A DNA stretch of 64,000 nucleotides from Candidatus Tepidiaquacella proteinivora (GTDB lineage: Bacteria > Bacteroidota > Ignavibacteria > Tepidaquicellales > Tepidaquicellaceae). Both the position numbers and the translations under genes were made by a program. The stretch lies in assembly GCA_013348845.1 (NCBI GenBank), contig CP054675.1:1063501-1127500 (forward strand), given 5' to 3'. Shown one piece after another: positions 1 to 64,000 of the stretch. Numbering within the stretch: position 1 is the stretch's first letter; the number at the start of each line of letters is the position of its first letter. A model generated the notes under the pieces. The model worked only from the letters and a program-made list of their open reading frames with translations, was not told where the DNA came from and ran no database searches.

Positions 1-41
1 TTGAAGTTACAGAGATAGTACGATTTCAGCTGGGAATGTAA
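1..41 (+). CDS. tsf: Elongation factor Ts, C-terminal end (partial)
   Basis: The first bases read in frame as EVTEIVRFQLGM followed by TAA at 39-41. A short I/V-x-RF-x-x-G ending resembles the C terminus of EF-Ts, and the usual bacterial gene order tsf-pyrH-frr fits, since pyrH starts 31 bases later. Only about 12 codons are present, so the assignment leans on context. EF-Ts is the nucleotide exchange factor of EF-Tu. Confidence 0.55.
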   Translation, partial: EVTEIVRFQLGM

Positions 42-72
42 ATATCTTCCTTAAAAATTCAAATTTTAAAAA

Positions 73-786
73 ATGAAAAAACTAAAATACCACCGAATAC
101 TTCTGAAGTTAAGTGGTGAATCTTTACTGGGGAAAGAAAGAAGCGGGATTGATTATAGTATAGTAGATTATATTTCAAATGAAATAATAAAAGTTGTTAA
201 TTTAGGAGTTGAGATTGGTATTGTCATAGGTGGCGGAAATATATACAGAGGGCTACCGGCAGTAAAATATGGTATGAACAGATTTACAGGAGACCAGATG
301 GGAATGCTTGCTACAGTAATAAATTCACTTGCCCTGCAAAATGCACTTGAAACAAAAGGATATTATACACGTGTTCAATCAGCAATAAGAATGGAAGAGG
401 TAGCAGAACCACTATTAATTAGAAGAGCAATTCGTCATTTAGAAAAAAAGCGAATAGTTATCTTTGCAGCAGGTACAGGAGAGCCTTATTTTACAACTGA
501 TACGGCTGCAGCATTAAGAGCAGTAGAAATAAATGCTGATTTAATTTTGAAAGGTACAAGAGTAGATGGTATATATGATTCTGACCCTGAAAAAAACAAA
601 GGAGCAAAGTTTTATAACAGACTAACATATAATGAGGTAATAAAAAAGAATTTGCGCGTAATGGATTTAACGGCTATAACACTTTGTAAAGAGAATAATT
701 TACCGATTGTAGTTTTTAATATGAACATAGAAAATAACCTTAAAAAAATTGTTCAAGGTTATAAAATAGGAACGATAGTTCAATAA
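73..786 (+). CDS. pyrH: UMP kinase
   Basis: This 237-residue cytosolic enzyme phosphorylates UMP to UDP in pyrimidine nucleotide synthesis. It is full length for the bacterial PyrH type of the amino acid kinase family. Visible motifs are the N-terminal KLSGESL phosphate-binding segment, the GGGNIYRG loop, the acceptor-site segment [17 protein letters not shown] and [14 protein letters not shown] near the nucleotide site. It follows the tsf end and precedes frr by 41 bases, the common tsf-pyrH-frr arrangement, so co-transcription is likely. No clear Shine-Dalgarno sequence precedes the ATG; the leader is AT-rich. Confidence 0.97.
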
Positions 787-827
787 ACTTTAAAACCGTT
801 TATAATTAATAAAGTAAATTTTTAATT

Positions 828-1385
828 ATGATAAAGGACATATTAAAATTAGCGGCTGAAAAAATGGCAAAAGCAGTTGACCATGTAAATCAAGAATTCA
901 ATAAAATAAGAACAGGTAAAGCTTCAATTACATTATTAGAAGGTATTAAAGTTGAGTATTACGGAACAATGACACCATTAAATCAGGTTGGCACTTTATC
1001 AACTCCTGATTTTCATACAATTGCGATTCAGCCGTGGGACAAGACAATAATTAATAATATTGAAAAAGCTATATTAAATTCTAATCTTGGTTTAAATCCT
1101 GTAAATGATGGTAATATAATAAGAGTTCCAATACCACCATTAAATGAAGAAAGAAGAAAAGAATTAGTAAAACTCGTAAAAAAATTAGCGGAAGACGGTC
1201 GAATTTCAGTTAGAAATATAAGAAGAGATAAAATAGATAAGTTGAAAAAGACAGAAAAAGAAGAGCACATATCTGAAGATGAACGGAAACATGGAGAGCA
1301 GGAATTACAAAAGCTCACCGATAAATATATAAAAGAGATAGACGAATTACTTGCAAAAAAAGAAAAAGAAATTATGGAAGTTTAG
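828..1385 (+). CDS. frr: Ribosome recycling factor
   Basis: At 185 residues it has the standard RRF length. RRF works with EF-G to split post-termination ribosomes. The family signature is visible: KIRTGKAS in the first helix, the central beta domain containing EYYGTMTPLNQVG, and the long C-terminal helices with the conserved GRISVRNIRRDKID segment. It follows pyrH and is followed after 9 bases by kdtA, so the four-gene run pyrH-frr-kdtA-gmhA is probably one transcription unit. Confidence 0.97.
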   Translation: MIKDILKLAAEKMAKAVDHVNQEFNKIRTGKASITLLEGIKVEYYGTMTPLNQVGTLSTPDFHTIAIQPWDKTIINNIEKAILNSNLGLNPVNDGNIIRVPIPPLNEERRKELVKLVKKLAEDGRISVRNIRRDKIDKLKKTEKEEHISEDERKHGEQELQKLTDKYIKEIDELLAKKEKEIMEV

Positions 1386-1394
1386 TTATTTACT

Positions 1395-2684
1395 ATGGTA
1401 AAATTTTGGTATTGGTTTTATAACATTTTCCTATTTCCCACCTTCTGTTTTGTTTTCAGGATTGTTTCACTTTTTAATGAAAAAGCAAGGATAGGGTTAA
1501 AAGGAAGAAAAGGGACAAACAAATTATTGGAGAAAATTATAGCAGAACAGGGAGAAATAAATAGAAAAAAAGTAATAATTCATTGCTCTTCTTTAGGTGA
1601 GTATCAGCAATCAATACCTTTAATTGAAAAATTAATTGATAAAAATTTTAAAATAATAATCACCTTTTTTTCTCCATCCGGCTACAATAATGCAAAACTT
1701 CCGGACAATGATATTCTGAAATTATATATACCTTGTGACTCCATATTTCAGGTTAAAAAATTCTTTGATTTATTAAAACCAGATTTGATAATATTAATGA
1801 GATATGATTTATGGTTTAATTTCTTATATCAGGCAAAAAGAAGAAATATAAAAGTAATTATTGCAAATGCAAGATATGATGAGAAGGATCCTTATTGGAA
1901 AACATTCTTTACAGGTTCTTTTAAAAAATCACTGTACAGTTTAGTAGATTCCATTTTTGTAATTGATAAAGATGATGAAAGGAACTTTAGAAACAAATTA
2001 AAGGAATATTCCGGAGAGATAGTTCTTGTCGGAGATTCAAAGTATGAAAGAGTTTATCAAAGTCTGAAAGACTTAAAGGGTAATAATATTATCCCTGATA
2101 ATATCAGCAAAAATAAAAAAGTTTTTGTAATTGGTAGTTCCTGGAAAGACGATGAAGAAATTCTGTTACCTGTAATAGATAAAATTCTGAATTATGAAAA
2201 AAACTTATTAACCATTTTAGTCCCTCACGAACCTAAAGAAACAAAAATTTCAGCAATAGAAAAAAAGATATCCGCAAGATATAAGAATCTCAAATTTATA
2301 AGATATTCTGAACTAAATAATTATAATAATCAAAATTTAATTATCATTGACAGTGTTGGGAAATTAGCAAAGTTATATTCAATAGCATATTTAAGTTATG
2401 TAGGAGGAGGTTTCAGAACCGGGCTACATAATATATTAGAACCTGTTATTTTCAATGTACCTGTATTTTTTTCAAATTTAGTAAAGAATTCTGATGAAGA
2501 TGAAATACTTTTAAAAACCGGCTGTGGAATAGTTATTAAGGATAAAAAACAGTTCTATAAAATATTCAGAAAGCTTTTATCAGATGAAAAAATGAGAAAC
2601 GAAATTTCTACTAAATGCAGTGAGATATTCAAAGAAACACTTGGGACTGCTGAAAAAATAATTAATCATATATTAATAAATTAA
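1395..2684 (+). CDS. kdtA: 3-deoxy-D-manno-octulosonic acid (Kdo) transferase
   Basis: This 429-residue GT30-type glycosyltransferase moves Kdo from CMP-Kdo to lipid A in LPS core assembly at the inner membrane. The N terminus has a hydrophobic anchor (about residues 5-25) followed by RIGLKGRKG. Next comes the HCSSLGEYQQSIPLI segment, whose Glu corresponds to the family catalytic base. The C-terminal nucleotide-binding half shows VPHEPKET and YVGGGFRTGLHNILEP, both typical of KdtA. It is 9 bases after frr and 11 before gmhA. The gene implies an LPS-bearing outer membrane. Confidence 0.93.
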   Translation: MVKFWYWFYNIFLFPTFCFVFRIVSLFNEKARIGLKGRKGTNKLLEKIIAEQGEINRKKVIIHCSSLGEYQQSIPLIEKLIDKNFKIIITFFSPSGYNNAKLPDNDILKLYIPCDSIFQVKKFFDLLKPDLIILMRYDLWFNFLYQAKRRNIKVIIANARYDEKDPYWKTFFTGSFKKSLYSLVDSIFVIDKDDERNFRNKLKEYSGEIVLVGDSKYERVYQSLKDLKGNNIIPDNISKNKKVFVIGSSWKDDEEILLPVIDKILNYEKNLLTILVPHEPKETKISAIEKKISARYKNLKFIRYSELNNYNNQNLIIIDSVGKLAKLYSIAYLSYVGGGFRTGLHNILEPVIFNVPVFFSNLVKNSDEDEILLKTGCGIVIKDKKQFYKIFRKLLSDEKMRNEISTKCSEIFKETLGTAEKIINHILIN

Positions 2685-2695
2685 TAGTATCAGAA

Positions 2696-3280
2696 GTGGA
2701 TAAGAAAAAATTTATAGAAGATTCTTTAAAAGAAAGCGCTGAAATAAAAATTTCAGTAATTAAACATTGCATAAATCAGATAATTGAAGTATCAGACTTA
2801 ATATGCAATTGTATAAGAAATGGGAATAAACTAATGTTATGCGGTAATGGTGGTAGTGCAGCAGATGCACAACATATTGCCACTGAATTTATGATAAGGT
2901 TAGCACACGATATTAAAAGACCTGCAATACCAGCAATAGCATTATCTACTGATTGTTCAAATTTAACTGCTGGCGGAAATGATATTGGTTTCGAAAATAT
3001 TTTTATGAGAAATGTTGAAGGTATAGGTAAGAAAGGCGATATACTAATTGGAATTTCAACAAGTGGAAATTCAATGAACATCATAAAAGCAATGCAAAAA
3101 GCAAAGGAAATGGGTATATATAGAGTCTGCTTACTCGGAATGGGAGGAGGAAAACTTATAAATGAATGTGATTTTTATATATTAATTCCTTCAAATAATG
3201 TCCAGCGGATCCAGGAAGCACATATAACCGTCGGACATATAATTACCGAACTTACAGAAAGAATATTATATAGTATTTAA
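2696..3280 (+). CDS. gmhA: Phosphoheptose isomerase (sedoheptulose-7-phosphate isomerase)
   Basis: This 194-residue SIS-fold protein matches GmhA, which makes the D-glycero-D-manno-heptose-7-phosphate used for the LPS inner core. The characteristic CGNGGSAADAQHIATEF loop, the GISTSGNS phosphosugar-binding motif and the C-terminal QEAHITVGHIITE helix are all present. The start is GTG at 2696, with no ATG upstream before the kdtA stop 11 bases away, so translational coupling to kdtA is plausible. It fits the GT9 heptosyltransferase-type genes downstream on the other strand. A related SIS paralogue is possible but less likely. Confidence 0.88.
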   Translation: MDKKKFIEDSLKESAEIKISVIKHCINQIIEVSDLICNCIRNGNKLMLCGNGGSAADAQHIATEFMIRLAHDIKRPAIPAIALSTDCSNLTAGGNDIGFENIFMRNVEGIGKKGDILIGISTSGNSMNIIKAMQKAKEMGIYRVCLLGMGGGKLINECDFYILIPSNNVQRIQEAHITVGHIITELTERILYSI

Positions 3281-3296
3281 AATTAATTTTTATTTA

Positions 3297-5081
3297 TTAT
3301 TGATAAATTTCAAATGGATACTTGACAGGATAATACCAGGTATCCTCTTTATTTTTACATGAGAAGAAAAATCTTAATTTATTAAGATTATCAATATTTT
3401 CCAATGTAACAGTATATAAACCTGAATTATTCCCATCATTATTTAATTCTACGATATCCATAACTTTGGGGATAAAGTTATCATTTCCATCTTCAGTTGT
3501 GTACCAGATTTTTATAGTCTCTTGTTCTATTATACTTTTTGAAGCAACAGAAATACTGATTTTAACTTTATTACCTTCAATTTCAACCTGTGGTGAATTA
3601 CTCCATGCAGGACCCCAATATGTAATAGCTTTATACGCATTAATCAAACCCCAGCCATAAATATTATCAGGATTTCCAGCTCTATCGGCTGTATTTCTTA
3701 ATGCTTCCCTGACTTGCATTGGAGTTAATTCGGGATGAGCAGATAAAATCAGCGCGCATACTCCGGCAGTCAGAGGACAAGAAAATGAGGTACCATTCAT
3801 TCCACCATAAGTTGAATCGTTCCCAGTTAAGTTCTTACCGAGGGCAACAAAATTTCTAACTCCCGGAGCCACTACATCAGGTTTAATTCTTCCGTCAGGA
3901 GTCGGACCATTTGAACTAAAACTTGCAATTTCACCATTCAAATCAACAGCACCTACAGATATAACTGAATCTCCATCGCCCGGCGAACCTAATGAAGGAG
4001 GAATTGTCTGACCATTATTTCCGGCAGATGCTACAAAACATACTCCAAGATATACTGCTCTTGCCGCAGCAAGCGTAGTGATTGCAACTCTACCAGTATA
4101 ATGTTCATAAAGATAAGAATTTTTACTAAAAGGTTCATCAAAACCTCTGTAGCCAAGTGAAGTTGAAATAACATCTACACCTTTTGCCTCAGCCCATTCA
4201 GCAGCTTCAAGGAAGAAATCCTCTTCCATTGGAGTTTCTGTTGGTACATATTCTGTTTTCGCAAGTATAATTTCGGAACCAAAAGCTGGTCCAATTAATT
4301 TCCCTGGCTTAAATCCTGCAAGATTCGAAAGAGTTGCAGTCCCGTGTGTACTCTGGTCAATTTTATCAACATAAGTTTGACTTAGTTCATTGCGTGTATT
4401 TGGATCTTTGTTAATAAAATCATACTCATCGATGATTTTTAAATCTCTTGTGCATTCATGGTCACGCCATTCAAAACCACTATCGAAACTTGCAATTAAA
4501 ACACCTTTACCAGTAATTCCTAAATTATGAACCATCGGAACATTAATCATCTTCATTTGTTTGTATGATTTTCCATAATCATAAACATCATTCAGAACAT
4601 CTCTTTCAACTTCAAAAACACTTACAATATCAGTGATTTCAGGTTTAACAAATTCAAAAGAATTTTTATAATTTTTACCTAATAATTTTATCTCAGAAAC
4701 ATAATCAAGATTTTTGACTAACTCTAATTGCGAAGCAGTGAGATATGCGCTAACACCATTAAACCATCTTGACTTTGAGATGATATTGATTCCTTTGCCT
4801 GATAAGTCATCTATGTATTTTTGTTCAATTGGCAAATCCCAGAAATCAACAAGTCTTTCCTCACCTAAAACTTTCATTCTTCTTTTAATTGCTCTGTCAG
4901 AAAGCATACTTTTAGCAGTTTCATAAGCATCAGAGCCGGGTTTCATTTCAGTATAATAATCATAAACGCCTTTGTCCTTAAAAATAATCCAAAATTTAGC
5001 AACAGGTTTTTCCTGTGCTAATAAAGTAAAAGCATAAAGATAAATGAATAAGAATAAAAATAACCTTGATAAGTTTTTCAT
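3297..5081 (-). CDS. Secreted subtilisin-like serine protease (S8 family)
   Basis: This 594-residue protein has a signal peptide (residues 1 to about 22, ending LLAQ). A propeptide-like region follows (about 25-135, with the FKDK...AIKRR pattern seen in S8 proteases of this phylum). The peptidase domain has the catalytic triad Asp200 (ASFDSG), His246 (STHGTA) and Ser432 (NGTSFSCP), and an oxyanion Asn near 355 (SAGNNG). The C-terminal 100 residues look like a beta-sandwich but lack a T9SS sorting domain, so the export route beyond Sec is unclear. It lies 15 bases downstream of the E2 gene, probably as the last gene of the minus-strand run, and converges on gmhA with a 16-base gap. Confidence 0.9.
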   Translation of the reverse strand: MKNLSRLFLFLFIYLYAFTLLAQEKPVAKFWIIFKDKGVYDYYTEMKPGSDAYETAKSMLSDRAIKRRMKVLGEERLVDFWDLPIEQKYIDDLSGKGINIISKSRWFNGVSAYLTASQLELVKNLDYVSEIKLLGKNYKNSFEFVKPEITDIVSVFEVERDVLNDVYDYGKSYKQMKMINVPMVHNLGITGKGVLIASFDSGFEWRDHECTRDLKIIDEYDFINKDPNTRNELSQTYVDKIDQSTHGTATLSNLAGFKPGKLIGPAFGSEIILAKTEYVPTETPMEEDFFLEAAEWAEAKGVDVISTSLGYRGFDEPFSKNSYLYEHYTGRVAITTLAAARAVYLGVCFVASAGNNGQTIPPSLGSPGDGDSVISVGAVDLNGEIASFSSNGPTPDGRIKPDVVAPGVRNFVALGKNLTGNDSTYGGMNGTSFSCPLTAGVCALILSAHPELTPMQVREALRNTADRAGNPDNIYGWGLINAYKAITYWGPAWSNSPQVEIEGNKVKISISVASKSIIEQETIKIWYTTEDGNDNFIPKVMDIVELNNDGNNSGLYTVTLENIDNLNKLRFFFSCKNKEDTWYYPVKYPFEIYQ

Positions 5082-5096
5082 TTTTATATTTTTAAT

Positions 5097-6416
5097 TTAT
5101 AAAGAATAATTCTCAAGATAATGAACGATTCTCATTAAGAATTTACCGCCAAGAGCACCATCTATTAGTCGATGGTCAAAAGAAAGAGTAAGATAAACAA
5201 TAGGTTTAATTACAACGAAATCTCCATCATCAGTTTCAAGCACAGCAGGTCTCTTTTTTACTGCTCCAACACCGAGAATTGCAATCTGAGGTTGATTAAT
5301 TATCATAGTACCTATAATATTACCGAAGATTCCATAATTAGATATAGTGAAAGTTCCTCCCTGTATTTCATCAAGTGTTAGTTTTTTAATTTTTGCTCTC
5401 TTTCCTAAATCATTAATCGCTCTTGCTAAACCAATAAGGTTTTTACCATCTGCTTCTTTAATAACAGGAACAATTAAACCGCCATTATCCATTGCAACAG
5501 CAATACCAAGATTAATTTTTTTCTTCATAATCGCTTTAAACGGGATCGTTGTATTATCTATAACAGAATTTATCAATGGAAAGTCTTTCAATGCTTTAAT
5601 AACAGCATCAGCAATAAATGGCATATAAGTCAGTTTGAAACCTTCATTCTTTTCGAATTCATCTTTCATTTTCTTTCTTATTTTATCAACGGCGCTCATA
5701 TCACACTCAGCAATTGAATTTACATGCGGAGAGGTGTTAACTGAATGAACCATATGTTCCGCCATTTTTTGTCGTATATTATCAAAATCAAATATACTAA
5801 TTCCTTCCTCATTATAATCGACAATTGGTCCTTGTTTTAATGGTTGGATAATTTCCTTCTTCTCAGGTAATGATTGTTGTTCTTTTTTTACAAAAACATC
5901 TTTTTCTTTTTCTAAACCCTTTTGGTTTATGTATTCAATTAAGTCCCTTTTAGTTACTCTTCCATTTAATCCGGAACCTTTGATGGATTCAAGCTCTGAA
6001 ATTGAAATACCTTCCTGTTTAGCAATATTCAGTACAAGCGGAGAATAAAATCGCGTCCCTTTTTCAATTTCTTCAGTTTCTGATTTTTGATCTTTTGGTA
6101 TTTCAACAAGTTTTTCTTCAACTTGTGATATTTTCTTTTCTTCGCTAACTTCAGATTTGAATTCTGTTGCTGCTGTTTCTTCTGTCTCAAGTCTGGCTAT
6201 AACCTTTCCGACTTCAACGACATCATTTACATTATAAAAAATTTCAACAAGTATTCCAGCTTCCGGGGATGGGATTTCAGTATCAACTTTATCTGTTGAA
6301 ATCTCAAGTAATGGTTCATCTTTTTCTACTCTATCCCCTACATTTTTTAACCATTTCAAAATCGTTCCTTCTAAAATTGATTCACCCATTTTAGGCATAA
6401 CTATATCTATAATCAT
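5097..6416 (-). CDS. 2-oxoacid dehydrogenase E2 component (dihydrolipoamide acyltransferase)
   Basis: This 439-residue protein has three parts: one lipoyl domain (residues 1-77, lipoylated Lys43 in STDKVDTEIPS), a peripheral subunit-binding domain (about 121-160, with SGLNGRVTKRDL) and the C-terminal acyltransferase domain ending in SFDHRLIDGA. His415 and Asp419 are the catalytic HxxxD pair. It transfers an acyl group from lipoate to CoA in a pyruvate, 2-oxoglutarate or branched-chain complex. Substrate class cannot be told from sequence alone, and no E1 or E3 gene is nearby. A strong CGGAGG ribosome site precedes the ATG. prs lies 90 bases upstream. Confidence 0.92.
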   Translation of the reverse strand: MIIDIVMPKMGESILEGTILKWLKNVGDRVEKDEPLLEISTDKVDTEIPSPEAGILVEIFYNVNDVVEVGKVIARLETEETAATEFKSEVSEEKKISQVEEKLVEIPKDQKSETEEIEKGTRFYSPLVLNIAKQEGISISELESIKGSGLNGRVTKRDLIEYINQKGLEKEKDVFVKKEQQSLPEKKEIIQPLKQGPIVDYNEEGISIFDFDNIRQKMAEHMVHSVNTSPHVNSIAECDMSAVDKIRKKMKDEFEKNEGFKLTYMPFIADAVIKALKDFPLINSVIDNTTIPFKAIMKKKINLGIAVAMDNGGLIVPVIKEADGKNLIGLARAINDLGKRAKIKKLTLDEIQGGTFTISNYGIFGNIIGTMIINQPQIAILGVGAVKKRPAVLETDDGDFVVIKPIVYLTLSFDHRLIDGALGGKFLMRIVHYLENYSL

Positions 6417-6506
6417 TTTGAACCTCCGTTTGAAATATTTTCAAAAATAATTTTGTTTAATGAATAACTTAAAATTAATAACAAAAATTTAGTAAAAAAT
6501 GTTGCA

Positions 6507-7445
6507 TTAAACGATATTAAATAAAGAACTTATAGATTTATTTAAATTAGTCCTTTTTATTGCCTCAGCGAATATTTTAGAAACAGTCATAACTTCAATA
6601 TTACTTGCAGTTTTTTTAAGTGGTATTGTATCCGTAACAAACAACTTTTTCAAAGGTGAACTTTCAATTTTTTTAATAGCTTCACCAGATAATATTGGAT
6701 GTGTACATGCACCATAGATTTCATTTGCTCCCTTTTCCTTTAAAACCTTAACAGCATTGCAGAAAGTTCCGCCTGTATCAATTAAGTCATCTATAATAAT
6801 AACATTTTTACCTTTAACTTCTCCTATCACATTCATAACAACTGCCACATTAGGTTTTGGTCTTCTTTTATCAATTAAAATTAAATCTGAATGTAAATTT
6901 TTTGCATAGGCTCTTGCCATTTTCACACTACCGACATCAGGTGCAGCAACCGCAAGATTTTTTAGTTTCATTTTAACAAAATGCTTTAAAAAGATAGCGG
7001 AGCCGTATAAATGGTCAACAGGTACATCAAAAAATCCTTGAATCTGAGGGGCGTGTAAATCCATTGTTATTACTCTATCAGCACCTGCTTTTTCAAGTAA
7101 ATTTGCAATTAGCTTTGCTGTGATTGACACTCTTGGCTGATCTTTTCTATCCTGTCTTGCATATCCAAAATAAGGAATAACTGCATTAACTCTTTTTGCA
7201 GATGATCGCTTTGCTGCATCAATCATTATTAAAAGCTCTAATAAATTTTCTGCCGGTGAATTAGTCGATTGCACGATGAAAACATCAGCTCCTCTGATAT
7301 TCTCATTATATTTGACCCATACTTCCCCATCGGAAAAAGTTTTAAATAAAACCTTTCCTAAATTAACTTTTAAGATTTTGCAAATTTTTTCTCCTAACTC
7401 GTGTGAATTTCTGCCAGCAAAAACTTTAAGTGGAAAATTTTTCAT
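6507..7445 (-). CDS. prs: Ribose-phosphate pyrophosphokinase (PRPP synthetase)
   Basis: This 312-residue enzyme makes PRPP from ribose 5-phosphate and ATP for nucleotide, histidine and tryptophan synthesis. Standard class I features are present: FSDGE near the N terminus, YFGYARQDRKD for ATP binding, the TMDLHAPQIQGFFD segment with the catalytic His, and the PRPP loop DDLIDTGGT. Length is normal. It lies between the DegT aminotransferase gene (49-base gap) and the E2 gene (90-base gap). Those gaps allow separate promoters. Confidence 0.96.
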   Translation of the reverse strand: MKNFPLKVFAGRNSHELGEKICKILKVNLGKVLFKTFSDGEVWVKYNENIRGADVFIVQSTNSPAENLLELLIMIDAAKRSSAKRVNAVIPYFGYARQDRKDQPRVSITAKLIANLLEKAGADRVITMDLHAPQIQGFFDVPVDHLYGSAIFLKHFVKMKLKNLAVAAPDVGSVKMARAYAKNLHSDLILIDKRRPKPNVAVVMNVIGEVKGKNVIIIDDLIDTGGTFCNAVKVLKEKGANEIYGACTHPILSGEAIKKIESSPLKKLFVTDTIPLKKTASNIEVMTVSKIFAEAIKRTNLNKSISSLFNIV

Positions 7446-7494
7446 TTTCTAAATAATTAATTTTTCTATTATCAAAATTATTAAAAACATTTAT

Positions 7495-8604
7495 CTATTT
7501 CAATCTCGTAATTCTGTAAAATTCAGTAATCTTATAACAGATATATTTAATTTCTTCACTTTTTAAAGTGGGATAACTTGGAAGATTTATCCCCCTATCT
7601 GCAATATACTCTGCTATTTGAAACTCGTTCCTATTACTTTTAAACATTGGTAATATGTGCAGGGGATAAAATATTGGACGTGTCTGAATATTATTTTCTC
7701 TTAAGAACTTTCTAAGACCATTTCTTACTTTATTATTTTCAACCAAAATAGTCACAAGCCAGGGATTATTTGAATTATTTCCATTTTTAAACTCTACCGG
7801 TAAATTTTTTAATAACTCTCTATATTTATTTTCTATCTTTTTCTTCATAGTCAGAATTTTGTTAATTCTTTCAAGTTGCGCCAATCCGACAGCAGCTGAT
7901 AAATTCGTCAGTCTGAAATTAAATCCAAATGTTTTAAATAAATAATTATCAGCTGCACTTTTACCATGTGATTTCAGATATTGCGCTTTAGTAAACAGTG
8001 AATGATTATTGGTTACCAACATTCCACCTTCACCAGTAGTAATTGTTTTATTACCAAAAAAACTGAAAATACCTATATCACCAAAAGTTCCTACATGTTT
8101 ATTTTTATAAAAACACCCAATAGCTTCTGCACAATCTTCTATAAGAAACAGGTTATATTCCTTTGAAATTTTTGTTAGTTCTTCCATATTACAAGGATAG
8201 CCATATAGATGAACTGCTATAATAGCTTTAGTTTTCCTGGTAATTTTTTTTCTGATTTTATCAGGATTAATCTGCCAATCATTCTGAACATCAACTAAAA
8301 CAGGAGTAGCACCATTATTAATTATACTATTTGCAGTTGCGATAAATGTCAAAGTTGGTATTATTATTTCATCTCCATATCCAATACCGAGCGTAGCTAT
8401 TGCAAGGTGTAAAGCACAAGTACCATTACAACAACTTGTTGCATATTTAACTCCTATATATTTAGCAAATTTGTTTTCAAACATCTTAACAAAGTTACCT
8501 TTTGAAGATACATAATTTGATTTTACACATTCATTAAGATATTTTAGTTCATTACCAGATAGAAATGGTTGATATATAGGAATTTTGTATTTCAAAATCT
8601 TCAT
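7495..8604 (-). CDS. DegT/DnrJ/EryC1/StrS-family sugar aminotransferase
   Basis: This 369-residue PLP-dependent enzyme of the family aminates nucleotide-linked keto sugars. Visible features are the N-terminal LSGNELKYLNECVKS segment, the phosphate-contacting CCNGTCALHLA loop, Asp157 in LIEDCAEAIG, and the PLP lysine Lys186 in SFFGNKTITTGEGG. Its start overlaps the stop of the upstream GT9 gene by four bases, so it is translationally coupled to the glycosyltransferase set. This suggests an amino sugar for the surface glycan or LPS. The exact sugar (perosamine, bacillosamine or other) cannot be assigned. Confidence 0.9.
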   Translation of the reverse strand: MKILKYKIPIYQPFLSGNELKYLNECVKSNYVSSKGNFVKMFENKFAKYIGVKYATSCCNGTCALHLAIATLGIGYGDEIIIPTLTFIATANSIINNGATPVLVDVQNDWQINPDKIRKKITRKTKAIIAVHLYGYPCNMEELTKISKEYNLFLIEDCAEAIGCFYKNKHVGTFGDIGIFSFFGNKTITTGEGGMLVTNNHSLFTKAQYLKSHGKSAADNYLFKTFGFNFRLTNLSAAVGLAQLERINKILTMKKKIENKYRELLKNLPVEFKNGNNSNNPWLVTILVENNKVRNGLRKFLRENNIQTRPIFYPLHILPMFKSNRNEFQIAEYIADRGINLPSYPTLKSEEIKYICYKITEFYRITRLK

Positions 8605-9743
8605 ATCAATTTTTTATAATCAAAAACACTTTTTACTATTTTTTCTAAATCAATCATTTTAATACATTCAAGATTATAAGGACATTCTCTTTTCCAGCAC
8701 GGAGCACATTCAAGACCATAAGGGATAATTTTTACGCCATTGTCATATAATTCAACCTCAGTCCAGCAGGATAATCCAAACCATGCAATTACAAATTTTT
8801 TAAGTGCAATTGCAAGATGCATTCCGAAGCTATCACCAGAGATAACAATATCAGCCACATCCATAAAACAAGCTCCTTTTCTTATGCCCATTTGTGTTGG
8901 GGTATTGATAATTTTTTTTCTTTCAATATCATTGAAAGAGTTATAAATAATATTATTCCTTTCAGTATCCTCTTTACCTCCTAATAATAAAATAATATAA
9001 TTTTCCTTTTGAATTATTCTGTTAATTACAGAGATGTGCTGTTCGATGGTCATTTTTTTATTAGGGAATAAGTTAGAACAACCCGTATTTATACCTACAT
9101 AGATTATATCAGAAGAATAGTTTATTTCTCTTTTGTAATCTTCAATAAATAATTTTTCTTCTTCAGTAAAATTGAAAATATATGGGTCTTTACGATATTC
9201 AAGTTCGAATACTTCGTGAATAATTTCAACTCCTGTTTTTTTATTCTCTCTAAACTTTAACCTGTCATTTAAACCAAGTCTATATGAATATAACGCACTT
9301 TCATTAGCAGGAATAATTTTCCCATCTTCATTCAAAAGGAAACCAAGTTTCTGCTTTGCTACAATTTCATTTGCAAAAGCACACGCGTAATCTGATTTAT
9401 CTGCATTAAGTAATAAATCAAATTTCATATTTTTTAAAATCATTCTATCAGTATCATTCCATATAAAGATTCTATCTATTAAATGATTATTATATAAAAT
9501 ATCTTTGGCTTGTGGCATTGTTATCCAATATACCGTTGAAACCGGATATTTTCTTTTAACAGAATACAATATCGGGGTATTATCCAGAACATTTCCAAGA
9601 GCATCTAATGAAATAATCAGAATTTTTTTCCCAACTTTGTTTTCTTCTGTCTGTTCCACACATCCTTCTTCAAAACAATTTTTATAAGGATAGCATGGTT
9701 TATAACCAGAAAATTTTTTACAATCAGGTATTTTTATATCCAT
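8601..9743 (-). CDS. GT9 (heptosyltransferase-type) glycosyltransferase with N-terminal Cys cluster
   Basis: This 380-residue protein has the two-Rossmann GT-B layout of ADP-heptose:LPS heptosyltransferases. The first lobe starts near KKILIISLDALGNVLDNTPIL (about residues 39-60) and the donor-site segment is SGDSFGMHLAIAL. Before the fold lies a short cysteine-rich stretch with Cys8, Cys17, Cys23 and Cys28. Near the C terminus is a second cluster, ECAPCWKRECPYNLEC. The residue spacing suggests metal binding, which is inference. It is the last of three GT9 genes, 5 bases after the previous one, and overlaps the DegT gene. Acceptor and donor are unknown. Confidence 0.85.
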   Translation of the reverse strand: MDIKIPDCKKFSGYKPCYPYKNCFEEGCVEQTEENKVGKKILIISLDALGNVLDNTPILYSVKRKYPVSTVYWITMPQAKDILYNNHLIDRIFIWNDTDRMILKNMKFDLLLNADKSDYACAFANEIVAKQKLGFLLNEDGKIIPANESALYSYRLGLNDRLKFRENKKTGVEIIHEVFELEYRKDPYIFNFTEEEKLFIEDYKREINYSSDIIYVGINTGCSNLFPNKKMTIEQHISVINRIIQKENYIILLLGGKEDTERNNIIYNSFNDIERKKIINTPTQMGIRKGACFMDVADIVISGDSFGMHLAIALKKFVIAWFGLSCWTEVELYDNGVKIIPYGLECAPCWKRECPYNLECIKMIDLEKIVKSVFDYKKLI

Positions 9744-9748
9744 AATGA

Positions 9749-10774
9749 TTAATTAATTACAATATGATTTAATACTTCTTCAACTTTCATACCTTCTTCA
9801 AATTTACATATTTTTTTATCGCTACTGCAATTTGCATTGCAAAATTCTTCGCTAACTTCAAGGTTGATTGATTTTTCATTTAGCATACCCCAATGTTTGG
9901 CAGAACTGACATTCCTATGGCAATGAATAACAATAGCTTTAATATTAAATGCATCTGCAATATGTGCAGGACCGGTAGATGAAGAAATAAACAAATCTGC
10001 TTTGGATATGCAAATAGATAAATCTCTTAAAGAAACTAAAACTCTGGATAAATCAATTATTCTTTTATCGTTAATATCTTTTATTTTCCTGAGGAAATTT
10101 TCTGTCATTTCTTTCGCTGTCAGGATAATAGAAAAATTTTTATCATTAAATTTCTCAATAATTTTTTTTATAAGAATCAAATATTTTTCTTCAGACCAAT
10201 TAGGAGCAGAATTACCCGAACCTGTATGGATGAAAATTTTATATGAATTTAATGGGACTCCATTAATTTTTAAAATCTGTTCTGCCTTTAAACTTTCTTC
10301 CTCGGAAATAAACATTTCAACTTTTAAATTATAACATTTTACACCAATTCTTCTGGCTAAATCCATACAGTAATCCGCTTCGTGTTTTAAATTTCTGTAT
10401 TTATTTCTGGAAACACCCCTACATAAAGTCAAAATACTATACAAACGAAAACCAGTCATATATCTCTTTTTTACTCCGCCAAAAAACATTTGAAATGCAG
10501 CTCTTTCTGTTGGGAAAACCAATAAACCATGAGTAAAATTATTTTTCCCTATTTCAGAAACAACATTCCAAAAAGAGTCATCTGTTAAATCATCTGTAAT
10601 TATAGAATTAATATAAGGATTATACTTAAAAACATCAGCAGTTTGAGGACGGGTTAAAACTGAAATAAATGAATCAGGAAAACTTTTTCTTAATTCCCTT
10701 ACGATAGGGGTTATCATTATAACATCTCCAACCCTATCTGTTCTAATTACAAGAAATCTTCTTTGTTTTTTCAT
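9749..10774 (-). CDS. GT9 (heptosyltransferase-type) glycosyltransferase
   Basis: This 341-residue GT-B glycosyltransferase of the ADP-heptose:LPS heptosyltransferase family opens with RFLVIRTDRVGDVIMITPIV, the classical first beta-strand and loop of GT9. The nucleotide-sugar site is marked by FIHTGSGNSAPNW and by FISSSTGPAHIADAF. A partial C-terminal Cys group (FCNANCSSDKKIC) resembles that of its neighbours. It sits between two other GT9 genes with gaps of 13 and 5 bases and is clearly part of one operon. A role in LPS inner-core or surface glycan assembly follows from family and context. Confidence 0.87.
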   Translation of the reverse strand: MKKQRRFLVIRTDRVGDVIMITPIVRELRKSFPDSFISVLTRPQTADVFKYNPYINSIITDDLTDDSFWNVVSEIGKNNFTHGLLVFPTERAAFQMFFGGVKKRYMTGFRLYSILTLCRGVSRNKYRNLKHEADYCMDLARRIGVKCYNLKVEMFISEEESLKAEQILKINGVPLNSYKIFIHTGSGNSAPNWSEEKYLILIKKIIEKFNDKNFSIILTAKEMTENFLRKIKDINDKRIIDLSRVLVSLRDLSICISKADLFISSSTGPAHIADAFNIKAIVIHCHRNVSSAKHWGMLNEKSINLEVSEEFCNANCSSDKKICKFEEGMKVEEVLNHIVIN

Positions 10775-10787
10775 CTCAAAATAGTTG

Positions 10788-11834
10788 TTAATCCCAAGTT
10801 GGTAAATAGATATTATTTTTTCTGATTAATTCTTCTAACTTCATTAATATTTTTTCTTTAGGTAATTCAGTCATACATATATTACCAATTGGACAATTTA
10901 AATAAGCGCAATTTAAACAATCTAATTTTTCGTTAACTACTGTTGTATGAATATCACCAAAAGGTCCTTGTTGTAAAGGACTTGTAGGACCATAAATACC
11001 TAAAACAGGGACTCCTGCTGCAGCAGATAAATGTAATAATCCCGAATCATTTGCGATTACAAATGAACATTTTTTTATTATTGCTGCGGTATATCTTAAA
11101 TTCAGGGAAGGTATAATATAAGAATATTCTTTGTGTTGCTCATATATTTTTTTACATTCATCAAGTTCCTTTTCAGTACCCCATATTAAAATAAAGCTAA
11201 CATTATATTTTTTTCTTATCAAGGATATCAACTCTATATAGTCATTAACTTTATACTTTTTGGATTCCCAGGCACCCGATGTAATTATTCCTATAGAAGG
11301 AAAAGAAATATTATTTTTTCTGAAAAAATTCTCAGCAAAAGAAAAATGGGGTTCTAAAACTGAGATGAATAATTCTTTATATTTTACCGGAATTCCTAAA
11401 GTGTCAAGTGCAAGTAAATTTATTTCTACATTATGTTTTTTTTCTAAATTGTTACTTGCCGGTATAAGAATATTGTAAGCATACTTCCTTCTCGGAAAAT
11501 CATAACCGATCCTATATTTAGCCCGGCTATAATATGTTAAAAATGTGGTTCTTGGATTACAAAATAAGTCTATTACTAAATTATATTTTTGTTTTCTAAT
11601 ATTTTTTAAAAGGCAATATGAACCTTCTGTGTTTTTATTAAAAGTTAAAACTCTATTTATATAAGGATTTCCATAAAGTACATCTCTGCAATTAAGAGTT
11701 GTAAGAAAGTTAATTTCCGCATCTGGGAAAAAATCCCGTAAGTTTCTTAAAACGGGGGTTGATAATATCACATCACCAATTCCAAAAAACTTAATGATTA
11801 GTATCTTTGATATTTCATTGTAATCAAGTTTCAT
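10788..11834 (-). CDS. GT9 (heptosyltransferase-type) glycosyltransferase
   Basis: This 348-residue GT9 protein has the N-terminal ILIIKFFGIGDVILSTPVL segment and the donor-binding ANDSGLLHLSAAAGVPVLGIYGPTSP loop spread over about residues 259-284. These are close to textbook heptosyltransferase motifs. A Cys cluster (LDCLNCAYLNCPIGNIC) lies near the C terminus, as in many family members. The start overlaps the stop of the Nth-like gene by four bases and the next GT9 gene follows after 13 bases. Of the three GT9 genes it looks most like a canonical heptosyltransferase. Confidence 0.9.
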   Translation of the reverse strand: MKLDYNEISKILIIKFFGIGDVILSTPVLRNLRDFFPDAEINFLTTLNCRDVLYGNPYINRVLTFNKNTEGSYCLLKNIRKQKYNLVIDLFCNPRTTFLTYYSRAKYRIGYDFPRRKYAYNILIPASNNLEKKHNVEINLLALDTLGIPVKYKELFISVLEPHFSFAENFFRKNNISFPSIGIITSGAWESKKYKVNDYIELISLIRKKYNVSFILIWGTEKELDECKKIYEQHKEYSYIIPSLNLRYTAAIIKKCSFVIANDSGLLHLSAAAGVPVLGIYGPTSPLQQGPFGDIHTTVVNEKLDCLNCAYLNCPIGNICMTELPKEKILMKLEELIRKNNIYLPTWD

Positions 11835-12565
11835 TTTATATTTTCAAGAATTAAAAAATCATATTTCTGGGGATTCCGATTCTGAGCTTTTTTATTTTTA
11901 TATTCTGATTTATTCCTATACTTACAATACATATATATAAAACATTCATTGCATAAAGGATTCCTGGCTTTACAAATACTTCTTCCAAATTTTATTAAGC
12001 ATTTATGAAAGAATAATTTCTTTCCTTCAGGTATTTTATCTGATATTTCGAGAAATGTTTTTTCCGGTGTTTTTGTTTTTACTAAACCTATTCTGTTCAA
12101 TACTCTATGAATATGAGTATCAACAGGAAATACATCTCTGTTCAAACCGAAAGCTACAACACATGAAGCAGTTTTTAATCCTATCCCATTTAATTCTAAA
12201 AGCTGATTATATATTTCTTCTGTGGAATAATTTTTCAAAAAACTTAAATCAAAACTTTTATATTTCCTGTAAATTTTCTTTAAAATATTTTTAATATCTT
12301 TTGCTTTTGTATTAGCCATTCCGCAAATACGTATTTCATCTCTAATCTTACTTATTCTTTCTTCCATTAGCTTTTCTAATTTCCCATACTTTCTTTTTAA
12401 ATTGTTGAATGCTATAAAAGCAGTTTTATCAGTAGTATTTTGAGATAATTTTGTTGCTATCAGGATATCAAGAACTGAATCATTATTTTTAGTATTTAAA
12501 GAATGTACATTTTCATTTTTGTATTTTTTCTCACAAAGCTCAATAATTTTTAACAAATTATTCAA
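11831..12565 (-). CDS. nth: Endonuclease III-like DNA glycosylase/AP lyase
   Basis: This 244-residue HhH-GPD protein removes oxidised pyrimidines in base excision repair. The helix-hairpin-helix is LNGIGLKTAS with catalytic Lys131, and the catalytic aspartate is Asp149 in FPVDTHIHRV. The [4Fe-4S] cluster ligands Cys198, Cys205, Cys208 and Cys214 have the exact C-x6-C-x2-C-x5-C spacing. It is slightly longer than typical Nth because of a basic C-terminal tail of about 30 residues. As the first gene of the minus run, its promoter should lie in the AT-rich gap before 12743. A divergent Nth-family paralogue cannot be excluded. Confidence 0.88.
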   Translation of the reverse strand: MNNLLKIIELCEKKYKNENVHSLNTKNNDSVLDILIATKLSQNTTDKTAFIAFNNLKRKYGKLEKLMEERISKIRDEIRICGMANTKAKDIKNILKKIYRKYKSFDLSFLKNYSTEEIYNQLLELNGIGLKTASCVVAFGLNRDVFPVDTHIHRVLNRIGLVKTKTPEKTFLEISDKIPEGKKLFFHKCLIKFGRSICKARNPLCNECFIYMYCKYRNKSEYKNKKAQNRNPQKYDFLILENIK

Positions 12566-12742
12566 ATATCCTATGTTAGTTATAAATAAAAATAAACTAT
12601 TAATTAATTTGAAAAAAGTAACTTATTTTACTTTTTTTGTATTAATATTATTCATATTTTTAATTTTTTCAAAACCACATATATTGACCTACATAAAGTG
12701 TACATTACTAAAAAAATTATTCGTTTAATAAAAAATTAAATT

Positions 12743-14800
12743 ATGGCAGAAGAAAAAAAATTTGTACCATTTATCTCTCCTGATGTAAATCTTGTTGAAT
12801 TTACAATCAGGGGATTGATATTGGGATTAATACTTGCCGTAGTACTTGGTGCTGCAAATGCATACCTCGGCTTGAAAGCTGGTATGACGATTGCAGCAAC
12901 TTATCCCGCAGCAGTGCTCGGTATGGCAATACTAAGGCTATTTAAGAGTAATATTTTGGAAGAGAATTTTGTTCGTACTGTTGGCTCTATTGGAGAATCT
13001 GTAGCTGCTGGCGCAATTTTTACTTTACCCGCCTTTTTCATTGCAAAAATTTGGGATCCGCAAAATATTACTCTCGGTAACTACCTTACCGCAACTATAA
13101 TTTTAATAGTTGGTGGTATTCTTGGAATTATGTTTGTTGCGCTATTGAGAAGAGTAATGGTAGAAGATAAAGACTTACTCTTTCCTGAATCAACAGCAGC
13201 CGCTGAGATTCATAAATCGGGACAAAAAGGCGGCTCCGGCGGTGCAAAATATCTTTTCAGCGCAATGGGAGTTGGAGCAGTTATACAGTTCTTTGCTCAA
13301 TTGAAATTGTTTGCCACCTGGGAGAAATTCTATGGTTTCTTTCACAAAACTATAATACCAGGTACATTCTTTAAAGCTGAGGGTGGAATGTTATTGAGTT
13401 CTCCCGGTTTCAGTCCGGCATATACAGGTGTCGGTTACATTATCGGTCCCAAATATGCCTCTCTAAACTTTAGTGGAGGATTATTAGCTTGGGGATTATT
13501 AACCCCAATAATTTATTATTTTATCTATCCTTTTATAAATGTTCCGGTATTTATACAAAATTGGGCAATGACATCGGGAATACCTATTGAAAAACTAAAT
13601 GATCCGGCATTTCAGATAACACAGGTTTGGAAATATGTTGTAAGACCTATTGCTATTGGTGGAATGCTAATGGGTGCTTTTTACACACTATTTAGAATGA
13701 GAAAATCTCTGTATGCAGGATTGAAAAGGTCGTTTGGAGATGTTAAAAAGGCTGCGGCTGGCTCTCATGTAGAAGTTGTAAGGACAGAAAAAGACCTTAA
13801 ATTCTCCTGGATAATAATTGGAATATTAGCATCCGCAATTGTTACATTTTTAATTACATATTTTGTATTCAATACAGGTTTAATACCGGCTTTAGTTTCA
13901 GCAACTATATTAATTATTCTTGCTTTCTTCTTTGCTGCAATTTCCGGATATCTTGTAGGTATAATAGGATCAAGCAATAACCCAATCAGTGGCTTAACCC
14001 TAACAGCATTAATTACTACCGCATTAATTCTCGTGTTAATTGGAGTGGATGCAGAACACGGCGGTGTCGCAGCAGTTCTCGGCGTTGCTGCTATAGTATG
14101 TGTAGCTGCTGCTGTTGCTGGCGAAATGTTGCAGGATTTAAAAGCAGGACATTTACTCGGTGGTACTCCATGGAAAATGCAGGTCGGTAATATAATTGGA
14201 GTTATAGTTTCAGGGCTTGTAATGTTTTATGTTCTCAATATGTTAAATCAAGCTGATATTGTTCAAGGTCAGCAACAAGGATATACAGGCGGTTTTGGTA
14301 GCAAAAATTTAGCCGCCCCACAAGCTGGACTAATGGCAATGCTTTCACAAGGTATAATTGGCGGTCAAATGGCATGGCCACTTATTATAGTTGGTTTATT
14401 AATGGGTCTTGCATTAATCATGATGCAGGTTAAAAGCCCGATGCTTGTTGCCGTTGGTATGTATCTTCCTCTTGAAACAACTTTTGCAATTTTTGTTGGC
14501 GGATTAATAAAAGGTGTAGTTGATTTGATAGTTGAGAAGAAACAATATGTGCCAGCTCAAAAAGTTAGAATTGAAAATATTGGAATTCTGTTAGCCTCAG
14601 GTTTGATTGCAGGTGAAGCATTGACAGGTTTAGGATTTGCACCATTCAGAATTGCTGGTGTTGTACCTGAAATTTTTAAAGACCCGCCAGTAATAATTGG
14701 AATTGCCGTGCTTGTAATTCTTACTCTAATATTAATAATTGTACCTATAATGAATCGTGGTTCAGAAGATGAACCAGCACCACCAAGCGCAGGTATGTAG
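12743..14800 (+). CDS. OPT-family oligopeptide transporter
   Basis: This 685-residue polytopic inner-membrane protein has many hydrophobic helices and the bacterial OPT N-terminal pattern VEFTIRGLILGLILAVVLGAANAYLGLKAGMTIAA (split over about residues 19-53). It also has the conserved ESTAAAEIHKSG and SSNNPISGLTLTALI segments. OPT proteins import small peptides, probably with protons; some members carry metal chelates. The gene is followed after 2 bases by a PqqD-like gene and then pepD, which supports peptides as substrate. A perfect hairpin with a T tract ends the unit at about 16660. Confidence 0.93.
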   Translation: MAEEKKFVPFISPDVNLVEFTIRGLILGLILAVVLGAANAYLGLKAGMTIAATYPAAVLGMAILRLFKSNILEENFVRTVGSIGESVAAGAIFTLPAFFIAKIWDPQNITLGNYLTATIILIVGGILGIMFVALLRRVMVEDKDLLFPESTAAAEIHKSGQKGGSGGAKYLFSAMGVGAVIQFFAQLKLFATWEKFYGFFHKTIIPGTFFKAEGGMLLSSPGFSPAYTGVGYIIGPKYASLNFSGGLLAWGLLTPIIYYFIYPFINVPVFIQNWAMTSGIPIEKLNDPAFQITQVWKYVVRPIAIGGMLMGAFYTLFRMRKSLYAGLKRSFGDVKKAAAGSHVEVVRTEKDLKFSWIIIGILASAIVTFLITYFVFNTGLIPALVSATILIILAFFFAAISGYLVGIIGSSNNPISGLTLTALITTALILVLIGVDAEHGGVAAVLGVAAIVCVAAAVAGEMLQDLKAGHLLGGTPWKMQVGNIIGVIVSGLVMFYVLNMLNQADIVQGQQQGYTGGFGSKNLAAPQAGLMAMLSQGIIGGQMAWPLIIVGLLMGLALIMMQVKSPMLVAVGMYLPLETTFAIFVGGLIKGVVDLIVEKKQYVPAQKVRIENIGILLASGLIAGEALTGLGFAPFRIAGVVPEIFKDPPVIIGIAVLVILTLILIIVPIMNRGSEDEPAPPSAGM

Positions 14801-14802
14801 CT

Positions 14803-15153
14803 ATGTTTAGAAAGAAACAAAATATTAACTTTTTAGAATTGACACCCGTTCATAATAAAAGTTTTGAAGATAATAACGGATTAATTACTATTGTATTTCC
14901 TAAGTTCAAAAATAAATTTTTACAGAGGTTAATTCCAAAGAATAAATCTCCAGATATAAGAATTTCACTTGATGAAGTAGGTTCTTCTGTGTGGAAGTTA
15001 ATTGACGGTAATACAAAAGTAAACGAAATAATACAACTGCTGAAAAATAAATTTGGAGAGGAATTAATACAAGCTGAACAAAGAACTTTAAAATTTTTAT
15101 CAATGTTATATCAACACAGATTTATTTATTTTAAAGAAATTAGAAAGGAATAA
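14803..15153 (+). CDS. PqqD-family (RRE-fold) peptide-binding protein
   Basis: This 116-residue soluble protein has the PqqD winged-helix pattern: a basic, unstructured-looking start, then ISLDEVGSSVWKLIDG, TKVNEIIQLLKNKFGE, and a C-terminal helix ending YQHRFIYFKE. PqqD-type domains bind leader peptides of ribosomally made modified peptides (RiPPs). No precursor peptide or radical-SAM gene is nearby. It is packed between the OPT transporter (2-base gap) and pepD (3-base gap), so a role in peptide handling or in control of uptake and hydrolysis is inferred. The fold assignment is fairly secure; the function is not. Confidence 0.75.
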   Translation: MFRKKQNINFLELTPVHNKSFEDNNGLITIVFPKFKNKFLQRLIPKNKSPDIRISLDEVGSSVWKLIDGNTKVNEIIQLLKNKFGEELIQAEQRTLKFLSMLYQHRFIYFKEIRKE

Positions 15154-15156
15154 AAA

Positions 15157-16617
15157 ATGGGTAAAATACTTGGAAATCTAAAACCAACACGAGTTTGGGA
15201 AATATTTGAGGAAATATGTTCAATTCCTCATCCTTCCAAACACGAAGCAAAATTACGTGATTACGTAGTTGACTTTGCAAAGAAAAATAATCTTGAATTT
15301 GAAATTGATGATACAGGAAATATAGTTATCAGAAAACCTGCTACAAAAGGGATGGAGAACAGAAAAGGTGTAATATTGCAAGGACATCTTGATATGGTAC
15401 CACAGGCAAACTCTGATGTAGAACATAATTTCGAAACAGATGCAATAAAACCAAGAATAGATGGCGAATGGGTAAAAGCCACAGGAACAACACTTGGAGC
15501 TGATAACGGAATTGGAGTTGCAACAGCACTTGCTATTCTTGAATCAAAAGATATTGCACATGGACCATTAGAAGCATTATTTACAATTGATGAAGAGACA
15601 GGAATGACAGGTGCCTTTGGTTTAAAACCCGGATTCTTAAAAGGTGATATTCTTTTAAACCTTGACTCTGAAGATGAAGGCGAACTGTTTATTGGATGCG
15701 CTGGTGGTACAAATGGTTGTTTTACTTTTAAATACAAAGAAGTAACAACACCTAAAAGTGTAAAAGCGTATAAGTTAAGTATAACAGGATTGAAAGGTGG
15801 ACATTCCGGATGTGATATTCATTTATATAGAGGAAATGCAAATAAGATTCTTTTTAGATATTTAAAACATGCGGAATCTAAACACGGTTTAAGACTGGCA
15901 TCCGTTGAAGGTGGTACATTGAGAAATGCAATTCCAAGAGAAGCGTTTGCAACTTTTGTTATTCCAGTAGAAAATTCCGGAGAAATTAAAAAGTGCGTAT
16001 CAGAAATGTATGATATTATCAGGAAAGAATATGCCACCATTGACCCTGATTTCAAAATGGAAATAGAAGAAATTGATACTCCAGAAAAATTAATTGATGA
16101 AGACACTCAAAAGAGACTGATAAATGCAATCGTTGCATGTCCAAATGATGTGATTAGAATGAGTAATGATATGCCAGGTCTCGTTGAGACATCGACAAAT
16201 CTTGCAATTATAAAATCCCAAAATGGTATTATAGAAGTAAAATGTTTACTCAGAAGTTCAGTAGATTCAGCAAAAGATGCTCTCGAACAAATGTTTGCAT
16301 GTTTATTTGAACTTGCAGGTGCAGAATATCAATTCGATGGTAGATATCCCGGATGGAAGCCCAATCCTCATTCCCCCATTCTTGAAGTTATGAAAGAAGG
16401 TTATAAAACAAAATTTGGGAAAGAACCTAAAATAAATGCTATACATGCAGGTCTCGAATGTGGACTTATCGGGGGTGTCTATCCAAATCTGGATATGATA
16501 TCTTTCGGACCAACAATAAAAAATCCACATTCCCCTGACGAAATGGTCAATATAAACACCGTTCAAAAATTCTGGGATTACATTACTTACACTTTGGAAA
16601 ATATTCCTAAAAAGTAA
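15157..16617 (+). CDS. pepD: Aminoacyl-histidine dipeptidase (peptidase D, M20 family)
   Basis: This 486-residue cytosolic zinc dipeptidase matches the PepD/PepV-like M20 group. Likely metal ligands are His77 and Asp79 (LQGHLDMVPQ), the bridging Asp116 (GADNGIGVA), catalytic Glu146 and Glu147 (IDEETGMTG), Asp170 (LNLDSEDEG) and a late His in AIHAGLECGL. Length is normal. AGAAAGGAATAAAA gives a clear ribosome site before the ATG. It should cleave dipeptides brought in by the OPT transporter two genes upstream. A strong terminator hairpin follows at 16644-16679. Confidence 0.94.
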   Translation: MGKILGNLKPTRVWEIFEEICSIPHPSKHEAKLRDYVVDFAKKNNLEFEIDDTGNIVIRKPATKGMENRKGVILQGHLDMVPQANSDVEHNFETDAIKPRIDGEWVKATGTTLGADNGIGVATALAILESKDIAHGPLEALFTIDEETGMTGAFGLKPGFLKGDILLNLDSEDEGELFIGCAGGTNGCFTFKYKEVTTPKSVKAYKLSITGLKGGHSGCDIHLYRGNANKILFRYLKHAESKHGLRLASVEGGTLRNAIPREAFATFVIPVENSGEIKKCVSEMYDIIRKEYATIDPDFKMEIEEIDTPEKLIDEDTQKRLINAIVACPNDVIRMSNDMPGLVETSTNLAIIKSQNGIIEVKCLLRSSVDSAKDALEQMFACLFELAGAEYQFDGRYPGWKPNPHSPILEVMKEGYKTKFGKEPKINAIHAGLECGLIGGVYPNLDMISFGPTIKNPHSPDEMVNINTVQKFWDYITYTLENIPKK

Positions 16618-16643
16618 TAAATATTTAATATCTTAAAATAATT

Positions 16644-16679
16644 AAAGTTACAGAAAAATCTTTTTCTGTAACTTTTTTT
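16644..16679 (+). terminator. Rho-independent terminator after pepD
   Basis: A perfect 15-bp inverted repeat (AAAGTTACAGAAAAA and its complement, a 2-base gap at the tip) is followed directly by a run of T. It closes the OPT-PqqD-pepD operon. Confidence 0.9.
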
Positions 16680-16810
16680 ATTTCTATCTTTCAATACAAG
16701 TTGATGAATGAATTTTTAACAATTATAATATTATATATAAATTACTTGTGTATTTTTTTAAAATAAATTTATTATATTTAAAGTAAAAAAAATAGAAAGG
16801 AGTAAAAATT

Positions 16811-18610
16811 ATGAAAAAAATTTTAACCTTCTTATTTATTCTATTTATTCCAGCAATACTTTTAATTGCTCAAGATACAAGATTTACTCAAAATTGTGAC
16901 CCGACAAAAGAAGATATTAACAACGTGAAAATGCACGCTAACTTCAGATATGGTTACATTTCACCAAATTTAATTGAACAATATCCGGGCTCAATTCCAA
17001 ACACATCAAATTTCTGGGATTATCAAACTAATGGAGCTAATTTAAATCAATTGTGGATTTTTGGAGATACTGTTATTGTTGCATACATGTCTGTCGATTC
17101 AACCGATCCCACAGGTACTTCTACAAGGATAAACTGGTATATATATAGCGTTGATGGAGGACTCACCTGGACAACCCCAATTCAGATTACTTTTTTACCT
17201 AACAGAAGCGCATACCCCGATTTATGTCCATACCTTGCGGGAACAGATAGGAATGTTGTAATTTCAGGAAGAAAATATAATGGTTCACTATCCAGAGGCG
17301 GGGCTTGGAGTGAAACAATGCTCGGGCTTGGTTCTTTCCTCTCAGCTTTTGTACCTGATCCCGGTAGAGATTTATTTGGATGGTACATAGGAAATAATAA
17401 ATATGGTGGTGCTTACAGCTCTCCGGATGCAAGTTCAAATGATAGTTTATTTTATGTTAAATATGATGTATCAACAAATACATTTAGTAATAAAACAACA
17501 TTCGCTGTTGCTCCCAATAATATATTTCAAAATGTCAGATATAGACATACAGCTAATGCAACTGGTACACACCAATTTGTTATGTGGTGGGATAATACAA
17601 CAGGTGCTTATGCATTAAGATATAAGACTACCACTGACGGTGGCTCAACCTGGACTGCAACAGCAGCCTTACAAATAGCATTTGGTCTAAACGGGACAAT
17701 TAATGGTGATGTTTGCAGTCCGTGGTTTGGATATGATGCCGCATATAAACCTGGAACAAATGACTGGTATTGTGTATGGAGTACATTATACCCAACAGCA
17801 ACTGGTCAAAACACATCGTCACCAGGAGGTTGTAAAATACTTCTTGCTTCTCCCGTTGTAAATGGTGGAGTACCTGTTGAAGTTGCTGGTAGAACCAATA
17901 TGATAATAATTTCAGATACAATTAATTATTTCTTTAATAGAGCAGCATTACAGGTAGGTGTAACTCCGGTATCACACCCATCAATAGCTTTCTCTGATGA
18001 TGGTTCAAGAATTGTAGTAGCATTTTCTGCTTTCCAACCAGGAGACTCTCTGGATGGATTTAATTTCAATGATATATGGGTAACTTATTCGGATAATGGT
18101 GGATTGAACTGGGCAACACCGTGGAATCTAACCAATACACAAACATGGGATGAATTGTATCCGGTACTTTCCCCAACAGGAAACACACCAAATTCATTTA
18201 AAATAAGATTTCAAGCAACAAGAGGACCGGGTTCCCAAAGTTTTAGCAATAATGCACCTGTATATAGAGTCTATCAGATATATCAGGTTTTTAATCCGCA
18301 AGGTACAGGAGTAAAGAAAAGTAATTCAGAAGTTCCGGAAAAATTCACTTTATACCAAAATTATCCTAATCCTTTTAATCCAACAACAAAGATTAAATTT
18401 ACTATCCCACAAAGTGCAAATGGTGAAAATATCTCAATAAAAGTTTTTGACATACTAGGCAAAGAAGTTGCTGATTTATTTAGTGGTAAGATAAATGCGG
18501 GCGAATATGAAGTTGAATTTAATGGGAGTAAATTATCCAGTGGTATTTATTTCTACCAGCTCAAATCTGAAAAATTTATTGATACAAAGAGGATGATTCT
18601 TGTAAAATAA
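16811..18610 (+). CDS. T9SS-exported protein with sialidase-like (Asp-box) repeats
   Basis: This 599-residue protein has a Sec signal peptide (residues 1 to about 20, ending LLIAQ). It carries three Asp-box/BNR-type motifs (SVDGGLTWTTP, TTDGGSTWTAT, YSDNGGLNWATP) expected in a beta-propeller. A C-terminal T9SS sorting domain of about 85 residues starts at YQNYPNPFNPTTKIKF and ends TKRMILVK. AAAGGAG precedes the ATG. It should be exported and either released or anchored at the cell surface. No catalytic sialidase residues can be assigned, so it may be a carbohydrate- or surface-binding propeller rather than an enzyme. It is monocistronic, flanked by terminators. Confidence 0.88.
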   Translation: MKKILTFLFILFIPAILLIAQDTRFTQNCDPTKEDINNVKMHANFRYGYISPNLIEQYPGSIPNTSNFWDYQTNGANLNQLWIFGDTVIVAYMSVDSTDPTGTSTRINWYIYSVDGGLTWTTPIQITFLPNRSAYPDLCPYLAGTDRNVVISGRKYNGSLSRGGAWSETMLGLGSFLSAFVPDPGRDLFGWYIGNNKYGGAYSSPDASSNDSLFYVKYDVSTNTFSNKTTFAVAPNNIFQNVRYRHTANATGTHQFVMWWDNTTGAYALRYKTTTDGGSTWTATAALQIAFGLNGTINGDVCSPWFGYDAAYKPGTNDWYCVWSTLYPTATGQNTSSPGGCKILLASPVVNGGVPVEVAGRTNMIIISDTINYFFNRAALQVGVTPVSHPSIAFSDDGSRIVVAFSAFQPGDSLDGFNFNDIWVTYSDNGGLNWATPWNLTNTQTWDELYPVLSPTGNTPNSFKIRFQATRGPGSQSFSNNAPVYRVYQIYQVFNPQGTGVKKSNSEVPEKFTLYQNYPNPFNPTTKIKFTIPQSANGENISIKVFDILGKEVADLFSGKINAGEYEVEFNGSKLSSGIYFYQLKSEKFIDTKRMILVK

Positions 18611-18626
18611 AAGTATTCTTTTTATT

Positions 18627-18663
18627 AGAAAAGGTTGCATAAAATTTTTATGCAACCTTTTTT
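18627..18663 (+). terminator. Rho-independent terminator after the T9SS propeller gene
   Basis: The inverted repeat AAAAGGTTGCATAAAA / TTTTATGCAACCTTTT with a tiny loop is followed by a T tract, just after the stop codon at 18610. Confidence 0.88.
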
Positions 18664-18759
18664 GTTATAGATTATATGAAAATTCATAAGAATATAAATT
18701 ATTAAATTTATTTTAAAAATTTTTTTAATTCAAATAAACTTTTAAAAAAGATAAATAAT

Positions 18760-19791
18760 ATGAAATACAAATTATTTGGTAAAAGTGGTCTCAGAGTATC
18801 AGAAATATGCCTTGGCACTATGACATTTGGACAGGAATGGGAATTAGGTGCTGGATATGAAGACAGTAAAAAAGTTTTTGATGTATTTGTAAACGCAGGT
18901 GGAAATTTTATTGATACAGCAAATCGTTATACTGAAGGGACAAGTGAAAAATGGGTCGGAGAATTTATTTCTTCTGATAGGGATCATTTCGTACTTGCTA
19001 CTAAATATACTTTACATGACAGAAGGGATGACCCGAATTTTAACGGGAATCACAGGAAAAACTTATTCCGTTCTGTTGATGGAAGTCTAAAGAGATTAAA
19101 AACTGATTATATTGATTTATTATGGGTGCATGTATGGGACTTTACAACAGCTCCAGAAGAAGTTATGCGAAGTCTTGATGATATAATTAGTTCTGGAAAA
19201 GTTCATTACATTGGAATATCAGATACTCCTGCATGGATTGTATCAAGAGCTAATACAATCTCTGAAATGAAAGGCTGGCATGCATTTACAGGTTTACAAA
19301 TAGAATATAGCCTTATACAAAGGACACCAGAGCGCGAATTGTTGCCTATGGCAAAATCATTAGACATAGCAGTTACTCCTTGGGCTCCATTAGGAGGAGG
19401 TACCTTGACCGGAAAATATCTAAATGAAAATACTTCCAACGGGAGATTACCCGCTGACTCCAAGCGGAGGAACGAACAGGCATTGAAAATTGCTAAAGAA
19501 GTAGTTGCTGTTGCTAAAGAATTAGGAAAATCACCTGCAGAGATTGCAATAAACTGGACAAGACAAAAGGATCAGGTTATTATTCCTATAATTGGTGCAA
19601 GGTATGAGAACCAGATTAAAGAATGGATTGGATGTGTAGATTTCACTATTCCGGATGAATTAATGAAAAGACTTGACGAAGTTAGTAAGATTGATTTAGG
19701 ATTTCCCCACGAATTTTTAAGAAACCCATCGATTCAGGATGTTATTTTTGGTGGTACACAGGATAAAATAATAAGACACAAAGAATTCTGA
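18760..19791 (+). CDS. Aldo/keto reductase
   Basis: This 343-residue NAD(P)H-dependent oxidoreductase of the AKR superfamily has the (beta/alpha)8 layout. The catalytic tetrad is visible as Asp52 and Tyr57 (IDTANRYTEG), Lys82 (LATKYT) and His124 (LWVHVWD). The C-terminal cofactor segment includes IPIIGAR. It resembles the YajO/PdxI-like general group, for which the physiological carbonyl substrate is usually unknown. It is flanked by a terminator upstream and a bidirectional hairpin downstream, so it is probably transcribed alone. Confidence 0.93.
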   Translation: MKYKLFGKSGLRVSEICLGTMTFGQEWELGAGYEDSKKVFDVFVNAGGNFIDTANRYTEGTSEKWVGEFISSDRDHFVLATKYTLHDRRDDPNFNGNHRKNLFRSVDGSLKRLKTDYIDLLWVHVWDFTTAPEEVMRSLDDIISSGKVHYIGISDTPAWIVSRANTISEMKGWHAFTGLQIEYSLIQRTPERELLPMAKSLDIAVTPWAPLGGGTLTGKYLNENTSNGRLPADSKRRNEQALKIAKEVVAVAKELGKSPAEIAINWTRQKDQVIIPIIGARYENQIKEWIGCVDFTIPDELMKRLDEVSKIDLGFPHEFLRNPSIQDVIFGGTQDKIIRHKEF

Positions 19792-19794
19792 TTT

Positions 19795-19838
19795 AAAAAT
19801 ATGCTTACTTTCCCTTCAAAGAAAGTAAGCATATTTTA
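19795..19838. terminator. Bidirectional terminator between convergent genes
   Basis: A long hairpin (AAAATATGCTTACTTTC paired with GAAAGTAAGCATATTTT, 8-base loop) lies between the aldo/keto reductase gene and the oppositely oriented zinc-ribbon genes. A/T runs on both sides allow it to work in both directions. Confidence 0.88.
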
Positions 19839-19855
19839 GAAAAAATAAAAAGATA

Positions 19856-20251
19856 CTAATCAAGTTTACTTCCACAGGAAGTACAGAATTTTGCGTCAAG
19901 GGGCAATTCAGCACCACAGGAACATTTCTTAGTTTTTGGAGGAGTTTTACCAATAACTTCCTCTGCTGCTTTACGAACTTCTTCAAGTTCTTTTTCTTTC
20001 AATTCAATTTGTTTATCAATATTCTCTATCTCATTAAATTTATCCTTAAATTTATCTATATCAAATGTTCCTGCCTTATGCATATTGTAAAATTCTGTTC
20101 CCACAGTAAGAAGGAGAGAAGATTTTCTTTGATTCAAATTACTTATCTCTCCTTTAATTTTAGTGGTATCTACTAATTCTTTAGACTTGACTTTCATCTT
20201 TGTAATTCCTTCGTCAAGTCCTTTCTTTAGCTTATCAAAAAAATCTGCCAT
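19856..20251 (-). CDS. Small coiled-coil protein with C-terminal zinc ribbon
   Basis: This 131-residue protein starts MADFFDKLKKGLDEG. I chose the ATG at 20251 because GGAG lies 6 bases upstream (258-261); an in-frame TTG four codons earlier is less likely. Residues about 30-105 are highly charged and helical, probably coiled coil. The C terminus is a double-CxxC zinc ribbon (CSCGAELPLDAKFCTSCG). Such proteins occur widely in bacteria without known function. It follows the zinc-ribbon membrane gene and is probably co-transcribed with it, which suggests a membrane protein and soluble partner pair; that is inference. Confidence 0.75.
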   Translation of the reverse strand: MADFFDKLKKGLDEGITKMKVKSKELVDTTKIKGEISNLNQRKSSLLLTVGTEFYNMHKAGTFDIDKFKDKFNEIENIDKQIELKEKELEEVRKAAEEVIGKTPPKTKKCSCGAELPLDAKFCTSCGSKLD

Positions 20252-20270
20252 AATTAACTCCAATTAAATT

Positions 20271-20786
20271 TTATTTTAATTTAGCTCCACACTGGCTGCA
20301 AAAAGTCTCAGTTGATTTAATAATAGCCCCACATGAGGGACATTTTATTGTCTCTGAAGTAAAAGTAACATTACCTTTTAAAAATAACTCATAGGCATTA
20401 TATCCAATAATTCCGAGAGTAAAAATTAACATAAAGAAAAAACCGATCTTTAAAGATCGTGGATTATATATTTTAGGGTCTTGGTACGGTAATATTCGAA
20501 ATATCACAGTAATAATTGTAAATAATAAAATCACACCTCCTAAAATTAATTCAATTAAATTCTTTTTTCCTTTAAAAACAATTGCAACTATTAAACCTGC
20601 TATTACACAATAGAAATTAACTAACATTGTATAATAAAAAGCCCAATAGCCAACTGTAATATATGTAATACCTACCATATGCATACCAGTAATAGTATAT
20701 TATTTCACTCCATAAAAAGGTAATACGAATGAAACTAAAATCAATCCGAATAAAATTGTTGAAATGTATGGTTTTAATGGTTGCAT
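20271..20786 (-). CDS. Zinc-ribbon membrane protein, reading frame interrupted by in-frame TAA
   Basis: The uninterrupted part (20271-20684, 137 codons from ATG) has three hydrophobic segments and a C-terminal zinc ribbon (CPSCGAIIKSTETFCSQCG). The same frame continues upstream of a single TAA at 20700-20702, giving MQPLKPYISTILFGLILVSF and then VLPFYGVK from an ATG at 20784-20786. That piece is a good N-terminal transmembrane start of the kind seen in small zinc-ribbon membrane proteins of Bacteroidota. Without the stop the protein would be 171 residues. Either the gene is a recent pseudogene, translation restarts at 20684, or the stop is an assembly error. The next gene starts 20 bases downstream. 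Confidence 0.7.
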
Positions 20787-20996
20787 AATAAAATATTTAA
20801 TAGTTTATAAATTTTATTAAAGTATAAAATGTGAAATTATTTAAATAAATTCAAATATATTAGTAATACACAAATATAAATTGTTTTATAACCTTCATAT
20901 TAACTTTTGTCCATTATTTATAGGTATCAAATTTATAGTATTGAAGAGGAAAGGAATATTTTTTAAATTAAAGAGTTAAATAAAAAGGAGGATAAA

Positions 20997-22613
20997 ATGA
21001 GAAAATATTTTTTACTTGTTATCGCAATTATATTTTTTATTAATTCAATATCTTATACACAAGAAATGACAATAAAAGAAAAAGTTGAGAGATATAAACA
21101 AGTTACATTAACTTCAGATTTAAGCTGGTTAAGTTCTAACGAAAAACGGATGATACCAATTCTCATTGAAATTGCAAATATAATGGACAATTTATTCTGG
21201 CAACAAAATTATGGCGACAAAGAAAAATTATTAAATTTAATTACTGATGACTTTGAAAAAAAATATGTTCTAATTAACTATGGTCCTTGGGATCAGCTGG
21301 ATGGGGAAAAGCCATTCATTAAAGGATTTGGAGATAAACCTAAAGGAGCAAATTTTTATCCTGTTGATATGACTATAGAAGAATTTAATAATCTTAAAGA
21401 TGAGAGTAAAACCAGCCCATATACTATTTTGAGAAGAGATTCTAAAGGTAACTTAATTGTAATCCCGTATAGTGTAGCTTACGAAAAAGAACTTAAAGAA
21501 GCATATTCCCTTATGCTAAAAGCGTCAGAACTTGCAGAAGATGAAGGATTAAAAAAATATTTAAAATTAAGAGCAGAAGCACTAATTACAGATAATTATC
21601 AGCCAAGTGATTTCGCATGGATGGAAATGAAAACATCAAATATAGATTTTATTGTGGGACCTATCGAAAATTATACTGATGGATTATTTGGATATAAAAC
21701 TGCCTTTGAGTCTTTCATATTAATTAAAGATAAAAAATGGAGCAATAAATTAAATAAGTTTACTTCTCTTTTACCGGATATACAAAAATCATTGCCGGTG
21801 GAAGAAAAATATAAAACAGAAACACCTGGTTTAGAATCGGACTTAAATGTTTACGATGCTATTTATTTTGCAGGCGATTGCAATGCAGGGAGCAAAACAA
21901 TTGCAATTAACTTACCAAATAATGAAGAAGTTCAGTTGAAAAAAGGTTCAAGAAGACTGCAATTAAAAAATGTAATGAAAGCAAAGTTTGATAATATTAT
22001 GATTCCCATTTCTGAAATATTAATAGTACCGGAACAAAGAAAATATGTAAAATTTAATGCTTTCTTTGAAAACACAATGTTCCATGAAGTTGCTCATGGT
22101 CTTGGTATAAAGAATACAATTACTGGCGCCGGAACGGTCAGAGAGGTGTTAAAAGATATGTATTCATCCATTGAAGAGGGAAAAGCAGACATACTTGGAT
22201 TATATCTGGTTACACAACTCTATGAAATGGGTGAATTAACAGAAGGAGAACTTATGGATAACTATGTAACATTTGTAACAGGTATATTTCGTTCATGCAG
22301 ATTTGGTGCAGCAAGTCCACATGGAAAAGCAAACATGGTAAGATTCTACTACTTTCTTGACAAAGGTGCTATTTCAAGAAATGAAAAAGGTATGTATTCC
22401 ATTAACTTTGAAAAAATGAAAGTTGCCGTAGAATCATCTGTAAAAGAAATATTAACAATTCAGGGTAATGGAGATTATGAATTAGCAAAATCCATCATAG
22501 AAAAAGATGGTTATATAAAAGAAATATTAAAATTAGACCTTGATAGAATAAATTCTTCGAACATACCGGTAGATATAGTGTTCAATATGGGTCTTGAATA
22601 TTTAAACTTTTAA
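20997..22613 (+). CDS. Exported zinc peptidase of the dipeptidyl-peptidase III (M49) type
   Basis: This 538-residue protein has a signal peptide (residues 1 to about 21). The zinc site is His363-Glu364-x-x-His367 (MFHEVAHGLG), with the second motif EEGKAD in which Glu394 should be the third ligand. Together these match the DPP III layout (HExxxH plus EECRAE in the human enzyme), but with the shorter pentapeptide form. A strong AGGAGG site precedes the ATG. The expected role is release of dipeptides from oligopeptide N termini outside the cytoplasm. The next gene starts 10 bases downstream. The family call is good; the substrate is not known. Confidence 0.8.
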   Translation: MRKYFLLVIAIIFFINSISYTQEMTIKEKVERYKQVTLTSDLSWLSSNEKRMIPILIEIANIMDNLFWQQNYGDKEKLLNLITDDFEKKYVLINYGPWDQLDGEKPFIKGFGDKPKGANFYPVDMTIEEFNNLKDESKTSPYTILRRDSKGNLIVIPYSVAYEKELKEAYSLMLKASELAEDEGLKKYLKLRAEALITDNYQPSDFAWMEMKTSNIDFIVGPIENYTDGLFGYKTAFESFILIKDKKWSNKLNKFTSLLPDIQKSLPVEEKYKTETPGLESDLNVYDAIYFAGDCNAGSKTIAINLPNNEEVQLKKGSRRLQLKNVMKAKFDNIMIPISEILIVPEQRKYVKFNAFFENTMFHEVAHGLGIKNTITGAGTVREVLKDMYSSIEEGKADILGLYLVTQLYEMGELTEGELMDNYVTFVTGIFRSCRFGAASPHGKANMVRFYYFLDKGAISRNEKGMYSINFEKMKVAVESSVKEILTIQGNGDYELAKSIIEKDGYIKEILKLDLDRINSSNIPVDIVFNMGLEYLNF

Positions 22614-22623
22614 ATAGATTTAT

Positions 22624-23487
22624 TTGAAACCAATAATTTTTTTATTCGCAATCATCATTTGTTTCCCAATAGCTCTCAAAGCACAAGAAGAAGAGGAAGA
22701 AATAGAATACAGATATCAAGAACCAAAATTCAATAAGCTATTTGTTATAGTTGGAAGTAATTACGGAATTTCTTTATACGATATTAATCCCCATACATCT
22801 TCATTTAATAACAATTTTAGTGTTGATTTAAAACTTTCTTTAATAAATCAATATGTAGAACGAAAAAGTAGTTATGCTTTATTATTAAGGTATTATTTTT
22901 CAAAAGGAGAAAAAAGTTTAGGTGGTTCAGATGATAATTCAAAAATTTCTGTAAGCGCAACAAAGTTCGGGGCTAATTTAGATATTAGTACCGGATATTA
23001 TTCAGAAAATTTCTCTATATATCCATATTTCTCTGTTCCTTCTTTCTTGTTAACCTATAGTTATCTAAAAATAAATAATTTACCAGTATTTATTCCTGAT
23101 AATGAAAAAGAATACATTCAATCTTTTGAAGAAAAAATCAGATTTGGTACTCATAGGGAAATTGGAATCCTGTTTTTAATTAATAATAAATATTCAATTG
23201 AAATAGGTTATCAGAATTATATTATCTACCCACGTTATCTTTTTCTGAAAGATTTCGGAAGTCATATGTTAGAAACATTTGCAGCTGTGATAATTTCCTT
23301 CCCAACTATGACGATGGAAATGTTACAACCTAATCCTTTAAGGTCTTCAATAGCTAATTTATTATCACAGGGCGCTTTAACTTATTTATTCTCAAAATTA
23401 CGAAAGGATAAAATGTATTGGCCATTCAATTCAAAACCTGGTTTAAGCTTCGATGAATTCAAACTCGGATTTGGTATAGCATTTTAA
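22624..23487 (+). CDS. Exported protein, probable outer-membrane beta-barrel
   Basis: This 287-residue protein starts at TTG (22624), 10 bases after the peptidase stop. The N terminus LKPIIFLFAIIICFPIALKAQ is a good signal peptide, followed by an acidic run EEEEEIEYRYQEP. The rest alternates hydrophobic and polar residues, is rich in Tyr and Phe, and ends with FKLGFGIAF, a beta-barrel-like final strand with terminal Phe. I do not recognise a family. Coupling to the exported peptidase suggests joint expression. Confidence 0.6.
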   Translation: MKPIIFLFAIIICFPIALKAQEEEEEIEYRYQEPKFNKLFVIVGSNYGISLYDINPHTSSFNNNFSVDLKLSLINQYVERKSSYALLLRYYFSKGEKSLGGSDDNSKISVSATKFGANLDISTGYYSENFSIYPYFSVPSFLLTYSYLKINNLPVFIPDNEKEYIQSFEEKIRFGTHREIGILFLINNKYSIEIGYQNYIIYPRYLFLKDFGSHMLETFAAVIISFPTMTMEMLQPNPLRSSIANLLSQGALTYLFSKLRKDKMYWPFNSKPGLSFDEFKLGFGIAF

Positions 23488-23548
23488 TAAAAGAATCTTG
23501 AAGTAATTTAAAACTATTAATCATTTATAATAAAGCTATGCCATTTAC

Positions 23549-24505
23549 TTAAACACCATATACAAATCCATCAGCAATAACAATAAAATCATTTCCATCA
23601 AACTTGTACAAATATAATCCGTTACCCTCATAATATCCTTGATCTGCAAGAATTTCATCAAGACCATCTCCATCGACATCAATAATTCCCTTTACCATAA
23701 AATAGTCATAGTCTTTATCTTTAACAGATATCATTTTATAGACAACATTACCATCTTTATCAGTAATAAATGAAGTATTAATATAAAACTCAGAAGTAAT
23801 ATTCTGGGAAAAATTTATTATATATTGTTCTTCATCTTTATTTGTAAAATGTCCTTTAAAAAACCTAAAACTATCTTCATAAAAAGTATCAATCACAACA
23901 AGTTTATCTCTATCTTCTTCAGAATCATAAATTTTTACTTTTTTACCACTAAGGGTATTTATAATTATGTTTTTAAAGTTATCTACTGTATTTCTATCAT
24001 GTAATTGTTTTAAATTTAGGATGCTCATATTCTCATATTTTGAAATAACAACAGGTTCATCTATTTCTACCTGCTCATCATTCTTATATTCGAGAACTAC
24101 ATAGAAAATATTTCCATTAATGTATGTATCAGATGGGATGAGACAATAAGAAGTAACTATTCCTTTAAATACACCCTTAGAAGTTGATATATAAAACTCT
24201 TCGTCTGTTTTAATATTTGTGAGTTTTTTAAATTCGGGATAATACTCATTAAAATATAAATATCCCGTATCCTGAAGAGAATAGCCCTTATTTATTAAAA
24301 ATTTTTCAATATAATTCATATAATCTTCATATATAGAGCCATATTCATTTTCCTTCCATAAAGACTCATTGTTCGCAAAAATATGGTCCTGTAAAAGAAT
24401 TTTTTTCTCTCCGATTGAAATACCTATATATACATTATTATTAAAAGAAAACGCAAAATTTAAAAATAGAAAAAATAAAATTATTAAAGAAAGAATATTT
24501 CTCAT
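23549..24505 (-). CDS. Exported hypothetical protein with a C-terminal FG-GAP-like repeat
   Basis: This 318-residue protein has a signal peptide (residues 1 to about 20, LFFLFLNFAFSFNN). Most of it is unrecognised alpha/beta sequence. Near the C terminus is one DVDGDGLDEIL segment, the calcium-binding D-x-D-x-D-G loop typical of FG-GAP/VCBS repeats, followed by GLYLYKFDGNDF. No catalytic motif is visible. It lies 31 bases downstream of the Omp28-like T9SS gene on the same strand and may share its transcript. Confidence 0.65.
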   Translation of the reverse strand: MRNILSLIILFFLFLNFAFSFNNNVYIGISIGEKKILLQDHIFANNESLWKENEYGSIYEDYMNYIEKFLINKGYSLQDTGYLYFNEYYPEFKKLTNIKTDEEFYISTSKGVFKGIVTSYCLIPSDTYINGNIFYVVLEYKNDEQVEIDEPVVISKYENMSILNLKQLHDRNTVDNFKNIIINTLSGKKVKIYDSEEDRDKLVVIDTFYEDSFRFFKGHFTNKDEEQYIINFSQNITSEFYINTSFITDKDGNVVYKMISVKDKDYDYFMVKGIIDVDGDGLDEILADQGYYEGNGLYLYKFDGNDFIVIADGFVYGV

Positions 24506-24536
24506 AATAGATATTCTGATATTTAAAATTGTTATA

Positions 24537-26396
24537 TTACTTTAGTAACACCATTGATTTTATCTCAGAATATTCTTCAGTTTCAAGCCGATAGAAATAA
24601 ATTCCACTTGACAAAGCAGAACCATCGAAATCAGTTTCATAATATCCCGCCTCAAGATAATTATTAACTACAACTTCAACAAGTCTTCCTAATAAATCAA
24701 ATACCTTTATCGTAACAATTCCTGATTTTGGCAATGCAAATTTTATCTTTGTAACGGGGTTAAAAGGATTTGGATAATTCTGCATTAGTTCATACTTGTT
24801 GGGAATTTCTGAACCTAAATGTTTAACTGAAATATTTATCGTATCGAAGATTGCAATTTGATTAATAAAATTATTCATTGTAACCTGAAATGTAGGATTT
24901 GTCCCATTGTATGAACCCTGACCACCACCTACCCATCTATTAAAATAATAAGTTTTATTATTGAATTGAACCTGAAGTGGTGAAATAGATACTGTTACAA
25001 CTGAACCAGAATCATGATATTGATTTCCGTTGGATATTGTAACTAAGGGGAAAATGCCACTTGGATTTGTTGATGCTTGCAATTTCCACTGAAGTTTATA
25101 ATATGCAATATATTGATTGGTAGTAGTATTTACAGTAATAGTTTGAGTTGTATCTCCGGAATTACTCCAGTTCTGGAAAACATATTGATAAGAAGTATAA
25201 TTTGCAGGAGAAATAGCCTGTAAAGTATGTGTAGAGCCAACTTCCCAATCAAAAACAGAAAATGTTGTATATGTATTTCCGTCGACTTTATATTGAACGA
25301 CGCCGTTACGATTAGTACCAATTAAAACATAATTTCTGTTAACAAGATAAGATACTGTTGTTTTATGAGTCTTACTATTAGCATCAGAAGCAGTTAAAAT
25401 AATTTGATATACACCTGAAGGAGCTGAAGAAGTTGAATTCACCTGAACAAGTAATGAATCATTCAAATTTGTCAGAGTGTTTCCATTTGGGAAACTTACA
25501 GTTATATTTGAGTTATTCGGAGAAACTGAAGCACTGAAAGTTAATGGCATATTATACCCTGCTGCTTTAAGTGGAACCCTAATTCTAAAAGTTCCGCTTG
25601 CACTTTGACCTTGGGGTACAGACCTATAAGCCGGATAAGGTAACAATGTAAAATTTAAAGTCTTTTTTGCTGCACCAAGAATTTCTTTGTTTGCAGCCTG
25701 CACAAAAGCGAGATAACTAATCTGATTTTGATTCCAGATAGTATCTCTTTTAAAACGATATTCTACTGTTTGCAATGTGCCGGGGAATAATGTAATTGGG
25801 CTTCCATTTCCATTTGGGAACATTCTTCTCATTACCCAGTAGAAATCGGTTTCTCCATTCGTCCCCGGAGGATATTGATAGTGAATATGATTTTCTAATA
25901 CTGCAATATGAAGAGTAGCATTAGGATTAGCTAAATAGGATTCACAATAAACGGTTACTCTTACAAGTAAACTGTCTCCCCCCGCAAAAGCACTATCCGA
26001 TAATAATATAGTTACGGGACTGAGAATATTTTCTCTAACTCCATAATAATATTGAAATGTGCTTTGAGAATAAGGAGGTGAAATACTATTAATCCCATCA
26101 AAAAATGAGTGCGGAATAGAATTAACGTTATAGTATGTTCTTCTCGCATTATTATCATTTGGATTGTATAAGTACATCGGATCATTTCCCGGGGAGGGCC
26201 AATTCATATGATATGCGAGTGCTGCTAATCTTTCAGGGTCTTTCGAATTAACGAATGCTGTTAATATAGGATTATTTGATGCACAAGGTCCACACGTTGA
26301 ACTTGTAAAGAATTCAATAAGCATCATTCTATCCCCTGAATATGATATGGAGAATATTAATATGACTAATAATAATGTAAATAATAATTTTTTCAT
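24537..26396 (-). CDS. T9SS-exported thioredoxin-fold (Omp28-like) protein
   Basis: This 619-residue protein has a signal peptide (residues 1 to about 20). A thioredoxin-like Omp28-type domain follows (about 22-250), with the redox pair in TSSTCGPCASNN and the facing cis-proline segment SIPHSFFDG. The middle has beta-sandwich repeats, including two similar NW...V.G segments in which a Gly/Trp-rich block recurs. The C-terminal T9SS domain begins MQNYPNPFNPVTKIKF and ends SMVLLK. The protein is expected on the cell surface or outside. A disulfide exchange role is plausible from CGPC but not shown. Confidence 0.85.
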   Translation of the reverse strand: MKKLLFTLLLVILIFSISYSGDRMMLIEFFTSSTCGPCASNNPILTAFVNSKDPERLAALAYHMNWPSPGNDPMYLYNPNDNNARRTYYNVNSIPHSFFDGINSISPPYSQSTFQYYYGVRENILSPVTILLSDSAFAGGDSLLVRVTVYCESYLANPNATLHIAVLENHIHYQYPPGTNGETDFYWVMRRMFPNGNGSPITLFPGTLQTVEYRFKRDTIWNQNQISYLAFVQAANKEILGAAKKTLNFTLLPYPAYRSVPQGQSASGTFRIRVPLKAAGYNMPLTFSASVSPNNSNITVSFPNGNTLTNLNDSLLVQVNSTSSAPSGVYQIILTASDANSKTHKTTVSYLVNRNYVLIGTNRNGVVQYKVDGNTYTTFSVFDWEVGSTHTLQAISPANYTSYQYVFQNWSNSGDTTQTITVNTTTNQYIAYYKLQWKLQASTNPSGIFPLVTISNGNQYHDSGSVVTVSISPLQVQFNNKTYYFNRWVGGGQGSYNGTNPTFQVTMNNFINQIAIFDTINISVKHLGSEIPNKYELMQNYPNPFNPVTKIKFALPKSGIVTIKVFDLLGRLVEVVVNNYLEAGYYETDFDGSALSSGIYFYRLETEEYSEIKSMVLLK

Positions 26397-26487
26397 TGTA
26401 ATTATGTTTAATTTATAGATATTTAAAAATAATACTTATAATTTTTAAATAAAACAAATATTATTTTTACAAAATTATAATAGTTAT

Positions 26488-28605
26488 ATGAGTAAGAAGT
26501 CATTTATATCAGTTACTGTTTTACTTTTCATTTTCTTAGTTCAGAATACACTCTCACAAATTTTTAACGATGATATAAAGAATATTTTAATGTTACAGGA
26601 TAGCAGAACCCCCGGAAAAGACAAAATTTTATTAAATTATCTTTATAGTAACGATGCAGAAGTCATATTAAAAACATTAATCGCATTAGCAAATATTCAG
26701 GATACTACAACAGTTAATGCTATCGGAAATTTGATAAATCATAATAATAATCTTATCAGAAAACAAACTGCTTTCACTTTAGGACAAATTAATTGCTTTG
26801 AATCAAAAAGTATTCTTGAAGAAGCACTCTTGAAAGAAAATGATATTTTAGTTAAAAGTGAAATAGTAAATTCACTTGGTAAGGTTGGTGATGATAATTC
26901 ATTAGAACTAATAACAAAAATGAATATTCAAAATGATGAGCTAAATAGTACTATTGCGTTGTCAATTGCAAGATTTGCAATAAGAAATATAAAATCTGAA
27001 GAAGCAATTAATACTCTGAAAAAAATTCTAAGAACTGATTTCAGTAATAAGGCAGAATCAAATGTTGCATACGCATTTTATAGAATGAGAGATGGGAAGT
27101 TATTATCTAATGCAGAAAAAGACCTGGAAATACTCATAAAATCTGACAATCCTTTATCAAGAATGTGGGTATATCCCGCTTTAAGTTATATTGGAAAATC
27201 AGAATATTTAAGCATAATATATAATAACTACGAATTTGAAAAAAACTGGAAAGTCAAAGTAAATATAATCAATTCACTTATTAATTATGTTATGAAAAAT
27301 AATTCTGTTATTTCAGCCGGGATGGTAAAATTACTAACAGAAGCAATTAACGATGTTAATGTAAATGTAAGAATTACAGCATTAAGACAAATAGGTGAAA
27401 TATTTTCACAATTAAATGAGAAAAATTTAATAGCAGAAAAAATATTACCGGAAATAGAAAAATATTTCTTGAATAAAAAAGCAATAAACTACTATGAAAC
27501 AGGAGAAGCTTTAATTTCATATTCAAAAATAAAAAAAGATAATGCTAAAGATTTTCTACTAAACTATTTATCAACAACTGAGAATTATCCATTAAAATCA
27601 TATATTATAAAAGCATTTAAATATATATCAGATTATAAAATTCATAAACAAATAAAAGAAAAAATATCTCAGGAAGTAAATAAATACATTGAAGAAAAAG
27701 GAATGGTTTTTAGTGATTTTATGCAAGATAAGGTTCTTGCAGAGATTTACTTATCATATATCGAACTGTTAAGCTCTATGGTTGAAAAAATTGAAGAAAC
27801 AGATTATAATGAATTCAGGTTAATATTTTCTGAGTTTCTCAATTCTAAAGACCCGCGTATAGTTGAATTATGTCTTAATTCATTGAAGAATGAAAAATTC
27901 TATAAATATTCAGGAGAAACATCAATGGTCCTTTTATATGATTATAACAATTTAATATACCCAAGAGATAAAGAAGTAATGAAATTATATATTGAAGAGT
28001 TTGGTAATTTAAAAATTGAAGGAGCAATTGAAATTTTAAAAACAAATCTGAATTCACCGGATTTTGAAATTGCAAAATTATCAGCAGAATCATTAAAGAA
28101 GATTACAGGAGAAGATTATACTTTTTCTGCATCAATAAAAACATTTTATGATTGGAAATATATTGATGAACTTTCTTCTAAAAGATATGCAGAGATAGAA
28201 ACGACAAAAGGTACAATAAAAATAGAGCTGTTTTTAGAAGATACCCCATTTACAGTAGCAAATTTTATCAGACTTGCGGAATCAGGATATTATAATGGAA
28301 CAACATTTCACAGAGTAGTACCGAATTTTGTTATACAGGGAGGTGATCCAAGCGGAACCGGATGGGGTGGTCCCGAATATACAATCAGAACTGAAATATT
28401 TAACTGTAATTTCGAAACAGGAACAATAGGTATGGCGTCATCAGGAAAGGACACAGAAGGCAGCCAATTTTTTATAATGCATTCTCCACATTATCATTTA
28501 GATGGTAGATATACACTTTTTGGAAAAGTTATTGATGGAATGGAAGTTGTAGATAATATTTATATTGATGATTGTATATTAAAAATAACTTTCTCTGTAA
28601 ATTGA
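26488..28605 (+). CDS. Exported HEAT-repeat protein with C-terminal cyclophilin domain
   Basis: This 705-residue protein has a signal peptide (residues 1 to about 23). About 530 residues of alpha-helical HEAT-like repeats follow, with recurring ALxx[15 protein letters not shown]-type units. The C-terminal cyclophilin-type peptidyl-prolyl isomerase domain starts at [15 protein letters not shown] (about residue 570). The active-site region [17 protein letters not shown] is intact, with the conserved Arg, and [10 protein letters not shown] is also typical. It probably acts in the periplasm as a folding factor with a scaffold arm. A hairpin follows the stop codon at once. Confidence 0.87.
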
Positions 28606-28638
28606 AAAGCGGAGCTTCATTTTAAGAACTCCGCTTTA
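28606..28638. terminator. Hairpin between convergent genes, probable terminator
   Basis: AAAGCGGAG pairs with CTCCGCTTT across a 14-base loop, right after the HEAT-cyclophilin stop. The T tract is short in both directions, so termination strength is uncertain. Confidence 0.65.
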
Positions 28639-28766
28639 AATCATATATGAGGGAGAGTATGATTAAGGTTTCGTCTTAAAATTAACCTGCAATATTTATA
28701 CCAATAAAATAAATAAATTTCAGCCCAGAAAGTATAATTTGATTAAATTTTCATCTCATTATGATA

Positions 28767-31505
28767 CTAATTTCTTTTAAAATGAGACGAATTATTATTG
28801 ATTGTTAAAGATTTATTTTGAATGGATTCCAGAATTTCCTTAATAAAAACAATAAATTCTTCCCGATTGAATGGTTTGGAGATAAAATGAGAACAACCTC
28901 TTTGTAAAAATTCCTCTCTATCTTTTTCAGAAGCAAAGGCAGTTACAGCAGCAATCGGTACATTTTCATAACCTGAGATTTTTCTAATTTCTTCTACTGC
29001 TTGAATACCATCCATACCAGTTCTGAAATTAATATCCATAAGAATTATATCATACTTTTTAATTTTTGCTTGATTTATACCATCAACTGCATTTGAAGCG
29101 ACATCAACATTACAGATGTTTTTCAAAAAACTATTTACAATAATTACTGCTTCTCTATCGTCTTCCACATAAAGTACATCTGGAAGTGGAAAATTATTTA
29201 TTAATCCTTGATCATCGATATGATTTTCTTTCAAATAACTTAAATCATAACCGGTTCTTTTTTCAAAATAAGGCAAAAGAACAACGAAAGTAGAACCTTT
29301 ATCTACAGTACTCTCTTTTAAAAATACTTTCCCGCCCAATGCATCAACTAAATTTCTTGTTATGGTTAAACCTAATCCAACCCCTTCAAAAGTTCTTGTA
29401 TGCCCCTCACTCACCTGTCTAAATGAATCCCAGATAATTTCTTCTTTATCTTTTGGTATACCAATACCTGTGTCTTCAATTGTTATACAAATAAATTTCT
29501 TTTTTCCTTTCTCATCTAATTTTAAAGATACTTTAATAAAACCGCTTTCAGTATATTTTATCGCATTATTAATCAGATTATTCAGAATCTGAGTTAATAT
29601 AGATAAATCTAAATGCACAAGCAGACTTTGAAATTCAGTCTCAAATTTTAATTCAAGACCTTTACTTTTAGCTGAGTTATCATAGAAAGAGATAATATCT
29701 TTTATTTCTTTGACAATATTGAATGTTGTGAATTTTATTTTCAGTTTTTTTGCTTCAATTACAGATAAATCAAGTAATTGATTTAATGTATTAAGTAGTC
29801 TTTTCGAACCTTTGTTTATCCTATCAACAAAATCTATTAGATATTTTTCTTTCAAATTTTCTTTTAACAAATCGGAAAATCCTATTATGCTAACCATAGG
29901 GGTTCTTAACTCATGACTCATTTGCGCAAGAAAGTTTGATTTAATTCTGCTCATTTCTTCAGCACGTTCCTTAGCAAGTATTAAATTTTGCTCAATCATT
30001 TTTTTATCAGTGACATCCTCAACCATTTCAAGCAAATGAATATCATTATCATCGGTAGCGCGGATTAAACTTGTAACTGATGCTCCCCATAGAGTTTCTT
30101 TATTTTTCTTAATGAATTTTTTTACAACAGAATAAACTGATAATTCACCATTAATTAATTTATTATAGTTTTGTTCATCCATTGCAATGAACTCAATATC
30201 AACAACATTCCTAAATGAAGAATTAAGAATTTCATTTTCCTCATAACCTAACATCTTACAAAATGATTTGTTTACTTTTATATAATTAAAATTTTTATTA
30301 AGTAAGAGCATTCCAATAGGCGCTTCTTCAAAAATTTTTCTGAATCTTTCTTCACTTTGCCTTAGAGATATTTCAGATTTTTTTCTTTCAGTTATATCAA
30401 GGACACTAACAAGAATGCATTTGATATTATAAACATTTAGAATTTCAGCGGAAGTCAAGCCAATTATAATATTTCCATTTTTGGTCCTAAATTTATATTC
30501 CTTTTGAACGATTCTTCCATCAACAGATAATCTTTTTATAAAATCATTTCTATCATCAGGATTAAACCAAAGTTTTAACTCAATCGTCGTTCTTCCTATT
30601 AATTCACTGTATTCAAAGCCAGTAATTCTGATAAATTCTTCATTAACATCAAGTAAAGTACCATCTTCAAACTTTGTTATACAAATAGCATAGGGGGAAG
30701 ACATAAATGCTTTAGAAAATTTTTCTTTGCTAAGTCTAAGGTCTTCCTCAGCAATTTTTCTTTGAGTAATATCCTGAATACTTAAAGAATATCTTGAAAA
30801 TCCATTTTCATCTTTCCCTAAAAAATTAGCAACTGCAAGACGATATAAATTTGAAGAACTTAAATATTCAAAAGAAACTGGTTCTTTGAGTTTCTCGGAT
30901 TTTGTGAAATTTTCAATCCATATATTTTTAATTCGGGTTGGAATCTTTAAATCTGCAAAAGATTTTCCCTTTGCTTCTTCAGTAGATAGTTTGAAAAATT
31001 TTGAGAGTGCGTCATTAATCTCGAGAAAAATAATATCCTCATTCTTTATAGTGCAAATAGCGCGAAGAAGACCGGGACTATTAAAAAATTCCCTGAAATT
31101 CTTTTCTCTTTCAATAATTTGTCTCTCGGCATTTTTAAGAGCAGAAATATCGTGGAATTCTGTTACAAAGATACCTTTCTCTAAACTGAAAATATTTACT
31201 TTAAACCATTTTTTTGTAGACTCTGAATAATAATCAAAAGTCTTTGAACTATTGTTTAAATCAATTTCACTATATAACTGATACCAGTTAAGTTTTCTTT
31301 TATTAATATAAGGCAAAACTTCAGAGGCTTTCTTTCCAATTATCTTCTCCTTTTTAAGACCAGTAATCTCCTCAAATGCTTTATTTAAATCGAGAAAAAT
31401 AAAATCAATCAGTCTATTGTTATTGTCCCTAATTATTTGGTGTAATGCAATACCACTTATTAGCTTATCAATGATTTCAGGATAATATTTACTAATTTTT
31501 TTCAA
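28767..31505 (-). CDS. Hybrid sensor histidine kinase: four PAS domains, kinase and receiver
   Basis: This 912-residue cytosolic protein has no membrane segment. Four PAS-type sensor domains (about 10-125, 135-250, 260-375 and 385-502) precede the HisKA domain with His531 (AQMSHELRTP). The ATPase domain has the N box LNNLINNAIKY, the G1 box EDTGIGIPKD and G2 region GVGLGL. A C-terminal receiver (about 777-895) has an acidic pocket in YVEDD, phospho-acceptor Asp824 (ILMDINF) and Lys877 (FISKPF). No DNA-binding output or partner regulator is nearby, so signals probably pass to a separate phosphotransfer protein. The stimulus is unknown. Confidence 0.93.
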   Translation of the reverse strand: MKKISKYYPEIIDKLISGIALHQIIRDNNNRLIDFIFLDLNKAFEEITGLKKEKIIGKKASEVLPYINKRKLNWYQLYSEIDLNNSSKTFDYYSESTKKWFKVNIFSLEKGIFVTEFHDISALKNAERQIIEREKNFREFFNSPGLLRAICTIKNEDIIFLEINDALSKFFKLSTEEAKGKSFADLKIPTRIKNIWIENFTKSEKLKEPVSFEYLSSSNLYRLAVANFLGKDENGFSRYSLSIQDITQRKIAEEDLRLSKEKFSKAFMSSPYAICITKFEDGTLLDVNEEFIRITGFEYSELIGRTTIELKLWFNPDDRNDFIKRLSVDGRIVQKEYKFRTKNGNIIIGLTSAEILNVYNIKCILVSVLDITERKKSEISLRQSEERFRKIFEEAPIGMLLLNKNFNYIKVNKSFCKMLGYEENEILNSSFRNVVDIEFIAMDEQNYNKLINGELSVYSVVKKFIKKNKETLWGASVTSLIRATDDNDIHLLEMVEDVTDKKMIEQNLILAKERAEEMSRIKSNFLAQMSHELRTPMVSIIGFSDLLKENLKEKYLIDFVDRINKGSKRLLNTLNQLLDLSVIEAKKLKIKFTTFNIVKEIKDIISFYDNSAKSKGLELKFETEFQSLLVHLDLSILTQILNNLINNAIKYTESGFIKVSLKLDEKGKKKFICITIEDTGIGIPKDKEEIIWDSFRQVSEGHTRTFEGVGLGLTITRNLVDALGGKVFLKESTVDKGSTFVVLLPYFEKRTGYDLSYLKENHIDDQGLINNFPLPDVLYVEDDREAVIIVNSFLKNICNVDVASNAVDGINQAKIKKYDIILMDINFRTGMDGIQAVEEIRKISGYENVPIAAVTAFASEKDREEFLQRGCSHFISKPFNREEFIVFIKEILESIQNKSLTINNNSSHFKRN

Positions 31506-31673
31506 GATATTTTGTTTAAATTTTTGGAAGCAAATTAATTTTTAAAAAAATACTTTTCAATATAATATTTAAATTCAAAGATTTTAACTTTAATGGATAT
31601 ATTTTTTCCAAAAGTATCGTTAAATATTTCATAAATGAAGTAAAATTTTTGAAAAAGAGCTTAGAGAAGTGAT

Positions 31674-32579
31674 TTATTTAAGCCATCGGCGAATTACGAA
31701 GCATTTTTTATTTTCCGGACAGGAATTAATATTGTTTGAAGGGATGTATTCTTTTAGTAACCATTTTAACCTTTTTTCAGTTTCTACTAAATGAACACCC
31801 TTATCAGGAGAAGCTTCAATTATATACTTTTCATCAAGTACATATAAGGTATGACCGGGATAGCCAATGATATCGAGCGGTTGTAATATATCAATAATTT
31901 GCTCTAAATTTTTATCCTTTATATCCAAAGAATCACCAAATAAAAGAAGTTCTTTCGAAGTACGGGGTGTAAATCTTTCAGTAACATCATAAAGTAAACC
32001 TGAACAGTCCACACCTTTCAAAATCCATTTTTGTTTTAAATCATCGGTAATATCGTTAACCGGAGGGTAATATTCGAGTAATTGAGGAAATCCAAATGCA
32101 AATATACCGCTATAAAGATATGGAGTACCAATGCGAGATTTTAACCTTTCAATAATGATATCCTTATTAAGAGCATCCTTTTTAAGATCAACAGGCTTTT
32201 CATTTGTAGTTTCAACAAAGCGAGAATCTATGTAATATGAAGCTTTTTTATTTGGTGAATTATCAGTCTTAACTTTAAGAATTGTAGAATTTTTTATTTT
32301 ATAAGATTCCTTTATTTCAAATACAGTATTTGGATATGCTACAAATTCAAAACCAAAAGCAACACCACGGGAATCGAGCTTCAAAGTCGAACCATTATCT
32401 CCACCGAAAATAGTATTTAAGTCAGGAATACTAAAGACAGGAGTATAACCGATTGAAACGGCATACTTATCAGATTTATTTTTTTCATATTGAGGGTAAG
32501 AGATTTTATGTGTAAGTAAAATTATTATTGCTGAAATAAGGATACAGGAATAACTTATAATTTTATTTTCTATTTTCAT
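31674..32579 (-). CDS. Exported NlpC/P60-like cysteine peptidase
   Basis: This 301-residue protein has an N-terminal hydrophobic segment (about 8-26) acting as signal or anchor. The C-terminal half shows the NlpC/P60 pattern: GTPYLYSG before the nucleophile Cys192 in KGVDCSGLLYDV, and His243 in GYPGHTLYVL. A third polar residue would lie in the IEASPDKG region. Such enzymes cut peptidoglycan stem peptides or related gamma-D-Glu bonds. The N-terminal half (about 35-130) is not recognised. Spacing to both neighbours allows independent transcription. Confidence 0.72.
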   Translation of the reverse strand: MKIENKIISYSCILISAIIILLTHKISYPQYEKNKSDKYAVSIGYTPVFSIPDLNTIFGGDNGSTLKLDSRGVAFGFEFVAYPNTVFEIKESYKIKNSTILKVKTDNSPNKKASYYIDSRFVETTNEKPVDLKKDALNKDIIIERLKSRIGTPYLYSGIFAFGFPQLLEYYPPVNDITDDLKQKWILKGVDCSGLLYDVTERFTPRTSKELLLFGDSLDIKDKNLEQIIDILQPLDIIGYPGHTLYVLDEKYIIEASPDKGVHLVETEKRLKWLLKEYIPSNNINSCPENKKCFVIRRWLK

Positions 32580-32630
32580 TTATATTAACTTTTACAAAAT
32601 TAAAAAGAATAATAATAAATGAAAAGTTTT

Positions 32631-32667
32631 TTTTTAAAAAAAAGAGCTGGAAAATTTATTCCAACTC
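32631..32667 (-). terminator. Rho-independent terminator after the beta-helix T9SS gene
   Basis: Read on the minus strand, GAGTTGGAA pairs with TTCCAGCTC (one G-T wobble, 6-base loop) and is followed by a run of eight T. It closes the gene ending at 32695. Confidence 0.85.
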
Positions 32668-32694
32668 CTAAAAATTACATAACCAGAATGAGAT

Positions 32695-34487
32695 TTATTT
32701 AATTATTATCATTTGTTTTGTCTCTGAAAAATTATCAGATGAAAGTCTATAAAAATAAATACCTGAAGATAAATTATTTGCATTGAAGTTAATCTGATAC
32801 TCACCTGCCTTCATATCCTGACTAATTAATTCAGAAACAACTCTACCTAAAATGTCAAACACTTTTAAAGTTACAAATCCGTCCTTTGCGATGGAAAATT
32901 TTATTGTTGTTGAAGGATTAAATGGATTTGGGAAATTTTGGCTTAAATAATAATTATATGCTATATTTGAATTAATTTTTGTTAATAATGGTACGCTCCC
33001 TTCATCAGCACCTTTGTATGGAGCAATTGGATTTCTCAAATCATTATCGAAATCAGTTGTGATTCCACTGATAGGAGTTCCTTTTAAATTCGTATCACCG
33101 ATGGAAGTGCCGGCAAGGTGAAGATCAGTAGCAGAAACAAGGTTTACATTCGCAAATACAGTGTTTTGTTCATTAGGACTTGCAGCGGTTTTATAATCAG
33201 AAAGATTATTATAGCCGACACCACCCCAATAAGCGTGGAAACTATTTGTACCATTAGCAAAATAACAATTGTAATCAACATTTAAAACCCCGGTAGTTGA
33301 AACTAAAACAAAACCAATATGATAAACAGCACCTCCGGTTCTATAATTAATACATATATTATTTTTCATATTTAAAGTTAAACTGGAAGCTCCTATTCTT
33401 ATCCCGGCAGAAGTTGTTGCACCAGAAGTACCGCTGGTATGATTACCACCGATTCGTGTAGTATTGTAATAAATATTAGCAGTGTAAGCATTGGATCCAA
33501 GAAATTCAATACCCGTTATAGTTTGAACATTAGAGTTGTCAAGAGTATTTGAAACCATATTATTCTGAACATTAAAAGTTGAACCAGCAGCAGGACCAGC
33601 TGCATAGATACCTCTTATAACAGTAGAAGAAGAAGTTGAAGAAGATTGTAAGTCATAAATCCAATTTTTTCTGATATTATAAGTACCACCAGTCATAGTT
33701 GCCATAATTATACCGGAAACAATGGTATTATTAACTCCAACGGTTTGATAAATTTTACAGGAATCAATATTTGTACTTAATGCACCGGAAACCAACCAAA
33801 TGCCAGCATATCCCCAATTAAAAATCTCACAATTAGAGATAGTATTACTGTCATTTGGAACACTGGAAGAACCTGCAATTCCTACTCCACTTCTACCACC
33901 TTCAATTTTACAACGTGTAATAAGATTATTTGAATTACCAACTGTAGAAGAGGTTAAAAGAACTATAGTTCTTGGTCCAGCAGTATTTTGAGTATTATTA
34001 ACAGCGTGAACAAATCTGATTATATTATTAGTAGCTCCATTTGTAAGTGCTATAGTGTTAGAGTTTGTACCAGTAGTTGCGAGATTTTCAATTTTTAAGT
34101 CAGGAGCATTTCCAACTCCACCGGGTCTTCCATCAATTATAATGAAATCAGCATCATTAAAAACCAAAATACCCGAGGTAGAATTACCTGATATAACTTC
34201 ACCAGTGTTACCTAAAGCAGGTCTTAATGTAATTGTGTTTACTGCACTTGCCCCTGATTTTGCAGTAAAGGTAATTGGAAATACTTCTAAGGAACCATTG
34301 TAATCGGCAAGTATTTCTATTATATAAGCCTGCGTAATGGTAGATGGTATTGCATCATAGGCTGCCTGTATAGTATTGTGCTGACTAATAACAGCACCAT
34401 TACCATCTTTAAAACCACAGAATTTGTTTGTGATAAAGTAAAATTTGAAATGAGAAATAAAAATGACAATAAAATTAATTTTTTCAT
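32695..34487 (-). CDS. T9SS-exported parallel beta-helix protein, broken by a frameshift after the signal peptide
   Basis: The long frame (32695 to about 34419) encodes right-handed beta-helix repeats rich in Asn and Thr (ITRCKIEGG, ISNCEIFNWG, NIDSCKIYQT, MKNNICINY). It ends in a T9SS sorting domain (SQNFPNPFNPSTTIKF ... TKQMIIIK). No start codon fits in that frame near a signal peptide. In the neighbouring frame, ATG at 34485-34487 gives MKKLILLSFLFLISNFTLSQ, a perfect signal peptide. It then runs to a stop after about 54 codons, while the main frame continues plausibly from CGFKDGNGAV. One missing base at about 34420-34425 would join them. The intact product would be near 598 residues. Confidence 0.8.
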
Positions 34488-34643
34488 TGTAAAATATTTA
34501 ATTATTGGTTAGCAAAATATTTTATTTATTATAAGAAATTTTCATAGTTAAAAAAGTAAATCAGGAATTTTATAAAGATTAATTATTATAAATTAAGAAA
34601 TGATTTTATTAAATGAAAAAACCAATAGAAATGAACATAAATT

Positions 34644-35831
34644 TTATTCTGACGATGTAGATTCTATCAGGTCGTGTTTTGCACCAGTAATCTGGGAAAG
34701 TTTATCATTGAACTTATCTGCGGTTCTCAGGCTATCATTGTATTTTGAGATTGCATTATTTAAGTGTTTGCCAATAATAGTAAATTCTGTATAGAATTTG
34801 GTAAAAGCCGATTGAACAGAGGACAGTTCACCCAATATAATTTTTGCCTGCTGTTCTATTTTCATTCCTTTTAAACCATAAACAAGAGCCATAAGGTAAG
34901 CATAGAAACTATTAGGAGAAACAGGAATTACATGCTTTTTTACTGCATAATTAAAAATTTCATATTCTTTATCTGTAAGCGAATCATTAATTATAGTTTC
35001 ATAGAAGACATTTTCAGCGGGTATATAAATCATAGCAAAGTCGAAAGTCCCTTCATTTGGGTTTATGTATTTAGAAGCAATTTCATCAATTCTATCTTTC
35101 ACAGATTTAATGAAGTCTTTTTTATATTGTTTCTTTTCAGCATCATTTTCTGTGGCTATGAGTCGCTGGAAACTTTCAAGCGGAAATTTTGAATCGACGG
35201 GAACAATACCATCACCAAGCTTTATGATAGCGTCAACCTGAGTACCATTTTTAAAAGTATATTTTAATTCATAATTTTTCGCAGGGAAAATTTCTCTCAA
35301 CAGTTCCTCAAGAAGGTATTCACCAATGTTACCGCGAAGTTTTGGAGCCCGAAGCAAGTCCTGAAGTGAAGAAATATCTTTACCAATTTCCTGAATGTTT
35401 TTAGTAGTAATTTCAAGTGAGCCAAGTTTTTTTTGAATTTCACCAATTACAGCATTAGAAGAGTTGAGTTGTTTTGTTATATTCTCTGAACTACGGGATA
35501 AGTTTTCCCCTACTGTTCTAATTATAGAATTTAACTGCTGGTTGATTACTTTTTGTGATTCAAGTAAAAGAGTTTGTTGTTGTTTTAAATACTCTGATTG
35601 GGATTCTATTTGTTTAGTTTTTAAATCTGAAATTTGTGTACTTAAATTAATTAACTGCGTTGTTAAATCCGTTTGTTTTGATTTAAGTTCAATCATTTGA
35701 TTGTTTAAATCGAGAAGTTGATTAAGAAGCTGTGTTGTTTCTTCATTGGATTTAGCTGAAAATATTTTTACGGCAATTAAGATAAGCAAAATTGCAGTTA
35801 TAGCTAAGAGTATAATTAAAATAATTTCCAT
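34644..35831 (-). CDS. rmuC: DNA recombination protein RmuC
   Basis: This protein has 395 residues from the ATG at 35831. I prefer this start over an in-frame upstream codon at 35882 because a full AGGAGG lies 9 bases before it. The N-terminal membrane anchor (residues 2 to about 24) is followed by a Gln/Leu-rich coiled coil (about 30-170). The RmuC nuclease-like domain then shows LRGNIGEYLLEELLREIFP, VDAIIKLGDGIVPVDSKFP and MIYIPAENVFYE. RmuC limits inversions at short inverted repeats in E. coli, and the domain belongs to the PD-(D/E)XK group. It appears monocistronic. Confidence 0.92.
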   Translation of the reverse strand: MEIILIILLAITAILLILIAVKIFSAKSNEETTQLLNQLLDLNNQMIELKSKQTDLTTQLINLSTQISDLKTKQIESQSEYLKQQQTLLLESQKVINQQLNSIIRTVGENLSRSSENITKQLNSSNAVIGEIQKKLGSLEITTKNIQEIGKDISSLQDLLRAPKLRGNIGEYLLEELLREIFPAKNYELKYTFKNGTQVDAIIKLGDGIVPVDSKFPLESFQRLIATENDAEKKQYKKDFIKSVKDRIDEIASKYINPNEGTFDFAMIYIPAENVFYETIINDSLTDKEYEIFNYAVKKHVIPVSPNSFYAYLMALVYGLKGMKIEQQAKIILGELSSVQSAFTKFYTEFTIIGKHLNNAISKYNDSLRTADKFNDKLSQITGAKHDLIESTSSE

Positions 35832-35840
35832 TTTTAAAAA

Positions 35841-35846
35841 CCTCCT
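35841..35846 (-). promoter_or_regulatory. Ribosome binding site that fixes the rmuC start
   Basis: AGGAGG on the minus strand lies 9 bases before the ATG at 35831. It makes the shorter start preferable to the longer in-frame extension. Confidence 0.8.
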
Positions 35847-36103
35847 TGCACCTAAATTAAAATGAAATAAATTGTAAATCAAGGGTTAATTAGATATACT
35901 TAAAAGTAATATTTTTTTGATGTAATTTAAAAATTTTTAGCTACAATTGGAATAAGTTTTTAAAAAAAGTTAAAATTTCACTTTACTAATTTAAATCTTA
36001 TCTCACTTCAATTTGTGAATTTATAAGTAAAAATATCACTTGTTAATTTTGGGATATTTCTTAATATTTGGAAAAATATTAAATAACATAATACCTATCG
36101 GGA

Positions 36104-37570
36104 ATGCAATCAGAAAATGTTTTTGATAAACGTAAACAAGCATTAATTGTAATCAGTTTAGCATTCGCATCATTTATGGGAAAACTTGATGGTTCTATTG
36201 TGAATATATCTTTACCTGCAATATCAGATTATTTCAAAGTTTCTACCAGTGAGGTATCATGGGTAATACTCATCTATCTGATATTTCTTACAAGTACATT
36301 AATAATAGTTGGGAAAATTGCAGACAGTATAGGTTTAAAAAAGATTTTCATAATTGGTTATGTAGTGTTTGTAATCAGTTCCTTTCTTTGCGGTTTTATT
36401 CCCGTATTTTTAAAAGACATCTGGTTTCTAATACTCTTCCGCAGCACACAGGGAATAGGTGGTTCAATGATTATGACAACTGCCTTCGCAATTATTCCCA
36501 AGCACATACCGAAAGAACGACTCGGATGGGCTTACGGATTACTTTCAATTGGTACTGCTCTTGGTTTAGCATTAGGTGCACCACTTGGTGGTATAATTAC
36601 CGGTTTTTTCTCATGGGAATGGATATTCTTCATAAATGTTCCAATCGGATTGATTGCAATAATAATTGCTATAAGAATAATACCTTCTGATAAAGTAAAT
36701 GCAGAATTAAATAAAGAGACTAAATTCGACTATAAGGGAAGCATATTAAGTTTTCTCGGAATTTTAATTCTTATATATGCAATAAACTCAGGTACAATAA
36801 TCGGATGGCTATCACCAATTATAATTATAAGTTTCCTACTATCCGGATTGTTGATTTATATTTTCATAACAAGAGAGAAAAAAATTGATAATCCCCTATT
36901 GGATTTAAAACTTTTCAAAGATAAAAATTATTCATTTGCAATTGCAGGAACTTTTTTAGGAATGATGCTTATAAGTGGGTGTGCATTTCTTCTTCCTTTT
37001 TATCTTGAAGGAATGAAAGACCTTTCAACTGAAATGTCCGGATTGATTTTTATGATCTTTTCACTGGCATTTTTATTTGGCTCTCCTGTATCAGGTAAAT
37101 TATCAGATAAATACAACCCGACGTCATTATGCCGAACAGCAATGCTAACTGCCTGTGTTTCTACAATATTTTTTGCATTCACGCTTGGTCTGGGAGGACT
37201 CTTATATACTTTGTCATATCTTATTATATTAGGAATTTCATATTCACTTTTTGTTACTCCGAATAGTAGTGCAGTAATGAGTTTAGCACCAGAAAATGAA
37301 AGAGGAAGTTCATCAGCAATTTATATAGCCGCTTCAAACTTCAGCCAGATTCTCGGAGTAGCAATACTTGAATCAATATTTGCTGGATTTTTTGCAGGCA
37401 ATGCTGCTCTGAATATTATAAAAGACTCAAAAGATATTGCTGTTAGCGGTTTTAGATATTCATTTATTGTAGGTGCTCTTATATGCTTCTTAGCATTCTT
37501 TGTCTTAAACTTCTCAAAGATAAAGAAGTCTGAAATTCGGAAAGATGAAATAAGACAGGACTTTATATAA
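36104..37570 (+). CDS. MFS drug-efflux transporter, DHA2 (14-helix) family
   Basis: This 488-residue inner-membrane protein has about 14 hydrophobic helices. The DHA2 motif D1 region is recognisable as GKLDGSIVNISLPAIS in helix 1. Motif A-like GKIADSIGLKKIF follows helix 2, and the motif C-type stretch GTALGLALGAPLGGIIT lies in helix 5. EmrB/QacA-type relatives export drugs or other hydrophobic compounds by proton exchange. No membrane fusion partner (EmrA) or regulator is adjacent, so the substrate remains open. The gene stands alone between long AT-rich spacers. Confidence 0.9.
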   Translation: MQSENVFDKRKQALIVISLAFASFMGKLDGSIVNISLPAISDYFKVSTSEVSWVILIYLIFLTSTLIIVGKIADSIGLKKIFIIGYVVFVISSFLCGFIPVFLKDIWFLILFRSTQGIGGSMIMTTAFAIIPKHIPKERLGWAYGLLSIGTALGLALGAPLGGIITGFFSWEWIFFINVPIGLIAIIIAIRIIPSDKVNAELNKETKFDYKGSILSFLGILILIYAINSGTIIGWLSPIIIISFLLSGLLIYIFITREKKIDNPLLDLKLFKDKNYSFAIAGTFLGMMLISGCAFLLPFYLEGMKDLSTEMSGLIFMIFSLAFLFGSPVSGKLSDKYNPTSLCRTAMLTACVSTIFFAFTLGLGGLLYTLSYLIILGISYSLFVTPNSSAVMSLAPENERGSSSAIYIAASNFSQILGVAILESIFAGFFAGNAALNIIKDSKDIAVSGFRYSFIVGALICFLAFFVLNFSKIKKSEIRKDEIRQDFI

Positions 37571-37872
37571 TTAAAGAATATTAAAAAATAAAATTATATA
37601 AAAATCACCTTTTGGTTTAGTAACAGAAATTATAAAACGATTTTTTTATAATTAATTTCGGGGTAAGTATTATTTAATAATTTCAGTATCAGCATTTTTT
37701 GCGAACTTTCCGGGAATATTTCAACATTATTAATTAGAAAAAAATGTATTCCGATTGAAATAATTGAATAAAGATTTTAAATGATCCCTTAATGAATGCA
37801 GTTTAATCACCTTTTATTTTAAAAATTAATTACATAAAAGTATGAGAATTAAAATCTGCTTGTTTGTATTGA
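37571..37872. other. Noncoding AT-rich spacer
   Basis: This 302-base gap lies between the convergent MFS and lipoprotein genes. AATCACCTTTT occurs twice (about 37605 and 37806). A weak AT-only hairpin (TTATAAAACGATTTTTTTATAA) might terminate transcription. No convincing ORF or RNA gene is seen. Confidence 0.6.
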
Positions 37873-38715
37873 CTAAAATTCTGTAGATAAATTTACTGTA
37901 ACAGTAACATTATCTTTAGTTATGGTAATTATGGGATCACAGTTTCCGTTATTTGGATAGTAATTAATTATCACATCTTTTCCACCTGTCGTAAGTCTTA
38001 TCAAACCTGATTGTGCATACTTGCAATTACCATAAATTATCATAGGGTTATTGGGATCGTAGATATTATATGTATAAGATATCCCACTGTTTATGAGCGT
38101 ACCAGTGCCAAGAAGTGAAAATACATCATCAGTTGAAATTGCAAGATTACCAATATTTACTGTTCCTGTATAAGAAATGTCGGTATTTCCATTTGTGTTA
38201 TTGTTTCTGTTAAAATTATTATTAGCTTTTATATACAGACGGTAAGCTGCTGAATCAATTCTCATTCCTGCTACATCATCATCTCCGGAAAATTGTATAA
38301 ACATAGTATCTGTAGGATTGTTACTTCTGAATACCTGAAAGTTAGAAAAAGTAATTTTCCCTGCAATAGAATCTGCAGATACATTGGTATAATAATTTAT
38401 TTCATATTTCCCACTTTTACGTGTTGAGTCCAGCTCAGAAATACAAGGGGTAGAACCGTAATCGACTGTTATTTTCTTGGCACTTGTATTGTGTATAATA
38501 ACAGGACAAGCCGGAGTTGGTAGTGGTTGGTTTCTATATACCATTATCATAAATGATGCCGCTTCTGTACAGATTTTTTCAATCTCGCATCCAACTCTAA
38601 TCGTACTTGATTCTACTTTAACATTAGGAATTATTGGTGATGAAGAAGAATTATCACTGCAGGAATAATAAAAAACAGGTAATAACAGAATTAGAAAAAC
38701 TGTAAACTTTTTCAT
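37873..38715 (-). CDS. Putative lipoprotein of unknown function
   Basis: This protein has 280 residues from the ATG at 38715, chosen because AAAGGAG (724-730) precedes it and the resulting N terminus is a lipoprotein signal, KKFTVFLILLLPVFYYSC, with Cys near position 18. A longer in-frame extension to 38814 lacks a signal and is unlikely. The mature part starts with a Ser-rich linker (SDNSSSSPIIPN), then an Ala/Cys-containing segment and beta-rich sequence with Asn repeats (NNFNRNNNTNGNTD). I recognise no domain. It is presumably anchored to a cell envelope membrane. Confidence 0.65.
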   Translation of the reverse strand: MKKFTVFLILLLPVFYYSCSDNSSSSPIIPNVKVESSTIRVGCEIEKICTEAASFMIMVYRNQPLPTPACPVIIHNTSAKKITVDYGSTPCISELDSTRKSGKYEINYYTNVSADSIAGKITFSNFQVFRSNNPTDTMFIQFSGDDDVAGMRIDSAAYRLYIKANNNFNRNNNTNGNTDISYTGTVNIGNLAISTDDVFSLLGTGTLINSGISYTYNIYDPNNPMIIYGNCKYAQSGLIRLTTGGKDVIINYYPNNGNCDPIITITKDNVTVTVNLSTEF

Positions 38716-39017
38716 AAAGTAATCTCCTTTTATATGTTTGTTTAAAAAATAATTTTTTTCAATAAAAAAATATATATAATTTATAGTATCTTCTTTTAAA
38801 TCTGAGATAAGCATTTTTTCTTAGTTTTTATACCAGGTAATTTAGGATTAATGTCAGTCATAAACCACTTGTTTTTTCTTACCTAAAATGGCGTTAGAGG
38901 TAAAATAAAAGAAAAATTTTTAAACAATTAGCAATAGAACTTATACAGTTGTTGATTATGATAATAGATTGTTATTAAGGTAAGAAATTCGTAATTTATT
39001 AAAAAAAAGGAGAAAAA
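38716..39017. other. Divergent promoter region
   Basis: These 302 bases separate the divergent lipoprotein and T9SS propeller genes and must hold both promoters. A GGAG ribosome site precedes each gene. The rest is AT-rich; I see no ORF and no reliable operator. Confidence 0.6.
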
Positions 39018-40811
39018 ATGAAAAAATTTGTTTTTATTACCCTATTGGTATTGTTTCCAATGTTAATACATAGTCAGACATTAGAAGAAATACAAAGAGA
39101 AGCATATCCTGTATTACAACAAACAAGTGATAATTCAGACATAGCAAAGTTGCTATGGAAAATAACTGAAGCAAAAAAGCAAGGAAATAAATTTGATTTT
39201 AATAGATATCTGACAGAATTAAAAACTAAATACTCAGGAAAAGGTATTGTATCAGAGTCAGACAGATTACCAGAAAACAGAAATTATTTTTATCCTCTCT
39301 TAAAACAACCTGTAGAGTTAGTTAATGTGCCGGACTGGGGAAGTAGTGTGAAGATTTTCAATGGTAATGTTGGCTCATCAGTACCAGGAAATCCAAATCC
39401 GTTTAATCGTATGTTAAAAATACAAACCGATACGATGGGAGTTTTATTTGTAGGATTTTTAAGTAATACGAGAGATACATTGTATTATTATCGAACAACC
39501 AATAAAGGTTTGAATTGGACAATGATACAGGCAATATATTCCGGATCAAGTTATCGGTATCAAAGTTTTGATTTTGCGGTGACTGATACGATTGGCGGTT
39601 TTAAAATTGGAATGGTTGTATCATTAGTAACAGTAGGTTCAAATTATGATGGTGCGGTACATTATGCAGATATGAAAACAGATGGAACTGAATTTACACC
39701 TTCTGCTGTATTTTTACCCCCATCAGGACGAGGAGTAATTGGGCCTGTAATCTGCACTGATGGTTATAGTTATTCACCAGACTTTACTTATTGGTTTGTA
39801 GCAGCACAGAATTGCGATGCATCAACAGGTGTAACAAGTTTTGTACCATGTGCATATACACCTGACTGGGGATTAACATGGGTGCATGATACTGCTCGTT
39901 CAAGTTATAATGATTATGAATTAGATATAGATTATAAAGGTGATACTATATATGTGCTTCTAACGAACAATCTAACAACGACGAATGAAAATTTGAGATT
40001 GAGGTATTTAAAGTTAGCGAACTGGGGAACGAACGTTTCATGGAGTCAATATAATCCTGCTGGAGAATCATTCCCCGAATTCAATGGATGTCTGGCTGTG
40101 AATAGAAAAACAAGTGCAATGGTAGTAACATACACAACAAATGAGTCTTCAAATAATAATATAAAATATTCATATACGGCAGATGGAAATACCTGGGTAG
40201 CACATAATATATTAAGTAATCAGGGAAACAATGAGACTAAATCTTACGTTTATAGTAGTCCCCAACAGGCAGGCAAGTTTGATGTGATATTTTGCTCATC
40301 AGGAGGTACTCTGGATTCAATAATATATGTGAATACAACAAATATAACAAGCGGTTTTACAAATAGAACAATTGTCACACAATCAAATTTAGCAACTAAT
40401 CAAATAGCACCTTGCGTTACGAGTTATATGTATAACGGAACATCTGAAGGTGTAGGTGTAATTTATTCAGGTGATGGTCCTACGGATGTGTGGTATAATG
40501 GTTCTGATATATTAACAGGCTGGCAAAAAATAAGCGTCGAGATACCGTCTGATTTTATACTATCACAAAATTATCCAAATCCATTTAATCCGATAACAAA
40601 AATTAGCTTTGACTTACCAAAAGATGAATATGTAACTTTAAAGGTTTATGATATGACAGGGAAAGAAGTAGGTTCCCTTATAAATGGAAATTTAAATGCA
40701 GGTAAGTATAAAGTGGTATTTGATGCAAAACAGCTAACATCAGGAATATATTTTTACAGGATAATGGCAGGAAATTTTTCTGATGTTAAGAAAATGATTC
40801 TGATTAAATAG
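39018..40811 (+). CDS. T9SS-exported protein with propeller-like repeats
   Basis: This 597-residue protein has a signal peptide (residues 1 to about 19, ending MLIHSQ). A helical N-terminal region (about 20-80) precedes a beta-rich part with degenerate Asp-box motifs (TTNKGLNWTM, TPDWGLTWVHD, TADGNTWVAH), suggesting a BNR-type propeller. The C-terminal T9SS domain starts SQNYPNPFNPITKISF and ends VKKMILIK. A strong AGGAG site precedes the ATG, and a terminator follows. It is similar in design to the protein at 16811-18610 but not a recent copy. Function beyond surface localisation is unknown. Confidence 0.85.
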   Translation: MKKFVFITLLVLFPMLIHSQTLEEIQREAYPVLQQTSDNSDIAKLLWKITEAKKQGNKFDFNRYLTELKTKYSGKGIVSESDRLPENRNYFYPLLKQPVELVNVPDWGSSVKIFNGNVGSSVPGNPNPFNRMLKIQTDTMGVLFVGFLSNTRDTLYYYRTTNKGLNWTMIQAIYSGSSYRYQSFDFAVTDTIGGFKIGMVVSLVTVGSNYDGAVHYADMKTDGTEFTPSAVFLPPSGRGVIGPVICTDGYSYSPDFTYWFVAAQNCDASTGVTSFVPCAYTPDWGLTWVHDTARSSYNDYELDIDYKGDTIYVLLTNNLTTTNENLRLRYLKLANWGTNVSWSQYNPAGESFPEFNGCLAVNRKTSAMVVTYTTNESSNNNIKYSYTADGNTWVAHNILSNQGNNETKSYVYSSPQQAGKFDVIFCSSGGTLDSIIYVNTTNITSGFTNRTIVTQSNLATNQIAPCVTSYMYNGTSEGVGVIYSGDGPTDVWYNGSDILTGWQKISVEIPSDFILSQNYPNPFNPITKISFDLPKDEYVTLKVYDMTGKEVGSLINGNLNAGKYKVVFDAKQLTSGIYFYRIMAGNFSDVKKMILIK

Positions 40812-40833
40812 AAAAATTAAAAAATTTATATTA

Positions 40834-40870
40834 AAAGAGACTGGCAGATAACGTCAGTCTCTTTTTTTTT
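40834..40870 (+). terminator. Rho-independent terminator
   Basis: AAAGAGACTG pairs with CAGTCTCTTT across an 11-base loop, followed by nine or more T. It closes the preceding T9SS gene. Confidence 0.9.
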
Positions 40871-41174
40871 ATTCGGTATAGCAATATAATCTTATAGTCG
40901 TTTTAAGGAGTAAAATTCTCAATATTATAATTGCATAATAATGAAGAAAGTGTTGTTACTAATTAATTTTACAATTTAGTTTTCATCTATTTCAGACATC
41001 TTTGTAAGTTTGAAATACTATTGCAGATATTGAAAAAATTTTAAAGTTTTTTCGTCATATCTTAATTAATAAGATAAATCAGAAAACACCGGCGAATAAA
41101 ATAAATCAGGAATATTTAGTAAATTGTTATAAAAATAAAGAATAAGTATTTTTCAAAAAAATAAAGAGATAAAT
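40871..41174. other. Noncoding spacer upstream of the lamin-tail protein gene
   Basis: About 300 AT-rich bases contain the promoter of the following gene. No ORF, RNA gene or clear repeat is seen, and no strong ribosome site precedes the ATG at 41175. Confidence 0.55.
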
Positions 41175-42878
41175 ATGAGAAAAATTATTCTTATAATGAT
41201 GCTGATTTTGAATAGCAGAGTTTTTAGTCAGGTAGTGATAAATGAAGTGATGTACTCACCAAGTTCAGGGAATAAAGAATGGTTTGAGATATTTAATACT
41301 GGCAGCACACCTGTGAATTTGCAAAACTGGAAATGGCGAGATGCAGCAGCCAGCAATCCAATACGGACTATTACAACACAAAGCATAATTTTAGAACCAA
41401 ATAGTTTTGCTATAGTTTGCGAGGACTCAAATAATATAAAAATTGTTTATCCAAATATAAGCGGAATAATAATACAATCGATAGGATGGAATGCATTGAA
41501 TAATACAGGAAATGAGAATGTTGTATTGTATCGGGCAGATATGAGCACTTCAGATTCATTAACATATAACAATAGCTGGGGCGGAGGAAGCGGAATATCA
41601 CTTGAGCGGAAAGATGCATTCGGATTAACAAATGACCAGACAAACTGGGGAAGTTGTATAAATCCGATAGGAGCAACGCCTAATAAGGAAAATTCAATAA
41701 CACAGAAGACTTATGATTTAGCTCTTGTAAGATTTACTATAACACCATCATCACCAATGGTAGGTCAGGATGTAAATATGGAATTTTTAATCAGGAATTT
41801 TGGAAAGAATCAAGCCAGTAACTTTCAATTGAATATATATAAAGATATGAATCTGGATAGCATACCACTTCCAAATGAACTAATAAAATCCCAGACATTC
41901 GGAATATTGAATTCAAATGATTCTGTTAGTTATAGTTTTATTTATAACATCACAGATACAAATATGCAGCAATTTATTGGAAAAGTTATTTTCCCACCTG
42001 ACCAGGATACTACCAATAATATGCTGGTTAGGCGAATATATGTTGGGGACAGACTTGTAATAAATGAGATCATGTATGACCCTCTTACAATAAGTTGTGA
42101 GTATGTGGAATTATTTAATCCTACTATGAAAGTAATAAATATTAGCGGATGGAAGTTTTCAGAAGAAAGTAGTACAACAAATTTATCGGATTCATTGAAT
42201 TACACAGTACAACCCGGCGGATATATTGTGATTGCAAAAGATACAACAATATATAACAGGTTTGAATATTTAAGAAATATTTCAACTAATAACAGATTAA
42301 TATTTAATAAAAGTCTGAGTTTAAATAACGACGGTGAGTTAGTAAGAATACTTGATGGTAGCGGAAATGAAATAGAAGGATTTTCATATAGTCCGAAGTG
42401 GCATAATCCTAATATACCCGATAAAAAAGGATATTCACTTGAAAGAATAAATCCTTTTTTAAAAGGAGATGATAGTAGAAACTGGAGTAGTTGCACCAAT
42501 ACTCTCGGTGGCACACCAGCAATGAAGAATAGTATATACACACCTGTTCCCATAAGCGAAGCAGAGATAACAGTTTCGCCGAATCCATTTTCTCCTGATG
42601 GAGATGGCTGGGAAGATTTTACTATAATAAAATATAAACTTAAATCAACTGTATCACAGGTCAGGATGAAAATATTTGATGTGAACGGACGACTTATGAG
42701 AACATTGATGAATAACCAACCGAGTGGAAGTGAAGGAGAAGTGATTTTTAATGGATTAAATGATAATGGAGAAAGATTGAGATTAGGGATTTATATAATT
42801 TTTCTGGAAGCAGTAGATTCACAGGGAGGTGTTGTTGAAACATTAAAAGGGATTGTGGTTGTTGCGACAAAATTATAA
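41175..42878 (+). CDS. Exported lamin-tail-domain protein with FlgD-like C-terminal domain
   Basis: This 567-residue protein has a signal peptide (residues 1 to about 18). Two lamin-tail (LTD) domains are marked by VVINEVMYSPSSGNKEWFEI (near residue 20) and LVINEIMYDPLTISCEYVEL (near 295), each followed by the NLQNWKWRD or NISGWKFSE turn. Between them is a CARDB-like beta-sandwich (ITPSSPMVGQDVNMEF). The C terminus (PNPFSPDGDGWEDFTIIKYK ... GIYIIFLEA) is a FlgD-Ig-like domain with a DGDG calcium loop, not a standard T9SS tail. LTD proteins are often extracellular; the role is unknown. The next gene follows after 71 bases. Confidence 0.82.
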   Translation: MRKIILIMMLILNSRVFSQVVINEVMYSPSSGNKEWFEIFNTGSTPVNLQNWKWRDAAASNPIRTITTQSIILEPNSFAIVCEDSNNIKIVYPNISGIIIQSIGWNALNNTGNENVVLYRADMSTSDSLTYNNSWGGGSGISLERKDAFGLTNDQTNWGSCINPIGATPNKENSITQKTYDLALVRFTITPSSPMVGQDVNMEFLIRNFGKNQASNFQLNIYKDMNLDSIPLPNELIKSQTFGILNSNDSVSYSFIYNITDTNMQQFIGKVIFPPDQDTTNNMLVRRIYVGDRLVINEIMYDPLTISCEYVELFNPTMKVINISGWKFSEESSTTNLSDSLNYTVQPGGYIVIAKDTTIYNRFEYLRNISTNNRLIFNKSLSLNNDGELVRILDGSGNEIEGFSYSPKWHNPNIPDKKGYSLERINPFLKGDDSRNWSSCTNTLGGTPAMKNSIYTPVPISEAEITVSPNPFSPDGDGWEDFTIIKYKLKSTVSQVRMKIFDVNGRLMRTLMNNQPSGSEGEVIFNGLNDNGERLRLGIYIIFLEAVDSQGGVVETLKGIVVVATKL

Positions 42879-42949
42879 CTATGAAAAAATGCAATGGACA
42901 GATGATAATTACTTAGGTGAAACTTTACAAAACTAAAATAATTTATTAG

Positions 42950-44962
42950 TTGGAGAAAGAAAAGATACCAACCAATAAAAGGATTTTAAAATACGAAAGC
43001 GGAATTTATATTTTTATTATAATTATTTGGTGTACGATTATTTATTTCAACTCTTTAGACGGTGAATTTGTATTTGATGATGAAAGTGTTGTTCAAAATA
43101 ATTTATCAATAAGAGAATTAAATAATATACCTAAATTTTTCACCGGTGAAGAAGGCTTTCATAAGGTAATCGGGCGGTATTACAGACCAGTAGTATCAAC
43201 AAGTTATGCAATAGACTATTGGTTATGGGGATTAAAACCAGCTGGATTTAAAATAACAAATTTAATTATTCATTTAATAAATTGCTTATTGTTGTATTTC
43301 CTGTTGCTAAATATGTTTAAGGAATTCAATAAAAAAAAGTTTATTGCATTTTTAGCAACGATGATATTTACAGCACATACAATTCACACGGAGGCGGTAA
43401 CATGGATAAGCGGAAGAACTGATTCTCTTGTAACAATCTGGTTTTTTTCGTCCTTAATCTGTTATATCAAATTTACTGAGGATAACAGGAAAACAAATCT
43501 TGTTTTGTCTTTAATTTTTTACTTTATTGGATTAATAACAAAGGAAATGATAATAACACTACCGTTGATAATATTTCTATATGATGCAGTATTTAAAAAG
43601 AGAGATAAAACATTCCTGAAGAGTAAATTAATTGTCTATATACTTTTTGTAGCTGTTACATTATTTTTTCTTCTGATTCGCTACATTGTATTTCTTAATG
43701 TTGCTGAAAGAGAGAGGTATTTATACTTTTATGGTATGGATGGGATAACGGTATTTGCAACAATGCTAAAAACTATCCCGGTATATATAAAGTTGATATT
43801 TTTGCCAATAAATTTATTATATCACTATAACGGGGTTTTACCAGATGCTAAAAACTTAGTTGAGCCGGCAGTTATCGTATCGATGTTGATTATTATCAGC
43901 TTTATAATAGTAGCGATTGTTTCCTTTAAAAAGCATTCAGTGGTAACATTTTGCATCTTATTTTTCTTTATTTCACTCTTACCAGTAATGAATATAGTAC
44001 CGACAATGAACCTTATGGCAGAGAGATTTTTATATCTACCATCATTTTGTTTAAGCGTGATAATTATGTATTTATTATTAATGAATTATGATAAAAAGTA
44101 TTACAAAGCTTTAGTAATAATTATAATCTCAGTCATTCTTATATTCTCTTATCTAACCTATAAAAGGAATTTTGATTGGAAAAATAATAACACATTATAT
44201 AGTACAGCAGAAGGTATAGATGGAACTGTATTACTTGTAAATTCGGGAAACATATATGCTAATAAACAGAATTTTGATGAAGCAGCAAAAAGATATATCA
44301 GAGCGCTTGAAATAAGAGATAATAATGTACTTGCACATCACAATCTTGGACTTATTTATTTAATCAGAAATCAACTCGACTCAGCAGAATATAGATTTAA
44401 AAAAGGGATATCAGTAGATTCACTTGCCCCTGACGGGTATTTTCAGTTAGGAAAGTTATATGCATCGGAAGGAAGGAAACAGGAAGCAATAGAAATGTTC
44501 GAAAAACTTCAAATGATAATACCGGATTATATGGGCTCTAAACAGATGCTGGAAGAATTAAAATCCGGAAAAGAAATAACAGAAGCCATAAAAGGTATTA
44601 ATGAAAACATTGAAAGACTTGATAAAGAAGCATACGAGCATTTCCAAAAAGGAGAATACGAGGAGTCTGTTAAAAAATTGAAGAAATTAATAGAGATTAA
44701 TCCATCAGGAAAAATAGGGTCATATTGCAATATAGGATTAAATTACTTTGCTATGAAGAAATTTGATTTATCAATAGAGAACTATAAGTTAGCTTTAGAA
44801 ATTGATAGTAAAAATATAATTGCACTCTCTGGAATAGCGGATTCCTATCTTGGGAAAGGAGAAAGAAAGACAGCGGAGGAATATTACAATAGAATATTAG
44901 AATTAGACCCAACTAATAAACACGCAAGAAATAAACTTGATTCGCTTTCTAATTTTAAATAA
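42950..44962 (+). CDS. Polytopic membrane protein with C-terminal TPR repeats (TMTC/GT39-like)
   Basis: This 670-residue protein starts at TTG (42950). About ten transmembrane helices (residues 18-400) follow an early loop with FDDESVVQNN and RYYRPVVSTSYAIDYWLWG, the pattern of TMTC-type or PMT-like mannosyltransferases. The C-terminal 250 residues hold five or six TPR units (ALAHHNLGLIYLIRNQLDSA-like, YFQLGKLYASEGRKQEAIEM, NIGLNYFAMKKFDLSIENYK). It may glycosylate exported proteins or assemble glycans. The acidic early-loop residues support a GT-C enzyme, but activity is inference. The porin-like gene follows after 34 bases. Confidence 0.75.
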   Translation: MEKEKIPTNKRILKYESGIYIFIIIIWCTIIYFNSLDGEFVFDDESVVQNNLSIRELNNIPKFFTGEEGFHKVIGRYYRPVVSTSYAIDYWLWGLKPAGFKITNLIIHLINCLLLYFLLLNMFKEFNKKKFIAFLATMIFTAHTIHTEAVTWISGRTDSLVTIWFFSSLICYIKFTEDNRKTNLVLSLIFYFIGLITKEMIITLPLIIFLYDAVFKKRDKTFLKSKLIVYILFVAVTLFFLLIRYIVFLNVAERERYLYFYGMDGITVFATMLKTIPVYIKLIFLPINLLYHYNGVLPDAKNLVEPAVIVSMLIIISFIIVAIVSFKKHSVVTFCILFFFISLLPVMNIVPTMNLMAERFLYLPSFCLSVIIMYLLLMNYDKKYYKALVIIIISVILIFSYLTYKRNFDWKNNNTLYSTAEGIDGTVLLVNSGNIYANKQNFDEAAKRYIRALEIRDNNVLAHHNLGLIYLIRNQLDSAEYRFKKGISVDSLAPDGYFQLGKLYASEGRKQEAIEMFEKLQMIIPDYMGSKQMLEELKSGKEITEAIKGINENIERLDKEAYEHFQKGEYEESVKKLKKLIEINPSGKIGSYCNIGLNYFAMKKFDLSIENYKLALEIDSKNIIALSGIADSYLGKGERKTAEEYYNRILELDPTNKHARNKLDSLSNFK

Positions 44963-44996
44963 ATTGAAATAATTTTTATAATAAAAAATATTTATA

Positions 44997-46070
44997 ATGG
45001 GCAAAAAAATTATTTACTTTTTATTAATTTTATTTTCAATATTTTATTCTGTTAACTCATTAGCTCAAGAAGTTTTAACAGAACTATTAGATAAAATTAA
45101 AATTAAAACTGGTATTGATTTATACTATGCTTATGACACGGACAAAGATAAATTATTAAGAGAATTTTCTTCTGTATCACCTCATAGAGATGAATTCAGA
45201 TTGAACCTTGCGAGAGTAGGTATAGAATATGATAATAAAATAGCAAGGGGGAATGTAGCTTTCCATTATGGAGATATTGTAAAAGAATGCTGGCAGACCG
45301 ACCATCCATATTTGCAGCAGGCAAATGTAGGAATAGAAGTTTATGATAATTTGTGGATTGATGCAGGATATTTTTTAACTTTTATTGGAGAAGAATCTTT
45401 ACCATACGAATCATCATTCAGTTCTTTTGCATTACCTTCTCATTATCAACCATTTTATGAAAGTGGAATAAGAGTAAGTTATGACTATAAGAATTTAATT
45501 GGTGGAGCAGTGTATATCATAAATGGATTCAATTTAATTGAAGATAATAATAAAAATAAGACTGTGGGACTCCAATTATATTATCAACCAAAAGAATATC
45601 TGAAATTTATTTATAATACACTTGTTGGAAATGAAATGCCATCATCGGAAGCAGGTAAATTAAGAGTATTTAACGATTTCATCATATCTTTTGGACCACT
45701 AAAAAACTTCGAGGCATCATTACTATTTGATATTACTATGCAAGAAAATTCAAATTTAACTGATTCTGCTTCAACAGCTTATTCCTATGGAACAATAGCA
45801 ATTCTACGATACCATATAACACCAAAATTCAAAACTATGTTAAGGGGGGAATACTATCAAGATCTAAATGGTATATTATCCGGCATTATTTCAGAAGGTA
45901 TGGGTATGAAGGGAAATGGTATAACTCTTGGTTTTGAATATACTCCCATAGAAAAAGCATATTTAAGATTTGAATCAAGATATTTAAGACTTGATAAAGC
46001 ATTGAATATATTTTATAACAATAAAAATGAAAGAGTTGAACTCATAATTTCTGCTGGAATTGGATTCTAA
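44997..46070 (+). CDS. Outer-membrane beta-barrel protein (BBP2/OmpL-like porin)
   Basis: This 357-residue protein has a signal peptide (residues 1 to about 23, ending LAQ). The rest is amphipathic beta-strand sequence with aromatic girdles and a C-terminal Phe (LIISAGIGF), which suits an outer-membrane barrel. The central WIDAGYFLTFIGEESLPYES and PFYESGIRVSYDY segments resemble the BBP2 (OmpL-like) putative porin group. It lies between the TPR membrane gene (34-base gap) and the FG-GAP T9SS gene (32-base gap). The solute is unknown. Confidence 0.72.
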   Translation: MGKKIIYFLLILFSIFYSVNSLAQEVLTELLDKIKIKTGIDLYYAYDTDKDKLLREFSSVSPHRDEFRLNLARVGIEYDNKIARGNVAFHYGDIVKECWQTDHPYLQQANVGIEVYDNLWIDAGYFLTFIGEESLPYESSFSSFALPSHYQPFYESGIRVSYDYKNLIGGAVYIINGFNLIEDNNKNKTVGLQLYYQPKEYLKFIYNTLVGNEMPSSEAGKLRVFNDFIISFGPLKNFEASLLFDITMQENSNLTDSASTAYSYGTIAILRYHITPKFKTMLRGEYYQDLNGILSGIISEGMGMKGNGITLGFEYTPIEKAYLRFESRYLRLDKALNIFYNNKNERVELIISAGIGF

Positions 46071-46102
46071 ATTTCTTTTATATAAATTAAATTAATTATA
46101 AT

Positions 46103-47830
46103 ATGAAAAAGATAATTACATTATTTTTTTTAATACTGTTCATAACAGTTCCTTCTTATGCTCAGGTCTCATTTTCAGATGTAGCTGTTACTCTTGGAGT
46201 AAATGATGCTGGTGCAGGTCAAGGTGTTGTATTTCTTGATGTGAATAATGATGGGTATCTCGATATTTTTCTCGTGAATAATAATACCCCAAGCAAGCTA
46301 TGGATAAATACAAATGGATTATCCTTTACAGAATCATCAACTAGTTGGGGTACTAATATTACTTATCCAACGCGAGGCGTTTCCACAGCAGATTATAACA
46401 ATGATGGATATATAGATATTTTAATAGGTGCCTGGCAAAGTCTACTAATACTGTACAAAAACACAGGAACTAGCTTCGTAAACTTTACCTCAAATGCAGG
46501 ATTAAACTTTTTATCTTATGGCGGTTCAATCAACTGGTTTGATTATAATATGGATGGGAAAATAGATGTTTTATGTGCAAATGATGGAATACCTCCCAGA
46601 TTTAATTATCTATTCAGAAATGATAATTTAAGTAGTTTTACAAATGTTGCTTTTAGTGTTGGCTTTATAGATAGCAACTCAACACTATGTCTTGCTAGTG
46701 GGGATTATGATAATGACGGAGATTTGGATATGTTTTGTGGTAACCAAACAAACATAGGCGCATCTACAACAAGTTATTTATATAAAAATAATGGTGATGG
46801 AACATTTACAGATGTAACTGCAACTTCTGGCATCACAACAAATTATTATACATGGGGTTGTGAATGGGGTGATTATAATAATGATGGCTATTTAGATTTA
46901 TTTATTGCAAATACAACTGGGTTTAATCAGTTGTTCAAGAATAATGGCAATGGAACATTTACAGATGTTGCGCCTGCTGTCGGTGTAGCAGAAATGGGAC
47001 AATCATATTCGTGTGGATGGGCTGATTATGATAATGATGGGGACCTTGATTTATATGTAGCAAGAGGTCAAAATTATGAAGATAAGATGTACCGAAATGA
47101 AGGAACAACTTTTACAGATGTATCAACGAGTGTTGGAATGGGAGACTTAAGGCATAGTGCCTGCTGTTCTTGGGGTGATTACAATAATGATGGTTTCCTT
47201 GATTTATATCTCGTGAATAATGGCACAGAGAATAGATTATATAAAAATAATGCTGTAAATTCAAATAACTGGATTATTTTTAAATTACAAGGTGTAACAA
47301 CAAATCGTTCTGCGATAGGAACTCGAGTAACAGTGAAGACAGGTTCTTTAAAACAAATTCGCGAAGTTGAAGGAGGGTCCGGTGGTAAAGGACAAAATTC
47401 TTTACCAATTGAATTCGGGCTTGGAAGTGCTTCAACAATTGATAGTTTGATAATAAGATGGCAGAGTGGAACAATACAAAGTTTTACAAATGTAGGTGTC
47501 AACCAGATTATAACAATAATAGAAGGGCAATCTATTTATATAAAGAACTTAAATACGGGAACCCCTGAAAAATATATACTTGAACAGAACTATCCAAATC
47601 CATTTAATCAAACAACAGTAATTAATTATCAAATACCTTTATCCGGAAGAGTTATATTGAAAGTATTCGATATATCCGGGAAGGAAATCGCAGTATTATT
47701 AGATTCTTATCAGAGTTCAGGAGGTTATAGTATAACTTTTAATGCGGATAAATTAACGAGTGGAATATATTTTTACAACTTGCAAACAGATAATTTTGCC
47801 GAGACTAAAAAGATGATTCTTGTTAAATAA
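46103..47830 (+). CDS. T9SS-exported FG-GAP/VCBS and ASPIC-UnbV (CRTAC1-like) protein
   Basis: This 575-residue protein has a signal peptide (residues 1 to about 21). Seven integrin-like FG-GAP repeats each carry a calcium loop (DVNNDGYLD, DYNNDGYID, DYNMDGKID, DYDNDGDLD, DYNNDGYLD, DYDNDGDLD, DYNNDGFLD), predicting a seven-blade propeller. An ASPIC/UnbV domain follows (about 395-470, NRSAIGTRVTVKTG and EVEGGSGGKGQNS). The T9SS tail begins EQNYPNPFNQTTVINY and ends KKMILVK. It is probably surface-bound, with adhesion or glycan-binding character. It ends at a strong bidirectional terminator. Confidence 0.9.
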   Translation: MKKIITLFFLILFITVPSYAQVSFSDVAVTLGVNDAGAGQGVVFLDVNNDGYLDIFLVNNNTPSKLWINTNGLSFTESSTSWGTNITYPTRGVSTADYNNDGYIDILIGAWQSLLILYKNTGTSFVNFTSNAGLNFLSYGGSINWFDYNMDGKIDVLCANDGIPPRFNYLFRNDNLSSFTNVAFSVGFIDSNSTLCLASGDYDNDGDLDMFCGNQTNIGASTTSYLYKNNGDGTFTDVTATSGITTNYYTWGCEWGDYNNDGYLDLFIANTTGFNQLFKNNGNGTFTDVAPAVGVAEMGQSYSCGWADYDNDGDLDLYVARGQNYEDKMYRNEGTTFTDVSTSVGMGDLRHSACCSWGDYNNDGFLDLYLVNNGTENRLYKNNAVNSNNWIIFKLQGVTTNRSAIGTRVTVKTGSLKQIREVEGGSGGKGQNSLPIEFGLGSASTIDSLIIRWQSGTIQSFTNVGVNQIITIIEGQSIYIKNLNTGTPEKYILEQNYPNPFNQTTVINYQIPLSGRVILKVFDISGKEIAVLLDSYQSSGGYSITFNADKLTSGIYFYNLQTDNFAETKKMILVK

Positions 47831-47850
47831 TATAGTTTAGATTAAAAAAT

Positions 47851-47890
47851 AAAAATGGTTGGTGAAACAACTCACCAACCATTTTTTATT
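47851..47890. terminator. Bidirectional terminator between the FG-GAP gene and rpoD
   Basis: AAAATGGTTGGTGA pairs perfectly with TCACCAACCATTTT over a 6-base loop, flanked by T and A tracts. It serves both convergent genes. Confidence 0.92.
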
Positions 47891-47906
47891 ATAGAAATCA
47901 AAATTT

Positions 47907-48764
47907 CTATTGACCTAAATAAGTTTTAAGAGATCTGCAACGGGAAGCCTGTCTTAATCTTCTAATAGCCTTTTCTTTAATTTGCCTTACTCTTTCTCGA
48001 GTGAGTTTATATATATCTCCTATTTCTTCAAGAGTAAGAGGATTTTCTTTACCAAGACCATAATATAACATAACAACTTCTTTTTCTCGTTGAGAAAGTG
48101 TATCAAGTGCACGTTCAATCTCAATTCTTAAAGAGTCCCTCATTAATTGAGAATCAGGCATTTTCTCAGCTTTATCAGGCATAATATCTATTAATTTAGT
48201 ATCTTCACCATGAACATTGGGAGCATCCATTGAGACATGACCGCCAGAATTTTTTAAGGTTTCTTGAACTTCATGCACACTCATATCAAGCACATCAGCA
48301 ATCTCAAGAATGTTAGGACTCCTTTCATTTTGCTGTTCGAGCTTACTAATGGTTTTAGAAATTTTACTTTTTTGTTGTACTATATTGAGAGGTAACCTAA
48401 CAACTCTTGATTGTTCAGCAAGCGCCTGTAAAATAGATTGTCTAATCCACCATACAGCATAAGAAATGAATTTGAAACCACGGGTTTCGTCGAATTTTTT
48501 CGCTGCTTTAATAAGTCCAAGGTTACCCTCATTAATAAGGTCATTTAAAGATAAACCCTGATTCTGATATTGTTTAGCAACACTAACGACAAAACGAAGA
48601 TTTGATTTTACAAGTAAATCAAGGGCTTTTTTATCACCTTTTCTGATACGTTTAGCACATTCTATCTCTTCTTCAACAGATAAAGGAGTTGTTTTACTAA
48701 TCTCCTTTAAATAAATATCTGTTGATTGATTTTCCCTACTTGTATATTGTTTACCTAATTTCAT
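47907..48764 (-). CDS. rpoD: Primary RNA polymerase sigma factor, sigma-70 family
   Basis: This 285-residue sigma factor has region 1.2 ([14 protein letters not shown]), a full region 2 ([35 protein letters not shown]), region 3 and region 4 ([20 protein letters not shown]). It lacks region 1.1 and the long non-conserved insert, as is normal for the primary sigma factor of Bacteroidota-type bacteria. That plus full conservation of promoter-recognition helices makes a housekeeping role most likely; a second group-2 sigma cannot be ruled out. It sits where the ribosomal cluster ends, in the same orientation, 136 bases after rplW. Confidence 0.9.
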
Positions 48765-48900
48765 ATTTGTTAAGTATATTTTTTATTATATAAAACTAAT
48801 AAATAATTATTAAGGTTTCAGAAATTATAAAAACAAAAAAAACAGAAAAATATTTATTGAAAAATATAATTATAAAAAAATATTATATCTATAAAGCAAA

Positions 48901-49215
48901 TTATTCAGTAGTACCAAGAAAATCAATTTTGTCATCTTTATGAAGAGTAACAATTGCTTTTTTCCTATCAGCTGTATAACCACTGAATCTGCCACGTCTT
49001 GTAAATTGGGTTTTGCTTTTACCTTTTCTGATTAATGTTTTAACTCTGAGCACTCTAACATTATATTTTTTTTCAATCTCTTTCTTAATCTCAATCTTAT
49101 TAGCATCCATTGCAACTTCAAAAGCATATTGATTAAGGTTTTCCTGCAAAACAGTATTCTTTTCAGTAATTAACGGTTTTATAATAATTTGCTTTCTATG
49201 TAATAAATCTTTCAT
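48901..49215 (-). CDS. rplW: 50S ribosomal protein L23
   Basis: This 104-residue protein shows the L23 pattern IIIKPLITEKNTVLQE, ANKIEIKKEIEKKYNVRVLRVKT and the exit-tunnel loop GKSKTQFTRRGRFSGYTADRKKAIVTL (in pieces). It is 4 bases after rplD. It is the last ribosomal gene of the cluster here: rplB, which usually follows, is absent, and rpoD comes next. Confidence 0.96.
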   Translation of the reverse strand: MKDLLHRKQIIIKPLITEKNTVLQENLNQYAFEVAMDANKIEIKKEIEKKYNVRVLRVKTLIRKGKSKTQFTRRGRFSGYTADRKKAIVTLHKDDKIDFLGTTE

Positions 49216-49219
49216 TTTT

Positions 49220-49846
49220 TTACATTAGAGGTTTACACAAAGGTTCAATCGCAGACTTTTGAATCAATAATATCTTATTATTTAAAATATCATAAGTAGC
49301 TGCTTTATCAGATATCATTATTTTCAAGTTTGGGATATTTCTTCCTGATTTATATAAAGGTTCATCTTTAGCAGGTAATAGCATAAGCGTCTTTTTATCA
49401 TCAAGCTTCAAATTCTTTAAAACCCCAACTAAGTCTTTAGTCTTTGGAGATTTTAAAGTAAAATCCTGAACAATCATAATTTCGTTTTCTTTAGCTTTCA
49501 AACTGAGAGCGCTTTTCCTTGCTAATTTTGAAGCTTTTTTATTAATAGAAAGAAAGTATTTATGTGGTTTTGGTCCAAAAACATTGCCACCACCTCTATT
49601 TAGAGGTGAACGAACAGAACCCTGCCTTGCACGACCAGTACCCTTCTGACGAAAAGGCTTTCTTCCACTTCCTTTAACTTCACCTTTTTCTTTAGTCTTA
49701 TGAGTCCCTTGCCTGCGATTAGAAAGATATGTCCTAACAGCCTGATAAATAAGATGATTATTTGGTTCTATACCGAAAATTTCATCAGGAAGAGTAACTG
49801 TCTCATCAGTTAAAGTGCCATCTGTTTTATATACTTTTAGTTCCAT
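49220..49846 (-). CDS. rplD: 50S ribosomal protein L4
   Basis: This 208-residue protein has the L4 extended loop (RRQGTHKTKEKGEVKGSGRK, KGTGRARQGSVRSPLNRGGG) and the C-terminal globular part. L4 lines the peptide exit tunnel and in some bacteria represses its own operon. It is 3 bases after rplC and 4 before rplW. Confidence 0.97.
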   Translation of the reverse strand: MELKVYKTDGTLTDETVTLPDEIFGIEPNNHLIYQAVRTYLSNRRQGTHKTKEKGEVKGSGRKPFRQKGTGRARQGSVRSPLNRGGGNVFGPKPHKYFLSINKKASKLARKSALSLKAKENEIMIVQDFTLKSPKTKDLVGVLKNLKLDDKKTLMLLPAKDEPLYKSGRNIPNLKIMISDKAATYDILNNKILLIQKSAIEPLCKPLM

Positions 49847-49849
49847 TTA

Positions 49850-50470
49850 TTATGTTTTATAAATTTCTATATAACCTGAATTTGCACCGGGAATTGCTCC
49901 CTTGATTAACATTAAGTTTGAATCAGGAATGATCTTTACTATTTTAAGGTTCCTGACCGTTGTCCTTCTACCACCCATCCTGCCAGCCATTCTTTGTCCT
50001 TTCCAGACTCTTGAAGGATAGGAGCTTGCACCGATAGAACCGGGCGCTCTTTCTCTATCACTCTGGCCATGAGTTCTAACACCACCACCGAAGCCATGCC
50101 TTTTCACAACACCTTGAAATCCTTTTCCCTTTGATATACCGGTAACTTTTACAACATCTCCTTCCTTAAATATATCAACTTTAATAATATCACCAAGTTT
50201 CAAACCGTCAGCAGGAAATTCTCTTATTTCTTTAACATATCTTGGAACAGGTAGTTTATTTTTAGCAAATTGTCCCCTTACCGGTTTACTTACCGTTTTC
50301 TCTCTTTTTATACCAAATCCAAATTGAATAGCATCATATCCATCTTTTTCCTTTGTTCTGATATTAGTAACGGTACAAGGACCAGCCTCAACAACAGTGC
50401 AAGGAATAGCATTGCCGGAACTCTCAAAATAGGTAGTCATTCCTATCTTTTTTCCTAATATGCCTATCAT
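49850..50470 (-). CDS. rplC: 50S ribosomal protein L3
   Basis: This 206-residue protein starts MIGILGKKIGMTTYF and contains the central loop HGQSDRERAPGSIGASSYPS and RVWKGQRMAGRMGG, which reach the peptidyl transferase centre. Length is normal. It lies 29 bases after rpsJ with no clear Shine-Dalgarno sequence immediately before the ATG. Confidence 0.97.
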   Translation of the reverse strand: MIGILGKKIGMTTYFESSGNAIPCTVVEAGPCTVTNIRTKEKDGYDAIQFGFGIKREKTVSKPVRGQFAKNKLPVPRYVKEIREFPADGLKLGDIIKVDIFKEGDVVKVTGISKGKGFQGVVKRHGFGGGVRTHGQSDRERAPGSIGASSYPSRVWKGQRMAGRMGGRRTTVRNLKIVKIIPDSNLMLIKGAIPGANSGYIEIYKT

Positions 50471-50499
50471 TGATTTGTCTTCCGTTTTAAATTTTAATA

Positions 50500-50808
50500 T
50501 TATACTTTAATCTCTATTTCCACTCCACCTGGAGGGTCTAACTTAGTTAAAGCATCAACGGTTTTATTTGAGGAATTCAAAATATCAATAATCCTTTTAT
50601 GAGAACGAGTCTCAAACTGTTCACGCGACTTTTTATCAACATGCGGTGACCTAAGAACCGTATAGACCCTTTTCTTCGTGGGCAGAGGAATTGGACCACT
50701 AACTATAGCGCCCGTTTGTTTTACTGTTTTAATTATTTTCTCTGTCCACTTATCAAGCAGAGTATGGTCAAAAGATTTCAGTTTAATTCTAATTTTTTGA
50801 GTAGCCAC
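50500..50808 (-). CDS. rpsJ: 30S ribosomal protein S10
   Basis: This 102-residue protein has the S10 signature [33 protein letters not shown] and [14 protein letters not shown]. In E. coli it also serves as NusE in transcription antitermination. It follows tuf after 102 bases and opens the S10-type part of the cluster. Confidence 0.97.
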
Positions 50809-50910
50809 TTTTTTTTCTTATGAATTTACTATATATAAACTAAATATAACCAGTCAAACTTAAAGTAAGACTGAAAATTTATGATTACTTATAGTTGAAA
50901 AACAGTTATT

Positions 50911-52119
50911 TTATTCTAATATCTTTGTCACAACACCAGCACCTACTGTTTTACCACCTTCTCTGATAGCAAATTTTAAGCCTTCTTCCATAGCGATTTC
51001 TGATATTAAATCAACTTGTAATCTTTCAACATTATCACCAGGCATAACCATATCAACACCTTCCGGTAAAGTGATAACACCAGTAACATCAGTGGTTCTG
51101 AAATAAAATTGAGGCCTATAATTTGTAGAGAATGGGGTATGTCTTCCACCTTCCTCTTTAGATAACACATAAACCTGACATTCAAATTTCTTATGTGGAG
51201 TAATTGAACCAGGTTTAGCGAGTACCATTCCTCTTTCAATTTCCTTCTTATCTATACCTCTTAATAACAATCCGCAGTTAAATCCTGCAATTGCTTCATC
51301 AAGAGTTTTGTTAAACATTTCAGTACCTGTAACAACAGTTTTCTTGTGCTGCCCAAGTCCGATAAGTTCTACTTCATCACCTACTCTTACTTTTCCTCTT
51401 TCAATCCTTCCGGTTGCAACAGTTCCCCTACCGGTTATAGAGAATACGTCCTCAACAGGCATAAGGAAATTCTTATCAACATCCCTTTGAGGTTGTGGGA
51501 TATAATTATCAACAGCATCTAACAGTTCCCAGATGGATTTAAATCTTTCATCATCTGCTGATACGTTTTCATCCAGACCAGCCTCCATAGCTTTAAGTGC
51601 GCTCCCTCTAATAACAGGAACTTCATCACCAGGGAATCCGTATTTTGTAAGAAGTTCCCTGACTTCCATTTCTACTAAATCAAGCAATTCAGGATCAGCG
51701 GCATCTACTTTATTAAGATAAACAATAATTGCAGGTACACCTACCTGTCTTGCAAGAACAATGTGCTCTCTGGTTTGAGGCATAGGACCGTCAGTAGCAG
51801 CAACAACAAGAATAGAGCCATCCATTTGAGCTGCACCAGTAATCATGTTTTTAATGTAGTCTGCGTGCCCGGGGCAATCAACGTGTGCATAGTGTCTTTT
51901 ATCAGTTTCATATTCAACGTGTGCGGTAGCAATTGTAATACCTCTTGCTTTTTCTTCTGGTGCCTTATCAATTTCCTCAAATTTCTTTACTTTTGCTTTA
52001 CCTTTACGAGCGAGAGCCATTGTTATGGCAGCGGTCAACGTGGTTTTACCATGGTCGACATGCCCGATGGTACCAATATTAACGTGAGGTTTTGTCACGT
52101 CATATTTCTCTTTTGCCAT
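50911..52119 (-). CDS. tuf: Elongation factor Tu
   Basis: This 402-residue GTPase delivers aminoacyl-tRNA to the ribosome. The G1 loop [10 protein letters not shown], switch [15 protein letters not shown], the G3 motif DCPGHADYI and the G4 motif NKVDAAD are present, followed by domains II and III. A strong AAGGAG site precedes the ATG, unlike the neighbouring ribosomal protein genes. It lies 54 bases downstream of a tRNA-Ile gene and belongs to the fused str/S10 cluster. Another tuf copy may exist elsewhere. Confidence 0.98.
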
Positions 52120-52173
52120 TTAGATCTCCTTTATATTTTTTTTTATTAATAAAAGGTTTTTAAAATTATTTTG

Positions 52174-52247
52174 TGGGTCAGGGAGGAATTGAACCTCCCA
52201 CCTCGTGCTTATAAGGCACGCGCTCTAACCATCTGAGCTACTGACCC
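52174..52247 (-). tRNA. tRNA-Ile with anticodon UAU
   Basis: The minus strand folds as a complete cloverleaf of 74 nt. The acceptor arm is GGGTCAG/CTGACCC, the D arm GCTC/GAGC, the anticodon arm CGTGC/GCACG with loop CTTATAA, then a 5-base variable loop and the T arm GGAGG/CCTCC with loop TTCAATT. The discriminator is A, and CCA is not encoded. The loop gives anticodon UAU, which reads AUA. It lies between fusA and tuf. Confidence 0.93.
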
Positions 52248-52404
52248 AGAGAGGATATCTATTATGGAATTTAGGTTATTTCTGATTATAACCAGAATAA
52301 CCATCATTCCATAACAGATTTTATAGAGCACTTTTTTGTGCCTAATCGACGAGTTCCGTCCATGTAAAAGAACTGACCCATATCAAACTTTCGCTTGATA
52401 GAAT
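52248..52404 (-). other. Structured spacer between fusA and tRNA-Ile
   Basis: Read on the minus strand, the spacer holds an 8-bp hairpin with a GAAA tetraloop (52381-52400) just after the fusA stop. It also has short GACG/CGTC and GCAC/GTGC hairpins and a long hairpin at 52262-52314 (outer arm TTATGGAAT/ATTCCATAA, inner arm GGTTATTTCTG/CAGAATAACC with one bulge). None ends in a T tract, so these are not terminators. They may guide tRNA processing or protect mRNA ends. GGGTCAGT at 52372-52379 repeats the first eight bases of the tRNA. Confidence 0.55.
52304..52381 (-). CDS. Possible 25-codon small ORF in the fusA-tRNA spacer
   Basis: An ATG at 52379-52381 opens a frame reading MGQFFYMDGTRRLGTKKC and continuing for seven more residues to a TGA at 52304-52306. 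It starts at the edge of the GAAA-loop hairpin. No Shine-Dalgarno sequence is seen, and no family is recognised. It may be chance. Confidence 0.2.
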   Translation of the reverse strand: MGQFFYMDGTRRLGTKKCSIKSVME

Positions 52405-54486
52405 TTAATAAGATTTTCCTTTCTCTACAACATAATCTGAAATACCACTCGGCAGTTCATCGTAATGTGAAAACTGCATTGTGTATATTGCTCTTCCCTG
52501 ACTCATAGACCTCAGAGAAGTTGCATAACCGAACATCTGAGATAAAGGAACCAGAGCTTTTACGACTTGTGCATCACTTCTCTGCTCAACACCTTCAATT
52601 TTTCCATGTCTTGCGGTTAAATCTCCCATAACATCTCCTAAATATTCTTCAGGAGTTACAACTTCTACAGCCATTATTGGTTCGAGAATAACCGGGTCTG
52701 CTTTTCTCACTGCTTCTTTAAAGGCTATAGAAGCTGCGACTTTAAAAGCAAGTTCAGATGAATCGACTTCATGATAAGAACCATCTAATAAAGTAACCTT
52801 AACATCTTCAATAGGATATCCAGCAACTACTCCGCTTCTCATCGCTTCTTCAACTCCTTTTGCAACAGCAGGGGTATACTCTTTTGGAATTACTCCACCT
52901 TTAATAGCATTTTCAAATATGAAACCTTTTCCTTTTTCATTTGGTTCCACTTCCAATACAACATGACCATACTGACCTCTTCCACCAGTTTGCTTAACAA
53001 ATTTACCTTCTGCCGATGCACTTTTTCTGATTGTTTCTTTGTATGCAACCTGTGGTTTACCGATATTAGCTTCTACTTTAAATTCTCTCTTCAATCTATC
53101 AATAATAATCTCAAGATGAAGTTCTCCCATACCAGAAATCAGAGTTTGGGATGTTTCTTCATTAGTGGATACTCTAAAAGTCGGGTCTTCATCAGAAAGT
53201 TTTGAAAGTGATTCTGCCAATCTTTCTTCATCTGCTTTTGTCTTGGGTTCAATTGCTACCTGAATTACAGGTTCAGGAAATGTGATTTTTTCTAAAATTA
53301 TTGGGTCACTTTCATCACAAAGTGTATCACCTGTTTTAGTCCCGCGTAGACCAACAACAGCAGCAATATCACCACAATATACTTCCTTGACTTCAGTTCT
53401 ACTATTTGCATGCATTTGCAATAATCTTCCAATTCTTTCTTTTCTTCCTGTAGTTGAATTGAATACAGAATCACCAGACTTAATAAATCCTGAATAAACT
53501 CTTAAAAAAGTTAACTTACCGACATAAGGGTCAGTCATAATTTTAAATGCTAATGCAGTAAACTTTTCATCATCTGAAACTTTCCTGATAACTTTATCAT
53601 TCTTATGGATATGATGTCCGAAAATATCTCCTATATCAACTGGAGAAGGTAAAAGTTCAACAATTTTATCGAGTAAATTCTGTACACCTTTATTTCTAAA
53701 AGATGAGCCACAAAGAACAGGTATAATTTTAACTTCTATTGTTGCTTTTCTTAAAGCACTTATAATTTCTTCTTGAGAAATTTCCTTTCCATCTAAAAAT
53801 TTCACCAGGAGAGTATCATCAATATCTGAAACCGCTTCAAGCAACTTTTGTCTATATTCACTTGCTTGTTGTTTAAAAGAATTTGGTATTTCGATATCCT
53901 GATATGTAGCGCCAAGTGTTTCTTCATGAAATATTCGTGCTTTCATAGCTATTAAATCAATAATACCTGCAAACATATCTCCATTACCTATTGGTAAATG
54001 AATAGGTACAGCATTAGCATTCAAGCGATCTTTCATCATTTGAATTGTATTAAAAAAATCTGCACCAACCCTATCCATTTTATTAACAAAAGCAATTCTC
54101 GGAACTCTATATTTATCAGCTTGACGCCAAACTGTTTCAGATTGTGGTTCAACACCACCGACAGCACAAAATAAAGCAACTGCACCATCAAGTACCCTTA
54201 GAGAACGCTCAACCTCAGCTGTAAAATCAACATGCCCTGGTGTATCTATAATATTAATCCTATGATTATTCCAATAACAGGTAGTAGCAGCAGAAGTAAT
54301 TGTTATACCTCTTTCTTTTTCCTGTTCCATCCAATCCATAGTTGCAGCGCCTTCATCTACTTCTCCAATCCTATGAACCTTACCAGTATAATACAATATA
54401 CGCTCAGTGGTAGTTGTTTTACCAGCATCTATATGCGCCATAATTCCAATATTTCTCGTCTTCTCTATGGGTACTTCTCTTGGCAT
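52405..54486 (-). CDS. fusA: Elongation factor G
   Basis: This 693-residue translocation GTPase is full length. The G1 loop [14 protein letters not shown], the switch segment [12 protein letters not shown], the G3 motif DTPGHVDF and the G4 motif NKMDRVG are clear. Domains II to V follow, with the domain IV tip near GRGQYGHVV and the C-terminal [17 protein letters not shown]. It lies 15 bases after rpsG in the str order. No Shine-Dalgarno sequence is visible before the ATG. Confidence 0.98.
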
Positions 54487-54501
54487 ATTAAAAATTTTAC
54501 A

Positions 54502-54969
54502 TTACCATTTAAAATGGGCAAATGCTTTATTTGCTTCTGCCATTCTATGAACATCTTCTTTCTTCTTAACAGAAGCTCCATCACCAACTGAGGCAGCCAT
54601 TAACTCATTAGCAAGTTTAAGAGACATAGATTTCTCATTTCTTGCTCTGGCAAAATTAATTATCCATTTTATTGCAAGAGCAATTTTCCTGTCAGGTCTA
54701 ATCTCAGTAGGAATCTGATAGTTAGACCCACCGACTCGCCTTGATCTAACTTCAATTGAAGGCATTACATTATTTATAGCTTTATTAAAAATCTCTAAGG
54801 GATCACTTTTCGTTTTTTCAGCAATAATATCAAAAGTTTTATAAACAATTTTTTCTGCGAGTCTTTTTTTACCCTTTTTCATCACATTATTAATGAATCT
54901 TCCAACGAGAATATCGTTGTATTTGTAATCAGGAATTCTTTCTCTTTTTTCTGCTCTCTTCCTTCTCAT
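54502..54969 (-). CDS. rpsG: 30S ribosomal protein S7
   Basis: This 155-residue protein has the S7 pattern RFINNVMKKGKKRLAEKIVY, the NVMPSIEVRSRRVGGSNYQ loop and a C-terminal HRMAEANKAFAHFKW. S7 nucleates assembly of the 30S head and in E. coli represses the str operon. It is 25 bases after rpsL and 15 before fusA. Confidence 0.97.
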   Translation of the reverse strand: MRRKRAEKRERIPDYKYNDILVGRFINNVMKKGKKRLAEKIVYKTFDIIAEKTKSDPLEIFNKAINNVMPSIEVRSRRVGGSNYQIPTEIRPDRKIALAIKWIINFARARNEKSMSLKLANELMAASVGDGASVKKKEDVHRMAEANKAFAHFKW

Positions 54970-54994
54970 TAATTTAATAAATTAATTTAAAATT

Positions 54995-55399
54995 CTATTT
55001 ATTTTCTTCTTTTTGTTGAATTAATGTTTGTTTTGCTCTTTTAGTACCATATTTAGACCGTCCCTTTCTTCTATCTTTAACACCTTCAGAATCTAATGCG
55101 CCTCTAATTATATGATAACGAACACCGGGTAAATCTTTTACCCTTCCACCTCTAATCAACACTATTGAGTGTTCTTGTAAGTTATGCCCTTCACCAGGGA
55201 TATAAGATGTAACTTCTATACCATTAGTTAATCTTACCCTTGCAACTTTTCTTAAAGCTGAATTAGGTTTTTTGGGGGTTGTAGTATAAACCCTTGTACA
55301 AACACCTCTTTTTTGCGGGCATGAATCCATCGCAGGTGCTTTACTTTTGTACTTCTTAATTTGTCTTCCTTTACGAATTAATTGGTTAATAGTTGGCAA
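54995..55399 (-). CDS. rpsL: 30S ribosomal protein S12, TTG start
   Basis: This 134-residue protein begins [20 protein letters not shown] after the initiator, in line with S12 elsewhere. The codon at the expected start is TTG (55397-55399). An in-frame TAA lies three codons upstream, so no ATG start is possible. The decoding-centre loops [13 protein letters not shown] and [14 protein letters not shown] are standard, with the lysines linked to streptomycin sensitivity. It is the first gene of the str cluster. A 20-base dyad lies about 30 bases upstream. Confidence 0.96.
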
Positions 55400-55817
55400 T
55401 ATTTTTTATTTTAATTAATAAAAAATTGAAATTTACAAACTTGTAAATTACAAAAAATAAATGTTTTATTCAAGATTATTTTAAATGATATTTATTTTGC
55501 AATTATATAATAAAAAGTCTTTTAAAATCTTTGTTTATTTAACTATTTAGTTCTAAAAATAATTAAAATATTCCTTTAATAAAGTATATAATAATTTATA
55601 CTACTTATTTAAATTTACATTCGGATTCATTTTGTCGTGATTTTAAGAATTAATTTTGTTTTTTTGATAAAATATTTTTCATTTTAAGTAAAATCGTATA
55701 ATAAATTAATATTCAAATTTAAATATTAATGTTAATCAATATAGATTATATTTATAAATATTAAATTTTATGAACCAAAATCCTTATATTTTTTAATTAA
55801 AATAATAAAACTGAAAA
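55400..55817. other. Divergent AT-rich promoter region of the str cluster and phosphoesterase gene
   Basis: This 418-base gap lies between divergent genes and must hold promoters in both directions. Apart from the dyad at 55430-55449 it is nearly pure A/T. No ORF or RNA gene is supported. Confidence 0.6.
55430..55449. promoter_or_regulatory. Perfect 9-bp inverted repeat upstream of rpsL
   Basis: AATTTACAA-AC-TTGTAAATT lies 31 bases before the rpsL start codon. Its position suits an operator, or an mRNA leader hairpin for control of the str cluster. There is no direct evidence for either. Confidence 0.45.
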
Positions 55818-56678
55818 ATGATAAAATGTATCTTTTCAACTGACTTGCATGGAAATATTAAAAAGTTCGATAAATTTTTCGACTACATTTTAAAGGAAAA
55901 ACCAGATATTGTTTTCTTAGGGGGAGATATACTACCATCTGGAATTTCCGCATTTACTGGTAGTGATACAAATTCTAATTTTATTGATGGCTATCTAAAA
56001 AATAAGCTATTAACAATAAAAACTGAATTGAAAAATAATTATCCACGATTCTATACTATAATGGGTAACGATGATCCTAAAATTTATGAGGAGGATATCT
56101 TACGGTTAGATAAAGAGAATTTGCTTGAATATATAAATCAAAAAATTGTTAATTATAAAAATTATAACATAGTTGGATATAGTTATGTACCCCCTACACC
56201 ATTCTCACTTAAAGATTGGGAAAAATATGATGTATCAAGATATGTTGACCCTGGTTGCACATCTCCTGAGGAGGGTTATAGAACAGTCGAAGAACCAATC
56301 AATATAATAAGATTTTCAACTATAGAAAAAGATATCAATACACTAACAGAAAAATTATCTATTGAAAACTCAATTTTCTTATTTCACTCTCCGCCATACA
56401 AAACAAATCTGGATAGAATAAATACTCACGGAAGAATGATAGATTATGTAAAAATAGATGAAAATGTAGGCAGTATTGCTATAAAAAAATTTATAGAAGC
56501 AAAACAACCATTAATTACATTACATGGTCATATTCACGAATCAGCACAAATAAGTGGTAAATGGTATGAATTAATTGGCAGAACTATATGCATCAATGGC
56601 GCACATCAGGGGCAAGAATTAAGTATTGTAAGAATTAATATAGGAGATGAAATAAGTTTTGACAGGATTTTGATATAA
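55818..56678 (+). CDS. Calcineurin-like metallophosphoesterase
   Basis: This 286-residue cytosolic protein has the dinuclear metal-site motifs of the superfamily in order: STDLHGN (DxH), FLGGDIL (GD), MGNDDP (GND), FHSPPY (one His) and LHGHIHES (GHxH). An Asn- and Tyr-rich insert sits between the third and fourth motifs. Such enzymes hydrolyse phosphomono- or diesters; the substrate cannot be read from sequence. The gene is transcribed away from the str cluster and converges on the PPDK_N pair with a 29-base gap. Confidence 0.88.
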   Translation: MIKCIFSTDLHGNIKKFDKFFDYILKEKPDIVFLGGDILPSGISAFTGSDTNSNFIDGYLKNKLLTIKTELKNNYPRFYTIMGNDDPKIYEEDILRLDKENLLEYINQKIVNYKNYNIVGYSYVPPTPFSLKDWEKYDVSRYVDPGCTSPEEGYRTVEEPINIIRFSTIEKDINTLTEKLSIENSIFLFHSPPYKTNLDRINTHGRMIDYVKIDENVGSIAIKKFIEAKQPLITLHGHIHESAQISGKWYELIGRTICINGAHQGQELSIVRINIGDEISFDRILI

Positions 56679-56707
56679 TCTCTGAATAATATATTGAAAA
56701 TATTCTA

Positions 56708-59700
56708 TCAGAAAGTATCGAGTTTTTTTGCAGCATCTGTAACTGCACCTATTTTTAGTGCAAAACTATTTTTTTCTTCAATATCTTTATCAGTAACAAT
56801 GTGAACATCAAGTAGATTTGTTGATTTATACCCGGTTCTTTGATAATTCATTTCAGCAAGAGCGATACCCCATGCTTCAAGCCAAAGCAATAAATTATTT
56901 TTTTGTTGCTCCGTACCATCAAAATGGACGAGTAAATCTATATCACTTCCAGGCCCAGCAGTAGCATTCTTTGTGCTTCCAAATACATATAATCCTTTAA
57001 TACCAAATTTTTTCGTATCAATAACAGAAGCAATTTTTTCCACCATTCTTAAGCGCCATTTCCAATGATATTCTGCCTTTGCTGACTCTTGAGTTTCTGA
57101 ATAAACTTTGCTATCATCTTTTCCGGAGGGTTGTGTTAAATACGCTAACGCTTCATCAAGGTCTGAGTTAAGTAAAATTTTTAGTATTTCACCATTAGTT
57201 CTTTCTTTTACATCTATAACTTTAATAATATTCTCAAGGGATTTATACTCCGGTAATAAATAACATAAAATATTTTTTGATGATTTTAGAAAAATCTCAT
57301 TATATATTATTCCACTATCATCAGGATACAGAGGAATATATCTAATAGATGATTCAACTAAATCCTGAAAGAAATGGGTTCCAAAAGATAAATCAGGAAC
57401 GTAATTACCTTTCTTTTTGGCAATTTCAATTAATACAGCGGTATTGTTGATATCAGAATAAGTTACATTAACACCAAGTTTAATATCACCTCTACTTCCC
57501 CATCGGCCAGGACCCATTAGAATAAATTGCCTTTTTGGTAAAATCTTATTTAACTTTCCAACCACTCTACCTACTTCCTGTAAAGTTGTCAAATCAGAAA
57601 TTTCACTATACGCATCAGGGTCAACATAAACTATGTGTGTGATTTCCGGAATACGACCGTTAGATATATATCTATTTGCAGTAAAGATAATTTTTTCTTT
57701 TGGAACATCTTTTGGAATAGGTGACGGATTTATATCTCCGAAAGAGCTCTGAGTCCTGCATTGCAACAGGTATATATTATCTCCATCAGAAGCAAATTCG
57801 ATATCAACAGGGTGATTTACACTTTTTCTTGCAGTATTTATAATATTATGCATTACTTTCACAAAATCGGTAGAACTAATTAAATTTTCAAAAGTAGCAT
57901 ATGCATTACTCCATTCTTTCTTATAGTCTAAATTAAAACCTTTTTGTAAATGACCATCTTTATATATAGAAAAAACTTTATCAACAATAGGATATTCATC
58001 TCCATATTCTTTTAATAAATCCTTAATATCAATTGTCTCAAATGAATTCGTTTCAAGATTAATAACATCAATTTTATGAGGTGAGTATTTTATAGTTTCT
58101 TCAAAAGTTACATTTACTTTCAAACTGGGTAAGCCGGGTGAAACAAGGATGGGATAATCATCACTTGTTCTATCTACCGCTCTTGTTCCAAGACCAGGTA
58201 CTAACCTTAATAAACCATCTTCTCTTCTAATTCTCGGAGACCATCTGAATTCATTATTACTAAAAGCAACACCGGCAAATGCTGGTAAATAATATTTTCC
58301 TACTTGTTTACCCACAACCTCCTGAATAATTACTCCCATTTGTTCATTGAAATCAAGTAATCCCCTCTCTGCGCGATACTCAATAGGATCTGTATTAAAA
58401 ATGGATGCATATACTTCAGCAACTGCACTCGTTAATTCTTCAAGGCATTTCTTTTTATTTCCCTGATTTGCAACAAACAAACTTTTGTACTTCCCGGAAA
58501 ATGCAGCACCGATACCATCTTCAAGCAAAGTTGAACTTCTTACGATGAGTGGCTTATTGCCAAAATCATCAAGCATCAGTGAAAAATTCTTCAACATCTC
58601 TGGTGAAAAACTTGAGTTTTTAAATAACTGAACTATATATGGATATTCCTGCCTGATGATATCAATATTTTTATATTTGTGTTCAAATACTTCTTCAAGA
58701 TTGTTATAATGTATAAAGTCCATTAATCCATCAGAAACTATATACCAGGTGTTCGGGACTTTTAAGTTTTTGTATAAATCCGGTACTTCATTCTTTAAAA
58801 TATTTGTTGCAAGAAATAAGCCAGCAGCTTTACCCCCAAGTTTTCCATGACTATTAGGAGTAAGTATTATCTTTTTAGTCAAATTATAAAAATCTCTAAT
58901 TGTAAGATATTTTTTCGCTACACCTATATAAGAAAGTGCATCAGATAAAAATCTCCTTATCAAAGAAACCCTCAAACTTTCATCAAGTTCCGGAGCTAAC
59001 TTTACATTTGAAGGCATATCATCGACATATCTTCTAAGTAAATCAGCAAGTTCATTTAATGAACTCCCTTGATCTTCGAGTTTTCTTAATAAATAACTTG
59101 ATTTATCCTCTTGAATCCATTTTTCAAGTTTGGTTAATATTTCCTCTTCACTTAAATGTTCAGATGCAATTCTAAAAACTTCATCGGTAATTTCTTTGAA
59201 CTTTATTTTAGCAAGTGGTTTATTATCATCAATACCTTCAATAAGCTCCTCCATATCTTTAACCCCAACATCCTGTAATAAAGAACTCGCTTCTTTAACA
59301 CCACTCCAATATAAATGATTCATCATTTTCCTTGCAATCAAAGTATATAGATTTCTGTCGGTTCCTTTTAATAAATCAACTATTGCACGCCATTTACCAT
59401 CTTCCATTTTCTCAAAAACCTTATCTTCTTCAGGTGAATATTTATTGAAGAACCCTTTTAGATTTTTATAATATATATATTGCCCTATTTTCTCAGCGAT
59501 TGTATTTAGCAGTTTCCGCTCTTCTTTCAGAAAAGGTCCTTCATCTGCTTTGGGTAAATTCTGCTTATAATAAACATTTATCTTTCCGAAAATCTTATCT
59601 TCAATTTTTATTTCTGCAGATTGTACCCATTCTGTAAATTTAAAATCACTTGAATAATATTCTTTATCATTAAGCACAATCATTACACAACAATATTGAG

Positions 59701-59866
59701 GATATTGCCAGGATTCTCTCACAGTTTCTAATACTTTACTCATAACATCTTTAAGTGGAGAATCAAAATCTCTCAGTATCTCTTCAACTTTATATAGGCA
59801 ATTAAGTTCTTTGACTCTTTCCCTCATTTCGTGCATAATACTTTCAACAGAAATTATTTTACTCAT
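56708..59866 (-). CDS. Multidomain protein: GAF-like, PEP/pyruvate-binding (PPDK_N) and nucleotidyltransferase domains
   Basis: This 1052-residue soluble protein has a GAF-like sensory fold at residues 1-135 (CCVMIVLNDKEYYSSDF) and a helical region at 140-330. The ATP-grasp PPDK_N domain spans about 340-705 (GKLGGKAAGLFLATNIL; LIVRSSTLLEDG; VIIQEVVGK; DIEFASDGDNIYLLQCRTQ). A conserved module at about 735-850 has GPGRWGSRGDIKLGV and SFGTHFFQDL. The minimal nucleotidyltransferase domain at 955-1030 has GSTKNATAGPGSDIDLLV and a further Asp in LLDVHIV. The phosphohistidine swivel and PEP/pyruvate TIM-barrel domains of PPDK are missing, so it is not a normal dikinase. Its start overlaps the partner gene by four bases. 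Function unknown. Confidence 0.85.
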   Translation of the reverse strand: MSKIISVESIMHEMRERVKELNCLYKVEEILRDFDSPLKDVMSKVLETVRESWQYPQYCCVMIVLNDKEYYSSDFKFTEWVQSAEIKIEDKIFGKINVYYKQNLPKADEGPFLKEERKLLNTIAEKIGQYIYYKNLKGFFNKYSPEEDKVFEKMEDGKWRAIVDLLKGTDRNLYTLIARKMMNHLYWSGVKEASSLLQDVGVKDMEELIEGIDDNKPLAKIKFKEITDEVFRIASEHLSEEEILTKLEKWIQEDKSSYLLRKLEDQGSSLNELADLLRRYVDDMPSNVKLAPELDESLRVSLIRRFLSDALSYIGVAKKYLTIRDFYNLTKKIILTPNSHGKLGGKAAGLFLATNILKNEVPDLYKNLKVPNTWYIVSDGLMDFIHYNNLEEVFEHKYKNIDIIRQEYPYIVQLFKNSSFSPEMLKNFSLMLDDFGNKPLIVRSSTLLEDGIGAAFSGKYKSLFVANQGNKKKCLEELTSAVAEVYASIFNTDPIEYRAERGLLDFNEQMGVIIQEVVGKQVGKYYLPAFAGVAFSNNEFRWSPRIRREDGLLRLVPGLGTRAVDRTSDDYPILVSPGLPSLKVNVTFEETIKYSPHKIDVINLETNSFETIDIKDLLKEYGDEYPIVDKVFSIYKDGHLQKGFNLDYKKEWSNAYATFENLISSTDFVKVMHNIINTARKSVNHPVDIEFASDGDNIYLLQCRTQSSFGDINPSPIPKDVPKEKIIFTANRYISNGRIPEITHIVYVDPDAYSEISDLTTLQEVGRVVGKLNKILPKRQFILMGPGRWGSRGDIKLGVNVTYSDINNTAVLIEIAKKKGNYVPDLSFGTHFFQDLVESSIRYIPLYPDDSGIIYNEIFLKSSKNILCYLLPEYKSLENIIKVIDVKERTNGEILKILLNSDLDEALAYLTQPSGKDDSKVYSETQESAKAEYHWKWRLRMVEKIASVIDTKKFGIKGLYVFGSTKNATAGPGSDIDLLVHFDGTEQQKNNLLLWLEAWGIALAEMNYQRTGYKSTNLLDVHIVTDKDIEEKNSFALKIGAVTDAAKKLDTF

Positions 59867-61599
59867 TTTAAAATAACTCCTTCTGCTTTTCTACCATCAA
59901 CTTTAATAATTAAAGGTTTTTTTAATTTTATATGCTTCGTATATTCACCTTCATATATTACTGTATTATTATCTAACCAATTCCAATCAAGTTTTTCTAT
60001 ATAATCAGGCTTCAATGAGAAATATAACACTTCAAAACTATTTATGTTATGAAAAAAATGCGAACCCTGACTAAGTTCAACATTAAATTGTGGAAGCATT
60101 GCTTCTATAATCACTTTTGCGTTAGAAATCTGCCCCCACTCAACAGGAATACCAAGCCATGGATCTGTACTACCCCATCTACCATACCCTATTAATAAAT
60201 ATTTCTTATTCCTTTCGCGAAAGCCCTTATTAATTTGTTCGATTTCAACTGCAATTTTTTGAGAATATTTTATATCAAAATTATCTGACTTAACAAAAAC
60301 AATCTCATCAATATAGTCAATTACTCCGTTTCCAAGAACTCTGTTTGAGTAGCAAAACAAATCTTTATTTTTCAAATCTTCCTCTGTTACTTCAACAATT
60401 TCATTCGAAACAACCATCGGTCTAACTTGTAAAAATCCCAATCGAGGTGATAGTTTATTATCTTTCTTAAGAGTAATAGCAAACTCAATTTCAACAGCAG
60501 TTTCAAGTGATTTCTCACTTATTTCTAAAAGTTTTTTAATGATTTCATTTAGGTTAATATAATTTAATTCTAATATAGGAGCAAAGTTAATAATTCTTGC
60601 TCCTTTAATTCCAATTCCAGGTTTTACTCTATCTGAAGCAGCATCATAAGTAGATGCAACCAAATTTAATGTACCATCATATTCAGCTTCATTAATATCA
60701 GATTTTATCATATATTCAACTTCATTAATTGGATCATATAACACCGATTTTTCCATATTAATAGCCCAAAATGTTCTTTGAGTATTATCTATAAGTTCTT
60801 TAATACTTGTAAATGGAGGCGGATTTTTGGGATAAGCAGGACAATATGTCCATGAAATACCACCATCAACAATTGTTTTCCCAAGTCCGAGTGCAAGATT
60901 TACAACCCCATCTTCAGGTTTAGATTTTCCAAATGTATAATAATTATAAGACCGTGCTACGCCTGATATTTCCGGATAAAACTTGTTATGAAATTTAGAC
61001 CCAACAACCTCCTGAATTATCACAGCCATTTTCTCGTCTTTTGAACTTTTTCCTATACTTGTAATGTAATCTTTCGCCTTTTTAAAAAATGTAGATGCAT
61101 AAACAAGTTTAATTGCTTCTATTAATTTACTAAATCTTGTTTGTAAGTCAGGTTGATTGTTGGAAATCATTTTAGTTGAGTAAATACCAGCAAAAGGTTC
61201 ATACAATGCATCTTCAAGCATACTTGAAGAACGAACCGCAAGCGGTAATCTAACATTCTCCACAATAGACCTTAAATCACCAACTAAACCCACAGGTAAA
61301 GTAGCTTTCATAAACTTATGAGCGATCATCGTATCATTTTCATCTGATAAAGCAACATCGTATAGATTATTAGTTTGCATAAATTCATCAAAAAAATCCG
61401 TTGTAATAACAGTAAGTCGAGGGATATTCACAATAAATTCTTTAAACTCCTTTTCGTTTTCCTTTAAAAATTTTCTGATAAAAGCTAATCCTTTTGCTTT
61501 TCCACCAATTTCCCCTAATCCAATTAATGTAAAATCATCATCAGCTTCAAAAAACTTTCTATTAAAAGAAGAGAAGGAAATATTATTATTATTGTTCAT
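59863..61599 (-). CDS. PEP/pyruvate-binding (PPDK_N) protein, partner of the downstream multidomain gene
   Basis: This 578-residue protein has a PPDK_N ATP-grasp domain at about 25-400: LGEIGGKAKGLAFI, LAVRSSSMLEDA, AVIIQEVVGSKF, VNLALGLGKTIVDGG and AVEIEFAITLKK ... GFLQVRPMV. The C-terminal module at about 425-535 carries GYGRWGSTDPWLGIPV and LSQGSHFFHNI, matching the same module in the downstream 1052-residue protein. Like its partner it has no swivel His domain or PEP-binding barrel. The genes overlap by ATGA, so the products are probably made in step and may form a complex. The reaction is unknown. Confidence 0.83.
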   Translation of the reverse strand: MNNNNNISFSSFNRKFFEADDDFTLIGLGEIGGKAKGLAFIRKFLKENEKEFKEFIVNIPRLTVITTDFFDEFMQTNNLYDVALSDENDTMIAHKFMKATLPVGLVGDLRSIVENVRLPLAVRSSSMLEDALYEPFAGIYSTKMISNNQPDLQTRFSKLIEAIKLVYASTFFKKAKDYITSIGKSSKDEKMAVIIQEVVGSKFHNKFYPEISGVARSYNYYTFGKSKPEDGVVNLALGLGKTIVDGGISWTYCPAYPKNPPPFTSIKELIDNTQRTFWAINMEKSVLYDPINEVEYMIKSDINEAEYDGTLNLVASTYDAASDRVKPGIGIKGARIINFAPILELNYINLNEIIKKLLEISEKSLETAVEIEFAITLKKDNKLSPRLGFLQVRPMVVSNEIVEVTEEDLKNKDLFCYSNRVLGNGVIDYIDEIVFVKSDNFDIKYSQKIAVEIEQINKGFRERNKKYLLIGYGRWGSTDPWLGIPVEWGQISNAKVIIEAMLPQFNVELSQGSHFFHNINSFEVLYFSLKPDYIEKLDWNWLDNNTVIYEGEYTKHIKLKKPLIIKVDGRKAEGVILK

Positions 61600-61611
61600 A
61601 AATATTAGTTT

Positions 61612-61648
61612 ATTAAATAAAAAACTCCCGATGAAGCATCGGGAGTTT
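61612..61648 (-). terminator. Rho-independent terminator after glutamate dehydrogenase
   Basis: On the minus strand AAACTCCCGATG pairs with CATCGGGAGTTT (3-base gap at the tip) and a T-rich tract follows. It separates gdhA from the PPDK_N pair downstream, which therefore needs its own promoter or read-through. Confidence 0.92.
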
Positions 61649-61667
61649 CAATAACAACATTTAGGAA

Positions 61668-62954
61668 TTAAACCCAACCTCTTTCCTTGCATGCCTGTGC
61701 TACTCTATCTATAGCAATAACATAAGCAGCATCTCTCATATAAAGTTTTTTGGTTCGAGCAAGTTCACTCACTGAAAGGAATGCGGAGGTCATCTTCACA
61801 TCAAGCTTACTTAAAACCTCTTCTTTTTCCCAATAATAATTCATATTACTCTGCACTTGTTCGAAGTAACTACATGTTACACCACCTGCATTTGCAAGAA
61901 AATCCGGAATCATAAATATTCCTCTTTCCTTAATAACAGCATCTGCTTCAGGCGTAGTTGGACCATTAGCACCTTCTGCAATTACTTTGACATTTTTTTG
62001 AATCTTTTTAACTGTTTCAGAATTAATCTGATTTTCTAATGCACAGGGAAGTAATATATCTACATCCTGCTCTATCCATGCATCACCGTGAAGAATTTCA
62101 TAACCAAGTGCTTTTGCTTTATCTTTATTAATCCCTCCGAATTGGTCTGTAATACTTAATAACTTGGGAAAATCTATTCCGTCCTTTTTCAAGAATGTAT
62201 AAGAAGTTTGGTCATCCTGGTCCCAACAAGAAACTGCAATTACTGTACCTCCAAGTTTAAGATATAATTCAATAGCATACTGGGCTACATTTCCAAAACC
62301 CTGAACGCTTGCTTTTGTTTTCTTTGGATCAATTCCCAATTCTTTCAATGCTTCTCTTAATGTAAATATAACTCCGTAACCTGTCGCTTCTGTTCTACCT
62401 AAAGAACCGCCCATCCCTACTGGTTTTCCGGTAATTAAACCAGGATATTTGTTACCGGTAATAATCTCATACTCATCTAACATCCATAACATATGTTGAG
62501 CAGATGTCATAACATCAGGAGCAGGTACATCTCTCAACGGTCCAATATCCTTACTTAGTTGTCTTACCCAACCTCTACATATTTGTTCTTGTTCTTTCAT
62601 ACTTAAGTGATGCGGATCACATATAACACCACCTTTACTTCCTCCAAGTGGTATGTCCACAACTGCTGTTTTCCAGGTCATCCACATTGCAAGGGCTCTA
62701 ACAGTATCAATGGTTTCTTGGGGGTGAAATCGAATTCCACCTTTACCTGGACCTCGTGCGTCGTTGTGTTGAACACGAAATCCCCTGAATACCTTTACAG
62801 TACCATCATCCATTTTTACCGGTATTGAAAAATGATACTCACGCATTGGGTTTCTTAGTAAATCTTTAGTTGCCTGATCGAGATTCAGCATTTCAGCAAC
62901 ACTATCAAACTGCTTTTGAGCCATCTCGAACGCATTGAAATTTTTGCTTGCCAT
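61668..62954 (-). CDS. gdhA: Glutamate dehydrogenase (Glu/Leu/Phe/Val family)
   Basis: This 428-residue enzyme interconverts glutamate and 2-oxoglutarate with ammonia. Conserved parts are GPGKGGIRFHPQ (substrate-binding Lys), KTAVVDIPLGGSKGGV, the catalytic-Asp segment DVPAPDVMT, TGKPVGMGGSLGR and the Rossmann region ASVQGFGNVAQYA. The late segment IVPDFLANAGGV-like (MIPDFLANAGGVTCSYFE) is also present. Length fits the hexameric ~420-residue class. Coenzyme preference is not assigned. GAGGA lies ahead of the ATG, and a strong terminator follows. Confidence 0.95.
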   Translation of the reverse strand: MASKNFNAFEMAQKQFDSVAEMLNLDQATKDLLRNPMREYHFSIPVKMDDGTVKVFRGFRVQHNDARGPGKGGIRFHPQETIDTVRALAMWMTWKTAVVDIPLGGSKGGVICDPHHLSMKEQEQICRGWVRQLSKDIGPLRDVPAPDVMTSAQHMLWMLDEYEIITGNKYPGLITGKPVGMGGSLGRTEATGYGVIFTLREALKELGIDPKKTKASVQGFGNVAQYAIELYLKLGGTVIAVSCWDQDDQTSYTFLKKDGIDFPKLLSITDQFGGINKDKAKALGYEILHGDAWIEQDVDILLPCALENQINSETVKKIQKNVKVIAEGANGPTTPEADAVIKERGIFMIPDFLANAGGVTCSYFEQVQSNMNYYWEKEEVLSKLDVKMTSAFLSVSELARTKKLYMRDAAYVIAIDRVAQACKERGWV

Positions 62955-63130
62955 GATAATATCCTCTTATTTTGAATTTATAATATTGATGATTTATTAA
63001 ACTATTTTATTTGTGGATTTTATATTATTCAAAATTACAATTAATTTAATTTCTTTACAATGAAAATCATCCCCAAAAATTACTAAGAATTGTAATTGTA
63101 ATTAGTATTAAATATAAGATTTTAAGTAAT

Positions 63131-63943
63131 TTAGGGCCTTGCCTTACTATTTGGCGTTAGTATTTCTTCAAGCTCAGAATATGGTATGATTAATTCTATA
63201 AATCCGACTGAATAAGGAGCTATTTCTAAAGGATTGTAATAGAATTTTATCCCATGTTTTGTGATAGCAAAATTATTTGTGTATTCAATTTTATTTTCAA
63301 ATAATCCAATTTTTTCGCTTAAATTATCCTCAGGTTTTAACATATAATTCTGACGAATTATTTTATCTAAAATCATATTCAATTTTTTCTCAAATCCAAT
63401 TATAAATATATCATTTAATGATAACAATTTCCCGGATTTTCTATCAAAATTAATATATTTAAATTTCGTGTTAGGATGAGCGCCACCTAAAAAATTAACA
63501 TTAGATATTGAATACGATAAAACTTTAGGTGTATAATTTTCTCTTTTCCCTCTAATTTCCATAGTCCATATTACATCTCTGCTTTTATTTTTGATTTTAT
63601 AATCTTTATACTCGTTCAAAAAACATTCACATACTTCCTCAAGCGAATTCGAATTTTTAGATTCTAAAAACTCTTGAGAAATACTAATTAATTCCTTATC
63701 GATTGTATTATTAATTTCATCCTTAAAATCCCCATCACTAATTCTTTCATATTCAAAAAGAATATATGAACAATTCTCAGAAGTTGGGCGACAATCTTTA
63801 TAACTTTTAACAAGAGATTTATTTTCAAATATCAATTCTGATTCTTCAAGCTTATTCGGGAAATCTTTTTTTAATTCTTCTTTTTTATCGCATGACAAAC
63901 AAACAAGGGAAAATAAGAGGATAAAATAAATTAGTTTTTTCAT
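63131..63943 (-). CDS. Lipoprotein with DUF4163/DUF3298 (RsiV-like) domains
   Basis: This 270-residue protein has a lipoprotein signal (KKLIYFILLFSLVCLSC, lipid-bearing Cys near position 18). The mature part fits the paired DUF4163 and DUF3298 layout: an early beta segment SYILFEYERISDGDFKDEIN, the central ISNVNFLGGAHPNTKFKYIN and the final FIELIIPYSELEEIL. RsiV-type proteins use this fold to bind lysozyme, but in most genomes the role is unknown. It is preceded by an AT-rich stretch running to the end of the window. Confidence 0.8.
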   Translation of the reverse strand: MKKLIYFILLFSLVCLSCDKKEELKKDFPNKLEESELIFENKSLVKSYKDCRPTSENCSYILFEYERISDGDFKDEINNTIDKELISISQEFLESKNSNSLEEVCECFLNEYKDYKIKNKSRDVIWTMEIRGKRENYTPKVLSYSISNVNFLGGAHPNTKFKYINFDRKSGKLLSLNDIFIIGFEKKLNMILDKIIRQNYMLKPEDNLSEKIGLFENKIEYTNNFAITKHGIKFYYNPLEIAPYSVGFIELIIPYSELEEILTPNSKARP

Positions 63944-64000
63944 ATCAATATTTTTATTTAAATTACAATTATCTTTATGTTATTTCGAGTTATATTTATT

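What the first reader, a model, noticed from the sequence alone, without database searches (positions are those of the whole stretch)
34417..34487. Frameshift separates the signal peptide from a T9SS beta-helix protein
Seen: ATG at 34485-34487 encodes a perfect signal peptide in one frame, while the mature protein is open in the next frame from about 34419. A single missing base near 34420-34425 restores a full exported protein. No start codon supports export of the long frame alone. Inferred: recent inactivation, phase variation, programmed frameshifting or an assembly error.
Basis: seen in the sequence. Interest (0 to 1): 0.5.

Follow-up and report, generated by a model that had tools for sequence, protein, structure and literature searches.

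The report
Secreted-protein gene with one-base frame break
A gene for a protein that the bacterium exports to its surface is out of frame by one base just after its export signal, while the relatives compared have it in one frame; most likely this is an ordinary recent mutation or a sequencing slip rather than a new mechanism.

Summary
On the minus strand, ATG 34487 opens a textbook signal peptide. The mature T9SS cargo protein (predicted beta-helix plus type A sorting domain) is open in another frame, with no ATG/GTG/TTG before TTG 34167. In a search of 44 genomes of the order, 10 others had an orthologue; the nine that align to the junction all carry signal peptide and mature protein in one frame. 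The nearest (83% identical, collinear place) reads SQTNSVVLKDG where the window reads SQTNSVVLK|DG in two frames.
The mature frame shows no decay (dN/dS about 0.06; amino-acid rate equal to the intact sister), so the break is recent or only in the consensus. It was the only confirmed one among 81 compared ORFs, though several other T9SS genes of this genome are broken too. The tract is also the -1 slippery heptamer T_TTA_AAG, but recoding is poorly supported: not conserved, both lysine tRNAs present, weak downstream fold. Phase variation is unlikely. Low interest.

The parts
34320..34487 (-). Signal-peptide frame: 55-codon ORF, 27 residues that match the orthologues (MKKLILLSFLFLISNFTLSQTNSVVLK), 28 residues of the wrong frame, then TAA TAG
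   Evidence: signal peptides of orthologues
34407..34414 (-). Junction tract TTTTAAAG: the place of the one-base length difference from the in-frame orthologues; in the signal-peptide frame, 34413-34407 is also the heptamer T_TTA_AAG
32695..34497 (-). Mature-protein frame, stop to stop (600 codons open); homology to orthologues in this frame begins about the Asp codon at 34407-34405 (P0001 residue 5)
33100..34407 (-). Predicted beta-helix body (P0001 residues 5-440, my boundaries)
   Evidence: AlphaFold2 model, mean pLDDT 88.4; weak Foldseek matches to proteins known to me as beta-helices
32704..32934 (-). T9SS type A sorting domain (Por_Secre_tail, P0001 residues 496-572)
   Evidence: PF18962 E 3.4e-12; TIGR04183 E 3.8e-12
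34165..34167 (-). First canonical start codon (TTG) in the mature frame; use of it would drop 84 residues of P0001 and any signal peptide

Best explanation
An ordinary T9SS cargo gene has lost one base in the short T/A tract just behind its signal-peptide cleavage site. Ribosomes that start at ATG 34487 make the signal peptide and then a short wrong-frame tail ending at 34322. The mature beta-helix and sorting domain are not made as an exported protein. The loss is so recent that the mature frame has not begun to decay. The gene is patchily distributed in this Ignavibacteria-type lineage, so its inactivation is probably tolerated. Shown: the two frames, the in-frame orthologues, the tract, and the absence of decay. 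Inferred: that the base is really missing in the cells (rather than in the consensus), and that no exported protein is made.
For: Nine of nine orthologues that align to the junction are in one frame, out of the 10 other genomes with an orthologue among 44 of the order; the tenth, L020, aligns only from query residue 35 and has its own in-frame signal-like N-terminus. The same-genus orthologue lies in a collinear contig. P0001 against L011: NG86 dN 0.106, dS 1.87 (saturated); amino-acid states unique to the window 35 against 35 in its intact sister (outgroup L012, 570 sites), 24 to 20 with L013 and 21 to 24 with L014; changes concentrated at third codon positions. No match at E <= 1e-80 in the other same-genus genome G001 (reported 99% complete) or in 33 of the 44 genomes in all, with only the best 31 first-look candidates of each genome scored. 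Other T9SS genes of this genome are visibly broken: those ending at 797066, at 811979/812203, at 1582717 and 1884585, a remnant at 578847, and an in-frame TGA before 1530164. Against base-calling error as the cause: in 91,941 bases aligned in frame with G002 there are 173 runs of 6, 70 of 7 and 18 of 8 identical bases and 392 two-run A/T tracts of 7 or more like this one, and the survey confirmed no other break.
Against: A consensus error gives the same picture. No reads were available, and the one scan for another assembly returned only G002's own record (the tool warns that records of the window's genome or one very near may be left out). A mature frame without any decay is exactly what an error predicts. 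The other broken T9SS genes could themselves be errors; I did not test that. Antonov et al. (PMC3711429, section 29) expect singleton frameshifts validated by BLASTp to be sequencing errors rather than real indels. The run-length control cannot exclude one isolated error, and the survey saw only breaks at the ends of best matches, with at least 13 unaligned residues and a clear match in another frame.
Confidence: 0.48

Rival explanations
1. Consensus or assembly error: the gene is intact in the cells and the single-contig assembly dropped one base in the T/A tract.
For: No decay of the mature frame; singleton among the nine orthologues compared; the genome is one contig of 2,403,876 bases, which suggests long reads, whose errors tend to be indels in homopolymers and short repeats (PMC9600527, passages); other T9SS genes with frame breaks in the same assembly; one confirmed break per about 92 kb of compared coding sequence is within what such assemblies may hold (my judgement, not measured).
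Against: Only a T4A3 tract, while 261 runs of 6-8 identical bases and 392 two-run A/T tracts of 7 or more in the compared genes are in frame; no other confirmed break in 81 compared ORFs. The sequencing technology is not known to me.
Confidence: 0.38
2. The broken gene is still read by -1 ribosomal slippage at T_TTA_AAG (34413-34407), giving the orthologous sequence ...SVVLK-DGNG..., so that a fraction of ribosomes makes the exported protein.
For: The heptamer lies at the junction in the right phase, and slippage there would give the residues seen in the nearest orthologue. A 6-bp hairpin core, GUGCUG/CAGCAC, lies 9 nt downstream; the 47-nt fold has z -1.57 with 9 of 200 shuffles as good. The mature frame is conserved. 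U_UUA_AAG has been used as a shift site in published experiments (PMC5009743, passage).
Against: The nine orthologues are in one frame and need no shift. The heptamer occurs in phase 42 times in 353 ORFs, no different from codon shuffles (38 +/- 6.4). About 12% of simulated single-base losses near the start of the 119 other T9SS-matching open frames of this genome leave a usable X_XXY_YYZ heptamer (837 of 7,140). The hairpin fold is the best of four windows tested; the two wider windows starting at 34405 have z -0.19 and -0.07. ARAGORN on 30 of the 42 tRNA loci found tRNA-Lys with anticodon UUU and another with CUU, and Atkins et al. note, for a species with one lysine tRNA per codon, that the one expected to pair tightly with AAG should dissociate poorly (PMC5009743, passage).
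Confidence: 0.08
3. Phase variation: the tract length flips between on and off states in the population.
For: Most proteins of phase-variable genes are exposed to the cell's environment (PMC3711429, section 11), as this one would be. TTTTAAA is seven A/T letters long, and those authors count poly-AT stretches of 7 nt or more near a frameshift as a possible cause; whether a mixed T4A3 tract counts in their scheme is not clear to me.
Against: The longest single-base run is four. Two-run A/T tracts of 7 or more are commonplace: 392 in the 81 compared in-frame genes. Tandem Repeats Finder shows no array at the junction, only a weak 12-base one at 34448-34474 inside the signal peptide. Orthologues show no long tract there. 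No other of the 120 places has a signal peptide in another overlapping frame.
Confidence: 0.03

Closest known systems
Singleton frameshifted genes in prokaryotic genomes (Antonov et al. 2013, PMC3711429: abstract, sections 11, 28, 29 and passages seen)
   Same: One member with a frame break confirmed by protein similarity, in one frame in the relatives compared; expected by those authors to be sequencing error or recent indel
   Different: Nothing of substance; here the break falls between signal peptide and mature domain, so the expected outcome is loss of export
Corrective recoding of indels (Oenothera plastid atpB, PMC8254509, abstract seen; review PMC5009743, passages seen)
   Same: A single-base indel in an A/T tract of an otherwise conserved gene
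   Different: Oenothera has an insertion in an 11-A tract and full-length protein was detected; here the tract is T4A3 and no product evidence exists
T9SS type A cargo proteins (TIGR04183 / PF18962)
   Same: Signal peptide, beta-rich passenger, C-terminal sorting domain; the genome encodes a SprA match
   Different: Signal peptide and passenger are in different frames in this copy

Membership tests
T9SS type A cargo protein | C-terminal type A sorting domain | tested here: met
   PF18962 46.9 bits (cut-off 27), TIGR04183 46 bits (cut-off 23)
T9SS type A cargo protein | N-terminal Sec signal peptide on the same polypeptide | tested here: not met
   Signal peptide present but in another frame; in frame in the nine orthologues
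T9SS type A cargo protein | Type IX translocon in the same genome | tested here: met
   SprA_N PF14349 match, 151.4 bits (cut-off 27), in a 2,189-codon open frame; other components not searched
Programmed -1 ribosomal frameshift | Slippery heptamer X_XXY_YYZ in phase | tested here: met
   T_TTA_AAG at 34413-34407; as common as chance predicts
Programmed -1 ribosomal frameshift | Conservation of shift site and frame arrangement in orthologues | tested here: not met
   Nine of nine orthologues are in one frame
Programmed -1 ribosomal frameshift | Stimulatory downstream structure or upstream Shine-Dalgarno-like element | tested here: inconclusive
   Hairpin core 9 nt downstream, best z -1.57 of four windows; no Shine-Dalgarno scan was run
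Programmed -1 ribosomal frameshift | Trans-frame product | not testable with these tools
   Needs proteomics or a reporter
Phase-variable gene | Unstable simple repeat or long homopolymer at the break | tested here: not met
   Longest run four bases; no tandem array at the junction
Pseudogene by recent indel | In-frame orthologues and one frame-breaking indel | tested here: met
Pseudogene by recent indel | Indel present in the cells (reads) | not testable with these tools
   No reads; no second assembly of the species found in the one scan made

The most novel reading that the evidence does not exclude
Export of this surface protein is set by -1 slippage at T_TTA_AAG directly behind the signal peptide: a one-base loss turned a constitutive cargo gene into one whose exported dose is limited by ribosome slippage.
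Probability: 0.06. Interest if true: 0.55.

Novelty: already known. Interest (0 to 1): 0.12.

Why it matters
For annotation: the gene should be recorded as a frameshifted T9SS cargo gene, not as a 490-residue protein without signal peptide starting at TTG 34167. If the break is real, it is a fresh example of cargo-gene loss in a genome rich in T9SS surface proteins. If the rare recoding reading held, it would be a simple route by which export becomes translation-gated.

Tried and rejected
Rejected: transcriptional slippage, because the tract is short (the cases cited in PMC3711429 are A runs above 7 and T runs above 8; passage). Rejected: internal restart in the mature frame giving export, because there is no canonical start before 34167. 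Rejected: a genome-wide habit of placing the signal peptide in another overlapping frame, because only 1 of 120 places shows it; the pair 1582717/1884585 has its signal peptide in another frame too, but behind two breaks (read out for the first copy).

in the first direction (81 queries) gave four flags: this gene, two 'same frame' flags (not frame breaks by definition, not looked at one by one) and one 'other frame' flag that proved to be an over-extended N-terminus (L119). In the reverse direction (94 queries, 33,556 residues) it gave three: two 'same frame' flags and one 'other frame' flag that proved to be an over-extended N-terminus (L100 against L105).

Papers: an Ignavibacteria and T9SS sorting-domain search found none; a T9SS, frameshift, signal peptide and pseudogene search listed one comparative genome paper, which I did not open; some searches served as background, from which I opened PMC9600527 and PMC5837995 for passages. 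The YN00 estimate failed with a domain error, so only NG86 is given. The fold search gave weak matches (2 with E <= 0.001, best E 6.5e-4, low TM-scores, some LRR and Ig proteins among them), so the beta-helix rests mainly on the model and on my recall of which listed proteins are beta-helices.

The signal-peptide scorer is my own simple rule. Of its 13 misses, 332366 and 1221564 have GTG- or TTG-started signal peptides, and 898456 and 2084853 have visible ones that fail my rule of 11 uncharged residues. 1758516 has a signal-like N-terminus without a canonical start. 812203 is the tail of the 811979 gene.

Full report
What is there. On the minus strand an ATG at 34487 opens a 55-codon frame that begins with a textbook signal peptide, continues ...LSQTNSVVLK, and closes at TAA 34322-34320. 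The mature protein, P0001 (574 residues as translated from 34419), is open in a different frame from 34497 to its stop at 32695, with no ATG, GTG or TTG before TTG 34167. It ends in a type A T9SS sorting domain (PF18962 E 3.4e-12, TIGR04183 E 3.8e-12). The AlphaFold2 model (11 sequences, mean pLDDT 88.4) is largely beta strands, with a separate C-terminal beta domain. Foldseek matches are weak (best E 6.5e-4, low TM-scores); phage tailspikes, DFA-IIIase and an alginate lyase, which I recall as beta-helices, are frequent in the 50 rows shown, beside some LRR and Ig proteins, and two T9SS complex chains (8glk_D, 8gl8_D) match over 79-85 alignment columns. The genome has a SprA match and 120 places that match P0001, nearly all through the sorting domain only.

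Where the break is. The closest orthologue is in a genome of the same genus (G002; one search returned the same locus from record JAOADD010000023.1, titled Ignavibacteria bacterium SKW224) and is 83% identical. It reads SQTNSVVLKDGTG in one frame; the window reads SQTNSVVLK in one frame and DGNG in the other. The DNA alignment puts a single gap next to TTTTAAAG, 34414-34407. Eight further orthologues align to the junction and all eight are in one frame with a signal peptide. The tenth, L020, aligns only from residue 35 and says nothing about the junction, though it has its own in-frame signal-like start. In the order-wide search 11 of 44 genomes, the window's own included, have the gene at E <= 1e-80, with the best 31 candidates of each genome scored; the other same-genus genome (G001, reported 99% complete) has no such match.

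How unusual it is in this genome. I took the open frame around each of the 120 places, 119 of them from stretches fetched for the purpose. 107 had an ATG signal peptide in frame by a simple rule. Of the 13 without, only the window gene had one in another overlapping frame. Several of the others are broken in different ways: two paralogous genes in inverted 1.57-kb repeats (about 95.7% identical) lose frame at the same point with different offset, one of them again inside its sorting domain (812203); two 97%-identical copies (1582717, read out, and 1884585) lose frame twice between signal peptide and sorting domain; there is a remnant at 578847; and one gene has an in-frame TGA (1530164). These may be real decay or errors; I did not separate the two. 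In an independent survey, 81 ORFs of G002 with a match of at least 60% identity in the held DNA of this genome (30,662 aligned residues) gave one true frame break, the window gene. In the reverse direction (94 ORFs) none was confirmed. The compared DNA (91,941 bases) contains 261 runs of 6-8 identical bases and 392 two-run A/T tracts of 7 or more.

Has the gene decayed? No. Against G002, dN is 0.106 and dS 1.87 (NG86, dS saturated). States unique to the window and to its intact sister number 35 and 35 (outgroup L012), 24 and 20 (L013), 21 and 24 (L014), with strong third-position bias. The frame break is therefore very recent, absent from the cells, or bypassed.

Which of these? Recoding: the tract read in the signal-peptide frame is T_TTA_AAG, a -1 slippery heptamer that would yield the orthologous SVVLKDG. 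But the heptamer is as common as codon shuffles predict (42 observed, 38 +/- 6.4 expected). 837 of 7,140 simulated single losses leave a usable heptamer. The best of four folds has z -1.57 and the two wider downstream windows -0.19 and -0.07. tRNA-Lys UUU and CUU are both encoded, which by the argument in Atkins et al. (PMC5009743, passage) makes slippage on AAG less likely. None of the nine orthologues has the arrangement. Phase variation: the longest run at the site is four bases, no tandem array lies at the junction, and A/T tracts of this kind are commonplace in in-frame genes, although TTTTAAA may formally meet the 7-nt poly-AT criterion of Antonov et al. (PMC3711429, section 11). Error against mutation: the survey shows no other confirmed break despite many longer homopolymers, which speaks for a real deletion. 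The untouched mature frame, the other broken T9SS genes, and the published expectation that BLAST-validated singleton frameshifts are sequencing errors (PMC3711429, section 29) leave error open. Without reads I rate real recent deletion 0.48, consensus error 0.38, recoding 0.08, phase variation 0.03.

Verdict. It is an ordinary, singleton frame break in a patchily distributed T9SS cargo gene.

Noticed in passing
L067 (G000:C1:796966-812440): Two T9SS sorting-domain genes in inverted repeats of about 1.57 kb (95.7% identical) both lose their reading frame at the same point with different offsets; one has a second break inside its sorting domain.
   Followed up: partly
L085 (G000:C1:1582617-1583944) and L091 (G000:C1:1866894-1885812): Two copies of about 1.2 kb, 97% identical, of a T9SS gene whose signal-peptide frame is broken before the sorting domain; frames were read out for the first copy only.
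   Followed up: partly
L083, just upstream of G000:C1:1530164: A T9SS sorting-domain gene interrupted by one in-frame TGA (TLIG*GYTNN).
   Followed up: no
L089, gene ending at G000:C1:1758516 (minus strand): A T9SS gene with a clear signal-like N-terminus (IPIKNFIFLLVSTILTLLLISPPSYSQ) but no ATG, GTG or TTG in frame before it.
   Followed up: no
107 in-frame signal peptides of T9SS-matching genes, G000: 77 of 107 have [AGSTC]Q after the hydrophobic core, in line with the Q-rule reported for Bacteroidetes and the 77% Q-value given for Ignavibacterium album (PMC5837995, passages). The window gene (LSQ) follows it too.
   Followed up: partly
window 34407-34413: The broken junction happens to form the -1 slippery heptamer T_TTA_AAG in the signal-peptide frame, with a 6-bp hairpin core 9 nt downstream.
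   Followed up: yes

What the first reader, a model, noticed from the sequence alone, without database searches (positions are those of the whole stretch)
52174..52247. tRNA-Ile with a true UAU anticodon
Seen: a perfect cloverleaf with anticodon loop CTTATAA. Known: most bacteria read AUA with a CAU tRNA whose C34 is changed to lysidine by TilS; a UAU anticodon is rare and has been described in a few lineages such as Mycoplasma mobile, where TilS is absent. AUA is very common in the genes of this AT-rich window. Inferred: AUA decoding may bypass lysidine here, or both tRNAs coexist.
Basis: partly seen in the sequence, partly recalled or inferred. Interest (0 to 1): 0.6.

Follow-up and report, generated by a model that had tools for sequence, protein, structure and literature searches.

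The report
Isoleucine tRNA that bypasses lysidine
A whole group of ordinary bacteria with normal-sized genomes appears to have given up a supposedly near-universal tRNA-editing enzyme and instead reads the AUA codon with a tRNA whose anticodon matches it directly, together with a change in the enzyme that loads that tRNA.

Summary
[quoted passage not shown] It is the normal AUA reader of its lineage, not an oddity. In the window's own 2.40-Mb one-contig genome I found 42 tRNAs, none of them tRNA-Ile2(CAU), and no TilS. Across 294 genomes of the class, UAU and TilS exclude each other: in the window's order UAU is in 40 of 44 genomes and TilS in 0 of 44; outside it UAU is in 0 of 250 and TilS in 244 of 250. 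The fusA-tRNA-tuf position is conserved, and AUA is 40% of Ile codons. The anticodon arm resembles tRNA-Ile1(GAU), not Ile2(CAU). IleRS is the eukaryote-like type 2; of 1019 compared columns the only radical fixed difference from 12 TilS-bearing relatives is W739R in the anticodon-binding domain. The Trp is also absent in one other TilS-less UAU bacterium and in eukaryotic IleRS. TilS-free UAU decoding is known (Mycoplasma mobile); the order-wide loss and the IleRS2 signature look new.

The parts
52174..52247 (-). tRNA-Ile(UAU), the AUA-reading tRNA
   Evidence: ARAGORN, RF00005 72.7 bits, conserved in 40 of 44 order genomes
52209..52215 (-). anticodon loop CUUAUAA; U34 at 52213, A35 at 52212, U36 at 52211
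   Evidence: read from sequence; ARAGORN anticodon position 35
50911..52119 (-). tuf (EF-Tu), downstream neighbour
   Evidence: ORF and translation; found next to the tRNA in 28 of 30 loci
52405..54486 (-). fusA (EF-G), upstream neighbour
   Evidence: ORF and translation; found next to the tRNA in 30 of 30 loci
54502..54969 (-). rpsG (S7), same operon-like run
   Evidence: ORF and translation; gene name from recall of the sequence
54995..55399 (-). rpsL (S12), same operon-like run
   Evidence: ORF and translation; gene name from recall of the sequence

Best explanation
In this order of Ignavibacteria the AUA codon is read directly by a tRNA-Ile with a genomically encoded UAU anticodon. The lysidine route (TilS plus tRNA-Ile2(CAU)) has been lost. 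Steps shown by sequence: the tRNA and its conservation, its fixed place between fusA and tuf, absence of detectable TilS and of tRNA-Ile2(CAU), heavy AUA use. Steps inferred: the UAU tRNA arose from a tRNA-Ile1(GAU)-like gene by a change of base 34 (G to U); the eukaryote-like (type 2) IleRS accepts U34 because a Trp of its anticodon-binding domain, invariant in the TilS-bearing relatives compared, became Arg (own residue 739); AUG is kept for Met by competition with elongator tRNA-Met and by an unknown property of U34 or of the ribosome.
For: TilS N-domain model TIGR02432 over cut-off in 0 of 44 order genomes and 244 of 250 other class genomes; own genome none at all; PF01171 over cut-off 0 of 44, with the two weak own hits being GuaA and MnmA. 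UAU pattern in 40 of 44 order genomes, 0 of 250 others. All 38 CAU hits (37 genomes) of the order pattern search are of elongator-Met type, while a like pattern finds Ile2(CAU)-type tRNAs in 24 of 32 outgroup genomes, so the pattern can see them. fusA next to the tRNA in 30 of 30 loci, tuf also in 28 of 30; the other 2 are cut by contig ends on that side. AUA 39.6% of Ile codons, 46 of 164 in eight translation genes. Anticodon arm GCCTNATAAGC shared with Ile1(GAU), not GACTCATAATC of Ile2. IleRS: 253 columns invariant in 12 outgroups; only two columns are fixed differently in 17 order members, V503I and W739R; residue 739 lies in Pfam Anticodon_1, 688-835.
Against: No expression, charging or modification data. 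Four of 44 order genomes gave no UAU hit (G193, G209, G110, G232; completeness 93, 87, 94, 64) even with one mismatch. The own assembly lacks a detectable rRNA operon (that search also missed 5 of 14 controls), and the tRNA scan scored 150 of 177 candidates, so a hidden tRNA cannot be fully excluded; the pattern also missed Ile2(CAU) in 8 of 32 outgroups. W739R is one event within one clade; contact of this residue with base 34 was not tested. Mean identity of the UAU tRNA to Ile1 (0.776) and Ile2 (0.728) of outgroups is not far apart.
Confidence: 0.85

Rival explanations
1. Both systems coexist: a divergent TilS and a tRNA-Ile2(CAU) still read AUA, and the UAU tRNA is redundant, as reported for Lactobacillus plantarum (title of a cited paper seen in PMC9976931).
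For: Coexistence is common elsewhere: 15 of 50 UAU-bearing genomes have TilS over the cut-off.
Against: TilS over cut-off in 0 of 44 order genomes by two models with 14 of 14 controls ringing; no CAU tRNA other than Met types in 44 genomes nor among 42 own tRNAs.
Confidence: 0.05
2. The UAU tRNA is a pseudogene or a passenger and AUA is read by tRNA-Ile1 through some other wobble.
For: No expression data; most order members have an unusual base 48 (G in 7 of 8 distinct sequences).
Against: Compensatory changes in two stem pairs with every pair intact in 8 of 8 distinct sequences, conserved position in a translation operon, and 38.8 AUA per 1000 codons that must be read. G34 cannot normally read A (textbook wobble rules).
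Confidence: 0.04
3. The tRNA and TilS facts hold, but W739R is unrelated to U34; type 2 IleRS accepts U34 anyway, as the eukaryotic enzymes do, and the substitution is lineage drift.
For: One fixed change in one clade; the Falkowbacteria and eukaryotic enzymes have K directly after the RF/RL motif, and alignment there is ambiguous (a deleted Trp or W to K).
Against: W is kept in 12 of 12 class outgroups, in Acetoanaerobium, Rhodococcus, 1ile and 8c8w, and absent in all three UAU-reading groups seen; of 253 outgroup-invariant columns only 5 lost the residue throughout the order.
Confidence: 0.4

Closest known systems
Mycoplasma mobile tRNA-Ile(UAU) decoding without TilS (Taniguchi et al. 2013; paper not held; described in PMC4013482, passage seen; IleRS details recalled)
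   Same: UAU tRNA, no TilS; recalled: IleRS adapted by an Arg in place of a Trp
   Different: M. mobile is a mycoplasma with a type 1 IleRS (Arg865 = E. coli W905, recalled); here an order with 2.0-4.6 Mb genomes, a type 2 IleRS and a different Trp, in the Anticodon_1 domain
UAU plus CAU coexistence in lactic acid bacteria (Tomikawa 2018, Uesugi 2022; only titles seen in PMC9976931)
   Same: UAU anticodon tRNA-Ile in bacteria
   Different: there redundant with CAU (title); here CAU-Ile and TilS not found
Patescibacteria, Bifidobacterium, Similichlamydia genomes with UAU and no TilS over cut-off
   Same: same combination (13 of 13 Patescibacteria chosen, 2 of 2 Bifidobacterium, 1 of 1 Similichlamydia)
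   Different: tRNA sequences differ in the anticodon stem and look like separate origins (6 such sequences read)
Eukaryotic cytosolic tRNA-Ile(UAU) with type 2-like IleRS
   Same: UAU read by an IleRS of the same type lacking the Trp (species names of PDB entries recalled)
   Different: eukaryotes modify the UAU anticodon (PMC8007984 passage; pseudouridine recalled); modification here unknown

Membership tests
TilS-independent tRNA-Ile(UAU) AUA decoding (M. mobile kind) | genomic tRNA-Ile with UAU anticodon | tested here: met
TilS-independent tRNA-Ile(UAU) AUA decoding (M. mobile kind) | no tilS gene | tested here: met
TilS-independent tRNA-Ile(UAU) AUA decoding (M. mobile kind) | no tRNA-Ile2(CAU) | tested here: met
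   with outgroup positive control (24 of 32); own rRNA operon not seen
TilS-independent tRNA-Ile(UAU) AUA decoding (M. mobile kind) | U34 unmodified | not testable with these tools
   MnmG and MnmA are present, so U34 modification is possible
TilS-independent tRNA-Ile(UAU) AUA decoding (M. mobile kind) | type 1 IleRS with Arg at the site of E. coli W905 in the C-terminal zinc domain (recalled) | tested here: not met
   own IleRS is type 2-like (8c8w 921 bits versus 1ffy 379 bits) and its C-terminus matches DUF5915, with no zinc-finger family listed; another Trp-to-Arg change is present
TilS-independent tRNA-Ile(UAU) AUA decoding (M. mobile kind) | ribosome prevents reading of AUG by the UAU tRNA (recalled) | not testable with these tools
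   needs ribosome binding assays
Canonical tRNA-Ile2(CAU)/TilS lysidine system | TilS present | tested here: not met
Canonical tRNA-Ile2(CAU)/TilS lysidine system | C34 in the AUA-reading tRNA | tested here: not met

The most novel reading that the evidence does not exclude
In type 2 IleRS one residue after the RRRF motif of the anticodon-binding domain is a switch for the wobble base: Trp where AUA is read through lysidine, absent or basic where AUA is read through U34. Losing this Trp made TilS dispensable, so lineages with type 2 IleRS have repeatedly and stably dropped lysidine, including a whole order of ordinary bacteria, and eukaryotic cytosolic decoding of AUA uses the same solution.
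Probability: 0.4. Interest if true: 0.75.

Novelty: new variant of a known kind. Interest (0 to 1): 0.6.

Why it matters
TilS is described as conserved in bacteria (PMC12514573, title and passages). An order of bacteria with 2.0-4.6 Mb genomes without it shows that loss is not tied to genome reduction. The clean partition (UAU or TilS, never both, in 294 genomes) plus a single radical IleRS change gives a concrete, testable path by which a decoding rule is rewired, and a possible second, independent Trp-to-Arg solution beside the one in M. mobile (recalled). How AUG stays Met with a U34 tRNA becomes testable in this clade.

Tried and rejected
Divergent TilS: rejected; the weak own hits are GMP synthase and MnmA. 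Assembly error at base 34: rejected. Origin by C34U of tRNA-Ile2(CAU): disfavoured by the anticodon arm, not excluded. tRNA-Ile(GAU) in the own genome: not found (up to 3 mismatches), nor a 16S gene; 11 of 44 order genomes show Ile(GAU), and in the four such loci read in full it sits beside tRNA-Ala(UGC), so I take the own absence as an unassembled or withheld rRNA operon. IleRS in other UAU lineages: sought in 400 kb of G338, 380 kb of G339, 255.5 kb of G342, 54.6 kb of G331 and 779 kb of G312 (Bifidobacterium) and not found; found only in G343. The first-pass IleRS extraction picked a wrong frame for at least one locus and was redone. IleRS alignment: of the 30 genomes, G011 (a split gene, under the cut-off) was dropped, leaving 17 order and 12 outgroup sequences. 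UAU loci near synthetase genes proved to be valS-like, not ileS (by sequence, names from recall). Literature: searches listed no paper on Ignavibacteria lacking TilS; subscription papers are not held.

Full report
Observation. The window holds one tRNA gene, tRNA-Ile with anticodon UAU on the minus strand at 52174-52247. The anticodon loop is CUUAUAA with U34 at 52213. It lies between fusA (52405-54486) and tuf (50911-52119) in a run rpsL-rpsG-fusA-tRNA-tuf-rpsJ-rplC-rplD-rplW (gene names from recall of the translations).

Own genome. The window is part of a single 2,403,876-base contig, completeness 98.66. RF00005 gave 42 tRNAs (150 of 177 first-look candidates scored). Anticodons read with ARAGORN include one Ile(UAU), and two CAU tRNAs: an initiator with the C1xA72 and GGG/CCC features of fMet, and an elongator-Met-like one (features recalled). 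There is no Ile(GAU) and no Ala(UGC) among them, and no 16S match (a search that also missed 5 of 14 controls). In relatives 11 of 44 genomes show Ile(GAU); in the four of these loci that were read in full it is next to Ala(UGC). The own absence is therefore most likely an assembly or masking gap of the rRNA operon. TilS (TIGR02432) gave no match at E<=0.001 while all 14 control genomes rang.

Distribution. In 294 genomes of the class TIGR02432 is over its cut-off in 244, none of them among the 44 of the window's order (23 of the 44 have only weak matches, E 3.4e-6 or worse; 21 have none; G224 is counted as one of four match-less genomes that the output did not list by name). Six of the 250 other genomes also lack an over-cut-off match. 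PF01171, the wider PP-loop family, is over cut-off in 0 of 44 order genomes and in 14 of 14 controls. The UAU pattern is in 40 of 44 order genomes and 0 of 250 others. A pattern for any NAU anticodon finds, in the order, UAU, GAU and only Met-type CAU (38 hits in 37 genomes); a similar pattern finds Ile2(CAU)-type tRNAs (C32, GACTCATAA) in 24 of 32 outgroup genomes and UAU in none of the 32. The four order genomes without a UAU hit (G193, G209, G110, G232) stay without one at one mismatch; G193 shows no Met hit either, so its assembly may simply lack the genes.

Who they are. NCBI places Ignavibacteria in Ignavibacteriota. That the order is Ignavibacteriales is my inference.

The tRNA. Thirty loci with UAU, some of them the same gene fetched twice, give 8 distinct sequences; all cloverleaf pairs are canonical in all 8, and pairs 4-69 and 29-41 show two-sided compensatory change. 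Base 48 is G in 7 of 8, giving an unusual G15-G48 pair, and C in one (sequences; numbering mine). fusA lies upstream in 30 of 30 loci and tuf downstream in 28 of 30; the two exceptions (L070, L076) are cut by contig ends on that side. The anticodon arm matches tRNA-Ile1(GAU) of the same and other orders at positions 30-32 and 39-40, not Ile2(CAU); mean identity is 0.776 to outgroup Ile1, 0.742 to same-order Ile1, 0.728 to Ile2, 0.630 to Met. An origin from Ile1 is favoured, weakly.

Need. In 43 window ORFs AUA is 38.8 per 1000 codons and 731 of 1847 Ile codons; in eight translation genes 46 of 164. For comparison PMC12514573 (passages seen) gives 4.9 per 1000 for E. coli and 39 for Borrelia burgdorferi as the upper end of its set.

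IleRS. All 30 genomes searched have an IleRS match, 29 over the cut-off. The own enzyme (P0001, 1047 aa) is type 2-like: 921 bits to 8c8w and 750 bits to a cytoplasmic IleRS, against 379 bits to 1ffy (which entries are type 1 or 2 is recalled; the two types are described in the abstracts of PMC10485003 and PMC4861432 as listed). In an alignment of 17 order and 12 outgroup enzymes (1019 gap-free columns, 253 invariant in the outgroup) only two columns are fixed to different residues: V503I and W739R. Residue 739 is in Anticodon_1, 688-835. W is also found in Acetoanaerobium and Rhodococcus, 1ile and 8c8w; that these organisms use TilS is assumed, not tested. In a TilS-less UAU Falkowbacteria genome the motif reads RRSRDRFK, and in the eukaryotic entries 8wnd, 9w01, 9wqs and 7d5c NRRRLKG. 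The automatic alignment leaves a gap at 739 for Falkowbacteria, so 'Trp lost, next residue basic' is the safe wording, not 'W replaced by K'. The Trp is thus missing in all three UAU-reading groups seen and present in all the other bacteria seen; these are few independent events.

Mechanism. Shown: gene content, conservation, codon use, IleRS signature. Inferred: direct U34-A3 pairing at AUA; charging by an IleRS adapted at 739; retention of AUG for Met. MnmG and MnmA are present, so modification of U34 is possible; if MnmEG acted on this tRNA, AUG misreading would be expected to rise (general knowledge), so either the tRNA escapes it or the ribosome discriminates, as reported for M. mobile (recalled).

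How widespread. Of these 115 I checked 50 (archaeal ones left out, the rest chosen for variety): 15 of 50 have TilS over cut-off, 35 do not, among them 6 order members, 13 of 13 Patescibacteria, 2 of 2 Bifidobacterium and Similichlamydia; one Bacilli genome falls just under the cut-off at 83.7 bits. Completeness is not known for these.

What is known. tRNADB-CE reported bacterial TAT-anticodon tRNAs in 19 species including M. mobile, and that some bacteria lack tilS (PMC4013482, passage seen). A 2021 review states that UAU is lost in prokaryotes (PMC8007984, passages seen). My searches listed no report of the loss in Ignavibacteria; subscription papers are not covered. So the kind is known; the order-wide replacement in large genomes with a type 2 IleRS signature is, as far as seen, a new variant.

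Noticed in passing
L215 (G000:C1:533708-536233) and L206-L225: In the own genome the IleRS second zinc motif CWRC reads CWRH (FCWRHKTP), and the CWRC motif is missing in the other own-family members printed, while the sister family keeps CWRC.
   Followed up: no
window 52174-52247 and L056-L085: G48 instead of C48 in 7 of 8 distinct UAU tRNA sequences gives an unusual G15-G48 Levitt pair.
   Followed up: partly
G000 whole contig: No 16S rRNA match and no tRNA-Ile(GAU)/Ala(UGC) in a one-contig genome, pointing to a missing or withheld rRNA operon.
   Followed up: partly
L161, L184, L136, L173, L088, L093, L176, L153: Several patescibacterial UAU tRNAs lie within a few kb of a valS-like gene.
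   Followed up: no
L138, L145: Some UAU tRNAs in TilS-bearing genomes sit in long tRNA arrays (tRNA numbers 22 and 8 of their loci), suggesting mobile elements rather than the housekeeping set.
   Followed up: no

Follow-up and report, generated by a model that had tools for sequence, protein, structure and literature searches.

The control of nitrogen assimilation by GlnE and GlnD couples a Pol-beta-type nucleotidyltransferase (NTase) to sensory input, with glutamine synthetase/PII as the target. A different kind of metabolic control has been described for VadK (Rv1127c) of Mycobacterium tuberculosis, a barrel-less, PPDK-derived protein that autophosphorylates, interacts with PrpC and PrpD, two methylcitrate-cycle enzymes encoded nearby, and fine-tunes their flux (PMC13400623). 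VadK is the closest precedent for a barrel-less dikinase acting as a regulator. Other characterised barrel-less relatives pass their phosphoryl group to small molecules, namely rifampin phosphotransferase, Rph (PMC4844700), and the two-component HpeHI, in which HpeI is the ATP-grasp protein and HpeH holds the swivel and substrate domains (PMC12167813).

The locus discussed here lies in a stretch of 64,000 nucleotides from Candidatus Tepidiaquacella proteinivora (the window) and encodes two barrel-less dikinase-like proteins, termed LARGE and SMALL, next to a gene for glutamate dehydrogenase (GDH), an enzyme at a main carbon–nitrogen junction. In our preferred reading, to which we give roughly even odds (a probability of about 0.5), LARGE derives from a barrel-less dikinase and, in most cases jointly with SMALL, serves specifically to regulate the neighbouring GDH in response to a signal.

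Domain architecture of LARGE and SMALL

As the initial annotation had it, two dikinase-like genes overlap on the minus strand: SMALL (59863..61599, 578 aa) and LARGE (56708..59866, 1052 aa) share 4 bp. SMALL consists of an ATP-grasp domain (PPDK_N) and a swivel-like module, while LARGE carries a GAF domain, a helical region, an ATP-grasp domain (PPDK_N), a swivel-like module and an NTase. On the same strand lies gdhA (61668..62954, 428 aa), which encodes a GDH of a subfamily that strictly co-occurs with LARGE. Between gdhA and SMALL, where a terminator had been proposed, there is a hairpin with a T-rich tail (61621..61649, minus strand), in whose 13-pair stem 6 pairs are G-C; it is called terminator-like by consensus match only. 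On the other side, a metallophosphoesterase gene (55818..56678, plus strand, 286 aa; PF00149, E 8e-11) is convergent with LARGE, and its product is a candidate eraser or partner. When bacterial and archaeal genomes were scanned, LARGE homologues came up at 80 loci, with 49–57% identity over nearly the full length; these loci carry the labels of more than 15 phyla, bearing in mind that the labels of metagenome-assembled genomes can be wrong. A PHROGs search gave no match. The host genome also holds a separate, complete PPDK, in which both swivel and barrel sequences are present.

The PPDK_N ATP-grasp domains first noticed in both proteins are readily recognised by Pfam, at residues 336–721 of LARGE (57704..58861, minus strand; E 4e-53) and residues 21–400 of SMALL (60400..61539, minus strand; E 5e-38). 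Residues K346, R443, E690, Q702 and R704 of LARGE are invariant in 75/75 sequences, as are K34, R123, E372, Q391 and R393 of SMALL in 49/49 SMALL-type sequences, and both sets are the motif counterparts of K22, R92, E323, Q335 and R337 of PPDK. Since these residues do not vary, both proteins look ATP-competent. The absence of a PEP/pyruvate barrel, also part of the initial annotation, holds: Pfam finds no match to the barrel in LARGE or SMALL, detects neither of the PEP-utiliser domains, and recognises no domain that would replace the barrel for substrate binding. Moreover, SMALL is too short to hold a barrel, and the module of LARGE is followed by the NTase instead.

The recognition of PPDK_N as the sole Pfam family of the dikinase part, in a host provided with a complete PPDK, could be read as the mark of an ordinary or decaying relative of PEP synthase or PPDK, or of a GDH assembly factor, with no distinct chemistry. 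Such a reading seems very improbable, given that the invariant catalytic residues and an identity of about 50% across phyla indicate strong selection, and that a PPDK relative devoid of the barrel could not perform the PEP reaction as PPDK does.

Both proteins share a GRWGS...G[ST]HFF module, located at residues 722–912 of LARGE (57131..57703, minus strand; GPGRWGS with R788, SFGTHFF with H831) and residues 402–578 of SMALL (59866..60396, minus strand; GYGRWGS with R474, SQGSHFF with H514). This kinship, proposed earlier from the GxGRWGS motif, is borne out by a profile-profile match between the two modules (probability 99.3%, E 1e-20), and the histidine is kept in 75/75 LARGE (H831) and 49/49 SMALL-type sequences (H514). 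The phosphohistidine swivel domain had been thought missing, and Pfam finds none in LARGE or SMALL; with PF00391 at a relaxed threshold, 0/43 SMALL proteins were matched. The predicted structures nevertheless indicate that the claim of a missing swivel is probably wrong. The AlphaFold2 models of SMALL (mean pLDDT 86.8, pTM 0.86) and LARGE (mean pLDDT 83.2, pTM 0.68) match PEP synthase, PPDK and Rph across the ATP-grasp and swivel domains. In VIA-align comparisons, residues 11–578 of the SMALL model align to residues 4–465 of PEP synthase 2ols (365 residues, 4.5 Å, Z 25.5) and residues 12–578 to residues 6–505 of PPDK 1dik (353 residues), whereas the ATP-grasp-only chain 5hv6_A aligns over 277 residues. 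With regard to the LARGE model, residues 306–912 align to residues 15–467 of 2ols (367 residues, 4.3 Å, Z 24.2). The residues aligned beyond the ATP-grasp domain come from the GRWGS...G[ST]HFF module, which thus occupies the place of the phosphohistidine domain. Furthermore, in the models a strand and a loop lead up to the invariant histidine, which opens a helix; this is the position that the catalytic histidine has in the PPDK fold.

On these models, the shared module is likely a strongly divergent swivel domain that carries the transfer histidine. The identification is graded as likely because it escapes sequence comparison: hhalign comparison of the SMALL and LARGE modules with PPDK swivel domains gave a probability of 0.1–0.3%, in a low-power setting that also missed the relationship between the ATP-grasp domains of SMALL and PPDK. 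By eye, the end of the SMALL module shows a VDGR..GV pattern, like the end of canonical swivel domains.

The two ends of LARGE carry further domains, and both had been anticipated. The N-terminal region (residues 1–141; 59444..59866, minus strand) gives no Pfam match to GAF; its predicted structure matches the GAF protein 3cit with a VIA Z of 13.9 over 126 residues, and most of the matches ranked below 15 are GAF chains. At the C-terminus, the minimal NTase described from its GSx(n)SDIDL motif (residues 930–1049; 56720..57079, minus strand; GS...SDID...D1020) is matched by PF01909 over the cut-off (residues 953–991, E 3e-8), and the GS...DxD motif and third aspartate of Pol-beta NTases are present as G963, S964, D975, D977 and D1020. 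The motif is intact in 71/75 LARGE proteins, and Foldseek matches the fold to 2rff with an E of 0.03. In a few LARGE proteins the NTase is missing or truncated or its motif is lost; in the host-phylum sample, one LARGE is truncated within the NTase (L158) and another ends before it (L159). A HEPN-MNT (type VII) toxin–antitoxin system, in which a stand-alone MNT protein is accompanied by a HEPN protein, was considered and rejected, on the grounds that here the NTase forms the C-terminal part of a protein of 1052 aa whose conserved neighbours are GDH and the metallophosphoesterase. The MntA model scores far below its cut-off on this NTase (21.9 of 60 bits).

Genomic linkage to glutamate dehydrogenase

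Among the data, the strongest signal comes from proximity to gdhA, in which the initial annotation had seen a hint of nitrogen/carbon control. The neighbour counts around LARGE were made by tblastn, with loci that had room to test as denominators, as spurious antisense ORFs in GC-rich loci can hide GDH. GDH lies less than 1 kb upstream of LARGE on the same strand in 65/73 testable loci (more than 15 phyla by label) and nearby in 3 more. Out of the 5 loci with no GDH in reach, 4 belong to genomes that hold that GDH elsewhere, the exception being the genome of locus L035. In a set of 247 host-phylum genomes, 21 encode LARGE (above 900 bits), and precisely these 21 also encode a GDH of the subfamily (identity of 70% or more), which none of the others does (Fisher p ~1e-30, with the species not being independent). 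Where LARGE and GDH share a contig in these genomes, they are contiguous or separated by SMALL, and once by SMALL plus a unit formed by a receiver-type paralogue and an NADP-type GDH. The closest relatives agree on the link, except for two (G007 and G030) which look like contig-end cases. The link between LARGE and GDH is thus strongly supported.

The association between the two dikinase-like proteins is looser. SMALL adjoins LARGE in 58/77 testable loci; where it is missing, GDH is usually directly upstream of LARGE, and several of the genomes in which LARGE stands beside gdhA in this way have no SMALL or receiver-type relative at all. Of the coupled pair initially proposed, the frequent adjacency stands, whereas the view that LARGE and SMALL are always a pair had to be abandoned, as LARGE often occurs without SMALL. 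The pairing is common and not obligatory, and it is GDH, not the second dikinase, that is the constant partner of LARGE. Tree-distance correlations were 0.71 for LARGE and SMALL and 0.69 for LARGE and GDH, values to be read with no organism-tree baseline.

The GDH itself has distinctive features. Its best NCBIfam match is GdhA_Arch (E 1e-145), with a score of 486 bits that falls short of the cut-off of 750, and among solved structures the closest to it in sequence are GDHs of the 1euz/1gtm/2tmg type. In alignments, strand 2 of the dinucleotide-binding fold is immediately followed, in the LARGE-linked GDHs, by a six-residue insert (243–248) relative to the other GDHs compared, and the invariant substitutions of the LARGE-linked GDHs include W293, Q296, Q366, N370 and N372. 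The residues specific to this subfamily are many, and none could be named as a modification site. The insert and the substitutions would fit a GDH that has co-evolved as the partner of LARGE.

Gene linkage by itself cannot tell whether GDH is accompanied by its regulator or by another enzyme of its pathway, which it would fit equally well. In the latter case, LARGE and SMALL would be metabolic enzymes around glutamate and 2-oxoglutarate, and the phosphoryl group of the histidine would go to a small molecule that GDH supplies or consumes, be it a 2-oxo acid, glutamate or a coenzyme. This enzymatic role stays the main rival because Rph and HpeHI act on small molecules, and the invariance of the catalytic residues is also enzyme-like. 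However, no recognised substrate-binding domain takes the place of the barrel, regulators typically have domains of the GAF or receiver kind, as do LARGE and its receiver-type paralogue, and the conserved neighbours of LARGE are limited to GDH and the metallophosphoesterase. We therefore consider a small-molecule enzyme rather unlikely.

The metallophosphoesterase is found less than 700 bp from LARGE in 47/70 testable loci, in 45 of them in convergent orientation, and its tree-distance correlation with GDH is not above chance. A further association concerns a third barrel-less dikinase paralogue in the host genome, of 991 aa, in which Pfam finds a receiver domain (REC type) and which probably has a second receiver-like region. 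REC-type paralogues lie less than 700 bp from a GDH in 34/42 cases, mostly immediately downstream on the same strand, and this GDH is of the NADP-specific type (PRK09414, over the cut-off), a type present in 33/34 genomes with a REC-type paralogue. In nine cases another GDH follows, about 50% identical to that of the window, and one cluster (L160) holds in a row GDH, NADP-GDH, the REC type, SMALL and LARGE. Two paralogous dikinases thus each stand beside a different GDH.

These observations also bear on whether the NTase could be the main activity, with LARGE nucleotidylating GDH or some other protein, much as GlnE/GlnD do with their targets, and the dikinase part serving as a nucleotide sensor or power switch. 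The largely intact motif and the fold match to 2rff would agree with this, and the neighbouring metallophosphoesterase would provide a possible eraser. Yet LARGE proteins that are truncated in or before the NTase, or have lost its motif, still keep GDH, while SMALL and the REC-type paralogue are both linked to GDH and have no NTase. All the residues tested in the ATP-grasp domain and module of LARGE, moreover, are invariant. A leading role for the NTase appears improbable.

Proposed control of GDH

For a dedicated regulator of GDH, we infer the following chemistry. The ATP-grasp domains of LARGE and SMALL, whose key residues are conserved, would bind Mg-ATP and phosphorylate the invariant histidine of the module, the divergent swivel domain of the predicted structures. 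As acceptor domains for PEP/pyruvate, rifampin or glucan are absent, the phosphohistidine would then act on a protein partner, most likely the co-encoded GDH, which would either receive the phosphoryl group or be bound in a phosphorylation-dependent manner. A small ligand may set the activity through the GAF domain of LARGE, and the NTase, in the majority of lineages though not in every one, might add a second modification or a nucleotide-dependent switch. The neighbouring metallophosphoesterase could conceivably reverse one of the marks. From its constant gene neighbour, the REC-type paralogue may do likewise for the NADP-type GDH.

Only tentatively, and with some doubt, can these parts be assembled into a post-translational control of GDH in many phyla, in which a GAF-gated dikinase pair with a cryptic phosphohistidine swivel is complemented by an NTase that places a nucleotide mark, a metallophosphoesterase that erases it, and a parallel receiver-domain version for the NADP-type GDH. 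If GDH is indeed controlled by such dikinases, many bacteria outside the usual models would possess a dikinase-type module devoted to it, and numerous proteins for which PPDK_N is all that is recognised would gain a function. The initial annotation had pictured an ATP-dependent, possibly signal-gated transfer complex; the transfer system with sensory input and the nitrogen link are supported, whereas the absence of a swivel domain does not stand and GDH appears as the constant partner.

Comparison with known systems

As the initial annotation had supposed, no characterised family was found that covers both proteins, and no description of a dikinase–GDH system was found in the open-licence literature. 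Rph is the best structural match for the ATP-grasp domains of the LARGE and SMALL models (Z 25), and is itself a dikinase that has a swivel domain and no barrel. Unlike them, it has a rifampin-binding domain, a small-molecule substrate and its swivel at the far C-terminus, and it lacks GAF and NTase domains. HpeI matches the ATP-grasp domains with a Z of 17–19, and in HpeHI the dikinase is likewise split over two proteins; by contrast, LARGE and SMALL each have both an ATP-grasp domain and a swivel-like module. GlnE/GlnD resemble LARGE in linking a Pol-beta-type NTase, with sensory input, to an enzyme of nitrogen assimilation, but they have no dikinase core and a different target, and the modification of GDH by LARGE is putative.

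With VadK, the proteins share an ATP-grasp domain and probably, judging from the models, a phosphohistidine domain, together with the absence of the PEP/pyruvate barrel. VadK is, however, a truncated canonical PPDK with no sensory domains that acts in the methylcitrate cycle, while in LARGE and SMALL the swivel is unrecognisable by sequence, and the system takes GAF or REC inputs, includes an NTase, in most cases comprises two subunits and has GDH for a partner. What appears to be new is that GAF or REC input, a cryptic swivel and an NTase are combined with GDH as the partner. The system would nonetheless be a variant of a known principle rather than wholly new, because VadK already shows a barrel-less dikinase regulating metabolism; if the proposed control of GDH is true, VadK becomes one case of a wider principle, in which dikinases that have lost the barrel are turned into regulators of a neighbouring metabolic enzyme.

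The conserved part of LARGE

In the loci L158 (3112-6144), L159 (9598-11934) and L098 (5764-8910), all from genomes that carry the LARGE-linked glutamate dehydrogenase (GDH), LARGE has a truncated, missing or mutated nucleotidyltransferase, and the L159 protein is devoid of the GAF domain as well. The persistence of these variants alongside GDH shows that the constant part of LARGE is the dikinase core. With regard to its partner SMALL, a Type ISP restriction-modification gene separates it from gdhA in one locus (L036 3008-6217).

A receiver-type paralogue and GAF-like sensor kinases

The host genome encodes a third paralogue, the REC type (L003 991-3966, -; also L157 6445-10868), in which a receiver-like N-terminal region precedes PPDK_N and a GRWGT module. 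An NADP-type GDH gene lies immediately 5' of it, a pairing found in 34 of 42 cases. In L154 and L155, the genes for a PAS histidine kinase and a LuxR-type response regulator lie between two GDH/REC-type units, and another GDH follows this array.

A little way upstream of gdhA, sensor histidine kinases with a region resembling the GAF of LARGE, each accompanied by a response regulator, occur in L073 (2560-4364), L066 (1550-4104) and L056 (890-4142). This arrangement suggests that transcription and enzyme control may both answer to one ligand.

An insert in the LARGE-linked GDH

The GDH subfamily that co-occurs with LARGE carries a conserved six-residue insert (residues 243-248 of the gdhA product, window 61668-62954), which follows strand two of the dinucleotide fold and lies close to the region that sets coenzyme choice in folds of this kind.
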